Positions 1-64,000 of a stretch of DNA of 64,000 nt are shown piece after piece (positions within the stretch are counted from its first letter, which is position 1; every line of letters starts with the position of its first letter). The translations under genes and the position numbers were made by a program. The notes beneath the pieces are model-generated. The model ran no database searches. It was not told the origin of the DNA and worked only from the letters and a program-made list of their open reading frames with translations. The DNA is from an uncultured Flavobacteriales bacterium (GTDB lineage Bacteria; Bacteroidota; Bacteroidia; Flavobacteriales_D; Parvicellaceae). Where the stretch lies: assembly GCA_943788755.1 (NCBI GenBank), contig CALSRM010000003.1, positions 1,178,001-1,242,000 on the forward strand, in the 5' to 3' direction.

Positions 1-1030
1 GCTAAAGTCAATTAGAGTATCATTCGTTCCACAAACTAAAGTTTCATTGCAAACAAATGAAGACATGAAGTTCGCCATCACTTTTATTGTTGTGTCGGTA
101 TAGATTGCATTTCCAGTGTGCGGCACATGACCAGCTCCAAAGTGTGTGTGAAAGCAGTTTTCGATACCTATATTGTTTGCTCTTTTGTGAATAGAAAAAC
201 TTCCATCTACTTTCATAACGTCACCCCCTAAAGGACTTGGTATAACATCAGTTGCATAGGGTACCGTCACATCTAAATCTCCATGAAAACTTAATATAGG
301 CAGATCGCCCATATTCATCCAGTTGGTGTCTCTCAGCGCTCCTGCTATGTTAATTACAGCCGTTATTTTTGATTGATATCCTATGTTACCACTTAGTCCT
401 TCAATTCCTCCTCCTAAACCTGCTTGATTGGTGTCAATGTAATCTGGTATTTCTGATGGATTATCCATATAGGCAACATGAACAGCAGTAATGGCTCCGG
501 CAGAAACTCCTCCCGCAAAAATTAGAGAGGTGTCAATTCCATAAATATTTCCATTTTCAGAAAAATCTTTTTTGAAATATCTGATGGCTGCTCTGTAATC
601 ATGTACTGCTCTAACAACAGTTTCTGTTGCCGTCTAATTGAATCAAGAGCAAATGGGTTTTGAAACCCTAATCTGTAATTTATCGATGCAACTACATATC
701 CCATTTTGGCAAATGACTGTGCCAATGGAACTACATCTGAACCCGTTTTGGATCCGCCAATAAAACTGCCTCCATGGGCAAGTAAGTCATCAGCGGTCGG
801 TCAGTTACTGAGTCTCCATTCGATAGGGTGTCTCCATCGGGCTCGTATACATCAAGCACTAAGTCTTCATCGAATCCAGCATAATTGATATTGTTTCCGT
901 ATTGAATATCAGAAGAAAGATTAAAGGCACTAAATATCTCCAATTTGTACCTATCTCCAACACATTGAGCATTGCTGTTAATAGGGACAAAAAACATTGC
1001 TATTGCTAACAGAGTAAATAATTTTTTCAT
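1..1030 (-). CDS. Secreted alpha/beta-hydrolase esterase, frameshifted and cut by the window edge
   Basis: Probable exported carboxylesterase/lipase of the alpha/beta-hydrolase fold. It starts at ATG 1030 with a Sec signal peptide (MKKLFTLLAIAMF..., cleavage near SNA-Q). Reading across frames gives the oxyanion-hole motif HGGSFIGGS near 760-790, then GYVVASINYRLGF, then the nucleophile elbow GGVSAG near 500-520, and further down HTHFGAGHVPHT, which could carry the catalytic His. The protein runs off the left edge in the frame ending NDTLIDFS, so its C-terminus is not seen. At least two frameshifts are needed, near 785-795 and near 620-645. The substrate is unknown. A T9SS sorting domain beyond the edge is possible but unseen. 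The fold and secretion are well supported; the exact esterase class is not. Confidence 0.75.
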
Positions 1031-1142
1031 CTATTTTGATTTTAATTTAGGTCTGAAAGTTACAGAAAAAATCTAAACATGAAAAATCGGAAAGTTATAA
1101 GTGGCAGTAATTCTATTTAGTTGGGGTTAGTTGAACTTTTCT

Positions 1143-1917
1143 CTATGGAATAGTTTGAAAAATAAAGCAGGCTACTATTCCTCCTCCAATTGGGCCTAAT
1201 ATATAAACAGTTAAAAAGCTATATGGCGGTGTACAGGAAATGCAGCGTCTCCCCATCCTGCAAAGTAGGAGAAAAGCCTTGGTCCAAAATCTCTAGCAGG
1301 GTTAAACCCTCCTTGTGAAATTGGGAGCCAACAAACAAATTAAACCACCAACAGTCATTCCTATTAATAATGGCGTGTATTGCGATTCATTCTTTGGATG
1401 GATTAACCAAAATATCATATAGACTAATATGAAAGTTCCAAAAAATTCGGCTCCAAAAGCTTGCCATTCTGATGCGCTTTTTATTATTCCGCTAAACCCA
1501 GGGTTGGGGAAAAATTCTCCAAACATAGATGCTGTTATAACAGAGTTTGCATCTCCTCTGACTATGTGGTGTGTTATTTCGTATTCGGTAATAAATCCTC
1601 CGTAAATCAAGTACAAGACTCCTGCCGAGGCGAAAGCTCCTAGAAACTGACCTAATAAATGATGAGGTAGTTGCTTTAGTCTTCATTTTGCCAGCAATAA
1701 GCATGGCAATTGAAACAGCGGGATTAAGATGTGCGTTGGAGTATCTTTTTGCTGAATAGATTGCTAATGTTACTCCTATTATCCATACAAAAGCAACTTG
1801 AAAAAGCCCATCAAAGCTTTCAAATAATGTTGCAGAAATCACCGATCCGCATCCAAAAAAGACAATGATGAACGTTCCAATGAATTCACCAATAAATTCT
1901 AGCAAATATTTATTCAT
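1143..1917 (-). CDS. aqpS: Aquaglyceroporin of the arsenic operon (AqpS-like), frameshifted
   Basis: MIP-family channel, last gene of the ars operon, starting one base after the arsC stop. Both signature half-helix loops are visible: AHLNPAVS in the N-terminal half, and FNPARDFGP near 1265-1310 in the C-terminal half. The Asp after NPAR is the glycerol-facilitator type, so this is an aquaglyceroporin rather than a strict water channel. The last helix reads [19 protein letters not shown] and ends at TAG 1143-1145. Three frameshifts (near 1650-1690, 1310 and 1210-1225) break the frame. Family knowledge: in Sinorhizobium meliloti AqpS replaces ArsB/Acr3 and lets arsenite made by ArsC leave the cell. 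No ArsB or Acr3 gene lies beside this operon, which fits the same role here. The symbol is given by context. Confidence 0.8.
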
Positions 1918-1918
1918 T

Positions 1919-2350
1919 TTAAAAGGTTTCCTTTATATAGTTTGAACAAAAAGCATCAATTTCATCTCTCGTCTTTCTAAATGAATTAAGAATTTCCTCG
2001 TCTGCTCCAGAAGCTTTTGCTGGGTCGTTAAAAGTATGATGTGTGTGGTCTACTTTTTCGGGAAAAACCGGGCAAGATTCAATTGCATGATCACAAACAG
2101 ATATTAAATGTGTAATTCCCGAATTTAAATAAGCATCAACCAAATCTGAAGTGTTATTGGATAGGTCAATTTGCTTTTCTAGCATTACTTTAATAGCAAG
2201 CGGATTTACTCCGTGAGTTTCAACTCCTGCGCTATAAATTTCTACATTTTTGTTTTCTGCTCTTGCATAGTGCTTTAAAAAACCCTCTGCCATTTGGCTT
2301 CTGCAACTGTTTCCAGTGCATAGAACTAATATTTTTTTTTGGTCTGCCAT
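1919..2350 (-). CDS. arsC: Arsenate reductase, thioredoxin-coupled (low-MW phosphatase fold)
   Basis: Reduces arsenate to arsenite in the cytoplasm. At 143 residues it has the usual length for the family. The P-loop C-T-G-N-S-C-R at residues 11-17 is the CX5R catalytic loop of the low-molecular-weight tyrosine phosphatase fold. The pair Cys86 and Cys93 (VCDHAIESCP) matches the resolving Cys82/Cys89 of the thioredoxin-dependent ArsC of Staphylococcus aureus, so recycling should use thioredoxin and not glutaredoxin. It lies 6 bases after arsM and 1 base before the aquaglyceroporin gene, on the same strand. The reading frame is intact. Confidence 0.93.
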   Translation of the reverse strand: MADQKKILVLCTGNSCRSQMAEGFLKHYARAENKNVEIYSAGVETHGVNPLAIKVMLEKQIDLSNNTSDLVDAYLNSGITHLISVCDHAIESCPVFPEKVDHTHHTFNDPAKASGADEEILNSFRKTRDEIDAFCSNYIKETF

Positions 2351-2356
2351 ATTCGT

Positions 2357-3187
2357 CTAGCAACAGCAATCAGGTGCACATGCGGGTTTTTGCCCAAATA
2401 CAGTAATGCTAAATACACCAAATTCTTCGTTTTTATAACTCAATAACTCGGCATCAGATAAATAGTTTTTCAAAATCTCGTCTGGAAGAATAACAGCTTT
2501 CTCTTTCTGAACGGATATATTTTCAAACCCTACTTCTTTTATGATTTTAAGGTATGTGTCTTTTTGGATTGCTCCAGAAACACATCCTGCATACATTTCT
2601 GCATCGTTTTTTAATCCCTCAGGTAATTCTCCTTTCAAAACTACATCCGACATGCTAAAGTGACCATCTGCTTTTAATACTCTGAATGTTTCACTAAATG
2701 CTTTTGTTTTGTCCGGAACTAAATTCAATACACAATTACTAACCACCACGTCAATTGAATCACCTCCAATTGGCATTTGTTCAATGTCACCTTTTCTGAA
2801 TTCTACATTGTTGAAGCCAAGTTTATCTGCATTAATTCTAGCCTTGTTTACCATCTCCTCAGTAAAGTCAAGCCCTAAAACTTTCCCTTTTTCTCCCGTC
2901 AATTCTCTTGCTATAAAACAATCGTTTCCAGCTCCAGAACCTAAGTCCAATACAGTGTCTCCTTCTTTTATTTGTGCAAATTCCGTAGGGATTCCACATC
3001 CTAAGCTTAAGTCTGCATCTTCGTTGTATCCTTTTAGTTTTGTATAGTCCTCAGAGAATATAGTGTAATCAACTCCGCAGCTTGTTCCAACTCCACAACA
3101 TGATACTGCATTTTCTTCTTTGGATTGATTCGCTATTTCAGAATATTTCTCTTTTACGGTTTCTTTTAATTCTTCAGGTGTTTTCAT
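2357..3187 (-). CDS. arsM: Arsenite S-adenosylmethionine methyltransferase
   Basis: Methylates trivalent arsenic with S-adenosylmethionine, giving mono- and dimethyl (possibly trimethyl) species. The 276-residue protein has the class I SAM motif DLGSGAGND at 81-89 and the acidic DFTEEM strand end near 107. The three cysteines that ArsM uses to bind As(III) are present: Cys64 (SLGCGIP), Cys152 (VSNCVLNL) and Cys202 (YAGCVSG). Extra cysteines sit near the N-terminus (residues 30, 31 and 37), and the protein ends in a CAPDCCC tail, as in many ArsM proteins. It lies between arsR and arsC with short gaps, so it is co-transcribed. The frame is intact. Confidence 0.95.
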   Translation of the reverse strand: MKTPEELKETVKEKYSEIANQSKEENAVSCCGVGTSCGVDYTIFSEDYTKLKGYNEDADLSLGCGIPTEFAQIKEGDTVLDLGSGAGNDCFIARELTGEKGKVLGLDFTEEMVNKARINADKLGFNNVEFRKGDIEQMPIGGDSIDVVVSNCVLNLVPDKTKAFSETFRVLKADGHFSMSDVVLKGELPEGLKNDAEMYAGCVSGAIQKDTYLKIIKEVGFENISVQKEKAVILPDEILKNYLSDAELLSYKNEEFGVFSITVFGQKPACAPDCCC

Positions 3188-3203
3188 AAGTTATTTTTTT
3201 GGT

Positions 3204-3530
3204 TTAGCAGCAGCTAGTATCTTGTTTTTGGTCAAAAAATTGAAACAACAAATCTTTGACAATATCCCATTTAGTGTTGTCTATGCAGTAACAAACACTT
3301 CTTCCGTCAATGTCACCTTTTATTAGTCCTGCTTGTTTTAGTTCTTTTAAATGCTGTGAAACGGTAGCTTGTGCTAATCCAATTTCACCAACTATGTCGC
3401 CACAGACGCAAGCATTTTTTTGAAGTAAATACTGCAATATTGCTATTCTTGCGGGGTGTCCAATTGCTTTTGCTATTAAAGCAATTTCATTTTGATCTGT
3501 GGTAAATATGTCTGATTTAGTTACTCCCAT
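3204..3530 (-). CDS. arsR: ArsR/SmtB-family arsenic-responsive repressor
   Basis: First gene of the ars operon. It is a 108-residue winged-helix repressor that would leave its operator when As(III) binds. The recognition helix region reads LAQATVSQHLKELKQAGL. The Cys-Val-Cys pair at residues 41-43 (NACVCGDIV) lies where the classical CxC site of ArsR is found. Further cysteines (SVCYC, and a terminal SCC) could give a third ligand. I chose ATG 3530 rather than the in-frame TTG 3542 because it is a standard start and the family starts about here. An imperfect AT-rich palindrome lies just upstream at 3548-3567. Confidence 0.92.
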   Translation of the reverse strand: MGVTKSDIFTTDQNEIALIAKAIGHPARIAILQYLLQKNACVCGDIVGEIGLAQATVSQHLKELKQAGLIKGDIDGRSVCYCIDNTKWDIVKDLLFQFFDQKQDTSCC

Positions 3531-3547
3531 TATTAATTGCAATATTA

Positions 3548-3567
3548 CGATTAATAATTTATTATCG
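3548..3567. promoter_or_regulatory. Candidate ArsR operator palindrome
   Basis: A 20-base imperfect inverted repeat with CGAT/ATCG ends lies 18 bases upstream of the arsR start; 7 of the 10 positions in each half match. Placement and symmetry fit an ArsR dimer site, but the sequence is AT-rich and symmetry by chance is possible. Confidence 0.3.
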
Positions 3568-3605
3568 CAAAATAACGATGAATGTTTTTGAAATATTTGA
3601 GTTGG

Positions 3606-4472
3606 TTACCGAAGAACTTCTTGAACGTTGGCTCTTATCTTTTTGGATAAACTGCCTGTTGGTAAGTCATTTGCGTCTTTTCCAAATGGATCCTCAATTT
3701 CTTCGGCTAAAACTTCCATGCTGACGAGAATGTAAAATATGAAAATTGAGATTGCTGGTGTGTAGTATCCAAAACTACTAACAAACCAAGGGGAAGTGTC
3801 ATAACATATAGAAAAATAAATTTCTTTAAAAACAAGCTGTATGAATAAGGAATAGGAGTATTTCTTATTCTTTCACATGCTCCAATTATATCAGAGAAGG
3901 TTTTGAGGTTGTTATCAATGGATAGAAATTCTTCTTCCGAAATTCTCTTTTCTTTTTTTATGGCATGTAGTTTTTTATACATTGAATGGGCAACAAAATT
4001 GGGTTTATGCTCCGTGCGTTCTATTGCTGCTTTTTCAGTGTCTGTTAATTCAAGTTCTTCAATGATTACCTTTCCTCTCAGATGCTCTTTCATTGAGAAG
4101 GCATAATTCGGAATCATTCTTGAGAAAAAAGCTCTGTCTTCTTTGTTGTCAATCATAGAGCTGATTTTAATAGCTAAATTTCGTGAATTGTTAACGAGTT
4201 CTCCCCATTTTTTCCTTCCTTCCCACCATCTGTCATAAGCTGTATTTGTTCTAAAAACCAATAAAAGAGAGAGAACAAATCCAACTAAGGAGTATACAGC
4301 TATCATGTCCTTAAAAACACTTGTGTCGTCCATGTATTCAATTTCGACATAGGTGATTCCGGCAGAAAAGATGCCTAGTATTATAAGTTCTTTCCATAGT
4401 AGATATACGGTGTCACTTTTTGGAAAGTGAAAAATATGTTTAAACCAGAGTTTTGGGATTGTAATTAATCAT
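3606..4472 (-). CDS. Bestrophin-family (YneE/UPF0187) anion channel, frameshifted
   Basis: Membrane protein of the bacterial bestrophin family, homologous to calcium-activated chloride channels; bacterial members form pentameric ion channels. The diagnostic stretch RTNTAYDRWWEGRKKWG is present after the first hydrophobic segment, and the C-terminus reads LAEEIEDPFGKDANDLP, also typical (the acidic DPFG region). The start MINYNPK at ATG 4472 is joined to LWFKHIFHFPKSDT by a frameshift in a run of A near 4448-4456. A second frameshift near 3780-3800 joins the last helix to the tail, which ends at 3606. Total length would be about 288 residues, normal for the family. The ion is not known from sequence. 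Confidence 0.8.
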
Positions 4473-4552
4473 TGGAAAATAGTAATATTTTAAGAATGCT
4501 TATTATTCAGCGAATTTAATAATTTTGTAAGTAAAGTATAAAGCAAACAAAT

Positions 4553-5599
4553 ATGTTGATTAAAACTCCTAGGCAATTTTCAATTCTAGCAGCATTTATG
4601 CTCTCGCTTCTTTCAGTGGTTATTGTTGAGCTGACTTTGTATTTATCTGATGTCATATAAATCAACGTTACATACTAATAATGTTCTTTAGTTTATGCTG
4701 TTCTGGTCTATTTGGTGATCTATTATTTACTAGAGAAGCTTATTACTCAGAAAATAAGGCTGTTGTATCGGACGATACATAATTTTAAAATAAACAGGGG
4801 TGATTTTCCCTAAACATGAATGAGGATGTTTTGGGTAAAACGGAAAAAGAAGTCTTGGGTTGGGTTGAGAAGAGTAGAGAAGAGATTGAGAAATTAAGGC
4901 TTCAAGAAGAGTTTAGAAGAGAGTTTTTAGGGAACTTATCGCACGAATTGAAAACACCAATATTTAGTATTCAAGGTTATATATTGACATTGTTGGAAGG
5001 TGGTTTGGAAGATGAGAATATAAACCGTGCGTTTTTAGAAAGGGCTTCTAAAGGTGTTGATAGGGTAACTGGAATAATTGAAGATTTGGATTTGATAACA
5101 AGAGATAGAGTCTGAGGATTAAAGTTGAATAGCTCACGGTTAATATTGTTGATTTAGCAAGAGGAAATTGTTGAGAGTTTGGAAATTAAAGCTCAAAAGA
5201 GAAATGTTAAGTTGAGTTTGGATTGGAAACGTATAGGTAGTCAAGAGATTAATGTTTTATGTGATAGAGATAAGATAGGGCAAGTGTTGAGTAATATAAT
5301 TAATAATTCGATTAATTATGGGAGTTGAGAATGGGCATACAGAGGTGAGGTTTTTTGATTTAGAGGATAATATACTGATTGAGGTTTCTGACGATGGAGT
5401 CGGAATAAGAGAGGAGTACTTACCGCGTTTATTTGAGCGGTTTTATAGAGTGGATAAGAGTCGCGCACGAAACGAGGGTGGGACTGGATTAGGTTTAGCA
5501 ATAGTTAAGCATTTGGTTGAGGCGCATGGTCAAACAATAGATGTTAGAAGCACAGAGGGTCAAGGATCTACTTTTTCTTTTACATTAAAAAAAGTGTAA
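4553..5599 (+). CDS. Sensor histidine kinase (PhoR/ResE type), heavily frameshifted
   Basis: Membrane sensor kinase. The N-terminus MLIKTPRQFSILAAFM starts two predicted membrane helices. After a HAMP-like linker (KLITQKIRLLYRTIHN) comes the HisKA box FLGNLSHELKTP near 4930-4970, with the phospho-accepting His. The HATPase domain follows, with the N box INNSINYG, G1 DDGVGI and G2 GGTGLGLAIVKH near 5475-5510. The gene is broken by at least four or five frameshifts (near 4660-4690, 4800, 5105-5165 and 5320). No response regulator gene adjoins it, although this subfamily is often paired with a PhoB-like gene. The family assignment is firm; the signal is unknown. Confidence 0.75.
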
Positions 5600-5613
5600 T
5601 CTTTTTTTGAATT

Positions 5614-6642
5614 TTACCAGTTCAGATTTTTTAGGTTTGTTTTGATTTCTGGAAGTGTCATAAATGCTAATTTGTTGCTAATTTTTAGCTTGTTTTGTGC
5701 GCTCCATCCGTTTTCTTTTCCGTGCAGTTTTGCAAGATATTCTTGTTCGGTTTGTCCAGGTGTAGGTATGAAATGTGCAGGTTTCTGTAATGTGGATAGA
5801 TCCATGATTGTAGAGTATCCTGGTCTGCAAATGATTTTTTTTGAACGACAAATTAGTTTGAAAAATTCAATGGAATTCAAGTGAGAAAAGTATTGTATGT
5901 TCTCTATTATTCTTGTTTTTTAGAAAGAGGCTTCCCTACAACGATAGCGCATTTGTTTTTATTTAGTTTTTTAAATTCATGTTATAATAATGCTTTCGAA
6001 TTCACTACGTTGCGGTTCAGGTCCAGAGATTATTGCTAGATAGTCAATATCTTCATTTTCTGAGGTTGCTTTTTGGTTAAACCTAGATAGCGTTCCAATA
6101 TAGGAACAATTGTCATGTAGTTTTCCATGGCTTAATTCTTCTCCCAAATTGATTTTACCTTCCGAGTCGGGAATCCAGCAATGCGTAAAACGATTGATGT
6201 ATTTCCCGTGTATTTTGTGTAGTTGGTTTTTAATCAACCCTGGGCTTTGGATATTGAGTTGATGTGTTATGTAAATGCAAGGTGTTTTTTGTGTGTGAAG
6301 TCCAAACCTATTGTCAGAGATGACAAGGTCAAATTTATGTTTGTCAATTAGGACTTGTAATTCGTTGTGTTCTGTTCTTATTCGTTTTAAAATTTTTGGA
6401 GACTCTAGTAGCATTTTAATTGCCATACTTCCTCCTCTAGGGTATTGGATGTTGTAGCCTTCGAATTGAATATAATTACCAAAGTCTAATTCTTGCTCCA
6501 AAAGAAATTTTTGCTCATCATTTACGCCAAAAGAAATTTTGTGTCCCCGATTGTGTAGCTCTTTTGCGATAGGAATGCACCTCGTGGTATGTCCTAGTCC
6601 CCAGTCTAAAGGACTGATAAGTATGTTCAAGGGGTTGTCCAA
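5614..6642 (-). CDS. MurG/UGT-like glycosyltransferase, frameshifted
   Basis: GT-B-fold glycosyltransferase. The N-terminal half opens with ILISPLDWGLGHTTRCIPIAKEL, the glycine-rich acceptor-side loop seen in MurG-like and UDP-glucuronosyltransferase-like proteins. The C-terminal half carries CRPGYSTIMDL near 5800-5830, the donor-binding motif position, then FIPTPGQTEQEYLAKLH. The only in-frame start is TTG 6642, 6 bases after the engB stop. Frame is lost near 5975-5990 and twice between 5870 and 5920, so an uninterrupted gene would give about 343 residues. Acceptor and sugar are unknown. It is not MurG itself, which is in the dcw cluster at 17931. Confidence 0.7.
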
Positions 6643-6647
6643 GCTAA

Positions 6648-7253
6648 TTAATCAATTTTAAAATATGGATTGGTTGCTTCAATGAATTTAAGCACGGATT
6701 CTTGTCCGTATTTTGAGTTGGAAGAGGTTATGAATATTTGAGGAAGTTCATGCCATGTTTTGAGCATTTCTTTTTTGTAATGGGTAAGGTTTTTGTTTAA
6801 TTCCCTGCTGGTAAGCTTGTCCATTTTAGTGAAACACATTACGAAAGGAACATCTTTGTTTCCACAATATTCCATAAAATCGGTGTCAATTTTTTGAGGA
6901 GGAAGTCGTGAGTCAATAAGTACAAATACGCACATAAGATTTTCTCTTCCTCTCAGGTATTCAAGCGTGAAGTTGTTGAACTTGTTTCTTTGCTTTAAAG
7001 AGACTTTGGCGAATCCATATCCTGGTAGATCGGCAATGTACCATTCGTCATTTATGATAAAATGGTTGATTAATGTTGTTTTTCCAGGTCGTCCAGATAC
7101 TTTAGCGAGCTCCTTTCTATCTAAGAGCATGTTGATTAACGATGATTTTCCAACATTTGATCTTCCAATAAAAGCATATTCTGGTAAGTTGGCTTCTGGG
7201 CCTTTTCGCCAATTCGTGTTACTAATAACGAATTTGGAAGTTTTGATTTTCAT
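6648..7253 (-). CDS. engB: Ribosome biogenesis GTPase EngB/YsxC
   Basis: Essential GTPase that helps assemble the large ribosomal subunit. The 201-residue protein has G1 GRSNVGKSS at 30-38, G3 DLPGYG at 75-80 and G4 TKMD at 142-145, and ends after a short helix, as the family does. The glycine-proline-glycine stretch RPGKTT around 55-60 is the switch I G2 region. It sits between the alpha/beta hydrolase gene (15 bases upstream) and the glycosyltransferase gene on the same strand, so the three are probably one transcript. Confidence 0.95.
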   Translation of the reverse strand: MKIKTSKFVISNTNWRKGPEANLPEYAFIGRSNVGKSSLINMLLDRKELAKVSGRPGKTTLINHFIINDEWYIADLPGYGFAKVSLKQRNKFNNFTLEYLRGRENLMCVFVLIDSRLPPQKIDTDFMEYCGNKDVPFVMCFTKMDKLTSRELNKNLTHYKKEMLKTWHELPQIFITSSNSKYGQESVLKFIEATNPYFKID

Positions 7254-7268
7254 AATGGTAAAGTATGC

Positions 7269-8027
7269 TTACTTGTTTTTGTCTAACCATTCCTTTAGAA
7301 TTCTATTGAACTCTTGCGGGTGCTCCATCATAGGTGCGTGACCACATTTGTCAATCCAAAATAACTCTGAATTTTCAATGAGTTTGTTAAAGTCTTCGGC
7401 TACTTCAGGAGGGGTGATTGTGTCATTTCTTCCCCATATTAGACAGGTGGGCATTTTAAAGTTGGGAAGGTTTTTTTCCATGTTGTGTCGAATAGCAGAT
7501 TTTGCAATAGCTAGTATTCGAATGACTTTATCTCTATTGTTTACTGCTTCGTGACATTCGTCGACCAATTCATCAGTAGTCATTGCTGGGTCATAAAATG
7601 TTAAGGAGATTTTGTCTCTTAAATAACTTTTGTCTTCTCTTCTTGGAAAAGATCCGCCAAATGCATTTTCATAAAGTCCAGAACTTGCGGTAAGTATAAG
7701 TTTGTCCACTTTGTGGGGGTTGTTGTCAGAGTAGACTAATCCAACATGTCCTCCCAGTGAATTTCCAAGTAAAATTACTTTGTCAAATTCCATGTGTTCT
7801 ATAAAGTCTTCTAAAAAACGAGAGATGTTTTTAACGTTAGTTTTTAATAGAGGTAATTCATAAATGGGGAGCATCGGAATAACAACTTGGTATTCATTTG
7901 AGAATCCATCAATTACATCTTGGAAATTACTCAAGGCTCCAAATAGTCCGTGCAGTAGGATAAGTGGTTTTCCTTCTCCAACTTTTACATACCTAAATTT
8001 TCCTTCTTCGATTAAATCTAAACTCAT
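7269..8027 (-). CDS. Alpha/beta-fold hydrolase
   Basis: Cytoplasmic alpha/beta hydrolase of 252 residues with no signal peptide. The oxyanion region LLHGLFG lies at 24-30, the nucleophile elbow GNSLGG puts Ser at residue 90, Asp202 sits in WGRNDTITP and His230 in DKCGHAPMMEHP, so a full catalytic triad is seen. The layout resembles MhpC/BioH-type esterases or C-C bond hydrolases, but no aromatic-degradation genes are near. In many Flavobacteriia a similar gene lies beside engB and mraZ. The substrate cannot be named. Confidence 0.88.
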   Translation of the reverse strand: MSLDLIEEGKFRYVKVGEGKPLILLHGLFGALSNFQDVIDGFSNEYQVVIPMLPIYELPLLKTNVKNISRFLEDFIEHMEFDKVILLGNSLGGHVGLVYSDNNPHKVDKLILTASSGLYENAFGGSFPRREDKSYLRDKISLTFYDPAMTTDELVDECHEAVNNRDKVIRILAIAKSAIRHNMEKNLPNFKMPTCLIWGRNDTITPPEVAEDFNKLIENSELFWIDKCGHAPMMEHPQEFNRILKEWLDKNK

Positions 8028-8050
8028 GTGGTTTTGTTTTTTACTTAACT

Positions 8051-8058
8051 CAAAAATA
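8051..8058 (-). promoter_or_regulatory. Candidate -7 element for the hydrolase-engB unit
   Basis: On the minus strand this reads TATTTTTG, an exact match to the Bacteroidota -7 consensus TAnnTTTG, 23 bases upstream of the hydrolase ATG. No TTG is found at the expected -33 spacing, so support is partial. Confidence 0.4.
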
Positions 8059-8270
8059 CGCCTTTTTTTATTAAAAAAGCGAGGGAAAATAAAATTGCAT
8101 TAAAAACAGATTGTTGAAAAAATACGTGAGAGTGTCCATATAAAATGAAGTTTTAGAATGTGGTTGTTTTGGGTGTTTTTTAACATTAAGTTGTTAACAT
8201 TGCTCCCACAATTTACCACTAAAAATAATGAGATGATTTTTCCTTATAGGTCTTTATTTATAGGGATTAT

Positions 8271-8301
8271 TTTGATTTATAGTGAAACTAAAATATATTT
8301 G
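8271..8301 (+). promoter_or_regulatory. Principal promoter of the dcw cluster (Bacteroidota consensus)
   Basis: TTTG at 8271-8274, a 19-base spacer and TATATTTG at 8294-8301 match the primary sigma-factor consensus of Bacteroidota (TTTG/TTG, N19, TAnnTTTG) exactly. It lies 95 bases upstream of the mraZ ATG, giving a leader of about 90 bases that contains the candidate MraZ box. Confidence 0.75.
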
Positions 8302-8332
8302 TATCGTTGAAAGTTATTCACAATTAAAATAT

Positions 8333-8352
8333 AGTGGGTAAAAGTGGGTAAA
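8333..8352 (+). promoter_or_regulatory. Tandem TGGGT repeat, candidate MraZ autoregulatory box
   Basis: Two perfect copies of AGTGGGTAAA stand head to tail, giving TGGGT twice with a 10-base (one helical turn) period. In Escherichia coli MraZ binds direct TGGGN repeats separated by 5 bases upstream of its own operon. Here the box lies between the promoter and mraZ, downstream of the expected transcription start, so bound MraZ could block elongation or initiation. Confidence 0.55.
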
Positions 8353-8396
8353 TTATCGATAGATTTACGCCTAAATACAATACGCGAAGGAATAAA

Positions 8397-8858
8397 ATGA
8401 ACGGATTCATTGGAGAATATCACTGTAAGCTAGATGCAAAAGGGCGGCTGTTGCTGCCTTCCGATATGCGCAAGCAGTTGTCTCCGGAGGATCAAGAAAA
8501 TTTTGTGATATCGCGTGGAGTAGACGATTGTCTTTCTGTTTATCCAATGAGCGAATGGGTTCGTGTGTTGGCTAGATTACGAGAGCTTAACCGTTTTAAG
8601 GCGAAGGATCGGAAATTTGCTCGTATGTTTCAAAAAGGCGCTACCAAAGTGTCTGTAGATTCTAACGGGAGGGTTTTACTGCCGAAAAGTCTGTTAGGTT
8701 GGGCTAGCATTAAGAAAGAGATTGTCATGGTTGCGAATGTCGACTTGTGGGAGGTCTGGGATAAAAAACGCTATCAAGCGTTGATGTCTGAAGACTGGAC
8801 CGAGTTCGAGCAATTAGCAGCTGATGTAATGGGCGACTCTAATGTTAGTGGAGAATAA
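8397..8858 (+). CDS. mraZ: Division/cell wall cluster transcriptional repressor MraZ
   Basis: DNA-binding regulator that heads the dcw cluster. The 153-residue protein has two SpoVT-AbrB-like halves, each with the DxxGRxxLP signature: DAKGRLLLP near residues 13-21 and DSNGRVLLP near residues 92-100. MraZ oligomers form a ring that reads direct repeats; such repeats stand just upstream at 8333-8352. The gene overlaps rsmH by 17 bases, so the two are translationally coupled. The start ATG 8397 gives the family N-terminus (GEYHCKLDAKGR). Confidence 0.95.
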   Translation: MNGFIGEYHCKLDAKGRLLLPSDMRKQLSPEDQENFVISRGVDDCLSVYPMSEWVRVLARLRELNRFKAKDRKFARMFQKGATKVSVDSNGRVLLPKSLLGWASIKKEIVMVANVDLWEVWDKKRYQALMSEDWTEFEQLAADVMGDSNVSGE

Positions 8859-9759
8859 AAAATATCACATACCTGTTTTGTTGAAGCCTTCCGTGGATGA
8901 GTTGGTTCAAGATGTTGGCGGAATCTACGTCGATGTTACTTATGGAGGTGGCGGGCATTCTGCCGAGATTTTATCAAGATTATCTGGTAGTGGCGCTTTA
9001 GTGGCGTTTGATCAGGATTTAGATGCTGAAGCGAATTTATCTGCAGATTCTAGATTAAGTTTTGTTCGTCAGAATTTCTCTTTTTATCAAAATTATTTAA
9101 GGGCTCTAGACAAGTTGCCAGTTGACGGTGTTTTGGCTGATTTGGGGGTTTCTTCTCATCAATTCGATGTGGCTGAACGGGGTTTTTCTTTCAGGTTTGA
9201 TGCCGGATTGGACATGCGGATGAATCGTGATACGGACTTGACGGCGTTTGATGTTGTTATGAATTATGATGAAGATGATTTGCTGAGAGTGTTCAGAGAA
9301 TATGGGGAGTTGAAGAATGCTTATTCAATTGCTTCTCGAATTGTTTATAGAAGGAAAGATGAAGTGATTGATACAATTGAGAAGTTGAAGTCAGTTCTAG
9401 AGAGTCTTGCGCCGAGAGGTAAATTTAATACGTTTTACGCAAAAGTTTTTCAGGCGCTTCGAATTGAAGTGAATGATGAAATGGGTGCTTTACGGGAGTT
9501 CTTAGAGAAATCTACTGATGTGCTAAAAGAGGGTGGTCGCTTGGTGGTCATTACCTATCATTCTTTGGAGGATCGGATGGTGAAGAATTTTATTAAGTCT
9601 GGGAATATAGTAGGGAAATTGGATAAGGATTTTTATGGAAATGTAAATCGACCGTTTCGAGAAATTAATAGAAAGCCGATTGTTCCAAGCGAGGAAGAGG
9701 TTGAGTTGAATAATAGGGCTCGAAGTGCAAAAATGAGAATAGCTGAAAAAATAGGATAA
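8842..9759 (+). CDS. rsmH: 16S rRNA (cytosine-1402-N4) methyltransferase
   Basis: Methylates N4 of C1402 in 16S rRNA; formerly mraW. The 305-residue protein opens with the family stretch YHIPVLLKPSVDEL, then the SAM-binding loop VDVTYGGGGHSAEIL near residues 31-45, the LGVSSHQFD motif near 97-105, the GFSFR..LDMRMN block, and a C-terminal RxxNRRA-like end (ELNNRARSAKMRIAEK). It overlaps mraZ and is directly followed by the ftsL GTG start, with no gap. Confidence 0.96.
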   Translation: MLVENKKYHIPVLLKPSVDELVQDVGGIYVDVTYGGGGHSAEILSRLSGSGALVAFDQDLDAEANLSADSRLSFVRQNFSFYQNYLRALDKLPVDGVLADLGVSSHQFDVAERGFSFRFDAGLDMRMNRDTDLTAFDVVMNYDEDDLLRVFREYGELKNAYSIASRIVYRRKDEVIDTIEKLKSVLESLAPRGKFNTFYAKVFQALRIEVNDEMGALREFLEKSTDVLKEGGRLVVITYHSLEDRMVKNFIKSGNIVGKLDKDFYGNVNRPFREINRKPIVPSEEEVELNNRARSAKMRIAEKIG

Positions 9760-10146
9760 GTGAGGAATAAAGCCGGAAATAATAAAGAGGGTATGGTTAA
9801 GAAAAAGAGAGTGTCTCTTCCTCTTAAGGGTCTTGTCTCTGGAGATATGTTTTCCAAAGGTGTGGTGACAAAAAACCTTTCTTTCCTGCTGTTTATTGCT
9901 TTGTTGATGTTGATGTATATCGGGTATGGATACTATGTTGATAATACGGTAAGAAAAGTGGTTAAGGAAGAGCGAATAGAGGGTGATTTGTATTCCGAGT
10001 TACAATCATTAATGGAGGTGTATGATCAGGAAAGTTTACGGAGTAAGGTCGCTAATGAGGTCACGGTTTCAAGTTTATTTGAGACCAAAGATCCTCCAAG
10101 AGTAGTGCTGGTAGAAAATAATTTTTATAACGAAAGTGCAGAATAA
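9760..10146 (+). CDS. ftsL: FtsL-like divisome membrane protein
   Basis: A 128-residue bitopic membrane protein in the position always held by ftsL in dcw clusters, between rsmH and ftsI. It has a basic cytoplasmic N-terminus, one hydrophobic helix (LSFLLFIALLMLMYIGYGYY, about residues 39-58) and a periplasmic part with a heptad-like pattern, as expected for a protein that pairs with a DivIC/FtsB partner. Sequence conservation in this family is low, so position and topology carry the call. The start GTG 9760 follows the rsmH stop directly. The 3-prime end overlaps the ftsI start by 11 bases. Confidence 0.85.
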   Translation: MRNKAGNNKEGMVKKKRVSLPLKGLVSGDMFSKGVVTKNLSFLLFIALLMLMYIGYGYYVDNTVRKVVKEERIEGDLYSELQSLMEVYDQESLRSKVANEVTVSSLFETKDPPRVVLVENNFYNESAE

Positions 10147-12234
10147 GAAAGAGTCCATAGTGAGAGTTTATCTCGTGTACATAGCGATGCTACTGTTTGC
10201 TATATTGGTTGTGGTGCAGATCATACGCGTTCAGTTTGTTGAGGGTGTAGAATTGAAGCATGAGGCAGAGACAATGACTTTGTCAATGCGAACAATAGAA
10301 GCTCCGCGAGGCAATATTTATGCTGATAATGATCGTAAGACTTCGTTGGCGTTGTCTGTTCCTCGGTATAGAGTTTATATGGATCTTAATGACTGTAGGG
10401 AACCTTGATTTCGAAGCAGGTGTTGGCGCGTTGTCTGATAGTTTAGCTAGTTTGTTTAATACAAAAACAGCTTCTCAGTGGGAGATGGAGCTTCGAGACA
10501 AGAAGTATGTAGATAGTAGTCAGTATCATTTCATCAAATCCAGAATTCGTAATGAGCAATTAGTTCGGCTAAGGGAGTTTCCAATTTTTAAATTAGGAAA
10601 ATACCGAGGAGGGTATATAGAGACAAGTGAAAATAAAAGAGTAAAGCCATACGAAATATTGGCTTCAAGGACTATTGGGAGAGTTAAAGAAGTGAAGAGG
10701 TGAAGATTCCGTATATGTAGGATTAGAGGGGTCGTTTAATGAGTATTTAAGAGGTGTTGATGGTGAGATGTTGATGAAGAAAATTGAGGGTAGCTTATGG
10801 AAACCGATTCAAAGTGATTATTCTCAAGAGCCCGTTCCAGGGATGGATGTATATACTTCTATAGATATTGATTTACAAGATGTGGCAGAGCGAGCTCTTT
10901 TGAAACAAATGAAAAATCAAGATGCTTTAAATGGTTGTGTTGTGTTGATGGAGGTTGAAACCGGTTACGTTAAAGCAATTGCAAACATTACGCAGGATAC
11001 TGCAAAGGGAACTTTTAATGAAGCAAGAAATTTAGCTGTGTGGCAAGCTTCTGAACCTGGGTCGACATTTAAGTTGGCTTCTTTAATGGTAGCTCTGGAT
11101 GATGGGAAAGTTCGGATAACGGATAGTGTGAACATTAAATACAGGTACCCATATTTCGATCGGGTTTTACGCGATGATCACGCTATTCCGGGTAAATATA
11201 CAGTCCAGTATGCTTTTGAGAAATCGTCTAATGTTATTTCTCAAATCATATACGATGCCTATCGCTCAAACCCTCAAGAATATGTGGATGGATTGAAAGA
11301 TATAGGTCTTCATAAAAAATTGGGAGTAGATATAAAAGGAGAAACTAGTCCATATATTAAAGATGCAAATGATTCAACTTTTTGGGGAGCTTCTCATGCT
11401 TGGATGGCAATTGGTTATGAAGTTTTGTTAACCCCTTTGCAGATGTTGTCTCTTTATAATGCCGTAGCAAATGATGGAAAAATGATGAAGCCTCAGTTTG
11501 TCAAAGAGGTGCGAAGTGGCGATGAGGTTGTTGAAGTTTTTAGTCCGATTGTATTAAATGAACAGGTGTGTTCTCCTGAAACAAACAAAATATTAAAAGG
11601 TTTGTTGGAGGGGGTTGTTGAGCGAGGAACAGCTAAAAACATTCGAGCTAGAGGTTTTAAGATAGCTGGCAAAACAGGTACTGCAAAAATTGCTAAGAAC
11701 GGTGGTTATGGGAAGAAATATCAAGCTTCTTTTTGTGGGTATTTCCCTGCTGACAATCCTAAATATTCATGCATAGTTGTTATTCAAGGTCCGACAAATC
11801 AAATATATGGTTCTGTAGTGTCCGGTACTGTTTTTAAGGAGATTGCGGATAAAGTTTACGCGGGTAGCTTGGAGAATTCAAAGGAGCCGGAATTAGTTTT
11901 AGATGAGATGAATTATCCGTATTCGAAGCATGGAAGTAAAAGCGAAACTAAAGCAGTAATGGGAAAGATGAGAGTTGAGATGCATGATGGAGCAGCGGAT
12001 TCTGATTGGGTGGTGACCAAAACCCATTTAGATAATGTGGTTTTACAAAACAGAATTATTAAAAAAGGTCAAATGCCAAATGTTATGGGAATGGGCTTGC
12101 AAGATGCTTTGTATTTATTGGAGTCACAAGGCTTAACAGTGAGAATAAACGGTAGTGGGATTGTTAAGAATCAATCGGTTATTCCTGGGAGCGAAATTTT
12201 TAAAAGACAATTAGTAACAATTGAATTGATATAA
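10136..12234 (+). CDS. ftsI: Septal peptidoglycan transpeptidase FtsI (PBP3) with PASTA domain, frameshifted
   Basis: Class B penicillin-binding protein that crosslinks septal peptidoglycan. A single N-terminal membrane helix (VYLVYIAMLLFAILVVV) is followed by the dimerisation/pedestal domain and the transpeptidase domain with all three motifs: SxxK in EPGSTFKLAS near 11050-11080, SxN in KSSNVIS near 11225, and KTG in GKTGTAK near 11670. One PASTA domain ends the protein (MPNVMGMGLQDALYLLESQGL). Two frameshifts interrupt the pedestal domain, near 10385-10405 (after VYMDLNDC) and near 10695-10710 (after IGRVKE). The downstream frame rejoins as DSVYVGLEGSFNEYLRGVDGE. An essential gene broken twice points to sequence error. 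Start is GTG 10136, within ftsL. Confidence 0.9.
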
Positions 12235-13697
12235 TGAAACTGCTGAAAGAGATAATATATGGGGTTGGAATTGTAGATGTAAAAGGGACTACAAATATTG
12301 CTGTTGAACATGTTGCCTGTGATTCTAGAAAAGTGGTTTCATATACAATGTTTGTTGCGTTGCGAGGAACGCAGGTTGATGGTCATGATTATATCAGTAA
12401 GGCGATAAAGGAAGGTGCGTTAAGTATTGTTTGTGAGGAATTTCCTGAGGAAATTGATGAAAATGTAACGTACATAAAGGTGGATGATTCAGCTCAAGCG
12501 CTTGGTGTTGTTGCTGCAAATTTTTATGAGAATCCTTCAGATAAATTAAAGTTAATTGGAGTTACAGGAACCAACGGAAAAACGACATCTGTAACACTTA
12601 TGTATGACCTTTTTAGGATGTTAGGATATAAGGTTGGTTTAATTTCAACAGTCGTTAATAAAATTCATACAGAAAAAGTTGATTCTACGCATACCACACC
12701 AAATGCACTTGACTTAAACGAGCTACTAAGTCGCATGGTGCAGAAGGGGTGTTTGTATTGTTTTATGGAGGTAAGTTCACATGCTGTTGATCAAAAGAGA
12801 ATTGCAGGTGTCAATTTTGCAGGAGGTGTATTTACAAATATTACGCATGACCATTTAGATTATCACAAAACGTTCGACAACTATTTAGTTGCTAAAAAAA
12901 CATTTTTTGATGCTCTTCCAAAGAGAGCTTTTGTTCTTGTCAATGTAGATCAAGAGCATGGTGATACAATGGTTCATGATACGCGGGCGAAAGTTCATAC
13001 TTACGGGATTAATTCAGTTGCTGATTTTAAAGCAAAAATTATAGATAATCGCTTTGATGGGCTTCAATTGGATATAGGAGGAAAGGAGTTATACACAAAA
13101 TTGATCGGTGGCTTCAATGCTTACAATGCTTTAGTAGCGTATGCAGTTGGTGTATTATTAGGCGAAGATGATTTGTCTGTTTTGGCAACTCTAAGTAATC
13201 TCAATCCGCCAGAAGGAAGGTTTCAACATATCTCTTCTCAGTCGGGAATAACTGCAATAGTGGATTATGCGCATACTCCTGATGCGTTGGAAAATGTTCT
13301 AAAAACGATCAAAGATATTCGAGTTGGAAATGAAATGGTAATCACTGTAGTTGGTTGTGGTGGAGATAGGGATGTTGCAAAAAGACCTTTGATGGCAGCG
13401 ATTGCTTGCAAATTGAGTGACCAAGTGATATTTACTTCAGACAATCCACGAAGTGAAGATCCAGAAAAAATCATTGAAGATATGAGGGTTGGGGTTCCAC
13501 CTGAGCATTATAAAAAAACACTCGCTATTACGGATAGAAAAGAGGCTATTAAAACAGCTTGCAGTATGGGGCATGCTGGCGATATTCTTTTAGTAGCGGG
13601 TAAAGGTCATGAGAAATACCAGATTGTTAAGGAGGAAACTTTGCCTTTTGATGATATGGAAACTTTAGTAGAAACGTTTAAAATATTAAGTAAATAA
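12234..13697 (+). CDS. murE: UDP-MurNAc-tripeptide synthetase (meso-DAP adding)
   Basis: Adds the third amino acid to UDP-MurNAc-L-Ala-D-Glu. The 487-residue protein has the P-loop TGTNGKT at 111-117 and, near residue 403, the DNPR motif ([10 protein letters not shown]) that selects meso-diaminopimelate over lysine. The wall should therefore be of the meso-DAP type. The ATG shares its A with the ftsI stop (TAATG), and the stop shares a base with the mraY start, so ftsI, murE and mraY are translationally coupled. Confidence 0.97.
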
Positions 13698-14926
13698 TGT
13701 TATATCACTTATTCGAAGGTTTAGATTTTCCCGGTGCTGGTTTATTCAGTTACATCTCTTTTAGAGCAGGAATGGCATTGTTGGTGTCGTTGATTATATC
13801 CATGATGTTTGGAGGGAAGCTAATAGCAATGCTGCAAAGAAAACAAGTTGGTGAGTCTATTCGCGATCTAGGCCTGGAAGGTCAAAGTGAAAAAGCAGGA
13901 ACCCCAACGATGGGTGGGTTAATTATTCTTGGAGCAATTTTAATTCCAACGCTTCTTTTTGCTGAACTTGATAATATTTACACATTAACAATGGTGCTGG
14001 CTACCGTTTGGTTAGGTTTTATTGGTTTTATAGATGATTACATTAAAGTTTTTAAGAAGAATAAAGCTGGATTAGCTGGGAAGTTTAAAGTTATCGGGCA
14101 AGTTGGCGTTGGAATTATTGTAGGGTCATTGCTTTATTTTAGTGAAGATGTGGTGGTGATGGAAAAAGTCATTGATAGCGAAAAATCAGAATCTTTAGAG
14201 TTCAATCAACAGGCGGAATGTGATATCGATGGAGATGTGACTTATTATCACTGGGAAGAGAAAAAAGCTACAACTACCACTATCCCTTTCATCAAAAATA
14301 ATGAGTTCGACTACAAATGGTTTGGTTTAGGAAAGTACACCTGGTTGCTTTACATCTTCATTGTAATCATTATTGTTGTTAATGTTTCAAATGGAGCAAA
14401 TCTAACAGATGGGATTGATGGTTTAGCAACCGGTACTTCAGCAATAATTGGAGTAACACTAGCCATATTTGCATACCTGTCAGGTAATGCAATATTCGCA
14501 GATTATCTAAATATAATGTATATCCCAAATTCGGGAGAACTTGTAATTTTTATCAGTGCTTTTATTGGAGCGTGTATTGGGTTTCTTTGGTACAATTCCT
14601 ACCCTGCAAAAGTTTTTATGGGCGATACAGGTAGTTTGGCTCTAGGTGGTATTATAGCAACATTTGCTATTGCTATTCGAAAAGAATTATTGATTCCAAT
14701 ATTCTGTGGAATCTTCTTAATAGAAAATTTATCGGTAATGATTCAGGTGGGTTGGTTCAAATACACTAAGAAAAGACATGGAGAAGGGAAGCGAGTTTTC
14801 CTAATGGCTCCATTACATCACCATTATCAGAAAAAAGGAATGCATGAGTCAAAAATTGTTGCGCGCTTTTGGATTATAGGGATCATGTTGGCGGCATTAT
14901 CAATTGTAACGCTCAAGCTGAGATAG
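13697..14926 (+). CDS. mraY: Phospho-MurNAc-pentapeptide transferase MraY
   Basis: Polytopic inner-membrane enzyme that makes lipid I from UDP-MurNAc-pentapeptide and undecaprenyl phosphate. Visible family motifs are [20 protein letters not shown] (catalytic Asp pair, near residues 110-118), [28 protein letters not shown] near residue 311 and the His-rich [11 protein letters not shown]. At 409 residues it is longer than the Escherichia coli enzyme because of a soluble loop (roughly residues 152-200) between membrane helices, common in Bacteroidota MraY. Intact. Confidence 0.97.
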
Positions 14927-16269
14927 TGAATGGAGGTGGGAAAATAGTAGTTCTCGGAGCAGGAGAGAGTGGCGTCGGTACAGCGATTTTAGCCCAACAA
15001 AAAGGGTTTAAGGTTTTTGTTTCTGACAAAGGAGAAATTAAGGAGGAGTACAAAAAAGTTCTTTTACATAATGAAATCGATTGGGAAGAGGGTAGTCATA
15101 CACTTTCCAGAATAATGGATGCAGATGAGGTGGTAAAAAGTCCCGGTATTCCAGATACGATTCAGTTAATTATAGGCCTTAAAGAAAAAGGTGTTTCTGT
15201 AGTTTCTGAAATTGAGTTTGCGGCCAGATATACTGACGCAAAATTGATTTGTATTACTGGAAGTAATGGGAAAACTACTACAACTTTAATGACATATCAT
15301 ATCATGTCTAATGCAGGCTTGAATGTAGCTGTTGCAGGAAATATTGGTGAAAGTTTTGCAAAACTCGTAGCTGATAATAAGCATGATTATTATGTGCTAG
15401 AATTAAGCAGCTTCCAATTGGATGGGATGTTCAACTTCAAAGCAAATATTGCAATGCTGTTAAATATTACTCCTGATCACCTCGATCGATATGATAACGA
15501 CATGCAGAAGTATGTTGAAAGCAAATTAAGAATCCTTCAAAATCAGACAGAAGAAGATGTTCTCATCTACAATGCAGATGATGAAGTGATTGTAAAAGAA
15601 TTGCAAAAAAGAAAAATCAAGGCTCGAATGCTTCCTTTTTCAATGGAACGGAAAGTATCGGAAGGAGCTTATATAGTAAACGAACAACTAAGCATAAATA
15701 TAAACAACAAACAAACAACTATGAGTATACACGAACTAGCACAACAGGGTAAGCATAATGCTTACAATTCTATGGCTTCAGGTATTGCAGGGAAAGTACT
15801 TGAAATTAGAAAAGAGATTATTAGGGACAGTTTATCTGACTTTCAAAATGTAGAGCACCGGCTTGAGTTTGTTGCAGAGGTCCACGGAATTGAGTTTATC
15901 AATGACTCAAAAGCAACCAATGTAAATTCTACATGGTATGCTTTAGAGAGCATGCAGAAACCAACTATTTGGATTGCAGGTGGTGTTGATAAAGGGAATG
16001 ATTATGAATTCTTATCAGGACTGGTAAAGCAAAAGGTAGTAGGAATGGTTTGCCTTGGAAAAGACAATTCAAAATTACACAATGCTTTTGATGGGATTGT
16101 TGATGAAATCTGGGATGCGTCGAATGCAAATGAAGCAGTAAGACTTGCCTATCGTTTAGCGAAAAAAGGATACGCAGTATTGCTGTCTCCAGCTTGCGCT
16201 AGTTTCGATTTGTTCGAGAATTACGAGGAAAGAGGTAACTCTTTTAAGAAAGCGGTAAGGTCTTTATAA
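14926..16269 (+). CDS. murD: UDP-MurNAc-L-alanine:D-glutamate ligase
   Basis: Adds D-glutamate to UDP-MurNAc-L-Ala. I chose GTG 14926, which overlaps the mraY stop by one base (TAGTG) and gives 447 residues, the usual length; an in-frame TTG at 14869 would add 19 residues lying inside mraY. The N-terminal Rossmann-like GAGESGVG, the P-loop TGSNGKTTTT near 110, the NDSKAT block near 326 and the C-terminal SPACASFD...RGNSFK block near 420 are all present. The Lys of GGVDKGNDY (D-Glu binding in the E. coli enzyme) is kept. The C-terminal domain has a stand-alone copy immediately downstream. Confidence 0.96.
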   Translation: MNGGGKIVVLGAGESGVGTAILAQQKGFKVFVSDKGEIKEEYKKVLLHNEIDWEEGSHTLSRIMDADEVVKSPGIPDTIQLIIGLKEKGVSVVSEIEFAARYTDAKLICITGSNGKTTTTLMTYHIMSNAGLNVAVAGNIGESFAKLVADNKHDYYVLELSSFQLDGMFNFKANIAMLLNITPDHLDRYDNDMQKYVESKLRILQNQTEEDVLIYNADDEVIVKELQKRKIKARMLPFSMERKVSEGAYIVNEQLSININNKQTTMSIHELAQQGKHNAYNSMASGIAGKVLEIRKEIIRDSLSDFQNVEHRLEFVAEVHGIEFINDSKATNVNSTWYALESMQKPTIWIAGGVDKGNDYEFLSGLVKQKVVGMVCLGKDNSKLHNAFDGIVDEIWDASNANEAVRLAYRLAKKGYAVLLSPACASFDLFENYEERGNSFKKAVRSL

Positions 16270-16299
16270 GAAAGAAAAACATTAATAATTAATTTGATT

Positions 16300-16788
16300 A
16301 TGGAACAGAATAAAATTAAAAGTCTAAAAGCGCGAATGCTTGAAGCTAGAAAAAATAGTATAAATCTTTTTTCAGATATAGGGCATAGGTTAGAGTCTGT
16401 AGGTTTAAAAAATGGAGTAGAATGGATCAATGATTCAAAAGCCACTGATATAGACTCTTCTTACTATTCTTTAGAGTTAATGGAGAAACCTGTTATATGG
16501 ATAGTAGGAGCATCTGATGTTATACGTGATTATACAGTGTTTGATAAACTGGTGCGATACAAAGTAAAAAAAGTCATTTGCTTTGGTTCTTACGAGACGC
16601 AAATAAAATATACGTTTGCTGGGATTACAGAAGGATATGCGCATAAAGAAACATTGGAAGATGCCGTGTCGACTGCAGCAGAGTGGTCTAAAGAAGGTGA
16701 TGTTGTGTTGTTCTCACCTGCTTGTTCTAGTTTTGATTTGTATGATGATTACAAACAAAGAGGAGAGCATTTCAAATCGTTGATTTAG
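16300..16788 (+). CDS. Stand-alone paralogue of the MurD C-terminal domain
   Basis: A 162-residue protein between murD and ftsW that matches only the last third of MurD (Mur ligase domain 3, the D-glutamate side). Shared with the neighbouring MurD are HRLE (near residue 29), WINDSKAT (near 42-49), KPVIWI, and SPACSSFDLYDDYKQRGEHFK (near 139-159). The UDP-MurNAc-binding domain and the P-loop domain are absent, so it cannot be a ligase alone. The MurD lysine in GGVDKGNDY is replaced (GASDVIRDY). I chose ATG 16300 over TTG 16294. It starts 30 bases after the murD stop and ends 15 bases before ftsW, so it is co-expressed. It is likely a duplication product; its role is unknown (glutamate sensing or modulation of MurD would be guesses). 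Confidence 0.85.
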   Translation: MEQNKIKSLKARMLEARKNSINLFSDIGHRLESVGLKNGVEWINDSKATDIDSSYYSLELMEKPVIWIVGASDVIRDYTVFDKLVRYKVKKVICFGSYETQIKYTFAGITEGYAHKETLEDAVSTAAEWSKEGDVVLFSPACSSFDLYDDYKQRGEHFKSLI

Positions 16789-16803
16789 AACATATAATCG
16801 CAA

Positions 16804-17934
16804 ATGCAATTATCAATCGATAAATATCTAAAAGGTGATAAGGCTATTTGGTCTATTATTATATTGTTGTCAATTATGTCTGCTATTATGGCCTATAGCG
16901 CTAGTGCAAATATGGCCTATAGGTTAACAGACGGAGATGCAATTCCTTTCTTTTTTAGGCATCTTGTTATGTTAGTGCTGGGTATTGTGACGATTATTTA
17001 TTTGCAACATTTTGAGTTTCGATATTTTTCCAGATTATCTCAGTTGGGTGTTTGGGTTGCTGCTGCTTTATTGCTTGTTACGTTAATTTTTGGTAGAAAT
17101 ATTAATTCTGCTCAAAGGTGGATTATGGGCTTTCAACCTTCTGATTTCGCTAAAATTATTTTGGTTATTTATGTTGCCAGAATGCTGGCTAAGAATAAAG
17201 GTAAAATCAAAAATTTTAAAGAAGGTTTGGTGCCGATTTTAATACCAATAGGTGGCATATGTCTCCTAATATTACCCGCTGATTTTTCTACTGCTGCTAT
17301 GTTATTGACTGTTTGCTTTGCCCTTTTGTTTGTTGGAGGGGTTGCAATAAAACATTTATTAGCTGTGTTAGGAGGTGCCATTGGATTGCTTATGTTGTTG
17401 ATCGCTTTAAACCATGTTGCGCCTGGTCTTCTTCCTAGAGTTAATACTTGGGAACAGCGGATATTGGGGTATAGTTCTGGTTCTGCAGACGAAAATTATC
17501 AAGCGCAAAGAGCGAAAATTGCTGTCGCAAATGGAGGTGTATGGGGGAATGGTCCCGGTAACGGAACTATTAAAAACGAATTATATTCCGCGCAGTCTGA
17601 TTTTGTTTATGCTTCAATTATTGAAGATTATGGGTCTCTTTTCGGTGGGTTAATAATGTTGTTACTCTACCTTATGTTTCTATTTCGGTCCATAAAAATA
17701 ATGACGAAAACGAGCAGCTCCTTTGGGGGGTATCTTGCCTTTGGCTTAAGTTTTCTGTTAGTGTTCCAAGCATTAATTAATATGGGGGTTGGTGTTAATC
17801 TTTTGCCTGTTACCGGTCAACCATTGCCATTAATTAGTATGGGGGGAACATCTATTTTATTTACCTGTGTTTCTATCGGGATAATATTAAATATAAGTCG
17901 AACAGTTTACAGAGAAGAGGAAACTGAAGGATGA
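16804..17934 (+). CDS. ftsW: Lipid II glycosyltransferase FtsW (SEDS family)
   Basis: SEDS-family membrane protein that polymerises septal glycan strands together with FtsI. The 376-residue protein shows about ten hydrophobic segments and the family signatures NSAQRWIMGFQPSDFAKI near residues 100-117, NYQAQRAKIAVANGGVWGNGPG near 232-253, and the C-terminal NLLPVTGQPLPLISMGGTS block. The catalytic Asp region of SEDS proteins is represented by AQSDFVYASIIEDYG. The stop overlaps the murG ATG by 4 bases (ATGA). Confidence 0.96.
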   Translation: MQLSIDKYLKGDKAIWSIIILLSIMSAIMAYSASANMAYRLTDGDAIPFFFRHLVMLVLGIVTIIYLQHFEFRYFSRLSQLGVWVAAALLLVTLIFGRNINSAQRWIMGFQPSDFAKIILVIYVARMLAKNKGKIKNFKEGLVPILIPIGGICLLILPADFSTAAMLLTVCFALLFVGGVAIKHLLAVLGGAIGLLMLLIALNHVAPGLLPRVNTWEQRILGYSSGSADENYQAQRAKIAVANGGVWGNGPGNGTIKNELYSAQSDFVYASIIEDYGSLFGGLIMLLLYLMFLFRSIKIMTKTSSSFGGYLAFGLSFLLVFQALINMGVGVNLLPVTGQPLPLISMGGTSILFTCVSIGIILNISRTVYREEETEG

Positions 17935-19031
17935 GTGAATTAAAAGTCATAATAAGTGGTGGTGGAACAGGGGGGCATATTTTTCCTGCTATCGCAATTG
18001 CCAATGCAATAAAGGCGGAGCATCCCAATGCTGCTATATTGTTTGTTGGGGCCAATGGAAAAATGGAAATGGAAAAAGTTCCTGCTGCTGGTTACTCAAT
18101 AAAAGGACTGGATGTTGTTGGTTTTCATAGAAAAAAGCTTTGGAAAAATTTCTCTTTTCCGTTCAAATTATTAAAAAGCTTAAAAGCAGCAAAGGCAATA
18201 GTGAAAGAATTTAAGCCCGACATAGCGATTGGTGTTGGGGGATATGCCAGCGGTCCATTGTTAAAAATGGCCGGTAGACAAGGTGTGCTTACATTATTAC
18301 AGGAGCAAAATTCTTATGCTGGAATTACAAATAAGCTTTTAGCTAAAAAAGCAAAAAAGATCTGTGTAGCATATGAAAATATGGAGAAGTTTTTTCCAAA
18401 AGAAAAAATAGTGATTACTGGAAACCCAGTGCGCAGTGATATTGTGTCAGTTGAAAATAAGCGGAGTGATGCTGTGGCTCATTTTGATTTGGATGCTAAC
18501 AAGAAAACAATATTAATAATTGGAGGAAGCCTTGGTGCACGAACTATTAATAACAGTATTAAAAATAAATTGCAGGAACTTGAAGAAAGTGGTCATCAAT
18601 TGCTCTGGCAGACGGGTAAAATTTACATTGATGAAATAGAGAAAGCTACTGCTTCATCTAGCAAAAATATCAAGCCAATGGCGTTTATTAGCCGTATGGA
18701 TTTAGCTTATGCAGCTGCAGATGTTGTAATTAGCCGAGCTGGAGCACTTTCTGTAAGTGAGCTGTGTTTAGTTAAAAAACCAGTGATACTAGTGCCTTCG
18801 CCTAATGTTGCGGAAGATCATCAGACAATGAATGCAATGTCGCTTGTTAATAAAAAGGCTGCAGTGCTTGTAAAAGATGTCGATGCACCTAATATTTTAG
18901 TAGAAACTGTATTGTCTTTGCTCGGTAACAAGGAAGAAATGATAGAATTATCGAATCAAATTTCTGTATTAGGGAAACCAAATGCAGCAATTGATATTAA
19001 AAATGAAGTAATGAAGTTGGTTGGTAAATAA
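17931..19031 (+). CDS. murG: UDP-GlcNAc:lipid I N-acetylglucosaminyltransferase MurG
   Basis: Peripheral membrane GT-B enzyme that converts lipid I to lipid II. The N-terminal loop SGGGTGGHIFPA at 9-20 and the second glycine loop GVGGYASGP near 101-109 bind the diphosphate of lipid I. The donor site shows GGSLGARTIN near 199, ISRAGALSVSEL near 266 and the PNVAEDHQTMNA block. At 366 residues the length is standard. It overlaps ftsW by 4 bases and precedes murC by 15 bases. Confidence 0.97.
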   Translation: MSELKVIISGGGTGGHIFPAIAIANAIKAEHPNAAILFVGANGKMEMEKVPAAGYSIKGLDVVGFHRKKLWKNFSFPFKLLKSLKAAKAIVKEFKPDIAIGVGGYASGPLLKMAGRQGVLTLLQEQNSYAGITNKLLAKKAKKICVAYENMEKFFPKEKIVITGNPVRSDIVSVENKRSDAVAHFDLDANKKTILIIGGSLGARTINNSIKNKLQELEESGHQLLWQTGKIYIDEIEKATASSSKNIKPMAFISRMDLAYAAADVVISRAGALSVSELCLVKKPVILVPSPNVAEDHQTMNAMSLVNKKAAVLVKDVDAPNILVETVLSLLGNKEEMIELSNQISVLGKPNAAIDIKNEVMKLVGK

Positions 19032-19046
19032 TACCAATCGTAAGTA

Positions 19047-20423
19047 ATGGAATTGAAAAACATACATAGCGTTTATTTTATCGGAATCGGAGGTATTGGG
19101 ATGAGTGCATTGGCGCGTTTCTACTTAAGTAAAGGTATTGCCGTAGGTGGTTATGATAAAGTGTGCACACCTTTAACTGAAAGTTTAGTCAAAGAAGGCG
19201 CTACTATTTCATACAGTGACGAATTATCTGAAATTCCGGTTTCATTTAAAAATGAAAAAACAACGTTTATTGTTTATACACCTGCAATTGCATCTAGCCA
19301 CAAAGGGTATAATTACTTTAAGGATAATGGATTTAATATAGCAAAGCGTTCGGAGTTATTGGGATTAATAACAGATGAACTATTTACAATTGGTGTTGCT
19401 GGGACGCATGGAAAAACAACAACTTCGAGTATAATTACGCATGTCTTGGATAATAGTGGTTTTCCAGTTAATGCTTTTTTAGGTGGAATTAGTTCAAATT
19501 TAAATTCAAACTTTTTACTAAATAAAAAGGCAGAAACGGTCGTTGTGGAAGCGGATGAATATGACCGTTCATTTTTAACACTCGCTCCAAATATTGCAAT
19601 TGTAACGTCTATGGATGCTGATCATTTGGATGTTTATGGAGAACATAGTTATTTGACGGAATCTTTTGAAAAGTATGTTGCTAAACTTCCTTCAGATGGT
19701 GTTTTAATAAAACGCAAAGGCTTGTCAGTTGCGCATAATAATACAATTGAATATGCTGTAAACGAAAAAGCAGATTACTACGCTACAAACATAGCTATTG
19801 CAAATGGTGAATACCACTTCGATATTGTTACTCCTAAAGAAAGAGTGAAAAATGTGGTATTAGGAATGCCTGGGTTGCATAATGTTGAAAATGCAGTTGC
19901 GGCTATTGCTGTTGGAATTGAGTTGGGTCTCAGTACAACGTTAATTGTAGCTGCATTAAAATCGTTTAAAGGAGTAAAAAGAAGATTTGAATATCATATC
20001 AAAACGGAAGCAGTTATTTATATAGATGATTATGCTCACCATCCAGTAGAATTAAAGGCTTGCATAAATTCTGTAAAGGAGATGTATCCAGCCAAGAAAA
20101 TAACGGGAGTATTTCAACCGCATCTATATTCAAGAACAAGAGATTTTGCAGACGATTTTGCAGTCAGTCTAGACTTATTAGATGAAGTGTTGTTGTTAGA
20201 TATCTACCCTGCAAGAGAATTGCCTATTGAAGGCGTTAGTTCTTCAATGTTGTTAAGTAAGATCTCTAATGATTGCAAGGAGTTATTATCGAAAGAAGAA
20301 TTAGTAGAATCCATAACTGATAGAAAGCTAGAAGTGCTCCTTACTTTAGGAGCTGGAGATATAGATGAATTAATTGAACCAATAAAAAAAAAACTAATGA
20401 CGAAAAAGTCATTAGTAGTGTAG
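19047..20423 (+). CDS. murC: UDP-MurNAc:L-alanine ligase
   Basis: First of the Mur ligases, adding L-alanine to UDP-MurNAc. The 458-residue protein has the N-terminal FIGIGGIGMSALA at 11-23, the P-loop AGTHGKTTT at 118-126, EADEYDRSF in the central domain and the C-terminal DDYAHHPVE block with the metal-side His residues. No domain is missing. It stands between murG and ftsQ with 15- and 1-base gaps. Confidence 0.97.
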   Translation: MELKNIHSVYFIGIGGIGMSALARFYLSKGIAVGGYDKVCTPLTESLVKEGATISYSDELSEIPVSFKNEKTTFIVYTPAIASSHKGYNYFKDNGFNIAKRSELLGLITDELFTIGVAGTHGKTTTSSIITHVLDNSGFPVNAFLGGISSNLNSNFLLNKKAETVVVEADEYDRSFLTLAPNIAIVTSMDADHLDVYGEHSYLTESFEKYVAKLPSDGVLIKRKGLSVAHNNTIEYAVNEKADYYATNIAIANGEYHFDIVTPKERVKNVVLGMPGLHNVENAVAAIAVGIELGLSTTLIVAALKSFKGVKRRFEYHIKTEAVIYIDDYAHHPVELKACINSVKEMYPAKKITGVFQPHLYSRTRDFADDFAVSLDLLDEVLLLDIYPARELPIEGVSSSMLLSKISNDCKELLSKEELVESITDRKLEVLLTLGAGDIDELIEPIKKKLMTKKSLVV

Positions 20424-20424
20424 C

Positions 20425-21213
20425 GTGAAAAAGATATTGAAAATATCGGCTTGGAGTTTATTCGTAATTGGCGCTATGTTGCTAGTTGGATTTGTGGATG
20501 GTGATTATAAGGCAATAACTTGTACTAGCCCAGAGATAAATATCGATAAATCGAATGGACATGGTTTTGTGACAGAAGAATTGGTGCTTGAGGAAATGCG
20601 TAATATGGGTTATTCTTTTACGAATCAATTGATGGGTGATATTGAGGTTGATAGAATAGAAAAGTCATTATTGAATATGCCTGGGATTAAAAACGCAGAA
20701 GTATTTAAATTTAATTCAGGAGTTGTAAAAATTGATATTACACAGAGAAAACCAATTGCAAGGGTTATAATGAAAGGTGGGCTTATTAGTTTTTACTTGG
20801 ACGAAACAGGGGAGAAAATGCCACTTAGTGAACATTATGTTGCTAAGGTACCAATTTTTAATGGGGAAATTAAAGAGGGTAGAAATGGCTATTCTATAAA
20901 GGAATTATATGAAAACGATTCGTTAAAAGCTATTTCTGAATTAGACGATATATATGAAGTGGCTCAACTATTTGAAAAAAATAAATTTATGAGTGCACAA
21001 ATTGTTCAAATTTATTTTAATCAAGATCAAGAAATGGAAATGATTCCTAGAGTAGGGAATCAGAGAATACTCTTTGGCGATTCGAAAGACGCTGATATTA
21101 AGTTTAAAAAAATAACACGATTCTATACGGAGGTAATTAACCCAAAAGAATTGAATTTATACGACACATTAAATAGTAAATACATAAATCAAATAATCTG
21201 TTCAAAACGTTAA
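20425..21213 (+). CDS. ftsQ: Cell division protein FtsQ
   Basis: Bitopic divisome scaffold between murC and ftsA. GTG 20425 gives a short basic start, one membrane helix (AWSLFVIGAMLLVGFV, about residues 9-24) and a periplasmic POTRA-type domain (near residues 40-112, ending in DITQRKPIARVI) followed by the FtsQ beta domain. Length is 262 residues. Conservation of FtsQ across phyla is low; position in the cluster and topology agree with the call. It begins one base after the murC stop and ends 3 bases before ftsA. Confidence 0.92.
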   Translation: MKKILKISAWSLFVIGAMLLVGFVDGDYKAITCTSPEINIDKSNGHGFVTEELVLEEMRNMGYSFTNQLMGDIEVDRIEKSLLNMPGIKNAEVFKFNSGVVKIDITQRKPIARVIMKGGLISFYLDETGEKMPLSEHYVAKVPIFNGEIKEGRNGYSIKELYENDSLKAISELDDIYEVAQLFEKNKFMSAQIVQIYFNQDQEMEMIPRVGNQRILFGDSKDADIKFKKITRFYTEVINPKELNLYDTLNSKYINQIICSKR

Positions 21214-21216
21214 ATT

Positions 21217-22479
21217 ATGGATGCACCAGAAATAGTAGTAGGCCTTGATATTGGAACCACAAAAATAGCATGTCTTGTTGGCCGCAAAACCGAGCATGGA
21301 AAAATAGAAATGCTGGGTGTTGGAAAAGCACCAAGTGTTGGAGTAACCCGCGGTGTAGTTTCTAATATTGAAAAAACAGTTCAATCTATTCGTACTGCTG
21401 TAGAAGAAGCAGAAGCAAAATCGGGTGTTGAGATTAAAGTCGTGAACGTAGGTATTGCCGGACAGCATATTAAAAGTTTGCAGCATCGCGGTATGATTAC
21501 TAGAGATAGTATCGAAGAAGAAATCAATCAACAAGATGTAGATGCTCTTATAGATGATATGTACAAACTTGTTATGATGCCAGGAGAGGAAATAATTCAT
21601 GTTTTACCGCAGGAGTATATTGTCGATAGACAAAGTGGTGTGAAAGATCCAATCGGAATGTCTGGTGTGCAATTGGAGGCGAACTTTCATATTATTACTG
21701 GTGCAATGGCATCTGCTAAAAATATTTACAAATGTGTGGCGAAGGCTGGATTAGAGGTAGCGGAATTAATTCTTGAACCGCTTGCGTCAGCTTCAGCTGT
21801 TCTGAGTGATGAAGAGAAAGAAGCAGGCGTAGTGTTGGTTGATATAGGCGGTGGTACAACAGATATAGCCATATTTCATGATGGAATAATCAGACACACA
21901 GCGGTTATTCCTTTTGGAGGTAATGTAATAACTGAAGACATTAAAGAAGGCTGCACAATAATGCACCGTCAAGCTGAATTACTGAAAACAAAATTTGGAA
22001 CTGCCCTTTCTAATCAAAGTCAAGAAAATGAAATAGTTTGTATTCCAGGTTTAAGAGGAAGAGATCCAAAAGAAATTTCAGTAAAGAATCTTTCGAATAT
22101 AATTAATGCGCGGATGGCCGAAATTATTGAACATGTGTATTATGAAATCAAAAATTCTGGATACGAGAAAAAATTGATAGGAGGAATTGTTGTAACTGGA
22201 GGTGGCTCTCAATTAAAACATATCAGTCAATTATTTGAATATGCTACTGGAATGGACGCAAGAATTGGTTTTCCAAATGAGCATTTAAGTTCAAATACAA
22301 GTACTAACTTAACGAGTCCATTATTTGCAACTGGTGTTGGATTGGTTGCAAAAGGATTCGAAAACTTTGACAAAGTATTGGCTTCAAAAGCATACATAAA
22401 TACAAGAACACACTCTGAGAAAACAAAAGGAGGCTTTTTCGATAAGATTAAGAACTTTTTTGATGAGTCAGTAGATTAA
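21217..22479 (+). CDS. ftsA: Cell division protein FtsA
   Basis: Actin-like ATPase that ties FtsZ filaments to the membrane and recruits the divisome. The 420-residue protein opens with the phosphate-1 loop VGLDIGTTKIACLVG, has the SHS2 1C domain, the phosphate-2 loop VLVDIGGGTTDIAIF near residues 207-221 and the adenosine motif GIVVTGGGSQL near 324-334. The C-terminal end (GGFFDKIKNFFDESVD) is a short amphipathic helix fit for membrane binding. It is followed by ftsZ after 35 bases. Confidence 0.97.
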   Translation: MDAPEIVVGLDIGTTKIACLVGRKTEHGKIEMLGVGKAPSVGVTRGVVSNIEKTVQSIRTAVEEAEAKSGVEIKVVNVGIAGQHIKSLQHRGMITRDSIEEEINQQDVDALIDDMYKLVMMPGEEIIHVLPQEYIVDRQSGVKDPIGMSGVQLEANFHIITGAMASAKNIYKCVAKAGLEVAELILEPLASASAVLSDEEKEAGVVLVDIGGGTTDIAIFHDGIIRHTAVIPFGGNVITEDIKEGCTIMHRQAELLKTKFGTALSNQSQENEIVCIPGLRGRDPKEISVKNLSNIINARMAEIIEHVYYEIKNSGYEKKLIGGIVVTGGGSQLKHISQLFEYATGMDARIGFPNEHLSSNTSTNLTSPLFATGVGLVAKGFENFDKVLASKAYINTRTHSEKTKGGFFDKIKNFFDESVD

Positions 22480-22514
22480 AAATAAAGAATAACAACAAAC
22501 AAATAATAACCGCT

Positions 22515-24161
22515 ATGATGAAATTTGATATACCCAAAGACCAATCATCTATAATTAAAGTTATAGGCGTTGGAGGTGGAGGCAGTAATGCCGTAAACCA
22601 TATGTTCCGTCAAGGAATAAAAGGAGTTGATTTTTTGGTTTGTAATACAGATCACCAAGCATTGGACATGAGTCCGGTTCCAATTAAAATTCAGTTAGGA
22701 AAGAGTTTAACTGATGGGAGAGGAGCAGGAGCATTGCCAGATGTTGGTATGAATGCAGCCATTGAAAACATCGACGAAATAAGAGAAATTCTTGAGACAA
22801 ATACTCAGATGGTATTCGTTACTGCGGGAATGGGAGGAGGTACCGGAACTGGAGCTGCTCCAGTTATTGCTAATATTGCCAAAGAATTGGGAATTTTAAC
22901 CGTAGGTATCGTGACTATCCCTTTCAAGTTTGAAGGAAGAAAAAGAATTTCACAAGCTGAAGAAGGTTTAGAGAAAATGAGAGAATCTGTTGATACACTT
23001 TTAGTGATCAATAATGACAAGCTTCGTGAGATGTTTGGAAACCTTTCATTAGGAAATGCATTTGCACAAGCTGATGATGTGTTGTCTTCTGCAGCAAAAG
23101 GTATTGCTGAAGTAATATCAGTTACTGGACAAATAAATGTCGATTTTAACGATGTTAATACAGTAATGAAAGACAGTGGAGTTGCTATAATGGGTACAGC
23201 TGAAGCAGAAGGTGAAGGGAGAGCGCAAAAAGCGACAATGAAAGCATTGGCTTCTCCATTATTAAACGATAATCAAATTAGTGGTGCTCGTTACGTGTTG
23301 CTAAACATAACTTACGGAGACCAAGAAGTTTTAATGGATGAGATTTCTGAAATCACTGACTATATTCAAGACGAAGCAGGAAACACCGCAGATGTAATTT
23401 GGGGTCATGGTTATGATGCTAGTTTGGGTGATAATCTTTGCATTACTGTAATTGCTACTGGATTTAAATCAACTCCTGATACTGGACTTCCACAGAAGAG
23501 ATCTGCTAGAACACGAATGAATTTGGAAGAAGATAGACCAACGATTATTACACAACCTATCCAATCACCTACGCAAACTTCTACGCCGACTGTAGAAAAT
23601 GATAATATGGAGGAAGTTGAAGAACCATTTATGGTGAAGAAATTCAATTTAGAGGATGATGTTTTGGAAGATACAGTGAATGAAGTGGAAGAACCTGTTC
23701 AGGAAGATTTAGGCTTTACTGCTTCGAAAGAAGTAGAAGAAACTCCAGTTTCTGAAAGTGAAGATGGTAAAGTTCGTTTCATGTTAGAAGAAAATGATGC
23801 GCCTAAAGCTGAAGTTCCTTCAGAGCCTGTAGCTGAAACATTTAATTTTACACCTACTCCTGATGAACCAATTGTTGAAAATAATTTCGATCAGCCATCT
23901 GTAGAGGATAACAGAGAATTAACACAACAGCGTTTGGACAGAATTCGTGATACTAGTCAACAGATTAAATCATCTATGACTTTAACGGATATGGAAAATG
24001 AACCAGCGTATAAAAGAAGAAATATTCAATTAGACGATGTTGACCATTCTTCAGAATCTACTCAATCTCGTTTTACAATTGGAGACATTGAAAATGAGGA
24101 TGGGGAAAAGAGAACAGGTTTAAGCGATAACAATTCGTTTTTACACGATAACGTAGATTAA
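22515..24161 (+). CDS. ftsZ: Cell division GTPase FtsZ with long acidic tail
   Basis: Tubulin-like GTPase that forms the division ring. The nucleotide loops are complete: GVGGGGSNAVNHM near 18-30, the tubulin signature GGGTGTG at 107-113, and the synergy-loop region NVDFNDV near 209-215. The globular part ends near residue 330. It is followed by about 215 residues rich in Glu, Asp, Pro and Thr, presumably an unstructured linker, and a short C-terminal end. Total length is 548, long against about 385 in Escherichia coli but within what Bacteroidota show. Two adjacent Met codons make the start uncertain by one residue. Confidence 0.97.
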   Translation: MMKFDIPKDQSSIIKVIGVGGGGSNAVNHMFRQGIKGVDFLVCNTDHQALDMSPVPIKIQLGKSLTDGRGAGALPDVGMNAAIENIDEIREILETNTQMVFVTAGMGGGTGTGAAPVIANIAKELGILTVGIVTIPFKFEGRKRISQAEEGLEKMRESVDTLLVINNDKLREMFGNLSLGNAFAQADDVLSSAAKGIAEVISVTGQINVDFNDVNTVMKDSGVAIMGTAEAEGEGRAQKATMKALASPLLNDNQISGARYVLLNITYGDQEVLMDEISEITDYIQDEAGNTADVIWGHGYDASLGDNLCITVIATGFKSTPDTGLPQKRSARTRMNLEEDRPTIITQPIQSPTQTSTPTVENDNMEEVEEPFMVKKFNLEDDVLEDTVNEVEEPVQEDLGFTASKEVEETPVSESEDGKVRFMLEENDAPKAEVPSEPVAETFNFTPTPDEPIVENNFDQPSVEDNRELTQQRLDRIRDTSQQIKSSMTLTDMENEPAYKRRNIQLDDVDHSSESTQSRFTIGDIENEDGEKRTGLSDNNSFLHDNVD

Positions 24162-24169
24162 GATATAGT

Positions 24170-24625
24170 ATGTCATTAACAAGCACGATTAACGCCGATA
24201 TAAAGAAAGCAATGCTTGCTAGAGAGAAAGACAAGCTTGAAGCATTGCGATCAATTAAATCAGCATTATTACTAGAAGCTACAAAAGAAGGCGCTGGAGG
24301 GGAAATCTCTGCAGCGGCTGAAGCTGCAATTGTACAAAAACTTTACAAGCAAAGAATGGACGCATTAGCTATCTATAAAGAGCAAAATAGAGAAGATTTG
24401 GCAGTTGTAGAAGAACAACAAGCGGAAGTAATAAAAGCATATTTGCCAGCTCAAATGAGCGAGGAAGAGGTAATTAAAACAGTTCAAGAAACAATTTCTA
24501 CACTGGGAGCTAGCGGTCCTTCAGATATGGGAAAAGTGATGGGAGCTGTTATGGGTAAACTCAAAGGTAAAGCTGATGGTGGTCTAATATCTTCAACTGT
24601 AAAAGGAGAATTAGGTAGATTATAA
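24170..24625 (+). CDS. GatB/YqeY domain-containing protein
   Basis: A 151-residue helical protein of the YqeY family, related to the tail domain of the amidotransferase subunit GatB. Recognisable stretches are INADIKKAMLAREKDKLEALRSIKSA at the N-terminus, KLYKQRMDALAIYKEQNREDLA in the middle and ASGPSDMGKVMGAVMGKLKGKADGG at the C-terminus. The family may act on tRNA or amidotransferase complexes, but the role of stand-alone members is not settled. It lies 8 bases after ftsZ and just before a strong terminator, so it closes the dcw transcript. Confidence 0.92.
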   Translation: MSLTSTINADIKKAMLAREKDKLEALRSIKSALLLEATKEGAGGEISAAAEAAIVQKLYKQRMDALAIYKEQNREDLAVVEEQQAEVIKAYLPAQMSEEEVIKTVQETISTLGASGPSDMGKVMGAVMGKLKGKADGGLISSTVKGELGRL

Positions 24626-24662
24626 TATGACTTAAAAGCTTACTCTCATTTGGAGTATAAAT

Positions 24663-24704
24663 AAAAACCCTAATCAATTACGTGTATTTGTTTAGGGTTT
24701 TTTT
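24663..24704. terminator. Bidirectional intrinsic terminator after the dcw cluster
   Basis: A stem of AAAAACCCTAA against TTAGGGTTTTT with a 17-base loop, bounded by T runs on both strands. It ends the yqeY transcript on the plus strand and fits as the terminator of the short minus-strand reading frame that stops at 24703. Confidence 0.75.
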
Positions 24705-24810
24705 ATGCTTTTTCGGCAAAAAATCTTCCAATTTCCCCACTTCCTTCTCCATTTAGATTTCTCATACTTCCAAGATGTAGGTCGAGAGAATAGGCAGATG
24801 AATAGTAGTT
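24703..24810 (-). pseudogene. Possible C-terminal remnant of a minus-strand gene
   Basis: On the minus strand an open stretch of about 36 codons ends in GSMRNLNGEGSGEIGRFF and stops (TAA) directly at the terminator 24663-24704. It has coding-like composition but no credible start, and a stop precedes it, so it may be the tail of a lost or broken gene. I do not recognise the family. A chance open stretch is also possible. Confidence 0.3.
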
Positions 24811-24884
24811 CAAGATATTTTAATTGTAAATATACGTATTGGATTGAAATATTATTAACTTGCCTTAGATTAAGCTATTAACTT

Positions 24885-25367
24885 ATGAAAAAACTACTAC
24901 TACTCTTATTTATTGGAATTGTTGGAATTGGTAATGCGCAGACCATAGAGAATGTTACTTTCAGTTCTGCTGCATCGAGTGATAATAGCTTTCAGCCAGT
25001 GATGGGCACTCCATACGGTGCTAGTTTAAGTGGCGCAGGAGGTTCATTAGAAGTTAGTGCTTCTTATGGCGAGAGCAACTATGAGGAGAGTTCGCTATCT
25101 GCGCAGGAACTTTCCATTCAAAGTAATATTCGTGTATTTCCTAATCCTACCACTTATATGGTAAATGTAGATTTGAGCCAACTCACTCAGGGGGATTATC
25201 AGCTTTATTTAGTGGATTTACAAGGTAAAGTGATTTACCAACAAACTACTACCGAAAAAAGTATTGAATTAGATATGCGCAATTATTCAACAGGTTCTTA
25301 TGTGCTGAAAGTGCAAACTAAAGGAACCCAGCAACTAGACACCTTTCAAATTATTAAAACAAAATAA
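24885..25367 (+). CDS. Secreted protein with T9SS type A C-terminal sorting domain
   Basis: A 160-residue exported protein. The signal peptide (MKKLLLLLFIGIVGIGNAQ) is followed by about 65 residues of Ser/Ala/Gly-rich sequence with no recognisable domain. The last 75 residues form a type A sorting domain: IRVFPNPTTYMVNVDLS, YQLYLVDLQGKVIYQ, and SYVLKVQTKGTQQLDTFQIIK. Such domains send cargo through the type IX secretion system, whose motor genes gldKLMN are at 53653-58854. Seven bases separate it from the FISUMP-type gene downstream, and the two are probably one operon. Function beyond export is unknown. Confidence 0.88.
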   Translation: MKKLLLLLFIGIVGIGNAQTIENVTFSSAASSDNSFQPVMGTPYGASLSGAGGSLEVSASYGESNYEESSLSAQELSIQSNIRVFPNPTTYMVNVDLSQLTQGDYQLYLVDLQGKVIYQQTTTEKSIELDMRNYSTGSYVLKVQTKGTQQLDTFQIIKTK

Positions 25368-25374
25368 ATTAAAT

Positions 25375-26865
25375 ATGAAAAATATACTTTCCTTATTATT
25401 AATAGCAGTTCTTTCAATAAGTGCTATAGGTCAAACCAACATTCCTCAACTGGTAAGTTTTAGTGCCGTAGTAAGAGATGGAAATAATCAACCATTGGTT
25501 AATACTGCTGTTAGCATACGTTTAACATTTAGAGAAGGTGGTCAGACAGGACCTTTGGTATATTGTGCATTGCACCAAACTACCACCAATCAAAACGGCT
25601 TTATGAGTTTACAGCTCAACCGTGATGTTTTAGGAATAGGGTGTAATGGCGCTCCAAGCACCGCTTTTGAAAACATAGCTTGGGACAATGGCGATTTTTG
25701 GATGGAAGTAGAATACCAAACAGCGCCTACCCAACCTTTTGAAAATTTGGGTCAGTTAGAATTAGCAAGTTCCTTTTATGCTTTTGCTGCCGGAACTGCA
25801 GAAAGGATTTCTGGAATGGAATTAACTGGAGCAAGTAATGGAGATGTCTTAACCTATAATATTACCTCTGGGCAATGGGAACCTATGCCTTCGGGTGGAG
25901 GTGGATTTAGTGGTGATTACAACGATTTAACCAATCAACCAACTATACCCACAAACACAAGTGATTTAACAAATAACTCTGGGTTTATTACCAACCCTGA
26001 TGATGCTGACGCAGATGCTACCAATGAGTTGCAAACTTTATCTGAGGCTAATGGTGTTTTGTCTTTAAGTAATGGTGGTGGTTCCGTAACGCTTACGGAT
26101 AATGTAGATGATGCAGATCCAGATGCTACCAATGAGCTGCAAACTTTATCCGTTTCTGCTGCAGGCGACACTTTACACCTGCAAAACGGAGGTTTTGTAA
26201 TTATTCCAGGAATCAGTGCAGCAAATGCATCAGGTGGAGGAGGAACTTACCCTGGTGGCACAGTACATTGCAACGGCACACCTACCGCTATAGTAGATGT
26301 AACCAACCCTACAACTGGAGCAATTTGGATGGACCGTAATTTGGGAGCTACGCAAGCAGCTACAAGCAGCACCGATGCGATGCTTATGGCGATTTGTACC
26401 AATGGGGTAGGTTTAGTGATGGACACCAGTGTCGCACCTCAGCAACTAACCCAACGCTAAGCAGCACAGACCAACCTGCTCATGGTGATTTTATTATAAA
26501 CTCTAATACACCAATTGATTGGCGCAGCCCACAAAATGATAATTTATGGCAAGGCGTAAATGGTATAAACAACCCATGTCCAAGTGGCTACCGTTTCCCT
26601 ACCGAGCCAGAGTTAGACGCAGAGCGTTTAAGCTGGAGCAGTGACAATTCAGCTGGTGCTTTAGCCTCAGCCCTTAAATTGCCCATGGCGGGCTACCGCA
26701 GCTCGCAGCAATGGTTCGCTCGGCGGTGTCGGTACCTACGGCTACTATTGGAGCAGTACGGTTAGTGGCGCTGACTCGCGCGGCCTCGCCTTCAGCAGCA
26801 GCAATGCCGTCATGGTCGACTACTACCGAGCGTGCGGATTCTCTGTGCGTTGCCTCAAGGATTGA
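25375..26865 (+). CDS. Exported FISUMP-domain surface protein, frameshifted; candidate hypervariable C-terminus
   Basis: Signal peptide (ending SISAIG-Q), then a carboxypeptidase-regulatory-like domain (VSFSAVVRDGNNQPLVN...), a linker with repeated DADATNELQTLS and DPDATNELQTLS units (a phage-tail-fibre-like pattern), and from about 26260 a Fibrobacter succinogenes major paralogous (FISUMP) domain: GAIWMDRNLGA, YGDLYQWGRFSDGHQ, NNPCPSGYRFPTEPELDAE, YGYYWSSTVSG and the terminal GFSVRCLKD. Frame is lost near 26380-26390 and again at 26703-26712, where one extra base lies in an otherwise good match. The final 160 bases are GC-rich and A-poor and consist largely of codons ending in C, unlike the rest of the gene. 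FISUMP proteins have a C-type-lectin-like end and, to my knowledge, include targets of diversity-generating retroelements. Confidence 0.8.
26700..26865 (+). other. Candidate variable region of a diversity-generating retroelement target
   Basis: By hand count 26761-26820 has 39 of 60 G+C and 9 of 60 A, and 26701-26760 has 36 and 10, in a gene and region that are clearly AT-rich. Many codons are NNC (GGC, GTC, GCC, TTC, GAC, TAC, TGC), the pattern left when AAC codons of a template repeat are mutated at A. The position, at the extreme 3-prime end of a lectin-like FISUMP domain, is where variable regions lie. No reverse transcriptase or template repeat is in this window, so this remains an inference. 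Confidence 0.45.
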
Positions 26866-26870
26866 CACTA

Positions 26871-26991
26871 AACGCAGCGTTAGCGTAGTTGAAGGGTTGC
26901 CACTTTGATTAGCGAAGCGATTTGATAATTTGACACTTTAACTCTTTGTCCCGCAGGGCAGAGAGTTTACTAAATAACCCGCGTAGCGGGT
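26871..26991 (+). repeat. Three consecutive GC-rich hairpins after the FISUMP gene
   Basis: Hairpin 1: AACGC/GCGTT at 26871-26881, with one base between the arms. Hairpin 2: 26942-26951 pairs with 26956-26965, 10 pairs as RNA including two G-U, loop CGCA. Hairpin 3: ACCCGC-GTA-GCGGGT at 26977-26991. They stand within 130 bases of the stop codon. Diversity-generating retroelement targets often have a hairpin or cruciform just after the variable region; a terminator role is less likely because T runs are weak. The rest of the gap to 27140 shows nothing I can name. Confidence 0.5.
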
Positions 26992-27140
26992 CGTTTCTTG
27001 TTATGTAGGTTTATCGCTACCGTATTGCATTTAGTATTTCGTGTATTGATAGTTGGTCAAGTTCCCCAACTAGTGGTATAAACCTTTGGTTCGCTATTAT
27101 TCAGAGATGCTTATAAAAGTTTTACTTAAAAGGTTAATTG

Positions 27141-27824
27141 CTAACAATCAATCACAAAACCAACGCCATGAACATTCTTAATGTTGATAGCATCATCTTC
27201 TTTTAAGTATTTTCTCAACTTAGTAATAAACACGTCCAGGCTTCTTCCGTTAAAATAACTATCATCACCCCAAACAAGATTTAGGATTAAGTCACGTTCT
27301 ACAACATTTCCTTTTTGCTCGCAGAGAATTCGAAGAATATCAGCTTCCTTTTTTGTGAGTTTTTTAATCTCGGTTTCACCAATAGAAAGTTTGTAGTTGG
27401 ATGAATCGAAAAAATATTTTCCTAATGCAAAGCCATTGCTTTTTTTAGCAGAAATACTTCCAGTCCTTTTTAAGATAGCTTCTATTCTAAGAGAAAACTC
27501 ATCCATACTAAAGGGTTTCGTTATGTAATCATCTGCTCCTGCTTTAAATCCCTTTATTTTATCTTCCGTCATAGATTTGGCGGTAAGAAATACAATGGGA
27601 ACTTCAATAGATAGTTTTCTGATATCTTCTGCTAGACTAAAGCCATCCTTTTTAGGTAGCATAACATCTAAAATACACAAATCATACTTCGCTTCATTAT
27701 AAGCTTTTAATCCATCTTTTCCATCTCTACTGAGGTGTACATGATACCCTTCTATTTTAAGGTTGTCTTGAATTACAAACCCCAGATTCATGTCGTCTTC
27801 AACTAAAAGTATATTTGCTTTCAT
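27141..27824 (-). CDS. OmpR/RprY-type response regulator
   Basis: DNA-binding partner of the kinase just upstream. The receiver domain starts at ILLVEDDMNLGF, with the phospho-acceptor Asp in DLCILDVMLPKKDGF near residue 53, the Thr/Ser of VFLTAKS and the Lys of ADDYITKPF. The winged-helix domain carries LTKKEADILRIL and the recognition area RDLILNLVWGDDSYFNGRSLDVFITKLRKYL. I chose ATG 27824 (MKANILLVEDD), giving 227 residues; an in-frame TTG at 27851 would extend into the kinase gene. It begins 11 bases after the kinase stop. The layout resembles RprX-RprY of Bacteroides. Confidence 0.92.
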   Translation of the reverse strand: MKANILLVEDDMNLGFVIQDNLKIEGYHVHLSRDGKDGLKAYNEAKYDLCILDVMLPKKDGFSLAEDIRKLSIEVPIVFLTAKSMTEDKIKGFKAGADDYITKPFSMDEFSLRIEAILKRTGSISAKKSNGFALGKYFFDSSNYKLSIGETEIKKLTKKEADILRILCEQKGNVVERDLILNLVWGDDSYFNGRSLDVFITKLRKYLKEDDAINIKNVHGVGFVIDC

Positions 27825-27835
27825 TCTTGTTTTCT

Positions 27836-29161
27836 TTAGGCAGGAAGCCAAAACGTAAATTTACTTCCTTTGTTTATTTCACTTTCAACAGAGATTTTAC
27901 CTCCATGCTGATTGATAATCTTCTTAACATAATAGAGCCCAAGTCCAAATCCTTTGACGTCATGCACACTCCCCGTAGGAATCCGGTAAAACTTATCAAA
28001 AATGAGTCTTTGTTGCTCTTTTTTTATCCCTTTTCCATTGTCTGTAATTGAAACCGAAATGCCATTTTTTAATGTAAATGCTTTAACATCAATCGTAGGG
28101 TTGTCTGGACTGTACTTACTCGCATTGTCTAAAAGGTTATGTATAATATTTGTTACGTGAACTTTGTCTGCAAGAAGTTTGTTCTCTTTTATGTCAAATG
28201 ATGCAGTAATGGTGCCCCCATTTTGTTCGGCGTAAATTCTGAATACTTCAACTGATTCTTTGATTAATTGTTCAATGTTTATCGTCTCCTTTTTAAGGTT
28301 TATTTCTCCTTTATCCAGCTTTGCTAATTGCAGCACTCTTTCAACTTGGCTTTCTAAACGGCTGTTTTCATCCTTTATTATTTGAGCATAGCGATGAATC
28401 CTTTCGGGATCCTTATGGATGTCTTTATTCAAAAGTACGGCACTTGATAATCCAATGGTAGAAATAGGTGTTTTCAACTCATGTGTCATATTGTTAATGA
28501 AGTCTGTCTTCACTTCAGATAACCTCTTTTGCTTTAGAATTACAACAATTGCATAGGCAAAAATGAGGGTGATGAATACAATGACAATCGAAGAGATATA
28601 AAAAGATTTTGAAATATTTTCTTTACTGCTAACGGAAGTGTTTTTTCTTTCCGGAAAATAAATACCAAAATAATGTCCATCATGATTCCATTTTTCTAAT
28701 TCAGTTCCAGACATGTTATTCAGTTCCTTACCCGATGATAAATCTACATATCGATCAAATATTATCGAGTCAGTAAAGCAATCATAGATGCCATATTCAA
28801 AAACTTCTTTAATGTTATATTCTTTGAATTGCTCAACCAATAAGTTTTTAAGCAATTCTGGATTTAATGTGTCATAAAAACTTACAACAAAATAATTAGG
28901 GTTAATTTGCTTAACAGGTTCTAAATAAAGTCCAGATGCTTCAATGTTTAGCGAAAGTAATTCATCTCTTACGTTTACAAGTGCAAGCGTTACTTGGTTG
29001 TTGAATTGACTTTTTTCAATTTGAATGTTTTTTTGCTCAATCTTCAGGAGGTTATCCTGAATTTTAATCTCTTTATTGATCCAGAAAAAATGATTCGTAA
29101 GTACTCCAACTAAAGCGATCACTGCTAGAATAATTATTATACGAATAGATTTACTTTTCAT
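27836..29161 (-). CDS. Membrane sensor histidine kinase (RprX-like)
   Basis: A 441-residue kinase. An N-terminal helix (IRIIIILAVIALVGVLTNHFF) and a second one near residues 188-208 (FYISSIVIVFITLIFAYAIVV) enclose a periplasmic sensing part of about 165 residues. The HisKA box reads DFINNMTHELKTPIS near residue 224, and the HATPase domain has HNLLDNASKYS, DNGKGI and KGFGLGLYYVKKI. The first gene of a two-gene operon with the response regulator. A good promoter and an inverted repeat lie upstream (29206-29266). The signal is unknown. Intact. Confidence 0.93.
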   Translation of the reverse strand: MKSKSIRIIIILAVIALVGVLTNHFFWINKEIKIQDNLLKIEQKNIQIEKSQFNNQVTLALVNVRDELLSLNIEASGLYLEPVKQINPNYFVVSFYDTLNPELLKNLLVEQFKEYNIKEVFEYGIYDCFTDSIIFDRYVDLSSGKELNNMSGTELEKWNHDGHYFGIYFPERKNTSVSSKENISKSFYISSIVIVFITLIFAYAIVVILKQKRLSEVKTDFINNMTHELKTPISTIGLSSAVLLNKDIHKDPERIHRYAQIIKDENSRLESQVERVLQLAKLDKGEINLKKETINIEQLIKESVEVFRIYAEQNGGTITASFDIKENKLLADKVHVTNIIHNLLDNASKYSPDNPTIDVKAFTLKNGISVSITDNGKGIKKEQQRLIFDKFYRIPTGSVHDVKGFGLGLYYVKKIINQHGGKISVESEINKGSKFTFWLPA

Positions 29162-29205
29162 GCTGAGTTAAAGGGGAGTTCTAATAATTCATTTCTTTCA
29201 AAAAA

Positions 29206-29235
29206 TAAAGATAATGAATAAGATGCGAGGCACAA
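29206..29235 (-). promoter_or_regulatory. Promoter of the two-component operon
   Basis: On the minus strand TTG (29235-29233), a 19-base spacer and TATCTTTA (29213-29206) match the Bacteroidota consensus except for the last base. It lies 45 bases upstream of the kinase ATG. Confidence 0.55.
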
Positions 29236-29238
29236 CTA

Positions 29239-29266
29239 TTTTTGAATAGCATTCGCTATTTAAAAA
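29239..29266. promoter_or_regulatory. Inverted repeat between the divergent kinase and mscS genes
   Basis: AATAGC and GCTATT flank ATTC, and TTTTT/AAAAA extend the arms beyond one mismatched pair, giving a near-perfect 28-base palindrome. It sits directly upstream of the -33 element of the two-component operon and also upstream of mscS. An operator for the response regulator or another dimeric factor fits the place; a terminator does not, because no gene ends here. Confidence 0.4.
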
Positions 29267-29336
29267 TAAGTAAGTAAGATAATCTTATATTCAAGAATGG
29301 TTAACACTTCATTAACAGATTTAATCATTAATGTAG

Positions 29337-29344
29337 TATCTTTG
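29337..29344 (+). promoter_or_regulatory. Candidate -7 element of mscS
   Basis: TATCTTTG matches TAnnTTTG and lies 18 bases upstream of ATG 29363, but no TTG is seen at the -33 distance. The leader would be very short. Confidence 0.35.
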
Positions 29345-29362
29345 TTAGACAAACATTTTTCT

Positions 29363-30614
29363 ATGAAAGAATTCGTCCACTTGCTCTATGATTTTATACT
29401 AAAAGAAGGAGGTTCAGAGACGTCTAGCAGCGTATGTAAATATGTTTGCTTTATTGCTAATCGGGCTTACTTTGGTATTTGTAATTGACCGATTGGCAAA
29501 AGTCGTTTTGGTGAAATTGTTCAGTAAGTTTGCAGCGCGAACTAAGACGAATTTTGATGATTTATTAGTAAAGAATAAAGCTCCTAGAAACTTAGGTCAC
29601 ATCTTCCCTTTATTAGTTGCTTTGGAGTTAACGCCTTATATTTTTGTGGATTTTCAACGCTTCGAAAGAATCGCTGAGAAAGGCATAGAGGTATTTGCTA
29701 TTATACTCGCTTTGTGGATTACTAGAAGCTTATTGAATACGCTAAAATCTTACTTTAAAACACTTCCTAAATTAAAAGATAAACCCATTGATAGCTTTAT
29801 TCAGGTGTTCATGATATTTGCATGGGTAGCTGGTTTCATTGTAGCGATTGCAATTATTACAGATACCGCCGTTTGGAAGTTTCTAACAGCATTGGGTGCT
29901 ACCTCTGCAGTGTTAATTTTGGTTTTTAAAGATACCATTCTAGGGTTTGTAGCAAGTATTCAAATCTCCATTAACGATATGGTTCGGATAGGAGATTGGA
30001 TTACATTTCAAAAATATGGTGCAGATGGCGATGTAATTGAAATAAATTTAGCCTCAGTTAAGGTGCAAAATTTTGACAACACCATTACGACAATTCCAAC
30101 CTACTCATTAATCTCTGATTCTTTTCAGAACTGGAGGGGGATGGTTGAATCTGGAGGAAGACGTATTAAAAGATCTTTGATAATAAAACAAGAAAGTGTA
30201 AAGTTTTTGTCGAATAATGATGTAGAAAAATTGAAGAAAATCGAATTGATATCTTCTTACATTGAAACAAGGCAAGCGGACATTGAAGCTTACAATTTAC
30301 AAAATGAAATCAATAAAGAGTTAGCGATTAATGGCAGAAACCTTACCAATATTGGTGTTTTTAGAAAGTACCTTGATAGCTACCTTGAGAATCACTCTGC
30401 GATTAATGAAAACATGATGATTATGGTTCGGCAGATGGACCCAACACCACAAGGAATTCCAATCCAGATTTATGCTTTTAGTAGTGATAAAAGATGGTTG
30501 AATTATGAATATATCCTGGCCGATATTTTTGATCATTCATTAGCGGCTGTTCCATTTTTTGACTTAGAATTGTTTGAATTGCCTAATAGCACTAGTTTTA
30601 ATAAGATAAGTTAG
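29363..30614 (+). CDS. MscS-family mechanosensitive ion channel, one frameshift
   Basis: Small-conductance mechanosensitive channel that opens under membrane tension to release solutes on osmotic down-shock. The N-terminus MKEFVHLLYDFIL (ATG 29363) is joined by a frameshift near 29415-29425 to LAAYVNMFALLLIGLTLVF. Several membrane helices follow, then the pore and beta-domain stretch FKDTILGFVASIQISINDMVRIGDWI near 29930-30000, which is the MscS signature. The C-terminal domain is larger than in Escherichia coli MscS, with a long helical insertion (about residues 245-300 of the rebuilt protein), so it is closer to the YbdG-like group. About 417 residues when rebuilt. Confidence 0.85.
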
Positions 30615-30691
30615 TCGGTTTAAATACTCAATCGTATCAAAATGCTACGTAAAAGAAAAAGTTACTATTTTGTGCATCTAAAAAAAATCTA

Positions 30692-32338
30692 ATGCAAGGA
30701 AAAACAAATCAAAGAGCCCTATTTACATTAACCACAGTATTCTTCTTTTGGGGATTCATTGCTGCTGGTAACTCAGTTTTTCTTGGGTTCTGCAAGGAAT
30801 ATTTTCGTTTAGATCAGTTTCAGAGTCAATTAATAGAATTTGCATTTTATGGTGCCTATTTTATAGGCGCATTGATGCTCTTTGTTTTTTCAAGTATAGC
30901 TAGAACTGATATAATGAATAAGTGGGGTTTAAGAAATGGAATCGTTTACGGTTTAATTCTGTCTGCTTTTGGCGCTGGAGCCATGATTATGGCAGTAACA
31001 GGAGCAGAACCGGGAGATTCATCTGCTTTTGGCTTTGTTTTAGGTTCGTTGTTTATAGTGGGTCTTGGATTTTCTTTGCAGCAAACCGCAGCAAATCCAT
31101 TTGCACTGCTTCTAGGCGAGCCTAAAACGGGTTCTCATCGATTAAACCTTGCTGGTGGAGTAAACTCCTTGGGGACAACCATAGGGCCAATTATTGTTAC
31201 ATTAATCTTGTTTGGTACAGCCGCTAATGCAAACATTAGTATAAAAGAGGAAATAGCAGCTGGGAATTTGACACTGGCCAAAGTCCAATATCTTTATATG
31301 GCGGTAGGAGGATTGTTCCTAGCAGCAGCGGCTTTGTTTTTCTTCTCTAAAAAATTGCCAGATGGAAAAGCGGATTCAGAATTTCATGGCGCAAAAAAGG
31401 CTATGGTATCGTTATTGACTATTACTGTTTTTTTGGTCGTTATTTTCTTTTTTGTATTTAGACAATACTTCGGTTTAGGAGAAGGGGAGCAACTGAGTGA
31501 AACGTCTGAAATGTCAATTTTATGGTTGTCACTTGGCGGCTTAGTCGCTATAGTTGGCTGTTTGCTTTTGAGTAACATGATGGCAAATAAATCTAAAGAA
31601 GGCTGGGGAGCTATGCAATACCCGCAGTTGGTTTTAGGAATGTTGGCTATTTTCACATACGTTGGGGTTGAGGTTTCTATTCAAAGTAACCTAGGGGCAT
31701 TATTAAAATTACCCGATTTTGGAGAAATGACAGATGGCCAAATAGCTCCATATATCTCTATGTATTGGGGAGGACTAATGATCGGAAGATGGACAGGAGC
31801 GATAGCAGTGTTTAATCCTTCAAATGGAATGAAGAAAGTATTAATGGTTCTTATCCCATATATTGCGTTTGGAGTGGTTCTCAGTCTCAATTTTATTTCT
31901 GGATTTGATGTGCAGCATTTGTTTGTATTTGCCATTTGTGTTGTTGTGCAAATAGCAGGTTTTTTTATCGGTAAAGATAGGCCAGCTCCAACTTTAAAAA
32001 TATTTGGGTTACTTGGAATATTGGCTATGATTGTTGGGTTGAGTACGACTGGCGATATTTCTATATTCGCTTTTTTGAGTGGAGGATTATTCTGCTCTAT
32101 TATGTGGCCATCTATTTTTGCCTTAAGTTTAAATGGCTTAGGAAAGTTTACGTCTCAGGGCTCTGCTTTCTTGGTAATGATGATTCTTGGTGGCGCTATT
32201 ATTCCACCATTGCAAGGTAAGTTAGGTGATATTATAGGAATGCATTCTTCTTACATTGTATGTGCATTGTGTTTTGCTTATTTAGCTTTTTTCGCTTGGA
32301 TTGTGAATAAAAAGTATTTGACTAAAGAAAAAGCTTAG
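30692..32338 (+). CDS. Sugar MFS permease (FucP/NagP-like)
   Basis: Inner-membrane sugar transporter of the major facilitator superfamily. The 548-residue protein begins like FucP-type permeases ([41 protein letters not shown] in two parts) and has the [15 protein letters not shown] motif with the [16 protein letters not shown] block that follows it in fucose, glucose and GlcNAc permeases. It is about 100 residues longer than FucP, with extra hydrophobic segments near residues 230-300. It heads the glycan locus and lies 175 bases before the GH92 gene. Mannose or N-acetylglucosamine are the likely substrates by context. Intact. Confidence 0.88.
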
Positions 32339-32513
32339 GTTATGTTTTCTCTTTCCTTGCTTTCTCTTCGCTCCTGAACTCATCTGATGCTGCTTGGAAG
32401 TAGAAAGAAAACCAAACGCTTAATGCTATTTTGACATTTACGATGATTGATTATTCATTTTCGCCTAGAAATAAAATAATTAAACATCTGAATAAATTGA
32501 TTAAATTTCGTAT

Positions 32514-35435
32514 ATGAAAATTCATAATTACCTGGTATTAATCGCTTGTCTTACGCTATTTAGCTGCGAAGAAAAAGTAGAAGAAGAAATAATTTCAGAT
32601 CAAACTCCTTCGTACGATTTAGTTAATCCTTTTATTGGAACCGGCGGTCACGGCCATACATATCCAGGAGCGACACTTCCTTTTGGAATGGTTCAGTTAA
32701 GTCCGGATACACGTTTAGAAGGCTGGGATGGTTGTTCCGGTTATCATAACACAGATTCAATAATTTACGGTTTTAGTCATACTCATTTAAGTGGAACCGG
32801 AGTAGGTGATTATGGTGATGTATTGTTAATGCCATCTTTTGGGGCTATTCAATTTGATAACGGATATAAAACAGGAGTTGAAAATGGTTCTGCTAGTACC
32901 TTTTCAAAAGTAACAGAGAAAGCTTCTCCTGGTTTTTATGAAGTGAAAGCTAGAGGAACATGATATTGATATTAGATTAACCGCAACAACTAGAGTTGGA
33001 ATTCATGAATATACGTTTAATAAAGGGGGAAATTCTAATATTATTTTGGACTTGGCACATCGGGATCAACTGTTAAAAGATAGTATTCATTTTGTCGGGA
33101 ATAATGAAGTGGAAGGAATTCGCGTGTCAAGTGCTTGGGCACGCGAGCAGCATATCTATTTTGTTGCGCAATTTTCTAAAGAATGCAAATCCCACATATT
33201 GGATTCTACAGGCACACGAGCCGCTTTTACATTTGATACAAAACCGCACGAAAAAATTGTAGTTCGCGTCGGTATTTCTGCTACCAGCATCGAAGGGGCA
33301 AGAAAAAACTTAGAAGTAGAAGGTCCTCATTGGAATTTCGATAAATACCTAAGCGACGCCAAATCAACATGGGAAACTGCTTTAAGCAAAATTGAAATAG
33401 AGGACGAAAACAAAGACAAGAAATCAATATTCTATACTGCATTGTATCATTCGATGATGGCTCCAAATACGTTTAGTGATGTTGATGGAAAATATAGAGG
33501 GATGGACCACAAAATTCATGAATCAGATCAAACTACTTATACCGTTTTCTCTTTATGGGATACATTTAGAGCAGCGCATCCATTATACACAATTATTGAA
33601 CAGAAGAAAACAAATGAATTCATTAACACTTTCCTAAATCAATACCAGCAAGGAGGAGAACTTCCCATATGGGAGTTAGCTGCTAATTATACTGGATGTA
33701 TGATAGGTTACCATAGTGTTCCAGTTATCTGCGGATGCTTATGTTAAAGGCATAAGAGGCTTATGATGCCGAATTAGCTTTAGAAGCAATGATTCATAGT
33801 GCTGAGCAAGATAAACTAGGGTTGAGTTCCTATAAGTCGAAAGGATTTATTGCTGCTGGAGATGAAGCTGAGTCTGTTTCCAAAACGTTAGAGTATTCTT
33901 ATGATGATTGGTGTATAGCTATAATGGCGAAAGGATTAAAGCAGGAAAATGTGTTTAATAGGTTTATTAAACGCGCTCAATATTATAAAAATATTTTCAA
34001 TCCGGAAGTAGGGTTTATGCAAAGCAAAATGAATGGTGGCTGGAATACTGGGTTCGACCCAGCGGAAGTTAATTTTAATTTTACCGAAGCGAATTCCTGG
34101 CAATACAGCATGTTTGCTCCCCAAGATGTTTCTGGGTTAATCAAACTGTATGGCGGTAATGAAGCATTTGAGTCGAAACTAGATTTATTGTTTTCTACAG
34201 AAATGGAGTTAAGTGGAAGACATCAAGTAGATATTACGGGTTTAATTGGTCAATATGCGCATGGCAATGAACCGAGTCATCACATGGCATATTTATATAA
34301 TTATATTGGAAAGCCATGGAAAACGCAAGAACGGATCCATCAAATTTTAAATGAGCAATATTCTAATCAACCAGACGGCTTGTCGGGAAATGAAGATTGT
34401 GGCCAGATGTCTGCATGGTATGTTCTAAGCAGCATGGGCTTTTATTCTGTTACTCCTGGTTTAAATTACTATTCAATAGGAAAGCCACATTTTTCAAAGG
34501 CTACAATCAACTTAGAAAATGGAAATAAATTTAAGATTATAGCCAATCACTTAAGTGATGACAATAGGTTTATACAAAGTGCAAGTTTAAATGGGGTTTC
34601 CTTTAATCAATCATATCTCAGTCATTCCTCCATTATGGAAGGGGGAGAGTTAGTTTTTGAAATGGGAAATAAGCCAAATAAAAATTGGGGGGTTGAGAAC
34701 GTACCAGTTGCAGAAATCAAACGTACGCTTTCCATTGCTCCAGTTCCATTCATTTCCGCATCTTCTCAAACTTTTACGGATTCAATTAAAATTGAAATCA
34801 AATCAGTTGAAGGTAAAAATCCAATATACTTCTGTGTTGATAGTTCTGGTTTTGAAAAGTATGAAGTTCCATTTTATCTCAAAGAAAGTGCAAGTGTTCA
34901 AGCTTACGCTATAAAATCAAATAGCAAAAGCTTTACGGTAAATACATCCTTTAAAAAGATTAAAGGAGGCAGAAGTATTCAGTTAGGCAGTGAATATAGC
35001 AACCAGTATTCGGCAAGTGGTGATAACGCATTAATTGATTTTTTGAAGGGATCCGCTAATTTCAGAACAGGTTATTGGCAAGGGTATTATGCCACAGATT
35101 TTTCTGCGGTTGTTGATCTAGGAAGGGTAGAGCTAGTTAAAAAAATATCTGTAGGCGCATTGCAAGACATTAAATCTTGGATCTGGTTTCCTAAAAGTGT
35201 GAAGATTTCATTTTCTGAAAATAATGAAATCTTTACAGAATTGGGAATTATAAAAAATGATTTTGCGGATAATGAATATGGCGCATTCACCAAAGAGTTT
35301 TCCAAAATAGTGAGTGAAACGGTCCACGCACGTTATATAAAAATTGAGGCTGCTAGCTACGGGGTCTGTCCAGGTTGGCATCCTGGAAGTGGCAATGATA
35401 CTTGGATGTTTTTGGACGAGATTGAAGTAGAGTAA
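32514..35435 (+). CDS. GH92 alpha-mannosidase lipoprotein with C-terminal F5/8C-like module, frameshifted
   Basis: Calcium-dependent exo-acting alpha-mannosidase of family GH92, which trims alpha-linked mannose from N-glycans. The lipobox TLFSC puts the lipid on Cys18. The N-terminal beta-sandwich starts VNPFIGTGGHGHTYPGA, the family hallmark. The catalytic (alpha/alpha)6 domain shows LWDTFRAAHPLYT, QQGGELPIWELA and LSGNEDCGQMSAWYVLSSMGFY. After about 34690 come a chitobiase-C-like linker and a discoidin-type domain (GYWQGYYATDFSAVVDLG ... NDTWMFLDEIEVE). Three frameshifts break it, near 32955, 33731 and 33765, the last two within 40 bases. A similar C-terminal module is on the GH20 enzyme. 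Confidence 0.88.
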
Positions 35436-35711
35436 TTTTTTGCGTCTTTTGTGTAAATGATACTAAAGGCAACTTGCACAAGAGTGAATACCATCACCAT
35501 CAGCACTATACTGACCTTTCTTTCTGCAATAATATTTGTTTTCTCCTTACTCATAAATAATTAAATTTAGCCGGCAAACGTACAATTTTAAGGGATACTA
35601 ACCTACAAAGAGTTATTCTTTTTTGCCAAATTTATTTACTAAATACTTAAAATAGGCTGTAAACCGTCTATTTTTAAGGATGAAATTAGTGTAAGACCCA
35701 AGAGAAAGGAG

Positions 35712-37706
35712 TTAAGGGTGTAGGGAATATTCAATTTTCACAACATCATATGCTTGTTTTTCCTTGCCGTAATAATCAACAACACTCCAACTTGGCCCGG
35801 GCCAGCAATCATTTAATTGCCAGAATAATGAACCCATACAATGAGGTTGTTTTTTTATATGTGCTTGAATTGCAATTTGCATTGCTTTAGCCTGTGTTTT
35901 CTGACTCAGTAGGATGAACTCTTCAAAGCTATCCGGTTCTTTGAAGTTTCTTTTGATATGTTCTAATATCAGCCCGTTTCCAATATAACTTTTTTGTCTA
36001 TTTTGCATAATAGTTGAGGTTAATGATAAATTGCTGTCGCTTATGACTTTTTTCAAACTACTAAGTTCAGGAAACGATTGAAATCCATATTCTACCATGA
36101 ATCTACCCACGTTGGAAGTGAAATTTGTAAAGGGTTCTTTTCCATGCCAGACTCCCCAATAATGCATGGAACTGTGATTGAAATTTTCTTCTGTTCCCCA
36201 GTTGCTCAAAGGGGAGGTGGGGGTGTAATTCGTAGATGTATATTCCTGAACTAAATTCGGAATCATTTCTTCAAAAATAGATGTGTAATTATCCCATATT
36301 TCTGTAGAATCTTGAAGTGAATAACCAAATTGTTTTTGCCACCCCCAATTGTTCCACGCGACTTCTATTTCATTGTTTCCGCACCACAGTGCAATGCATG
36401 GGTGAAACCTTAAACTTTTTATATTTTGAATGACTTCTTGCTTAATGTTCTCCTTAAAAGCAGAGTCAGAAGGGTAGAGGCTTCCTGCAAACATAAAGTC
36501 TTGCCATACCAATATTCCATTTTTATCACATAGGTTGTAAAAAGTATCAGCCTCATAAATTCCTCCTCCCCAAACTCGTAGCATATTCATGTTGGCATTC
36601 TTAACCTGGTCAATTAAATTGAAATAACGGTCTTCAGTCACGCGGGGTAAAAACATATCCTGCGGGATGTAATTTGCCCCTTTCATAAATACGGTTTTCC
36701 ATTTAACTTGAAATAAAAAGAAGTTCCAATGCTATCCTTTCTCATTAATCAATTCAATTGTTCTTATCCCATATTTATATCCAATTCGACCAGACAGTGT
36801 GTTCTTTCGTTGTAAAATAGATCTACTTCATGCTTGTAAAGAAATGCCTCTCCCATGCCGTTGCACCACCATAAATTTGGGTTTTTAATAGTGAAGTTAT
36901 ACGCAATATGATTAGTTCCTTTTTTCAAGGTTGTAAGTTTCCTTTATAGAGTCAAAAACAATAACATATTCTCCAGGTTTATCCGCATAGATTTCCAATG
37001 TTGTTTGCATATTTGCATTACTGCTTTCAATGGATATTGTGGTAGTCTGGAAACTGGATATTTTAGCATTATTCCAACCTTTTAATTTTACGGGTCTCCA
37101 TATTCCACTTGTAACAAAACGAGGTCCCCAGTCCCAACCAAAGTGATATGCAGCTTTTCGAGTAAAGGAACTCACTTTGGTTTTAATGTCTTGTGTTTCA
37201 TTTCCAGACGGAAGTTTGTAAGGGTAATTTTCAACCGATTTCTTGTTATAGGATACCGGAGAGGTGAATATTACTTTGATTTCATTAAGTCCTGTAATTA
37301 ATTTTCCTTTTATATCAACTGTCCAGGATCGAAACATGTTATCAGCAATTAAGATTGTATCGCCATTTAAGAGCACAGTTGCATAGGTGTCAAGTCCCTC
37401 AAATACCAATTCAATATTGTCGGTATTGTAAATGACTGGGTCAAACAGAAAATGGTTCACATAAGCCCATTTTTTTTCCTCAATCCATCGTTGTTTAAGT
37501 TCATTGTTCTCCCAATAAGGATCCTCAATCATGTTGTTATTCAATAAGTCCAAATGGACTACCCCAGGTACGGTAGCTTTTTTCCATTCCCCTTTTCCTG
37601 CTTGGCTAAATTTCCAATTGGAATTTAGTTCATATTCAAATTGTTGACTTGAAACGTTAGAAACGAAACAGAGGAGCAGAATAATTATGTTTAATAACAA
37701 CTTCAC
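35712..37706 (-). CDS. GH2 beta-mannosidase, frameshifted and short at the C-terminus
   Basis: Exported beta-mannosidase that would remove the core beta-1,4-mannose. GTG 37706 overlaps the cutC stop by 4 bases and starts a signal peptide (LLLNIIILLLCFVSNVSSQ). The N-terminal sugar-binding domain reads WKKATVPGVVHLDLLNNNMIEDP in two parts, then FHFGWDWGPRFV-like AYHFGWDWGPRFVTSGIWRP, the beta-mannosidase signature. The TIM barrel has the acid/base Glu in LWCGNNEIEVAW and the nucleophile Glu in MVEYGFQSFP. At least four frameshifts fall between 36680 and 36920. The protein stops at SLHP soon after the barrel, about 665 codons in all, so the usual C-terminal domains (some 150 residues) are missing. 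Confidence 0.85.
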
Positions 37707-38409
37707 GCTTGATTGATAATTGCCATAATTGATCCAATTTTTTCAGGATTAGGAATTGTTTTAACCCCCATTCCTAATTGTTCTTTTTCCGGATTGGTTT
37801 GATGAGATGTAAAATGGAGTGCGTCTACACCCAATTCAGAAAGTTCTTTTGCATTAGATGCGCTTACTCCACTTCCTGCCATGATCTCAATCTTGCCATT
37901 GACTTTGAAGAACCAGATGTCGAATAGTTTCTTTCCCTTCTATGGCTGTTGGTTCTTGCCCAGAAGTAAGTAGCCTGTCAAAACCTATTTCAATTAATGT
38001 ATCAAGTGTTGATTTGTGGTCTAAACAAAAATCAAACGCGCGATGAAATGTGACTTCCAAGCCGAGACTTTTCGCATGTGAGAAAAGCTGTTTGTTTTGC
38101 TCTAAATTAATTTCGTTTGCAGGAGTTAAACACCCAAAAACAACACCGTGTCCTCCTGCTTTGCTAACGTTCGAAATATCTTTCTTCATTGTCTCAATAT
38201 CATTGGCAGAATAGACAAAACCACCTTCTAAATGTCGGATCATTGCATGAATTTCAACTCCTCCAATTTTAGCGCACTCTTCAATTAAACCAATACTCGG
38301 AGTAAGGCCACCAACAGTAAGAGCACTGCAGAGCTCAATTCGTTTTACAGCAAACTGTTTTGCCAATCTATAAGAGCTCTGTTGAGTCACCGCAAATTTC
38401 TAATGTCAT
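37703..38409 (-). CDS. cutC: CutC-family protein, frameshifted
   Basis: TIM-barrel protein of the CutC family. Visible motifs: MTLEICGDS at the start, RIELCSALTVGGLTPSIGLIEE, HAMIRHLEGGFVYS (the family MIRPRxGxFxYS region), and MAGSGVSASNA near 37880 followed by ALHFTSHQ. Two frameshifts, near 38370 and near 37893, interrupt it; rebuilt length is about 235 residues. ATG 38409 overlaps the GH20 stop by 4 bases, and the stop overlaps the GH2 start, so it is embedded in the glycan operon. CutC was named for copper homeostasis, but that role is disputed, and its fixed place between glycosidases suggests a sugar-related enzyme. Confidence 0.85.
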
Positions 38410-40737
38410 TTTACTATTATTTCATCTATAAATATCCAAGCGTCTGATCCAGCCGCCTCATGCCAATGGGGCACTTTACCTACGTTTTTAACTTTTAGTT
38501 TTAAGAATCTAAAACTCTCTTTTTTCTCAGGTTTTATGGTAAGTGTATGAATAAATTTTCCTCTTTGCTCTAAATTGACATTACTCTTTACAGAACCCCA
38601 ATTTGTCCAAACCTTTCCATCATTAGAAATTTCAGCGGTCATTTCTTCAGGAATGAAAATCCAAGAGTTGCTGTATTGATAAAAATTTGCGGAAACTGAA
38701 GAAAAATTGCTAGTTATTTCCTCAAAATCTAAAATGCACTCCAAATTTTTACCCCAGAAACCCTGCCATGATCCGTCTCGGAAATCTAGTGTTCCTAGTT
38801 TAGAGTCAACTAACCCTTCTTTTCCACCAGCTGTGTACCACTCGCTGTATTCAGTTATGTAGTTTACATCCCTATCAATTGCTAAATGATTATGGAAAGG
38901 AATTTCTATTAATTTACCGTATTTTTTTTTGTTTTTATAGGGTTGGACTTTTAGTATGGAAGTTTCCAGATATTCGGAAAGTTTTTTTATAGTCAATAAA
39001 GTTTGTGTCACACGATTCACATTCTAGTTTGTATTTTAATTGAATGGTCGAATCATATGGGTATAGTGTCATATATGGTCCTGGTTGTGAAGGCTTGAGG
39101 AAATATGTCATTGGCACAGATTCCTCGCCATAGTGTACATTATAATTGTCTAAAATGGTATAGTGCTTTTGTAATCGTTTGTTGAATTCAGTATAGTTTT
39201 TTTGTTTAACGTCCGATGCTGACCAAAGAACTTCGCTCATTGCAAGAATTCTTGGAAAGACTTTACTATCTAATGTTTTCTCGTCCGGAACATGTTCGGT
39301 CCACATATTACATTCTCCACCAATAATTAAACCTTCCTCCGCATTTGTTAAGCCTTTTGGTATTGGATTGAAAGAGTAGACTTTTTCCAAATCAATAGCT
39401 TTTAGGTCGTAATCAAAATAGGCATGAGAAGTCGGAGACATAATTGCTTGGTTTCCATTTTTTACTGCTTCTTTACCTCCTTCCATTCCTCTCCATGATT
39501 GCACTATTGCACCATCTGCCAATCCACCTTCAAGTATTTCGTCCCAACCAATAATTTGTTTTCCTTTTGAGTTTAGAAATGTTTGTATTCGTTTAATAAA
39601 ATAGCTTTGTAATTCATGTTCATCTTTAAGGTTGTTGTCCAAAATTCTTTGTTGACATTTCTCACATTCCTCCCATCTAACTTTTGGAGCTTCATCCCCG
39701 CCAATATGGATATATTTGGATGGGAATAATTCTATTACTTCCGTTAATACATCTTCTAAAAAGATAAATACGCTATCATTTCCAGCGCAGTAAATCTCCT
39801 TAAACACTCCCCAGTCATTAGCAACATCAACACGATTTCCAGTACATGATAAATATGGGTATGCAGCAATAGCAGCTTGAGAATGACCAGGCAACTCTAT
39901 TTCTGGAATAATTTCAATGTGTTTTTTGGTAGCATATGCTACAATCTCTTTAATGTCTTCTTTTGTGTAATAACCACCATATTCACTGCCATCCATCTCT
40001 GTTCGAAAAGCACCAACTTCAGTCAGTTTAGGGTGTTTGTCAATTGCCAGTCTCCAACCTTGATCTTCCGTTAAATGCCAGTGTAAAACATTCATTTTGT
40101 AAAGGGCAAGTAGGTCTATGTATTTTAGAATTACTTCCTTCGAAAAGAAATGTCGTGAACAATCTAAAAGTAGGCCTCTGTGCTGAAACTCTGGAGTATC
40201 CGTAATGTTTACATTTGGAATAAAGTAATTCGCTTCAAATTCGTTAAGTAAAGCTAATTGCTTGAATGAAGCCAAACCTCTAGCAACCCCAGAAGGATGC
40301 ATTGCTTCAATTGTCAGAATATTACTGTCTATCCTAATTTTATGCGCTTCGTCTGCCAAAAGCCCATAAGGTATAATCGATAGAAAAATCGTAGGATTAT
40401 TTGATAATTTTGAATTTTGTTCAAGTTCAAAACCTAGTTTGTTTTTTGCAAAGTTTTGTAAATCTTCTACTTCATTATTTAGTTCTTGTATAGTAGAAAA
40501 ACGATCGTCTACAACAATAACGACAGAACTGTTTAGTTGAAAAAAGCCAGGATCAGCAGAAATATATTCTGGTTTTGGAATAATATCACAGTTAGCGACA
40601 GGGGGTTTTATAACTATTCGTTCTTGGTTGTTAGTTGCTATATCAGAACAAGAATTAAAACAAAGAATAAGCAGAAAAGCGAATATTATTTTACCACTCC
40701 AAATCATATTGAGCATCAACCATTTTATCATTAGCAT
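38406..40737 (-). CDS. GH20 beta-N-acetylhexosaminidase lipoprotein with F5/8C-like end, one frameshift
   Basis: Removes terminal beta-linked N-acetylglucosamine. A lipoprotein signal (FAFLLILCFNSC) gives lipid anchoring; ATG 40707 is a better start than 40737 because the signal then begins at once, but both overlap the asparaginase gene. The GH20 domain shows RGLLLDCSRHFFSKE, HWHLTEDQGWRLAI, and the catalytic Asp-Glu pair in HIGGDEAPKVRW (residues 348-349 counting from 40737). After a chitobiase-C-like linker a frameshift near 38950-39000 leads into a discoidin-like module (GSWQGFWGKNLECILDFE ... SDAWIFIDEIIVK). It resembles the module on the GH92 enzyme. Confidence 0.9.
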
Positions 40738-41692
40738 TGTCTTTTAAAGCATAGTTAAAACCTGCGTAAACACTATAGCTACCTACTTCTCCATTTTTAT
40801 TCATTGCGATGAACCCAACTTGAAGCCCGGTAATATCTTTATGTTTTTTTTGTATTCTTTCTACAGCTAATTTGCAAGCTTCTTCTGGAGAATGCCCATA
40901 ACGCATAAGTTCTACAACGGTATGACTTCCTGCAATTCGGATAACGGCTTCACCCATTCCTGTTGCGCATGCAGCTCCAATTTCATTATCCACAAATAAC
41001 CCAGCTCCAATAATAGGCGAGTCACCAACTCTTCCAGGAAGTTTATATGCCCATCCACTTGTCGTACATGCCCCTGATAAATTTCCATCTTTGTCCATGG
41101 CTAATAATCCAATGGTATCATGGTTTTCAGAGTTGATTTCTGGTTTCTTCAAGTCTTCGCTTTTTTTCCATTTTAACCAAGTTTCCTTTGCTTCTGGAGT
41201 TAATAATTCCTTTTTTTTAAAGCCTTTCTCAATTGCAAATTCAAAAGCACCGTTTCCAACCAGCATAACATGTGGAGTATCTTCCATTACCTTTCTAGCG
41301 ACTGAAATAGGGTTCTCTATATTTTGTAAATATGCAACCGCTCCACATTCACTTTCATGATTCATTATACATGCATCAAGCGTAACGTTTCCATCTCTGT
41401 CAGGTAAACCACCTAAACCAACACTTCTGTTAGAGGCGTCAGATTCTGTAACTCTGACTCCTGCCTCAACAGCATCTAATGCACTTCCTCCACTTTCTAG
41501 TTTTTCCCAGGCAGCTTTGTTAGCGGCTATTCCATGATTCCAAGTCGATATAATAATGGGTTTATTTTTTATTATTGGTTGCTCATTGTATGGTTCTTCT
41601 GAAATAATAGGGTCAGTAGCTCCAATGCACCTTGATAGCAACACACCTGCTCCGGTAAGTGATGCTGCTTTTATAAAATTCCTTCTCTTCAT
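40691..41692 (-). CDS. N4-(beta-N-acetylglucosaminyl)-L-asparaginase (glycosylasparaginase)
   Basis: N-terminal-nucleophile hydrolase that cuts the GlcNAc-asparagine bond, the last link of an N-glycan to its peptide. The 333-residue precursor has a twin-arginine-like signal, MKRRNFIKAASLTGAGVLLSRC, which also offers a lipobox Cys22. The self-cleavage site is HD|TIGLLAMD, making Thr193 the new N-terminus and nucleophile, followed by GACTTSGWAYKLPGRVGDSPIIGAG. The N-terminal chain carries WNHGIAANKAAWE and VGLGGLPDRDG, typical of the Elizabethkingia enzyme. First gene of the minus-strand glycan operon; its end overlaps the GH20 gene. Intact. Confidence 0.94.
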   Translation of the reverse strand: MKRRNFIKAASLTGAGVLLSRCIGATDPIISEEPYNEQPIIKNKPIIISTWNHGIAANKAAWEKLESGGSALDAVEAGVRVTESDASNRSVGLGGLPDRDGNVTLDACIMNHESECGAVAYLQNIENPISVARKVMEDTPHVMLVGNGAFEFAIEKGFKKKELLTPEAKETWLKWKKSEDLKKPEINSENHDTIGLLAMDKDGNLSGACTTSGWAYKLPGRVGDSPIIGAGLFVDNEIGAACATGMGEAVIRIAGSHTVVELMRYGHSPEEACKLAVERIQKKHKDITGLQVGFIAMNKNGEVGSYSVYAGFNYALKDNANDKMVDAQYDLEW

Positions 41693-41801
41693 AGGGTGTC
41701 TCTTTGTTTCTAAAAGTAACTATTATTTCCTAAATTGTAATGGATTGTTCCAATGTTCTGAAGTGTTTACTTTGTTGCCTAGGATTAAAAAAAATAGATG
41801 A

Positions 41802-41912
41802 ATGAAACAAATTGAGACAGAAAGATTAATAATGAGAGAGTTTGACCTCGCCGATGCTGAAGGCTTATTTGAATTAGAAAGTAATCATTCCTATGGACTA
41901 CCAAAAAAATAG
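41802..41912 (+). pseudogene. Remnant of a GNAT (RimJ/RimL-type) acetyltransferase
   Basis: A 36-codon frame. Its first 28 codons (METERLIMREF-type start: IETERLIMREFDLADAEGLFELESN) match the beginning of RimL-like N-acetyltransferases; it then diverges and stops at TAG 41910-41912. The acetyl-CoA-binding core is absent from the following sequence in any frame. It looks like a deletion remnant. Confidence 0.55.
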
Positions 41913-41933
41913 CCACTACATTGCTGCAGTGGC
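41912..41933 (+). terminator. Possible weak terminator after the acetyltransferase remnant
   Basis: GCCACT and AGTGGC pair across a 10-base loop directly at the stop of the remnant, with A and T runs on the two sides. The T run is short and broken. Confidence 0.3.
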
Positions 41934-41992
41934 CTTTATATTTATACGTTCCGTTTTATCCTTATTTGACTAAGGGAAAAACAGCCCGAGAA

Positions 41993-42030
41993 AAAAGCCT
42001 TACTCCCGATACTATCGGGAGAAGGCTTTT
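41993..42030. terminator. Strong bidirectional terminator after groEL
   Basis: AAAAGCCTT and AAGGCTTTT enclose a second perfect stem, CTCCCGATA against TATCGGGAG, around a single C. It follows the groEL stop on the minus strand by about 50 bases and would end the groESL transcript. Confidence 0.8.
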
Positions 42031-42082
42031 GTATTTTATAAAGTTAAAGAAATTCTTTAACAGTTATGTGGTCTGATTTGAT

Positions 42083-44000
<1,918 letters not shown>

Positions 44001-44112
44001 TGTATATTGTTTTGTATTTGTTAATTTCTAATAATTCTCGGTTAGTCACATTTTATGCCAATCCAAAATGTGTATGGCATTTAAGCCACAATGTCAATAA
44101 AAAGTTTTTTGC

Positions 44113-44149
44113 ATAAAAAATGTCAGCCTGAAATGACAGACTGACATTT
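44113..44149 (-). terminator. Terminator after secG
   Basis: On the minus strand AAATGTCAG pairs with CTGACATTT, with a 14-base loop and a following T run. It lies about 20 bases past the secG stop and ends the miaB-to-secG operon. Confidence 0.7.
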
Positions 44150-44168
44150 ATATATATTGCAAATATTG

Positions 44169-44486
44169 TTATTCAGGCTTTGGAGTCAATGGTCCTGGTA
44201 AATTTACATTCATAGGTGTTGGCTCTTGCGCTTTAATGTTAGTTTCAACCGAATTTGTAGAAGCTCCAGTCCCCATCATAGCTGAGGCAAGACTTAATAC
44301 TACAACAGTACCTGCTAATGTCCAGGTCGCTTTTTCAATTGTTTCTGTAGATTGCGCAGCTCCACCTAATTGGTTTGCACTTCCGAAACTTGAATCTAAT
44401 CCTCCTCCTTTCGAGTTCTGTACAAGCACTACTAGTATCAATAATACTGAAGCGGCGATGATTAAAATTGTTATTACTGTAGGCAT
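44169..44486 (-). CDS. secG: Preprotein translocase subunit SecG
   Basis: Small subunit of the SecYEG channel. The 105-residue protein has two membrane helices (TVITILIIAASVLLILVVLVQ and WTLAGTVVVLSLASAM) joined by the family loop NSKGGGLDSSFGSANQLGG, and a Pro/Thr-rich tail. It follows the TPR-like gene by 10 bases in the miaB-sigma54-lptE operon. In Bacteroidota this order, up to groES-groEL, recurs often. Confidence 0.94.
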   Translation of the reverse strand: MPTVITILIIAASVLLILVVLVQNSKGGGLDSSFGSANQLGGAAQSTETIEKATWTLAGTVVVLSLASAMMGTGASTNSVETNIKAQEPTPMNVNLPGPLTPKPE

Positions 44487-44496
44487 ATTAATATTT

Positions 44497-45327
44497 TTAT
44501 TTTTCTTTTAAAGACCGAATTTGGCTTGCAAAGAAAGTCTTTTTTTCGGGATTATCAAGCATCAACCTTTCATAAATTCTAATTGCCTTTTCAAAATTAC
44601 CTTGAGAGGCATAAACTTTTGCCAAAGTTTCAGTAACAAATTCTTCATTGTCGACTAAGCTAATCTTAGCTAAATTAGTTGGTGAGAAAAAATCCCTCTT
44701 ATTTGACTTACTATCTTCTGCCTCTAGAAACCCTTCAACTAAACTGGAAATGTCTTTTCTTTTCTTAAAGCTGGTGTTGCTATGTGAGAACCAGTCTGTA
44801 AACTCAGATTTAATTTTTTCTTGAGAATCAGTAGAGTCCAGATTTAGTTCTTGTCTCTGAGGGGGTATAAATTCATTAATTTGGGGCATGGTATCAGGAA
44901 CATCCTGGTGCATGGTAGAATTAATAGCTTCTATTAAGATATTTTTCTCTACTTCATCGAAGTCTCTTTCTGATTCTTCTTGTTTTTTTCTAGGTGTTTT
45001 ATCTAAATCGGATAATGGCTTTAAGGATGTTTTTTGTGTTCCTTTTGTTTCAGGTTGAATCTCAACCTCAATTTTATCAATTGTCTTTTGAAGTTTTGGT
45101 TGATGTATTATCTGATACAATTTTTTTCTATTGGCGTTTACAATGGCCGTTTTTTTAAGTTGCTCCTCAAAAAAAATACTATCACAATTGTGTAAAGCTT
45201 TAGCATACAGCGTTTGAAGGATGCCCGAATAGGGGTAATTTTCGCTTAGTGTTTTTAAGTCAGAAAAATCACGCTCTCCCAGAGACTCTGGATGATCAAT
45301 ATATTCTATAATTTGTTGTTTGTTCAA
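44497..45327 (-). CDS. Tetratricopeptide-like protein of the lptE-secG operon
   Basis: A 276-residue protein without signal peptide or membrane helix. The first 90 residues (IEYIDHPESLGERDFSDLKTL...YPYSGILQTLYAKALH) form helices; the middle is polar and probably disordered; the last 60 residues (FVTETLAKVYASQGNFEKAIRIYERLMLDNPEKKTFFASQI) form one or two TPR units. The only start is TTG 45327, 22 bases after lptE. Gene order lptE-this-secG is common in Bacteroidota, which hints at a link to envelope transport, but no function is known to me. Confidence 0.82.
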   Translation of the reverse strand: MNKQQIIEYIDHPESLGERDFSDLKTLSENYPYSGILQTLYAKALHNCDSIFFEEQLKKTAIVNANRKKLYQIIHQPKLQKTIDKIEVEIQPETKGTQKTSLKPLSDLDKTPRKKQEESERDFDEVEKNILIEAINSTMHQDVPDTMPQINEFIPPQRQELNLDSTDSQEKIKSEFTDWFSHSNTSFKKRKDISSLVEGFLEAEDSKSNKRDFFSPTNLAKISLVDNEEFVTETLAKVYASQGNFEKAIRIYERLMLDNPEKKTFFASQIRSLKEK

Positions 45328-45349
45328 AATCTAATGTAATATAAAAACC

Positions 45350-45883
45350 TTACCAATCTCCTCCAAATGCTTTATCGTAAACATTCTGTGTCAATTGATA
45401 ATTTAATTCTTTAATTAATTCTTCTTCAATTGCGCTGAAATTATCTGTAGCGTTATAATCAACAAAAGCTGAAAAAAGCATGTTATTAAATCCCAGGCTG
45501 TCAATATTAGCGTACGAATGGCTTACGTTAATACTCATTGTAAGTCTGTTTTGTGCAGCAGCTTCACTTCCTGCTTGTATTGCGAGTGGGGAAATTCGAT
45601 AACCACTAATAAATCCCTCAAAAAGTAGGTCGCCATTGTTTGCTACAAGCTCTAAAGGTGTTTGAGAAAGCATAATGTCCCTAAGTCCTTCGGTAAAGGC
45701 CGTGCTAACCGTCGAGCTAGCCAGAGTAGATTTGTTCTCAAAAAAATCTACCTGGATCGTTTTTCCTGGAATTTCTTTGTCATTTCCTTTTCCTCCTGGT
45801 TTCATCGAAAAGCGCGGAAAAGCGCAACCAACTAAAAATAGGGACATGAAAAAGATTAAGATATATTTACTTTTTGATATCAT
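45350..45883 (-). CDS. lptE: LptE-like LPS-assembly lipoprotein
   Basis: Outer-membrane lipoprotein that in other bacteria plugs LptD during lipopolysaccharide insertion. Lipobox FLVGC gives Cys20 as the lipidated residue. The 177-residue length and stretches KTIQVDFFENKSTLASSTVSTAFTEGLRDIML and GDLLFEGFISGYRISPLAIQA match the Bacteroidota LptE group. The gene begins within the last 17 bases of the sigma-54 activator gene, so the two are coupled. Intact. Confidence 0.88.
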   Translation of the reverse strand: MISKSKYILIFFMSLFLVGCAFPRFSMKPGGKGNDKEIPGKTIQVDFFENKSTLASSTVSTAFTEGLRDIMLSQTPLELVANNGDLLFEGFISGYRISPLAIQAGSEAAAQNRLTMSINVSHSYANIDSLGFNNMLFSAFVDYNATDNFSAIEEELIKELNYQLTQNVYDKAFGGDW

Positions 45884-47123
45884 ATTCTTTAATTTTCCTA
45901 TAAAGTGTTCTCTCCGAAATGCCTAATTCTTTAGCAGCGTATTTCCTTTTATTGTTATGTTTTATAAGTGCTTTTTTGATTAATTCAATCTCTCTTTCTT
46001 CTAGAGAAAGTGATTCTTCTATTTCAATGTGATCTTGAATGGGTTCCTGATAGCCATAACTATCATCAACAACGGGTTGTTGTTCTGTAAAATTCCTTTG
46101 GGTGTCATCAGGGTGAGCAAATCCTTTAGTGTCTTGGACGTCACTATTGTATTTTGAGATAATCGCGGATTTTTCATTTGTCGATAAATCAGAATTATTT
46201 TGCAATAACCCACTAATTATTTTTTTCATCTCCGTTACATCACGCCGCATATCAAAAAGGACTTTGTATAAGATTTCTCGATCTGATAAATCATCTTTAC
46301 CGGAGGGTATTTCATCTATAACCATAGGTAAGTTAGATCCAGTATCTTTAGGTAAATACTTATGCAGAATTTCAGGTGTAATAGCTCTTTCTTTTTCAAT
46401 TACAGAAATTTGTTCTGTAATGTTTTTTAGCTGTCTAATGTTACCAGGCCACCGATAATTATCAATCATTTTAATCGATTCATCTGACAATCGTATTGTT
46501 GGCATTCTATATTTATCTGCGAAATCTGCCGCAAACTTTCGAAAGAGGAGATGAATATCATCATTTCGTTCTCGAAGTGGTGGCAAGGCAATAGGAACGG
46601 TACTTAATCTGTAGTAAAGGTCTTCTCTAAATTTTCCTTTTTTTATTGCTTCCGGAATGTTAACATTTGTTGCAGCGATTATTCTGACGTTGGTTTTTAT
46701 TACTTTAGATGAACCAACTTTTAAAAACTCTCCGGTTTCTAAAACTCTTAATAATCGGACTTGTGTTTGTAAAGGAAGTTCAGCAACTTCATCTAAAAAT
46801 ATAGTTCCGCCATCTGCAACTTCAAAATATCCCTTTCTAGTAGATTGTGCTCCAGTGAAAGACCCTTTCTCGTGTCCGAATAGTTCAGAGTCTATGGTAC
46901 CTTCAGGAATAGCTCCACAGTTTACGGCAATATATTCATTGTGCTTGCGAGAGCTATAACCATGAATTATTTGAGGAATGATTTCTTTACCTACGCCACT
47001 TTCTCCAATTACTAAAATAGAGATGTCTGTAGGAGCAACCTGAGTAGCAACTTCCACAGCTCTATTAAGTCCTGAAGAATTTCCTATAATCCCAAATCTT
47101 TGTTTTACTTGTTGTACGTTCAT
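45867..47123 (-). CDS. Sigma-54-dependent transcriptional activator lacking a receiver domain
   Basis: AAA+ activator of sigma-54 RNA polymerase. The 418-residue protein starts almost directly with the AAA+ domain: Walker A GESGVGKE near 44-51, the sigma-contact loop GSFTGA near 96-101 (the usual form is GAFTGA), Walker B GGTIFLDEV and the R-finger region GNIRQLKN. A C-terminal Fis-type helix-turn-helix reads YAAKELGISERTLYRKIKEY. There is no N-terminal receiver or sensor domain, so control must come from expression or a partner. It sits between miaB and lptE, overlapping the latter. Targets are unknown. Confidence 0.9.
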   Translation of the reverse strand: MNVQQVKQRFGIIGNSSGLNRAVEVATQVAPTDISILVIGESGVGKEIIPQIIHGYSSRKHNEYIAVNCGAIPEGTIDSELFGHEKGSFTGAQSTRKGYFEVADGGTIFLDEVAELPLQTQVRLLRVLETGEFLKVGSSKVIKTNVRIIAATNVNIPEAIKKGKFREDLYYRLSTVPIALPPLRERNDDIHLLFRKFAADFADKYRMPTIRLSDESIKMIDNYRWPGNIRQLKNITEQISVIEKERAITPEILHKYLPKDTGSNLPMVIDEIPSGKDDLSDREILYKVLFDMRRDVTEMKKIISGLLQNNSDLSTNEKSAIISKYNSDVQDTKGFAHPDDTQRNFTEQQPVVDDSYGYQEPIQDHIEIEESLSLEEREIELIKKALIKHNNKRKYAAKELGISERTLYRKIKEYDIKK

Positions 47124-47133
47124 TGTTCTGGAT

Positions 47134-48558
47134 TTAGGCTTTTACAATTCTTCCTTTTAATGTTAAAGTAGTGCATTCTTCTACTAACACGTTTACATAC
47201 TCACCAATATTGTAATCTTCTCTAGGAAAAACAATGGTAGCGTTATATGTATTTCTTCCACTAAACATCTCGTCTGATTTTTTCGAAACCCTTTCTATTA
47301 GAACTTCATAAACTCGGCCTATTGCTTTAGTGTTGTAATCTAGTTGGTGTTTGTGCTGAAGTTTAATGACTTCAGCTAATCTTCTTTTTTTGATTTCCAG
47401 AGAAACATCATCTTTGTATTTTCTTTCAGCTAAAGTTTTAGGCCGCTCTGAATAGAAGTACATAAAAGCAAAAGAAAATTTCACATTCTCAATTAAACTC
47501 AAAGTTTCTTGATGCTGCTCTTCTGTCTCGCCACAAAACCCAGTAATAATATCTGTAGAAATAGTCGCTCCGGGCAGTATCGTATGAATAGCATTTATTC
47601 TGTCTAAGTACCATTCACGAGAATATCCACGGTTCATTTTTTTCAATATATTTGAGTTCCCAGATTGTACCGGTAAATGGATGTAGTCACAAATGTTTTT
47701 GTATTTCGCCATTATATGAAGCACATCATCGGTCATGTCTTTCGGATGTGAAGTGGAATATCTAATTCTCAACTCAGGTGATATTTTAGCTACCATTTCA
47801 AGTAGTTCACCAAAATTTGTCGTTGGGATAGATTCATCTTGAATTTCTCCTTTTTTAGAAATATTCCACCGATAACTATTTACATTTTGACCTAATAAAG
47901 TTACTTCTCTATAACCATTTTCAAATAACTCTCTTGATTCAGCAACAACGGTAAGAGGATTTCGGCTTCTTTCTCTGCCTCTTGTAAACGGAACAACGCA
48001 AAATGAACACATATTATCACATCCTCTAGTTATTGAGACAAATGCAGATACACCATCTTTTCCAAGTCTTACGGGGCTAACATCAGCATAAGTTTCGTCT
48101 CTAGAAAGCAATACGTTAACAGCCTTCTGACCTCCTTCAACTTGTTCAATTAAATTGGGTAAGTCTCTGTAAGAGTCTGGGCCTGCTACTAAATCAACTA
48201 GTTTTTCCTCCTCTAGAAATTCTTTTTTTAATCGTTCAGCCATACAGCCAAGAACTCCGATTATTAAATCAGGTTGCGACTTCTTTCTTGTTTTGAATGC
48301 CCTTAAACGAGTTCGAACAGATTGTTCCGCTCTGTCCCGTATAGAACATGTATTAATCATAATAACGTCCGCTTCTGCCTCGTTCATGGTTGTGGTATAT
48401 CCAGCTCCTTGAAGTATGGAAGCTACCACTTCGCTGTCTGCAAAATTCATTGCACAACCATAGCTTTCTAAGTATAACCTCTTTCCTGAACTTTCAAGTG
48501 GCGAATGCATCAGCGTTGCTTCCCCTTGGATTGTTTCGTCAATTATTTGTGAACTCAT
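47134..48558 (-). CDS. miaB: tRNA-2-methylthio-N6-dimethylallyladenosine synthase
   Basis: Radical-SAM methylthiotransferase acting on A37 of tRNAs that read UNN codons. The N-terminal domain holds three cluster cysteines (ESYGCAMNFAD, INTCSIRD, VLGCMAER), the radical-SAM motif is RGCDNMCSFCVVPFTRG with CxxxCxxC, and a TRAM domain ends the protein (LIERVSKKSDEMFSGRN...). At 474 residues the length is normal. It is the first gene of the operon down to secG and divergent from topA. Confidence 0.96.
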   Translation of the reverse strand: MSSQIIDETIQGEATLMHSPLESSGKRLYLESYGCAMNFADSEVVASILQGAGYTTTMNEAEADVIMINTCSIRDRAEQSVRTRLRAFKTRKKSQPDLIIGVLGCMAERLKKEFLEEEKLVDLVAGPDSYRDLPNLIEQVEGGQKAVNVLLSRDETYADVSPVRLGKDGVSAFVSITRGCDNMCSFCVVPFTRGRERSRNPLTVVAESRELFENGYREVTLLGQNVNSYRWNISKKGEIQDESIPTTNFGELLEMVAKISPELRIRYSTSHPKDMTDDVLHIMAKYKNICDYIHLPVQSGNSNILKKMNRGYSREWYLDRINAIHTILPGATISTDIITGFCGETEEQHQETLSLIENVKFSFAFMYFYSERPKTLAERKYKDDVSLEIKKRRLAEVIKLQHKHQLDYNTKAIGRVYEVLIERVSKKSDEMFSGRNTYNATIVFPREDYNIGEYVNVLVEECTTLTLKGRIVKA

Positions 48559-48791
48559 TTATCTTCTTCAAGTCTTTAGTTCGCAAAGGTATTTAAAATA
48601 GGATGCGTGACAAAATGTCATTCAATTCTTTTATTTTTTTAATCCTATTTTTCGTCAAATATTTTTTTTCAAAAACTATATTATATAATAATATAAATAT
48701 ATGTTTCAAAACTTTTATTTGGTAGAGTGCATTATTATTTCATTTATTTGCACATTCGAATTTGCACATACATCTGAAAAACAAATACAAA

Positions 48792-51287
48792 ATGGCAAGT
48801 AATTTAGTAATTGTTGAGTCGCCTGCAAAGGCTAAAACCATAGAAGGGTACTTAGGAAAAGACTTTGTAGTAAAGTCAAGTTTTGGCCATGTTAGGGATC
48901 TGCCAAGAAAAGGTATTTCTATTGATGTGGAAAATGATTTTCAGCCTAACTACGAAGTTTCTGAGGACAAGAAGAAAATTGTTTCTGAATTAAGGAGCCT
49001 AGCCAAAAAAGCTAATATTGTATGGTTAGCGACGGATGAGGATCGAGAAGGTGAGGCTATTTCTTGGCATTTAAAAGAAACGTTAGGTTTATCTGAAGAG
49101 AAAACGAAAAGAATTACTTTCAACGAAATAACTAAATCTGCTGTTCAAGGAGCAATTGAGCGTCCTCGAGATATAGATATTAATTTAGTTAATGCACAAC
49201 AAGCAAGAAGGGTATTAGACCGAATAGTAGGTTTTGAACTTTCACCAGTACTTTGGAAAAAGGTTAAACCTTCATTATCTGCCGGTAGAGTTCAGTCAGT
49301 AACTGTAAGGTTAATTATAGAGCGAGAAAGAGAGATTGAAGCTTTTACCTCACAAAGTACATTTAAGGTAATAGGAAACTTTACGGTAAATGGGAAAAAT
49401 TTTAGAGCGGATTTACAGAAAAATTTTAAAACGGAGCAGGAGGCAAATAATTTTGTAGAAAAATGTAAAAGCACATCTTTCAAAATTAGAGATTTACAAA
49501 AAAAACCAGCTAAAAGAACACCAGCTCCTCCATTTACGACTTCTACTTTACAGCAAGAAGCGAGTAGGAAACTAGGTTATAGTGTTGGTAATACTATGTC
49601 AGTTGCGCAAAGGCTATATGAAGCTGGACGAATAACATACATGAGAACAGATTCCTTGAACTTGTCTGATTTTGCTATGGCAAGTGCAAAAGAAGAAATC
49701 AATAGCTCTTACGGTAATGACTTTTGTAATCCACGAAAATATAAAACAAAAAATGCTGGAGCTCAAGAAGCGCATGAAGCTATTCGTCCAGTAGATTTTA
49801 AAGTTCATTCCGCTGGTGTAGATGCTCAGCAAGAAAGATTGTATCAGTTAATTTGGAAAAGAGCAATTGCTTCTCAAATGAGTGATGCTGAATTGGAAAG
49901 AACTACAGTACATATCGAAATTGATGGTGTGAATGAGGAGTTTGTAGCGAAAGGAGAAGTAATCAAATTTGAAGGGTTTCTAAAAGTTTACCTTGAAGGA
50001 TCTGATGATGAAAATGAAGACGACAAGGACGGTATCTTACCACAAATGAATATTGGAGATAAACCTACTTGTGAACAGATTACTGCTACGCAAAGATTTT
50101 CTCGTCCTCCAGCTCGTTTTACGGAGGCTGCGTTGGTGAAGCAATTAGAAGACAGAGGTATTGGTAGACCATCTACTTACGCACCAACAATTAGTACGGT
50201 TCAAAAGAGAGGGTACGTTGAAAAAAAAGAAATTGAAGGAAAAGAACGGCAATTTATACAATTTGTTGTAAAAAATGGAGTAGTAACTAGGTCTGTGCAA
50301 ACAGAGACTTACGGCGCTGATCGTAAAAAAATGACGCCAACGGATATTGGAATTGTTGTAAACGATTTTTTGGTTGAACACTTTGAAAGAATTCTGGATT
50401 ACAATTTTACAGCGAGTGTCGAAAAAGAATTTGATGATATTGCTGGCGGGTTAATTGAGTGGACCAAAATGATCGGGAAATTTTATAACCCTTTCCATTC
50501 AAGTATTGAGCATACGCTTGAAACCGCGGAAAGAGCTTCAGGAGAAAGACACCTTGGAGAAGAGGCTGAAACAGGAGAGCCTGTCATTGCTCGATTAGGT
50601 AAATATGGGCCAATGGTTCAAATTGGGAAGACGGATGATGACGGTAAAAAAGCAAGGTTCGCTAGCTTGCAAAATGGTCAAACTTTAGGTAGTATTTCAT
50701 TGGAGGAGGCTCTAGAGTTGTTTAAGTTTCCAAAAACACTTGGAGAACATGAAGGAAGTGAAGTTGTTATCTCACAAGGTCGATTTGGTCCTTACGTTAA
50801 GTTTCATGAGTCATTTGTTTCTCTTCCAAAAGGAGAAGATATGGGTGCGGTTGATTTAAGTCGGGCTATTGAATTGATTAAAGAAAAGCAACAAGCAGAT
50901 GCGCCTATTGCTGAGTATGAAGGGTTGCCTGTGCAGAAAGGAACGGGGAGGTTTGGACCATTTATTAAATGGAATGACATGTTTATCAATGTCAATCGAA
51001 AATATGATTATGATAGCCTTTCCCAAAATGATATTGTAGAATTGATTGAGGTCAAAAAACAAAAGGAAATAGATAAATTCATTCACAATTGGGAGGAAGA
51101 AGGTATTTCTGTTCAAAAAGCACGTTGGGGAAGATTCAATGTTATTCAGGGGAAATTAAAAATTGAATTGCCTAAAACCTTCAAGGTAGAAAAATTGACA
51201 TTGGAAGATGTGAAGAAAATGATTGAGGAGAAAAAACCAGCTAAGAAGAAAACAGCAGTAAAGAAAAAAGTTGCAAAGAAAAAATAG
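48792..51287 (+). CDS. topA: DNA topoisomerase I
   Basis: Relaxes negative supercoils. I chose ATG 48792 (MASNLVIVESPAKAKT), giving 831 residues. The TOPRIM domain has VESPAKAKTIE and ATDEDREGEA with the metal-binding acids; the active-site Tyr is in GRITYMRTDS near residue 281. The C-terminal part has no zinc-finger cysteines and instead shows several topoisomerase C-terminal repeats (GKYGPMVQIG, GRFGPYVKFH, GRFGPFIKWN, ARWGRFNVIQG) and a Lys-rich tail, as is common in Bacteroidota. Divergent from miaB; 9 bases before the arginase-fold gene. Confidence 0.97.
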   Translation: MASNLVIVESPAKAKTIEGYLGKDFVVKSSFGHVRDLPRKGISIDVENDFQPNYEVSEDKKKIVSELRSLAKKANIVWLATDEDREGEAISWHLKETLGLSEEKTKRITFNEITKSAVQGAIERPRDIDINLVNAQQARRVLDRIVGFELSPVLWKKVKPSLSAGRVQSVTVRLIIEREREIEAFTSQSTFKVIGNFTVNGKNFRADLQKNFKTEQEANNFVEKCKSTSFKIRDLQKKPAKRTPAPPFTTSTLQQEASRKLGYSVGNTMSVAQRLYEAGRITYMRTDSLNLSDFAMASAKEEINSSYGNDFCNPRKYKTKNAGAQEAHEAIRPVDFKVHSAGVDAQQERLYQLIWKRAIASQMSDAELERTTVHIEIDGVNEEFVAKGEVIKFEGFLKVYLEGSDDENEDDKDGILPQMNIGDKPTCEQITATQRFSRPPARFTEAALVKQLEDRGIGRPSTYAPTISTVQKRGYVEKKEIEGKERQFIQFVVKNGVVTRSVQTETYGADRKKMTPTDIGIVVNDFLVEHFERILDYNFTASVEKEFDDIAGGLIEWTKMIGKFYNPFHSSIEHTLETAERASGERHLGEEAETGEPVIARLGKYGPMVQIGKTDDDGKKARFASLQNGQTLGSISLEEALELFKFPKTLGEHEGSEVVISQGRFGPYVKFHESFVSLPKGEDMGAVDLSRAIELIKEKQQADAPIAEYEGLPVQKGTGRFGPFIKWNDMFINVNRKYDYDSLSQNDIVELIEVKKQKEIDKFIHNWEEEGISVQKARWGRFNVIQGKLKIELPKTFKVEKLTLEDVKKMIEEKKPAKKKTAVKKKVAKKK

Positions 51288-51296
51288 ACCTTTCCT

Positions 51297-52451
51297 ATGG
51301 ATATTGATATTTATTTTCAGCCAATTGAAGCTTTAAAATACGCTAAAAATACTTTAGGTTACTTTACCGATTTCCACACGCAAGATAATTTTCCATTTTG
51401 GGAAGAAAGTGATATTGCAATAATTGGAGTAAACGAAGATAGAGGAGCGGAGAGCAATAAAGGATGTGCTATTGGTGCAGATGCCATACGTGAAGAGTTG
51501 TTTGGGTTGTATCATCACAATAAAGACATTAAAATTTGTGACTTAGGAAATATTTACCCAGGAGCTGCAGTTGAAGATACATATCATGCAGTTTCAGATG
51601 TTGTACAAAATCTAATAAAGAAAAATGTTTTTGTAGTCATTCTTGGAGGAAGCCAGGATATTACTTTTGCCAATTATAAAGCTTACGAAAAATTAGAGCA
51701 AACTGTTAATCTCGTTTCTATTGATAGTAAATTCGATTTAGGCAACAATGAGGATGGTATTTCTTCTTCGAATTTTTTAAGTAAAATTATTTTACATAAG
51801 CCAAATTACCTTTTTAATTATGGGCACTTGGGTTATCAAACATATTTTGTTTCTCCAGGTGAAACCAAATTAATGAACGATCTTTATTTTGATTCCTCTA
51901 GATTAGGGGAAATTCAAGAGGATTTACAAAATGCTGAACCATTAATTAGGAATGCTGATATATTAAGCGTTGATGTATCTTCTTTAAGGAATTCAGAATT
52001 ATCTAGTAATGGCAATTCAGGTCCTAATGGGTTTTATGGAGAGGAGATGTGCCAATTAATGCGTTATGCAGGAATGAGTGATAAGCTTTCAAGTATTGGC
52101 TTTTATGAATTCAACCCAAATTTAGGAGCTAGTAAAATGTCTGCAAAACTAATTGCGCAAATGATTTGGTGTCTGGTTGATGGTTTCTCCAATAGAAAAA
52201 AAGACTACCCGATTGGAACAAAAGAGAAGTATACGCGTTATAGAGTTCATGTAGAGGGAACGGAGCACGAGATAGTCTTTTATAAAAGTGATAAAACAGA
52301 CAGGTGGTGGATGGATGTGCCTTATCCGCCTGACAAAAGGATGAGATTTGAAAGACATCATCTAGTTCCTTGCACGTATGCCGAATACAAAGGTTCTTCA
52401 GATAATGAAATACCCGATTTGTGGTGGCGAACTTATCGAAAGCTTAATTAG
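51297..52451 (+). CDS. Arginase/formimidoylglutamase-fold protein with lost metal ligands
   Basis: A 384-residue protein of the ureohydrolase (arginase/agmatinase) fold. The three metal motifs can be located but are altered: the GGxH motif reads GGSQD at 117-121 (His lost), DAHxD reads DSKFD at 143-147 (His lost, both Asp kept), and SxDxD reads SVDVSS around 224-229 (second Asp lost). Three of six ligands of the Mn2 centre are therefore missing, which argues against ureohydrolase activity. The C-terminal 75 residues (YRVHVEGTEHEIVFYKSDKTDRWWMDV) form an extra domain not in arginases. It lies between topA and the porP-gldKLMN genes, so a link to gliding or secretion is possible. Database labels such as formimidoylglutamase are likely wrong for it. 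Confidence 0.85.
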   Translation: MDIDIYFQPIEALKYAKNTLGYFTDFHTQDNFPFWEESDIAIIGVNEDRGAESNKGCAIGADAIREELFGLYHHNKDIKICDLGNIYPGAAVEDTYHAVSDVVQNLIKKNVFVVILGGSQDITFANYKAYEKLEQTVNLVSIDSKFDLGNNEDGISSSNFLSKIILHKPNYLFNYGHLGYQTYFVSPGETKLMNDLYFDSSRLGEIQEDLQNAEPLIRNADILSVDVSSLRNSELSSNGNSGPNGFYGEEMCQLMRYAGMSDKLSSIGFYEFNPNLGASKMSAKLIAQMIWCLVDGFSNRKKDYPIGTKEKYTRYRVHVEGTEHEIVFYKSDKTDRWWMDVPYPPDKRMRFERHHLVPCTYAEYKGSSDNEIPDLWWRTYRKLN

Positions 52452-52512
52452 GCTTAGTTGCAAAATTATTAACATTAGTGCTTTAATTTATTCTCTTAAT
52501 GGTGTAAAAGTT

Positions 52513-52541
52513 TTGAAAGAGTATAAAAATTGTTAATTTAG
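52513..52541 (+). promoter_or_regulatory. Candidate promoter of porP/sprF-gldKLMN
   Basis: TTG at 52513, an 18-base spacer and TAATTTAG at 52534-52541 resemble the Bacteroidota consensus with one mismatch and a one-base shorter spacer. It lies in the 151-base gap after the arginase-fold gene. Confidence 0.35.
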
Positions 52542-52602
52542 CGAAAATTGTAACTTTCTTTAAAAAGAGAGTTATTTGTATAGATACTTAAAGTTAGATT
52601 GT

Positions 52603-53532
52603 ATGAAGAGAGTATTATTTGGTTTATTTTTGTTGACTTTAGTGTTTACTGCTAAGGCTCAACAAGATTATCAATTCACACATTACATGTACGATAAGTT
52701 GTCGTTCAATCCAGGATATGCTGGGTTAAATAAATCAATTTGTGGAACAATTATTTTTAGAGAGCAATGGTCTGGCTTTGATGGAAACCCTACAACAGCA
52801 TTAGTTAACGTTCATGCTCCTGTGAAAATGCTAAGAGGTGGTTTAGGCTTCACTTACGTTAGTGATAAGTTAGGTTTTGAGAGTAATAATCTGGCAAGGT
52901 TGTCTTACTCATACCACATGGGATTGGGTGTTGGTGATCTAGGCATTGGAATTTCGGCGGGAATTTTACAAAAAAGCATTCAGGCTAACTGGATAACTCC
53001 TGATGGAACTCCTGCTATTGATGATGCTTCTATTGCGGTTTCTGGGGCAAATGGATTAGTTCCGGACATTAATTTAGGAGTGTTTTATCAGCAAAATCAG
53101 TTGTATATGGGGATATCAGCAACTCATCTATATGCACCTGATTTGACAGAATTAAATATTTCGAACGCTAAGCACTTTTGGATAACTGCTGGATATGAAT
53201 ACGGTTTGGGTCCAGATTTGAAGTTGCGTCCGAGTATTTTAGCTAAATCAGATGCGGCATCAACGCAGTTAGATGTTAATATTAATGTTCTTTATAAAGA
53301 CATGATTTGGGGAGGAGTTTCTTACAGAGTAAGTGACGCAATTGCTCCAATGGTAGGGTATCAAAATAATGACGTTGGTGGAGGTACACTTCGGATAGGG
53401 TATGCTTACGATGTAACTACTTCTCAAATTAAGGGTTATAGTAACGGTTCTCATGATATCATGGTGAATTATTGCTTTAACTTAGAAAAACCAAAACCAC
53501 TACAGAAATCTAAAAACCCAAGGTTCTTATAA
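52603..53532 (+). CDS. PorP/SprF-family type IX secretion membrane protein
   Basis: Outer-membrane beta-barrel protein of the PorP/SprF family, which works with the type IX secretion system. ATG 52603 gives a signal peptide (MKRVLFGLFLLTLVFTAKAQ) and 309 residues; an in-frame TTG 27 bases upstream is less likely. The family hallmark QDYQFTHYMYDKLSFNPGYAG follows the cleavage site, and the barrel ends in the pattern SHDIMVNYCFNLEKP. It is upstream of gldK by 120 bases. In Porphyromonas porP lies with porK-porL-porM-porN, and the same neighbourhood is seen here. Confidence 0.92.
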   Translation: MKRVLFGLFLLTLVFTAKAQQDYQFTHYMYDKLSFNPGYAGLNKSICGTIIFREQWSGFDGNPTTALVNVHAPVKMLRGGLGFTYVSDKLGFESNNLARLSYSYHMGLGVGDLGIGISAGILQKSIQANWITPDGTPAIDDASIAVSGANGLVPDINLGVFYQQNQLYMGISATHLYAPDLTELNISNAKHFWITAGYEYGLGPDLKLRPSILAKSDAASTQLDVNINVLYKDMIWGGVSYRVSDAIAPMVGYQNNDVGGGTLRIGYAYDVTTSQIKGYSNGSHDIMVNYCFNLEKPKPLQKSKNPRFL

Positions 53533-53652
53533 TATAATTGTAAGATTTTGAAACCTTAATTCTATGACTTCGTTACAAGCAACTCGCAGGGAAAAATGAA
53601 AAAGAAGAAGCAGTTGAGAACTTTAATAAAGGTCAAACTAAAAAAAGGTAGC

Positions 53653-55119
53653 ATGAAAAAATTATTGTATTGCGCTATTACACTATTTGTAGCATCAAGT
53701 TGTTCTGACGGAGGTCGAGGAGAATTGATTGGAGCTTCAGGCAGACCAATTTGGTATAGTCCAGATCCATATGGTATGTTGTATATACCAGCAGGCGGAT
53801 ATACTATGGGGCAAAGTGATCAAGACGTTCCGTTTGTTCAGTACTCTAGGTCGAAAACTGTTTCGATTCAAGCATTCTTTATAGATCAAACCGAAATATC
53901 AAACAATGAGTATCGACAGTTTGTCTACTGGGTAAGAGATTCGATAGCTAGAAGAATTTTAGGCGAAGAAGCTCCTGATGAGTTTTTAACGGTTACTCTA
54001 GATGATGAGTTAGAAGAGAAGGATCAAGAAGATTGGACTTTGAACTGGCGTGGACGTTTGTATTGGGATGATCCGGATTATAGCCCATTATTAGCTGAGA
54101 TGTTTCTTCCAGAAAGTGAAAGGTTTTATCAAAGGAAGGAAATTGATACCCGTAAATTGTTATTTGAATATTATTGGGTGGATTTGCAGGAGGCAGCTAG
54201 AAAAGGAAGACCATTGGTTAAAAAGCTGTCAAATACTGAATATGAAAATGATGATGAGCATAGGTCTGAAATGAAAAACCCTGATATGCCATTTCCCATG
54301 GAATCAGGTATGCCTCAGGGACGTGATTTAGATTTAGGTTTTAGAAACAGTAAGGGTCAAAATAATGCTATTAGGGGTCATGAGGATCGGTCTAGATTTA
54401 TTATTCATGAAATTATTAATGTTTACCCGGATACTTTAACTTGGATTCATGATTTTACTTATTCGTATAATGAGCCTATGTCTAATATGTATTTTTGGCA
54501 TCCTGCATATGATGATTATCCAGTTGTTGGTGTTACTTGGCAACAAGCAAATGCTTTTAACGTTTGGAGAACTCAGCTGTTAAATTCCTGGAGAAATAAA
54601 CAGTGGGATTCTTATGTGCAAGACTTTAGATTGCCAACTGAATCTGAGTGGGAATACGCTGCAAGAGGTGGTTTAGATTTAAGTCCTTATCCATGGGGTG
54701 GACCTTACATTAGAAATTCAAGAGGATGTTTCCTAGGTAACTTCAAACCGATGCGTGGAAGATATATGGAAGATGGAGGTTTTCATACTGTAAAAGTAAC
54801 TTCCTACCACCCGAATGATTATGGCTTATATTGTATGGCTGGTAATGTTGCAGAATGGTGCAGCACTGCTTATGATGAATCTGTTTATGAGTTTGCACAC
54901 GATATTAATACTGAGTATAAGTACAATGCATTAGATCATGATCCTCCGTCAATGAAAAGAAAAGTTATTAGAGGTGGTTCATGGAAAGATATTGGATATT
55001 ACCTTCAAACAGGTTCTCGATCTTACGAATACCAAGATTCAGCAAAATCTTACGTAGGATATAGAAGTGTAATGACATATTTAGGACGTGGGGGTCCAAA
55101 TAGAATGGGAGATATTTAA
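53653..55119 (+). CDS. gldK: Gliding motility/T9SS lipoprotein GldK
   Basis: Outer-membrane lipoprotein that forms the periplasmic ring of the type IX machine with GldN (PorK/PorN). I chose ATG 53653 because it starts a lipoprotein signal, MKKLLYCAITLFVASSC, with the lipid on Cys17; the in-frame ATG at 53596 would add 19 basic residues before it. The body is a sulfatase-modifying-factor (FGE) fold: PAGGYTMGQSD, FFIDQTEISNNEYRQF, LPTESEWEYAARGG, GLYCMAGNVAEWCS and VIRGGSWKD. Length 488. First of the gldKLMN operon. Confidence 0.96.
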   Translation: MKKLLYCAITLFVASSCSDGGRGELIGASGRPIWYSPDPYGMLYIPAGGYTMGQSDQDVPFVQYSRSKTVSIQAFFIDQTEISNNEYRQFVYWVRDSIARRILGEEAPDEFLTVTLDDELEEKDQEDWTLNWRGRLYWDDPDYSPLLAEMFLPESERFYQRKEIDTRKLLFEYYWVDLQEAARKGRPLVKKLSNTEYENDDEHRSEMKNPDMPFPMESGMPQGRDLDLGFRNSKGQNNAIRGHEDRSRFIIHEIINVYPDTLTWIHDFTYSYNEPMSNMYFWHPAYDDYPVVGVTWQQANAFNVWRTQLLNSWRNKQWDSYVQDFRLPTESEWEYAARGGLDLSPYPWGGPYIRNSRGCFLGNFKPMRGRYMEDGGFHTVKVTSYHPNDYGLYCMAGNVAEWCSTAYDESVYEFAHDINTEYKYNALDHDPPSMKRKVIRGGSWKDIGYYLQTGSRSYEYQDSAKSYVGYRSVMTYLGRGGPNRMGDI

Positions 55120-55167
55120 TAAATTAATAGTGAATAAGTAGTCAACAAAATTAAAAAAACAAGGAAA

Positions 55168-56040
55168 ATGAGTGGAAACAGTATTTTTGCAAGTAAGAAA
55201 TTTAAAACCATAATGAAATTCGTTTATGGTTGGGGTGGAGCAGTAGTAATTGTTGGTGCATTATTTAAAATTCTTCACATACCTGGACCTATGTTAACTA
55301 TTGGTTTATTAGTAGAGGCTGCAATTTTTGTGCTTTCAGCATTTGAACCTTTACATGAAGATCCAGATTGGACTTTAGTTTACCCAGAATTAGCCATAGG
55401 TAATGCTGATGTTGGACATGCAGAATTAAGTGAAGGAGAAGAAGAGATTAGTGATGATGTTTCTGTTGTTGAACAGTTAGATAACATGCTAGCTGATGCT
55501 AAAATTGAACCGGACTTGATTGAAAGTTTAGGAACAGGTCTTAAAAACTTAAGTAAAGGTGCTGGTCAAATGGGAGATTTAACTGGAGCAGCTGCTGCAA
55601 ATGATGAGTTAATTAATAATATGAAAAATGCTTCAGGAAAAGTTGGTGAACTTTCTGATGCTTACAATTCTGCTTCAGAAACTGTCTTAGGTAAAGTTGA
55701 TCAACTTTCTAATGCTTATGATACTGCGGCAGAATCTCTGTTGGGATTAGTTGGAGATAAAGATAGTGGAGATCAAATGGGTGAACAAATTCAAAAAGTA
55801 TCCGGAAACTTAGCTGCATTGAACAATGTATATGAGATGCAATTGAAAGGAGCTTCCGAGCATTTACAAGTTACAGAACAAATGTATTCTGGAATTAGTG
55901 AGTTGATGACAAACCTTCACGGGTCTCTTGATGATACTAAGAAATATAAAGAAACTATGTCTGAGTTAAGTGGTAACTTATCTGCTCTCAACACAGTTTA
56001 TGGTAACATGCTTTCAGCAATGAATGTTGGTAGAGATTAA
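55168..56040 (+). CDS. gldL: Gliding motility/T9SS motor protein GldL
   Basis: Cytoplasmic-membrane part of the proton-driven rotary motor of the type IX system; GldL pentamers surround a GldM dimer. The 290-residue protein has two close membrane helices near residues 15-60 (YGWGGAVVIVGALFKILHIPG and MLTIGLLVEAAIFVLSAFEP), matching the known arrangement, with the acidic residue expected in the second helix (VEAAIF). The long soluble part is helical with repeated GxVxxLSxAYxxA units (55635-55740). It is followed by gldM after 68 bases. Confidence 0.95.
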   Translation: MSGNSIFASKKFKTIMKFVYGWGGAVVIVGALFKILHIPGPMLTIGLLVEAAIFVLSAFEPLHEDPDWTLVYPELAIGNADVGHAELSEGEEEISDDVSVVEQLDNMLADAKIEPDLIESLGTGLKNLSKGAGQMGDLTGAAAANDELINNMKNASGKVGELSDAYNSASETVLGKVDQLSNAYDTAAESLLGLVGDKDSGDQMGEQIQKVSGNLAALNNVYEMQLKGASEHLQVTEQMYSGISELMTNLHGSLDDTKKYKETMSELSGNLSALNTVYGNMLSAMNVGRD

Positions 56041-56108
56041 TTCAGACAAATCTGAAATGTATTAATTCGAAAATCAGTTTTGTAAATTAACCTATTAAAA
56101 ATTAAATC

Positions 56109-57896
56109 ATGGGAGGCGGTAAAGAAACACCAAGACAAAAATTAATAGGCCTAATGTACCTCGTACTTATGGCCCTATTAGCAATGAATGTATCCAAATC
56201 TATTTTGAATGCTTTTATTATTGTAAATGATAAATTTGAACATGCTGCGCATCTAACTCATAAAACCACACAGGCTATGATGGATAAGATGGTTATGCAA
56301 AAGGCAACATTGAAAGCAACAGGTGCTGCTCAAAAAGAAGTAGATGATTTATTAGCAATTATGAATAGCGCGGATGAAATAAGAGAGTTGGCAAGAACTA
56401 CGGCAAACTTTTTTGTTTGGGAAGCGTCTGATATGATTCATCATTCAGATCCTATAATGCCTGCTCCATTTTATATTGAGGAAGGTAGCTCAGAGAAGCC
56501 TTATTTTTCGTTAATGCAAATGGATACATTGAGTAAAAAAGATGATTACGATACTGCTCCTCACATGTATTTATTGGAAGGTGTCCTTGAACCAAGTGAA
56601 CGTGGAACAAATATTGAAAATCGATTATTTAGTTTTAGAGATAGTCTTATTGTTATGGCAGCTAAATACTCCGTTGATAATGGAGAAGGTGGCTCAAAAG
56701 ATTATTTTATAGATCCTTCATTGTTGGTTCGACCTCCAAATAGTCATGATACAACGGCTTTTGAAGAATCAATTCAGGAAGCGATAAAAACGTGTCATCC
56801 TAATGATCAAGCTAGAATTAAAAGGATTATTGAAGTACTTACAGTTCCAGAGGTTATTGGGAATCATGGGGAGGTATATCCTTGGATTGCATATCAGTTC
56901 GATCATACCGTAATAGTAGCAGCAGCAACAATATTTACTGCATTGAAAAATGATGTGAAGATGTCTGAACAGCTTGCTATTGAGATTGTTTCTGGAAGAG
57001 CAAAAATGGAAACGTTTAGTTTTAATAAAATTATTCCTTTAGCATTTTCTAAATCAAGCTATATAAATCAAGGTGATTCTTTAGATCTTAAAATTATGAT
57101 TGCGGCTTTTGATTCAACTGAAGCGATGGAGTTAGAATATTATGTAGATGATACAATACATTCGGGTGAACCATTGATATTTTCGGGTGAACCAGGAGAT
57201 GCATTAAAATTAAGCGGTGGAGTTGGTACTCATTATGTGGAGGGAACCATTGAAGTCAAAGAAAAAGGGGCAGTTAAAAAGAAGCCTTGGAAGTTTAATT
57301 ACAGTGTTGGAGCACCAACGGCTACTGTAGCTAATGCTGATTTAGCAGTGCTTTACAAAGGTTGGGATAATAAGCTTAAAATTTCTGCTTCTGGATATGA
57401 TCCAGAATCAGTAAAGATTAGTTGTTCAGGTTGCACTATTTCCAAAAAAGGAGAATTTTATATAGCTAAACCTGGAAATGGTAAAGTAGCAACAATTAGT
57501 GTTTCTGCAACATCTGACGATGGACAAAATGTAAAGTTAGCTGCTGAGGAATTTAGAATTTTTCCTTTACCGCTGCCTAAACCCTATTTTGCGAATCAAA
57601 CATTTGATAAGCCAACTATGAAAAAGGGAACAGCAATATCAGCTTCTCAGGTTTTAGCTAAGTTAGGAGATAGCCCATTAAATGTAAAATATACTGTTAC
57701 AGGTTTTAAAATGATTGTATCTAAAAGTGGAAAAATTGCGGAGTTAAAAGCTAAAAACGGTAAACTTACTGGTGATATGAAAAAGGCTATTAAGAAAATG
57801 CCAAAAGGAACTTCATTAACTTTTGTTGGAGTTTCAGCAGCTGGACCTAGTGGTAAATCTGTGCCAATTGGAGGATTGTCTTTCAAGTTACTTTAA
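56109..57896 (+). CDS. gldM: Gliding motility/T9SS motor protein GldM
   Basis: The 595-residue protein has a single N-terminal membrane helix (KLIGLMYLVLMALLAMNVS, about residues 12-30) and a large periplasmic part made of four domains in known GldM structures, reaching to the GldK/GldN ring. The N-terminus GGGKETPRQKLIGLMYLVLMA is highly conserved in the family. The C-terminal third is rich in beta-strands with paired cysteines (SCSGC near residue 440). It lies between gldL and gldN (19 bases). Intact. Confidence 0.96.
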   Translation: MGGGKETPRQKLIGLMYLVLMALLAMNVSKSILNAFIIVNDKFEHAAHLTHKTTQAMMDKMVMQKATLKATGAAQKEVDDLLAIMNSADEIRELARTTANFFVWEASDMIHHSDPIMPAPFYIEEGSSEKPYFSLMQMDTLSKKDDYDTAPHMYLLEGVLEPSERGTNIENRLFSFRDSLIVMAAKYSVDNGEGGSKDYFIDPSLLVRPPNSHDTTAFEESIQEAIKTCHPNDQARIKRIIEVLTVPEVIGNHGEVYPWIAYQFDHTVIVAAATIFTALKNDVKMSEQLAIEIVSGRAKMETFSFNKIIPLAFSKSSYINQGDSLDLKIMIAAFDSTEAMELEYYVDDTIHSGEPLIFSGEPGDALKLSGGVGTHYVEGTIEVKEKGAVKKKPWKFNYSVGAPTATVANADLAVLYKGWDNKLKISASGYDPESVKISCSGCTISKKGEFYIAKPGNGKVATISVSATSDDGQNVKLAAEEFRIFPLPLPKPYFANQTFDKPTMKKGTAISASQVLAKLGDSPLNVKYTVTGFKMIVSKSGKIAELKAKNGKLTGDMKKAIKKMPKGTSLTFVGVSAAGPSGKSVPIGGLSFKLL

Positions 57897-57915
57897 TAAT
57901 TAAAAACTATTTGGT

Positions 57916-58854
57916 ATGTTAAAATGTATAAAAATATTCGCTTTACAATTAGTGTTTTTTATTGGGATATCAACTATTGCTGATGCTCAGCTTCCTAGTA
58001 CAGGAGTTTCCTCATCAGGTGTTCTTGATGGGGTTTATGTACAAGAACACATACCAACCAAAAGAGTTATTCAATACCCACATTTGCGGGAATCTGATGT
58101 TATGTGGTCAAAACGTGTTTGGAGAACAATTGATTTACGTGAAAAGATTAATCATCCATTGTACTATCCAGAAGAGCCTTTGGCTGACCGTATGTCGTTG
58201 TTCGATGTTATCCGATATGCTATATTGGAAGAAGGAAGTTTAACTCCTTATGAATTAGGACCTGATTTTGACGATAAGTTTAGATTTCCTATTAAGCCTG
58301 CTAATGGGAATATTAATGATCCAGTTTTTAGAAAAAGATTGGATGGGTTTTTTGGTGTTATACAGGTTGTGGCGAAGTTAGACCCAGCTGATGATACTCC
58401 AATGTACGATGATCTTGGTGATCCTATTTATGATAGTTTATCAATTCCGTATACAGCGAGAGATATTATTCGTTATGAGATAAAGGAAGATTGGTTTTTT
58501 GATAAACAAAGATCTGTTATGGATGTAAGAATTATAGGTATTTCACCAGTAGTTTTTTATACAAATGAGGAGACTGGTGATATAATGGGAACCAAAAATT
58601 TATTTTGGTTGTATTTTCCAGAATGTCGTTATGTATTTCAAAACTTTTTTGTATACAATACATCTAATGGGGCTATGCGTATGTCTTTTGATGATTTATT
58701 CTGGAAGAGACAATTTTCAAGCTATATTCATAAAGAAACAAATGTGTTTGATAGAACAGTAAATCCAACATGGGATGGCCTGGACGCTCTGTTAGAGTCG
58801 GAAAACATTAAGCAAGAAATGTTCAAGATTGAACACGATGTTTGGCATTTATAA
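57916..58854 (+). CDS. gldN: Gliding motility/T9SS protein GldN
   Basis: Periplasmic partner of GldK in the type IX ring. The 312-residue protein has a signal peptide (ending STIADAQ) and the family stretches YVQEHIPTKRVIQYPHLRESDVMWSKRVWRTIDLREKINHPLYYP (in parts), MSLFDVIRYAILEEGSLTPY and DPADDTPMYDDLGDPIYDS. The C-terminal third reads GTKNLFWLYFPECRYVFQNF and LFWKRQFSSYIHKETN, also typical. It ends the operon, 25 bases before a terminator. Confidence 0.95.
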   Translation: MLKCIKIFALQLVFFIGISTIADAQLPSTGVSSSGVLDGVYVQEHIPTKRVIQYPHLRESDVMWSKRVWRTIDLREKINHPLYYPEEPLADRMSLFDVIRYAILEEGSLTPYELGPDFDDKFRFPIKPANGNINDPVFRKRLDGFFGVIQVVAKLDPADDTPMYDDLGDPIYDSLSIPYTARDIIRYEIKEDWFFDKQRSVMDVRIIGISPVVFYTNEETGDIMGTKNLFWLYFPECRYVFQNFFVYNTSNGAMRMSFDDLFWKRQFSSYIHKETNVFDRTVNPTWDGLDALLESENIKQEMFKIEHDVWHL

Positions 58855-58879
58855 AAAGAACAATTATTTAATTATTTTA

Positions 58880-58911
58880 AAATACCCACTAAAATGTGGG
58901 TATTTTTTTTT
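58880..58911 (+). terminator. Intrinsic terminator of the gldKLMN operon
   Basis: AATACCCAC and GTGGGTATT form a 9-base stem around TAAAAT, followed by a run of eight T. It lies directly after gldN and before the ABC-F gene. Confidence 0.85.
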
Positions 58912-58925
58912 GTATAAAATAGAAT

Positions 58926-60857
58926 ATGATTTCAGCAAGTAAAATTTCGTTGTTTCTTGGAGGAAAAGAACTTTATTCAAATGTCTCTTTTCAAATAACT
59001 AAGGCCGATAAAATTGGTTTAACTGGTAAAAATGGTGCAGGTAAATCAACTTTACTCAAATTAATTATTGGGGAGTTTAAAACCGATGAGGGGAACCTAT
59101 CTGTTTTAAAAGACGCTAAAGTTTGTTATTTACCGCAAGAAATTATGTCATCTTCTACTCGTCCTGTTTTAGAGGAGGTTCAAGCTGCCAACGAAGAGAT
59201 AGTTGAGATTGATACGAAGCTGGAGGAAATCAATCACCAGTTAGCTACACGAGAAGATTACGAGTCGGATTCTTATATGCAGTTATTGACTGACATTAAT
59301 GAACTAAACGAGGAATTTGTTTTAAAAGGAGGTCAAGGGGTTGGAGAACTAGCTGAAACGATTCTTAAGGGACTGGGTTTTTCACAGTCTGAGCTTTTTA
59401 AACCCTTCAATGAATTTAGTGGAGGTTGGCAAATGCGTGTGGAATTAGCAAAATTATTGGTTCAAAACCCGGATGTCTTGTTATTAGATGAACCTACAAA
59501 TCATCTTGATATTGAATCTATTCAGTGGTTGGAGAATTATTTAAAGAAATTTTCGGGTTCTATTCTCCTTATCTCTCATGATAGAATGTTCTTGGATGCT
59601 ATCACTACTAGAACAATGGAGATTAATGCGGGAACAGTATATGATTATAAGTTGAGCTATTCTAAATACTTAGTGAAAAGAGAGGAAGAGTTAATACTGC
59701 AACATGCAGCGTATAAAAATCAGCAAAAGGAAATTGAAGACACAGAAAAACTAATTAATAAGTTTAGAGCAAAAGCAAGTAAAGCTTCGTTTGCCCAGTC
59801 ATTGATTAAGAAACTGGATAAAATGGATAAAATTGAAATCGATCAGGTGGATTCTTCTGCTCTTGCTTTTAAATTTCCTGAACCACTTCAATCTGGTAAG
59901 ATAGTCGCTGAAATTAATGAGGTTTCTAAAAACTTTGCAGATAAGGAAATCTTTTCTAACCTTGAAATCAATATAGCGAGAGGAGAGAAAATAGCATTGA
60001 TTGGAAAAAATGGAATGGGAAAGTCTACCCTGATTAAGATGTTAGTTGGAGATACCCCTTATGCTGGAGAAATAAAATTGGGGCATAACGTAAGTGTTGG
60101 CTATTTTGCTCAAGATGAAACGACCAAATTGGATGGAAATAAAACTGTTTTTGAGACTATTGACGATGTTGCTGTCGGAGAAGTTAGAAAAAAAGTAAGA
60201 GCAATTTTAGGGTCTTTCTTATTTAGAGATGATGATGTAGATAAAAAAGTGAAAGTCCTTTCGGGTGGAGAAAAAACTAGATTAGCGTTATGCAAATTGT
60301 TATTGGAACCCTATAATTTCTTAATCTTGGATGAACCAACCAATCACCTTGATATAGTTTCTAAGGATGTTTTGAAGGCAGCCTTGAAAAAATATACAGG
60401 GACGCTATTGCTTGTTTCTCACGATAGAGATTTCCTAGATGATTTAACCGAAAGAATATATTACATAAAGAACCATGGCATAAGTATTTATTTTGAAAAA
60501 GTAAATAATTTCTTAAATAACCTAAATATTGAAATACAAGAAGCTGCAACTCCCAATAAAAAAGTTGCGGTAAAAGATAATAATTTAGGAGCTTCTTATA
60601 AAGAGAAAAAACAAGCGAAAAATGATTTACGCAAGTTTAAGAATAGATTTTCTAAAGTTGAAAACGAAATTGAAACCATAGAAAATGAAGTAAAGCAGCT
60701 AGAAGCTAAAGTTAGTGAAATGGATTACTCTTCTAATGAGGAAGCAAACGAATTATTTAATGAGATTAAGGAGAAAAGAGACCGATTAGATGATTTAATT
60801 ATTGAATGGGAAGATCTTACAGAAAAAATCGAAGGATTATCGTCTATTGTCAATTAA
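58926..60857 (+). CDS. ABC-F family ATP-binding protein
   Basis: Soluble protein with two ABC ATPase domains and no membrane part, of the ABC-F group that acts on the ribosome. Walker A motifs are GKNGAGKST (near residue 35) and GKNGMGKST (near 360); signature motifs are FSGGWQMR and LSGGEKTR; both Walker B ends read LDEPTNHLD. The 80-residue linker between the domains (KQQKEIEDTEKLINKFRAKASKA) is the P-site tRNA interaction motif region. A C-terminal coiled coil (residues 560-640) is present. Length 643. Without a closer match I cannot choose between Uup-like, YdiF-like or resistance members. Confidence 0.93.
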   Translation: MISASKISLFLGGKELYSNVSFQITKADKIGLTGKNGAGKSTLLKLIIGEFKTDEGNLSVLKDAKVCYLPQEIMSSSTRPVLEEVQAANEEIVEIDTKLEEINHQLATREDYESDSYMQLLTDINELNEEFVLKGGQGVGELAETILKGLGFSQSELFKPFNEFSGGWQMRVELAKLLVQNPDVLLLDEPTNHLDIESIQWLENYLKKFSGSILLISHDRMFLDAITTRTMEINAGTVYDYKLSYSKYLVKREEELILQHAAYKNQQKEIEDTEKLINKFRAKASKASFAQSLIKKLDKMDKIEIDQVDSSALAFKFPEPLQSGKIVAEINEVSKNFADKEIFSNLEINIARGEKIALIGKNGMGKSTLIKMLVGDTPYAGEIKLGHNVSVGYFAQDETTKLDGNKTVFETIDDVAVGEVRKKVRAILGSFLFRDDDVDKKVKVLSGGEKTRLALCKLLLEPYNFLILDEPTNHLDIVSKDVLKAALKKYTGTLLLVSHDRDFLDDLTERIYYIKNHGISIYFEKVNNFLNNLNIEIQEAATPNKKVAVKDNNLGASYKEKKQAKNDLRKFKNRFSKVENEIETIENEVKQLEAKVSEMDYSSNEEANELFNEIKEKRDRLDDLIIEWEDLTEKIEGLSSIVN

Positions 60858-61241
60858 TGTAGAGTCGTATTCCCCATCGTCATAAGTGCCATGAAATAGT
60901 AAAACTTCTTTTTCATCCCACTCTTTTGCATCTCCGTGATACTTGTTCTTTTTGAAAGTTGTTTCTGACTTTTTTTTACCAGATTCATAAAATGTGGTCA
61001 AAACTCCGTCAACTTTACCTTTGTTGTAGTTTATTGTTTCTAATGTATCACCTTTTTTATTCAACTTATAACACATTCCAGTATAAGGAGATTTTCGGTT
61101 TTCAATATAAAAATGATTGTATAAATGGTCTAACGTAAGGCTCTCACAATTACATCCTCTTTTAGTCTCAGAGTTATTTCCCTCTTCTATACAGGAGCTG
61201 AGTAAGCAAATCAAAACGAATATAATTACATTGTATTTCAT
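60837..61241 (-). CDS. MORN-repeat lipoprotein
   Basis: A 134-residue exported protein. The lipobox LLSSC puts the lipid on Cys17. After a Cys-rich linker (RGCNCESL) come two or three MORN-type units: SPYTGMCYKLNKKGDTLETINYNKGKVDGVL, TTFYESGKKKSETTFKKNKYHGDA and KEWDEKEVLLFHGTYDDGEYD. Such antitoxin-like MORN lipoproteins are frequent in Bacteroidota and have no fixed function. Its 3-prime end overlaps the end of the ABC-F gene by 21 bases in a convergent arrangement. Confidence 0.82.
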   Translation of the reverse strand: MKYNVIIFVLICLLSSCIEEGNNSETKRGCNCESLTLDHLYNHFYIENRKSPYTGMCYKLNKKGDTLETINYNKGKVDGVLTTFYESGKKKSETTFKKNKYHGDAKEWDEKEVLLFHGTYDDGEYDSTLIDNRR

Positions 61242-61524
61242 AAGATGTTTATTCTCTATAAAGTTTATTTAGCTTATTCAAACTCTGCATTCAATTGTAT
61301 TACTGTGTCATACTTATTTCCTTCTGATTAAGAAAAAATTTGAACCGAGGTAATCTACAAGCATAAATAAAATTTCAACATAATTGTCTATAAACGCAGT
61401 TATTTATAATAAAACTTTTGCCTTACAAGATTGTTTTAACGTGTGTTTTTACTTTCAATACTATTGCTTAGTATTGAAAACTACTGAAAAGTATCGAATA
61501 TTTCAATATGCTTGACTTTTCTTA
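61242..61524. other. Intergenic stretch with one strong inverted repeat
   Basis: No gene is seen. At 61453-61479 a perfect 10-base inverted repeat, TTTCAATACT and AGTATTGAAA around 7 bases, is followed by partial copies of the same words (GAAAAGTAT, ATTTCAATA) up to 61515. It may be an operator cluster or a chance product of AT-rich sequence. Confidence 0.4.
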
Positions 61525-61530
61525 AAAAGA

Positions 61531-61568
61531 AAAACCCTAATCAGCTTATTTACAAGTTAATTAGGGCT
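61531..61568 (-). terminator. Terminator of tRNA-Leu
   Basis: On the minus strand CCCTAAT pairs with ATTAGGG, followed by TTTTTCTTTTT. It begins 9 bases past the 3-prime end of the tRNA gene. Confidence 0.7.
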
Positions 61569-61576
61569 TTATAATG

Positions 61577-61659
61577 TACCCACGGAGGGAGTCGAACCCT
61601 CACGCACATAGTGCACTACGACCTCAACGTAGCCCGTCTACCAGTTCCAGCACGTGGGT
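61577..61659 (-). tRNA. tRNA-Leu(GAG)
   Basis: An 83-base class II tRNA. The acceptor stem ACCCACG/CGTGGGT is perfect, the discriminator is A, the anticodon arm is CTACG-TTGAGGT-CGTAG (anticodon GAG), there is a long variable arm, and the T arm holds GGTTCGACTCC. CCA is not encoded. It reads CUU and CUC leucine codons. Confidence 0.95.
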
Positions 61660-62159
61660 ATGCCTGCAAATATATAAATAGTTATGAAGGTAGAACTCAA
61701 AAAGATTAATCCTCTTCCGATACTTTTTAAAATTAAAAAGGAATCTCCAGTTTGTACTGAAAATAATAGGCTTGGTCTAGTATTTGGTTATCATTTTTAT
61801 CCTATTTACAGAGAGTGGATAATTTCTTATTCTCCTACTTTATTTTTTTCTCAATTAATAATATTTCGAGTATCATTTTAAAAGAAATAGAATTGATTAC
61901 GGTAAATAAAAAAATATGATTAAGATTTTGCTTATCCGAATTTCTAAAACCTATTACCCTATTCAATTATAGAAGGATAAAATTCAGTCGCATTTTTAGG
62001 TATCGACCTGCCAACCACTTTAATAAGTCATTTTCAAAATTGCATCTTATCGCGGATGTTAATACCGCTGCTCATATTGAAATTGGGTACATACCATAAA
62101 TATAATACCTAAATATTTTTAGGTAAGTGATAAAGAATATACCGAGACTTTATTGCAAA
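61660..62159. other. Gap between the two tRNA genes with no convincing gene
   Basis: An open frame of 65 codons at 61684-61881 (plus) has no recognisable domain, no ribosome-binding site and biased composition, so I do not call it. Small hairpins such as ACCTAAA...TTTAGGT (near 62107-62124) and GCGG...CCGC (near 62053-62070) are present without known meaning. Confidence 0.4.
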
Positions 62160-62203
62160 AAAAAGCCTCTCTTTTCGATAGCTATCGGAAAGAGAGGCTT
62201 TTT
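62159..62203. terminator. Terminator of tRNA-Lys
   Basis: AAAAAGCCTCTCTTT pairs with AAAGAGAGGCTTTTT, with CGATAGCTATCG as a further palindromic tip. It begins 2 bases past the 3-prime end of tRNA-Lys on the minus strand. The stem is among the strongest in the window and works in both directions. Confidence 0.8.
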
Positions 62204-62204
62204 G

Positions 62205-62277
62205 TGATTCAGCTGGGGTTCGAACCCAGGACCCCATCCTTAAAAGGGATGTGCTCTACCAGCTGAGCTACTGAATC
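62205..62277 (-). tRNA. tRNA-Lys(UUU)
   Basis: A 73-base tRNA. The acceptor stem GATTCAG/CTGAATC is perfect with discriminator A. The D arm is AGCTCAGCTGGTAGAGC, the anticodon arm is CATCC-CTTTTAA-GGATG (anticodon UUU), and the T arm is CTGGGTTCGAACCCCAG. CCA is not encoded. Confidence 0.97.
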
Positions 62278-62441
62278 AAGATGTCAATTTTCGCTATCGA
62301 TTTTCTATTAGCGGGTGCAAATATACTAGCATTATTTAATTTCACAAGTTCGGAATAAAAAAAATAAAGGAATATTTCTAGCTTTGTTATCCGAAACCTT
62401 TTTTAGCTTTATCTAAAGCGTAAGAAGAATAATTAAACAGT

Positions 62442-63845
62442 ATGAAATTCAGTATTATAACATTAGAAATTAAGCAGGAACTAATAAATGTTGTAGGAGA
62501 TAATTATTGCTTTACTGAAAAAAACCGTTTAGAAGATTATTGCCACGATGAAACGGAGGATCTAAATTTCCCACCAGAAATTGTAGTTAAACCAGCAAAC
62601 ACAAATGAAGTGAGTGCGATTATGAAACTAGCATCTAAGTACAACATTCCGGTCACTCCCTGTGGTGCCCGAACCGGTTTGAGCGGAGGTGCTTTGTGTG
62701 TTCATGGTGGTATAGCGCTTTCAATGGAGCGTTTTAATAAGATTATACAAATAGATGAGGATAATCTTCAGGTAGTTACGCAAAGTGCTGTTATTACACA
62801 AGAATTGCAAGAGGTTGTTCAAGAAAAAGGATTGTATTATGCTCCTGACCCTTCAAGTAGGGGTACTTGTTTTATTGGTGGAAATATTGCTGAAAACGCG
62901 GGCGGCCCGAGAGCAGTAAAATATGGTGTAACAAAAGACTTTGTGTTAAATCTTGAAGTGGTTTTGCCAAATGGAGAAGTAATAGAAACAGGCGCTAATA
63001 CATTAAAAAACTCAACGGGATATAACCTTACTCAATTAATGGTTGGAAGTGAAGGAACCTTGGGAATTGTTACCCAAGCTACACTCAAATTAATTCCCTG
63101 TCCAAAGCACAATATGCTAATGTTGGTGCCTTTTACTTCAGCAGAGAAAGCTTGTGAAGCCGTAGCTTCAATATTTAAAGCTGGAATTACTCCTTCCGCA
63201 ATGGAATTTATGGAAAGAGATGCAATTCAGTGGACAATGGACTTTACAAAAGAAAGTCCTGTTAAATTAAAAGATAATGAACAAGCACATTTATTAATAG
63301 AAGTAGATGGAAACGATACGGAGGTCTTATTTAAAGAATGTGAGGTAATTGCCTCGGTGGTTGAAGAATTGGATTGTGGAGAAATAATGTTTGCTGAAAC
63401 AGAAGCACAAAAAGACGCCTTGTGGTTTTTACGAAGAAGGGTAGGAGAGGCTGTAAAAGCTACTTCTATTTACAAAGAAGAAGATACAGTAGTGCCGAGA
63501 TATAATTTACCTAAGTTGCTTAAAGAGGTTAAGTCTATTGGTGCTAAGTATGGATTTAAATCTATTTGTTATGGCCACGCAGGTGATGGTAATTTGCATA
63601 TTAATATTATTAAAGGCGATATGACAGATGATGCCTGGAATAATGAATTATCAAAAGGGATTAGAGAGTTATTTGAACTAACGGTTGAATTAGGAGGTAC
63701 GCTTTCGGGAGAACACGGAATTGGCTATGTTCAGAAACATTATATGGATATTGCTTTTTCGGATGTCGAACTTAATCTTATGAAAGGGATAAAAAATATA
63801 TTTGATCCGAAGGGGATTTTGAATCCAGGGAAAATATTCGCATAA
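62442..63845 (+). CDS. FAD-binding oxidase, GlcD/D-lactate dehydrogenase type
   Basis: Flavoenzyme of the GlcD/DLD family that oxidises a 2-hydroxy acid such as glycolate or D-lactate. The FAD_binding_4 domain shows VVKPANTNEVSAIM, PVTPCGARTGLSGGALC near 68-84 and the FAD loop DPSSRGTCFIGGNIAENAGGPRAVKYG near 139-165. The C-terminal FAD-oxidase domain has the metal-binding HAGDGNLHINI near 380 and SGEHGIGYVQK near 425. Length 467. No glcE or glcF neighbours are in the window, so a single-gene enzyme is likely. The physiological substrate is not fixed by sequence. Confidence 0.92.
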   Translation: MKFSIITLEIKQELINVVGDNYCFTEKNRLEDYCHDETEDLNFPPEIVVKPANTNEVSAIMKLASKYNIPVTPCGARTGLSGGALCVHGGIALSMERFNKIIQIDEDNLQVVTQSAVITQELQEVVQEKGLYYAPDPSSRGTCFIGGNIAENAGGPRAVKYGVTKDFVLNLEVVLPNGEVIETGANTLKNSTGYNLTQLMVGSEGTLGIVTQATLKLIPCPKHNMLMLVPFTSAEKACEAVASIFKAGITPSAMEFMERDAIQWTMDFTKESPVKLKDNEQAHLLIEVDGNDTEVLFKECEVIASVVEELDCGEIMFAETEAQKDALWFLRRRVGEAVKATSIYKEEDTVVPRYNLPKLLKEVKSIGAKYGFKSICYGHAGDGNLHINIIKGDMTDDAWNNELSKGIRELFELTVELGGTLSGEHGIGYVQKHYMDIAFSDVELNLMKGIKNIFDPKGILNPGKIFA

Positions 63846-63879
63846 AAAAACCTGCTTTGAAAAAAGCAGGTTTTTTATT
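63846..63879. terminator. Bidirectional terminator between the GlcD gene and the transporter gene
   Basis: AAAAAACCTGCTTT pairs with AAAGCAGGTTTTTT around GAAA. It lies directly after the GlcD-type stop, and the convergent transporter gene ends at 63895, so it serves both. Confidence 0.85.
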
Positions 63880-63894
63880 ATTGAAGTTCTAATG

Positions 63895-64000
63895 TTATTT
63901 AATACCCTGCATCCATTTTTTCATTAATGGAGAAACAATAAAAGCTAGAATTGCAAACATAAAAGAGATCAATGCTATTTGAGCAAATATCTTAGCGTAT
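63895..64000 (-). CDS. C-terminal end of a POT-family peptide transporter (partial)
   Basis: On the minus strand the frame YAKIFAQIALISFMF...SPLMKKWMQGIK ends at TAA 63897-63895 and continues beyond the right edge. A last membrane helix followed by SPLMKKWMxG is the typical end of proton-dependent oligopeptide transporters (DtpT-like). Only 34 codons are visible, so the call rests on that tail. Confidence 0.6.
   Translation of the reverse strand, partial: YAKIFAQIALISFMFAILAFIVSPLMKKWMQGIK

Follow-up and report, generated by a model that had tools for sequence, protein, structure and literature searches.

A Stand-Alone MurD Domain Between murD and ftsW

Within the window, as we term the whole 64,000-nucleotide stretch of DNA analyzed here, the dcw cluster contains an additional frame, hereafter X, which is separated by 30 bases from the end of murD and by 15 bases from the start of ftsW (Table 1). 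The frame is intact, with an ATG start and zero internal stops. A previous reading of this locus from its sequence only (the sequence-only reading) had described it as a separate MurD domain-3 protein lacking the P-loop and UDP-binding domains, and the open reading frame, Pfam, and TIGR01087 all agree with this description. Mur_ligase_C (PF02875) is the sole Pfam domain in X, with the profile matched over its entire length (positions 1–127 of 127) at 38.9 bits, above the gathering score of 28.4; the UDP-binding N-domain and the P-loop central domain are missing. The MurD equivalog model, TIGR01087, is matched only at positions 292–438 of 441 (E 5.5e-42), and the score of 144.4 bits lies below the curated whole-protein cut-off of 211.95 bits, such that X does not qualify as a MurD equivalog. 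Solved MurD structures align to X over the same region (E. coli MurD 292–431), and X shares ∼42% identity with the C-domain of the MurD in its own genome, where these two are the only domain-3 copies.

Table 1. Coordinates of X, its motifs, the neighboring dcw genes in the window, and the additional MurD C-domain copies found in other genomes.
Feature	Coordinates	Strand	Remarks
mraY	13697..14926	+	dcw cluster gene upstream
murD	14929..16269	+	Source of the duplicated domain; TIGR01087 E 1.9e-122, positions 1-440 of 441
X	16300..16788	+	Stand-alone MurD domain-3 protein, 162 aa plus stop; Pfam and TIGR01087 profile matches; kept in relatives; dN/dS 0.03-0.10
HRLE motif of X	16384..16395	+	E. 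coli MurD H301-E304
NDSKAT motif of X	16429..16446	+	E. coli MurD N316-T321
GASDV of X	16507..16521	+	Replaces GGxDK; K348 lysine gone
SPACSSFD motif of X	16714..16737	+	E. coli MurD S410-D417
ftsW	16804..17934	+	Immediately 3' of X in all ancestral-type X loci read
Extra MurD C-domain copies	L225:1315-1965, L226:1426-1974, L227:1366-1983		Coordinates on reverse-complemented strand

In E. coli MurD numbering, X retains H301, R302, E304, N316–T321, S410, P411, S415, R425, G426, and F429, and thereby keeps the RG..F motif in addition to HRLE, NDSKAT, and SPACSSFD. The loss of the GGxDK lysine, to which the sequence-only reading had drawn attention, is evident from the replacement of the GGVDK of MurD by GASDV, with valine at the equivalent of K348, the lysine that contacts D-glutamate. 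Judged from this anatomy, with neither a UDP-binding nor a P-loop domain, catalysis by X alone is excluded. The alternative that X is the frameshift-split remnant of a second murD, raised at the outset as a way in which the initial description could fail, was ruled out: the adjoining murD is full-length and retains every motif (its open reading frame as listed begins further upstream, at TTG 14869), and X carries no trace of domains 1–2.

Elsewhere in the window, an FtsI/PBP frame (10136–12234) is split over three frames (10136–10408, 10320–10703, and 10768–12234) in a pattern of two single-base indels; as read from the frames alone, an assembly error is a likelier explanation than a real split, because the gene is essential.

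Distribution, Origin, and Selection

X is present in 33 of 37 genomes from the family to which the window belongs (f1, own genome included), and the four genomes without it are 57–82% complete or badly fragmented; the absence or decay in relatives that would have spoken against the initial description was therefore not observed. In G022, also of this family, X contains an in-frame TAA (L016:1501–1983), which may represent decay or a sequencing error. In the Bacteroidia sample, about 68 of 296 genomes have at least two matches to the X profile and roughly 65 carry X, the three special cases being G385 (in which contig ends truncate a MurD), G427, and G433. No stand-alone copy was found among 89 genomes of Bacteroidota outside class Bacteroidia, the sole one with two matches (G221) apparently having a MurD truncated at the end of a contig.

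Copy number and context vary among families. Two tandem copies of X lie between murD and ftsW in f2, f3, f4, and f7, and the second copy in f2, f3, and f7 (L067:3111–3638, L071:3178–3672, and L073) starts with a conserved basic motif, TIHKGKKSQ, that is absent in the first. An extra, strongly diverged stand-alone MurD C-domain occurs outside the dcw cluster and away from ftsW in f16, f52, and f56 (Table 1); its neighbor in f16 and f56 is an aldehyde dehydrogenase gene on the opposite strand. In G140, an unrelated small ORF occupies the place of X. Long open frames in f21 (572–868 aa) were considered as fusions that might reveal a partner and were ruled out, as they merely overlap mraY in a different reading frame.

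In a tree of 199 C-domains, a comparison that the sequence-only reading had proposed, X groups apart from MurD, with 80 of 89 X sequences on one side of one branch, and constraining all ancestral-type X together gave a likelihood better than that of the free search (AU p 0.90). Because of both results, one old duplication is the simplest reading of the origin of X. It was followed by several losses, since the presence of X on the MurD and FtsW tree entails at least nine changes, five of which are forced by well supported branches. The window protein is a stand-alone domain 3, is encoded directly 5′ of ftsW, and groups apart from MurD, and these are the features by which we delimit X as a family of MurD C-domain paralogs. 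A further MurD domain-3 copy, from G433 (f53; 200 aa), adjoins a MurD at L230:6260–8264, keeps the lysine (GGLDK), and has no ftsW after it. This copy falls beside that MurD, its nearest relative, in the free tree (support 99), and a common grouping with X is not rejected when forced (AU p 0.52); it is apparently the product of a second, later duplication.

Within genera, the dN/dS of X (0.03–0.10) is close to that of MurD, and over 45 taxa the tree length of X is ∼3 times that of the MurD C-domain (26.1 vs. 8.9). X is constrained, yet freer than the MurD enzyme. The original claim that X is kept by selection is borne out by this ratio and by homologs that are intact and widespread. A neutral leftover of the duplication, kept by chance, might be expected to show repeated losses and an in-frame stop such as that in G022, but it is scarcely credible here: frames are intact in dozens of families, the tree is compatible with a single old origin, and the selection data already contradict chance retention.

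Conservation of the Fold and Decay of the Ligand Site

Residue retention was counted over 96 stand-alone domains, two of which are MurD fragments at contig ends. Among fold residues, S410–P411 are retained in 95–96 of these domains, N316 and G426 in 91 each, F429 in 89, and R425 in 85; D317 is retained in 87. Retention is 70/96 for R302, 63/96 for K319, and 73/96 for T321, with losses in several lineages, and K348 is found in only about six of 94 X proteins. The MurD proteins of the same genomes retain all residues compared. The pattern is that of a fold that is kept and a ligand site that is decaying.

Given the Mur_ligase_C fold and the NDSKAT motif kept in most lineages, X might be a small-molecule sensor that binds a nucleotide or UDP-MurNAc-peptide and signals the precursor level to the division machinery. 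We consider this very unlikely, as several clades show independent decay of the ligand-facing residues but not of the fold residues, and X is without an output domain. Binding of D-glutamate, which the sequence-only reading had offered as one possible role, is disfavored by the rarity of K348 and by the persistence of a lone C-domain in genomes without MurI and canonical MurD, described below.

Gene Neighborhood and the Link to ftsW

In every ancestral-type locus with a readable next gene, ftsW lies directly 3′ of X, with a gap that reaches about 200–270 bp in f24. On the other side, murD is within about 100 bp of X in most genomes. In genus g8, murD and X are separated by an insertion of one or two lipoprotein genes and the X-ftsW junction is intact; the inserted genes (L056–L059) encode lipoprotein-like membrane proteins with a common N-terminal motif, C-S/A-S..VVHNGFLQKRKYxKGYxLS. 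In G104 (f52), X and ftsW are found behind ferritin and HPt genes, on a different contig from mraY and murD. These rearrangements, which amount to only about three independent events, favor a link of X to ftsW over one to murD.

A Lone C-Domain in Genomes Without Canonical MurD

In four genomes of rumen Bacteroidales (G060–G063) and in G427 (f104), mraY is followed in the dcw cluster by a lone MurD C-domain of ∼180 aa and then by ftsW, with no murD in the cluster. The arrangement is rare, being found in one of 396 sampled Bacteroidia genomes in addition to the four rumen genomes. The full-length MurD of these organisms is encoded outside the dcw cluster and has glutamate at the D182 position and arginine at the K348 position, the residues that set the L-glutamate specificity of MurD2 (PMC8788868). 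MurI is absent from all five genomes (0/5), and a MurL-type protein is present in each of them, matching NF041275 with an E-value of 3e-76, below the Xanthomonas-specific cut-off of that model. In G427, MurL is fused to the MurD2-type ligase (L228:3264–5894); in the four rumen genomes (loci L078–L081 and L233–L238), it is separate, at 49–64% identity, and in two of these it is in pieces. The non-dcw MurD of all five thus combines both MurD2 residues with a MurL partner and the lack of MurI, and we predict that these organisms carry the MurD2/MurL (L-glutamate) route, a pathway that a review (PMC8788868) lists only for Proteobacteria and actinobacteria.

In the four rumen genomes, the dN/dS of the lone domain is about 0.02–0.10, and FtsW has changed more in these genomes than the domain has. 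The N-terminus of the lone domain (MTLESLAKQGREK...NLA) is similar to the last part of MurD domain 2 (MSIHELAQQGKHN..NSMA), and the AU test does not reject shared ancestry with X (p 0.94); the lone domain could be either a descendant of X or a truncated native MurD. With either origin, selection strongly maintains a MurD C-domain devoid of catalytic parts in genomes that lack canonical MurD and MurI.

Proposed Function

The loss of K348, the constraint on X, its linkage to ftsW, and the lone domain that persists without MurI and canonical murD are established here, as are the duplication and its age, and on this evidence as a whole catalysis and D-glutamate binding are disfavored and protein contact is favored. 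Our main reading, to which we assign a probability of roughly 0.4, is that X descends from the MurD C-domain, is catalytically dead, and serves through protein contact as an adaptor or regulator within the precursor/FtsW machinery. A tandem duplication that took place once, early in class Bacteroidia, would have given rise to X, which was then inherited vertically with several losses. X would act through protein-protein contact rather than through ligation or D-glutamate binding, most likely at the cytoplasmic-membrane complex that passes precursors from the Mur ligases via MraY and MurG towards FtsW. The domain probably had a docking role already within full MurD, in which case the duplication separated docking from catalysis. 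There are precedents for such an adaptor: MurG binds MurD, MurE, and MurF (PMC6420597), and the MurT C-domain is a docking face for GatD (PMC6085368).

Complexes with MurD or FtsW, for which the sequence-only reading had suggested structure prediction, were modeled with AF2 on the natural read-through frames MurD-X and X-FtsW, which served only as tethers. The outcome was partial, in that the parts fold well in both fusions and no confident docking is evident in either (pTM 0.65 for MurD-X and 0.69 for X-FtsW). Rate covariation of X with FtsW or other dcw genes yielded no significant positive partner (36 taxa, 69 branches), and no clear FtsW signature of X-bearing genomes emerged from a comparison in which some rows were mislabeled as X-negative.

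The contact could also be with MurD itself, with which the sequence-only reading had suggested a mixed complex, X being a regulator or second subunit that docks in trans on the central (ATP) domain as a mimic of domain 3, and either competes with or stabilizes the C-domain of MurD. The proximity of X to murD in most genomes is in keeping with this, as is the retention of H301, R302, D317, and K319 (HRxE, NDSKAT) in most lineages while the D-glutamate lysine is lost. We nevertheless think it unlikely, as a stand-alone C-domain survives in genomes that have lost canonical MurD, several MurD-bearing lineages have lost R302 and K319 from X, the gene is linked more tightly to ftsW than to murD, and neither the MurD-X model nor rate covariation with MurD gives positive support. 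The adaptor reading has evidence against it as well. Operon inertia could explain the linkage to ftsW, because so few rearrangements are independent, and X is dispensable in some backgrounds, since it has been lost repeatedly; the X-FtsW model without docking, the lack of rate covariation, and the extra copies away from ftsW in f16, f52, and f56 also count against it.

A broader and more tentative proposal, which we hold to be somewhat less probable than the adaptor role itself, is that the MurD C-domain of Bacteroidia contributes to septal wall synthesis in a second way that does not depend on catalysis. This role would have been separated from the enzyme by the old duplication that produced X, separated again by a later duplication restricted to the f53 lineage, and kept alone when MurD2/MurL replaced MurD, making a dead MurD domain a functioning component on the FtsW side of the machinery.

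Comparison With Known Systems

Few bacterial operons have been studied as thoroughly as the dcw cluster, and a conserved dcw protein that is widespread in class Bacteroidia nonetheless seems undescribed. No description of a stand-alone MurD C-domain was found in the literature searched, outside which subscription journals largely fall, and X matched no NCBIfam or Pfam model specific to the stand-alone form. The X family is new as a stand-alone protein, with an already known fold, Mur_ligase_C. Mur ligases are drug targets and have long been suspected of assembling with MurG and the division machinery; a lone MurD domain that outlives the enzyme would, if true, open the non-catalytic role of a Mur ligase to direct testing.

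X is homologous to MurD domain 3 over its full length, and the HRLE, NDSKAT, SPAC, and RG motifs are common to both, but X is without the UDP-binding domain, the P-loop domain, and K348, and alone is no ligase. The folded part of X corresponds to PF02875, above the curated cut-off; to our knowledge, Mur_ligase_C is part of a larger ligase in the characterized enzymes, whereas in X it stands alone. In the lipid II amidotransferase MurT/GatD, the Mur-type C-domain of MurT is likewise a protein docking surface, through helices that contact GatD (PMC6085368), although MurT is catalytic and has a central ATP domain, neither of which applies to X, and no GatD partner is encoded beside X. The MurD2/MurL pathway (PMC8788868) is represented by MurD2-type and MurL-type proteins in the genomes in which the lone C-domain has outlived canonical MurD, but X is distinct from MurD2, being a domain of its own that is encoded in the dcw cluster.
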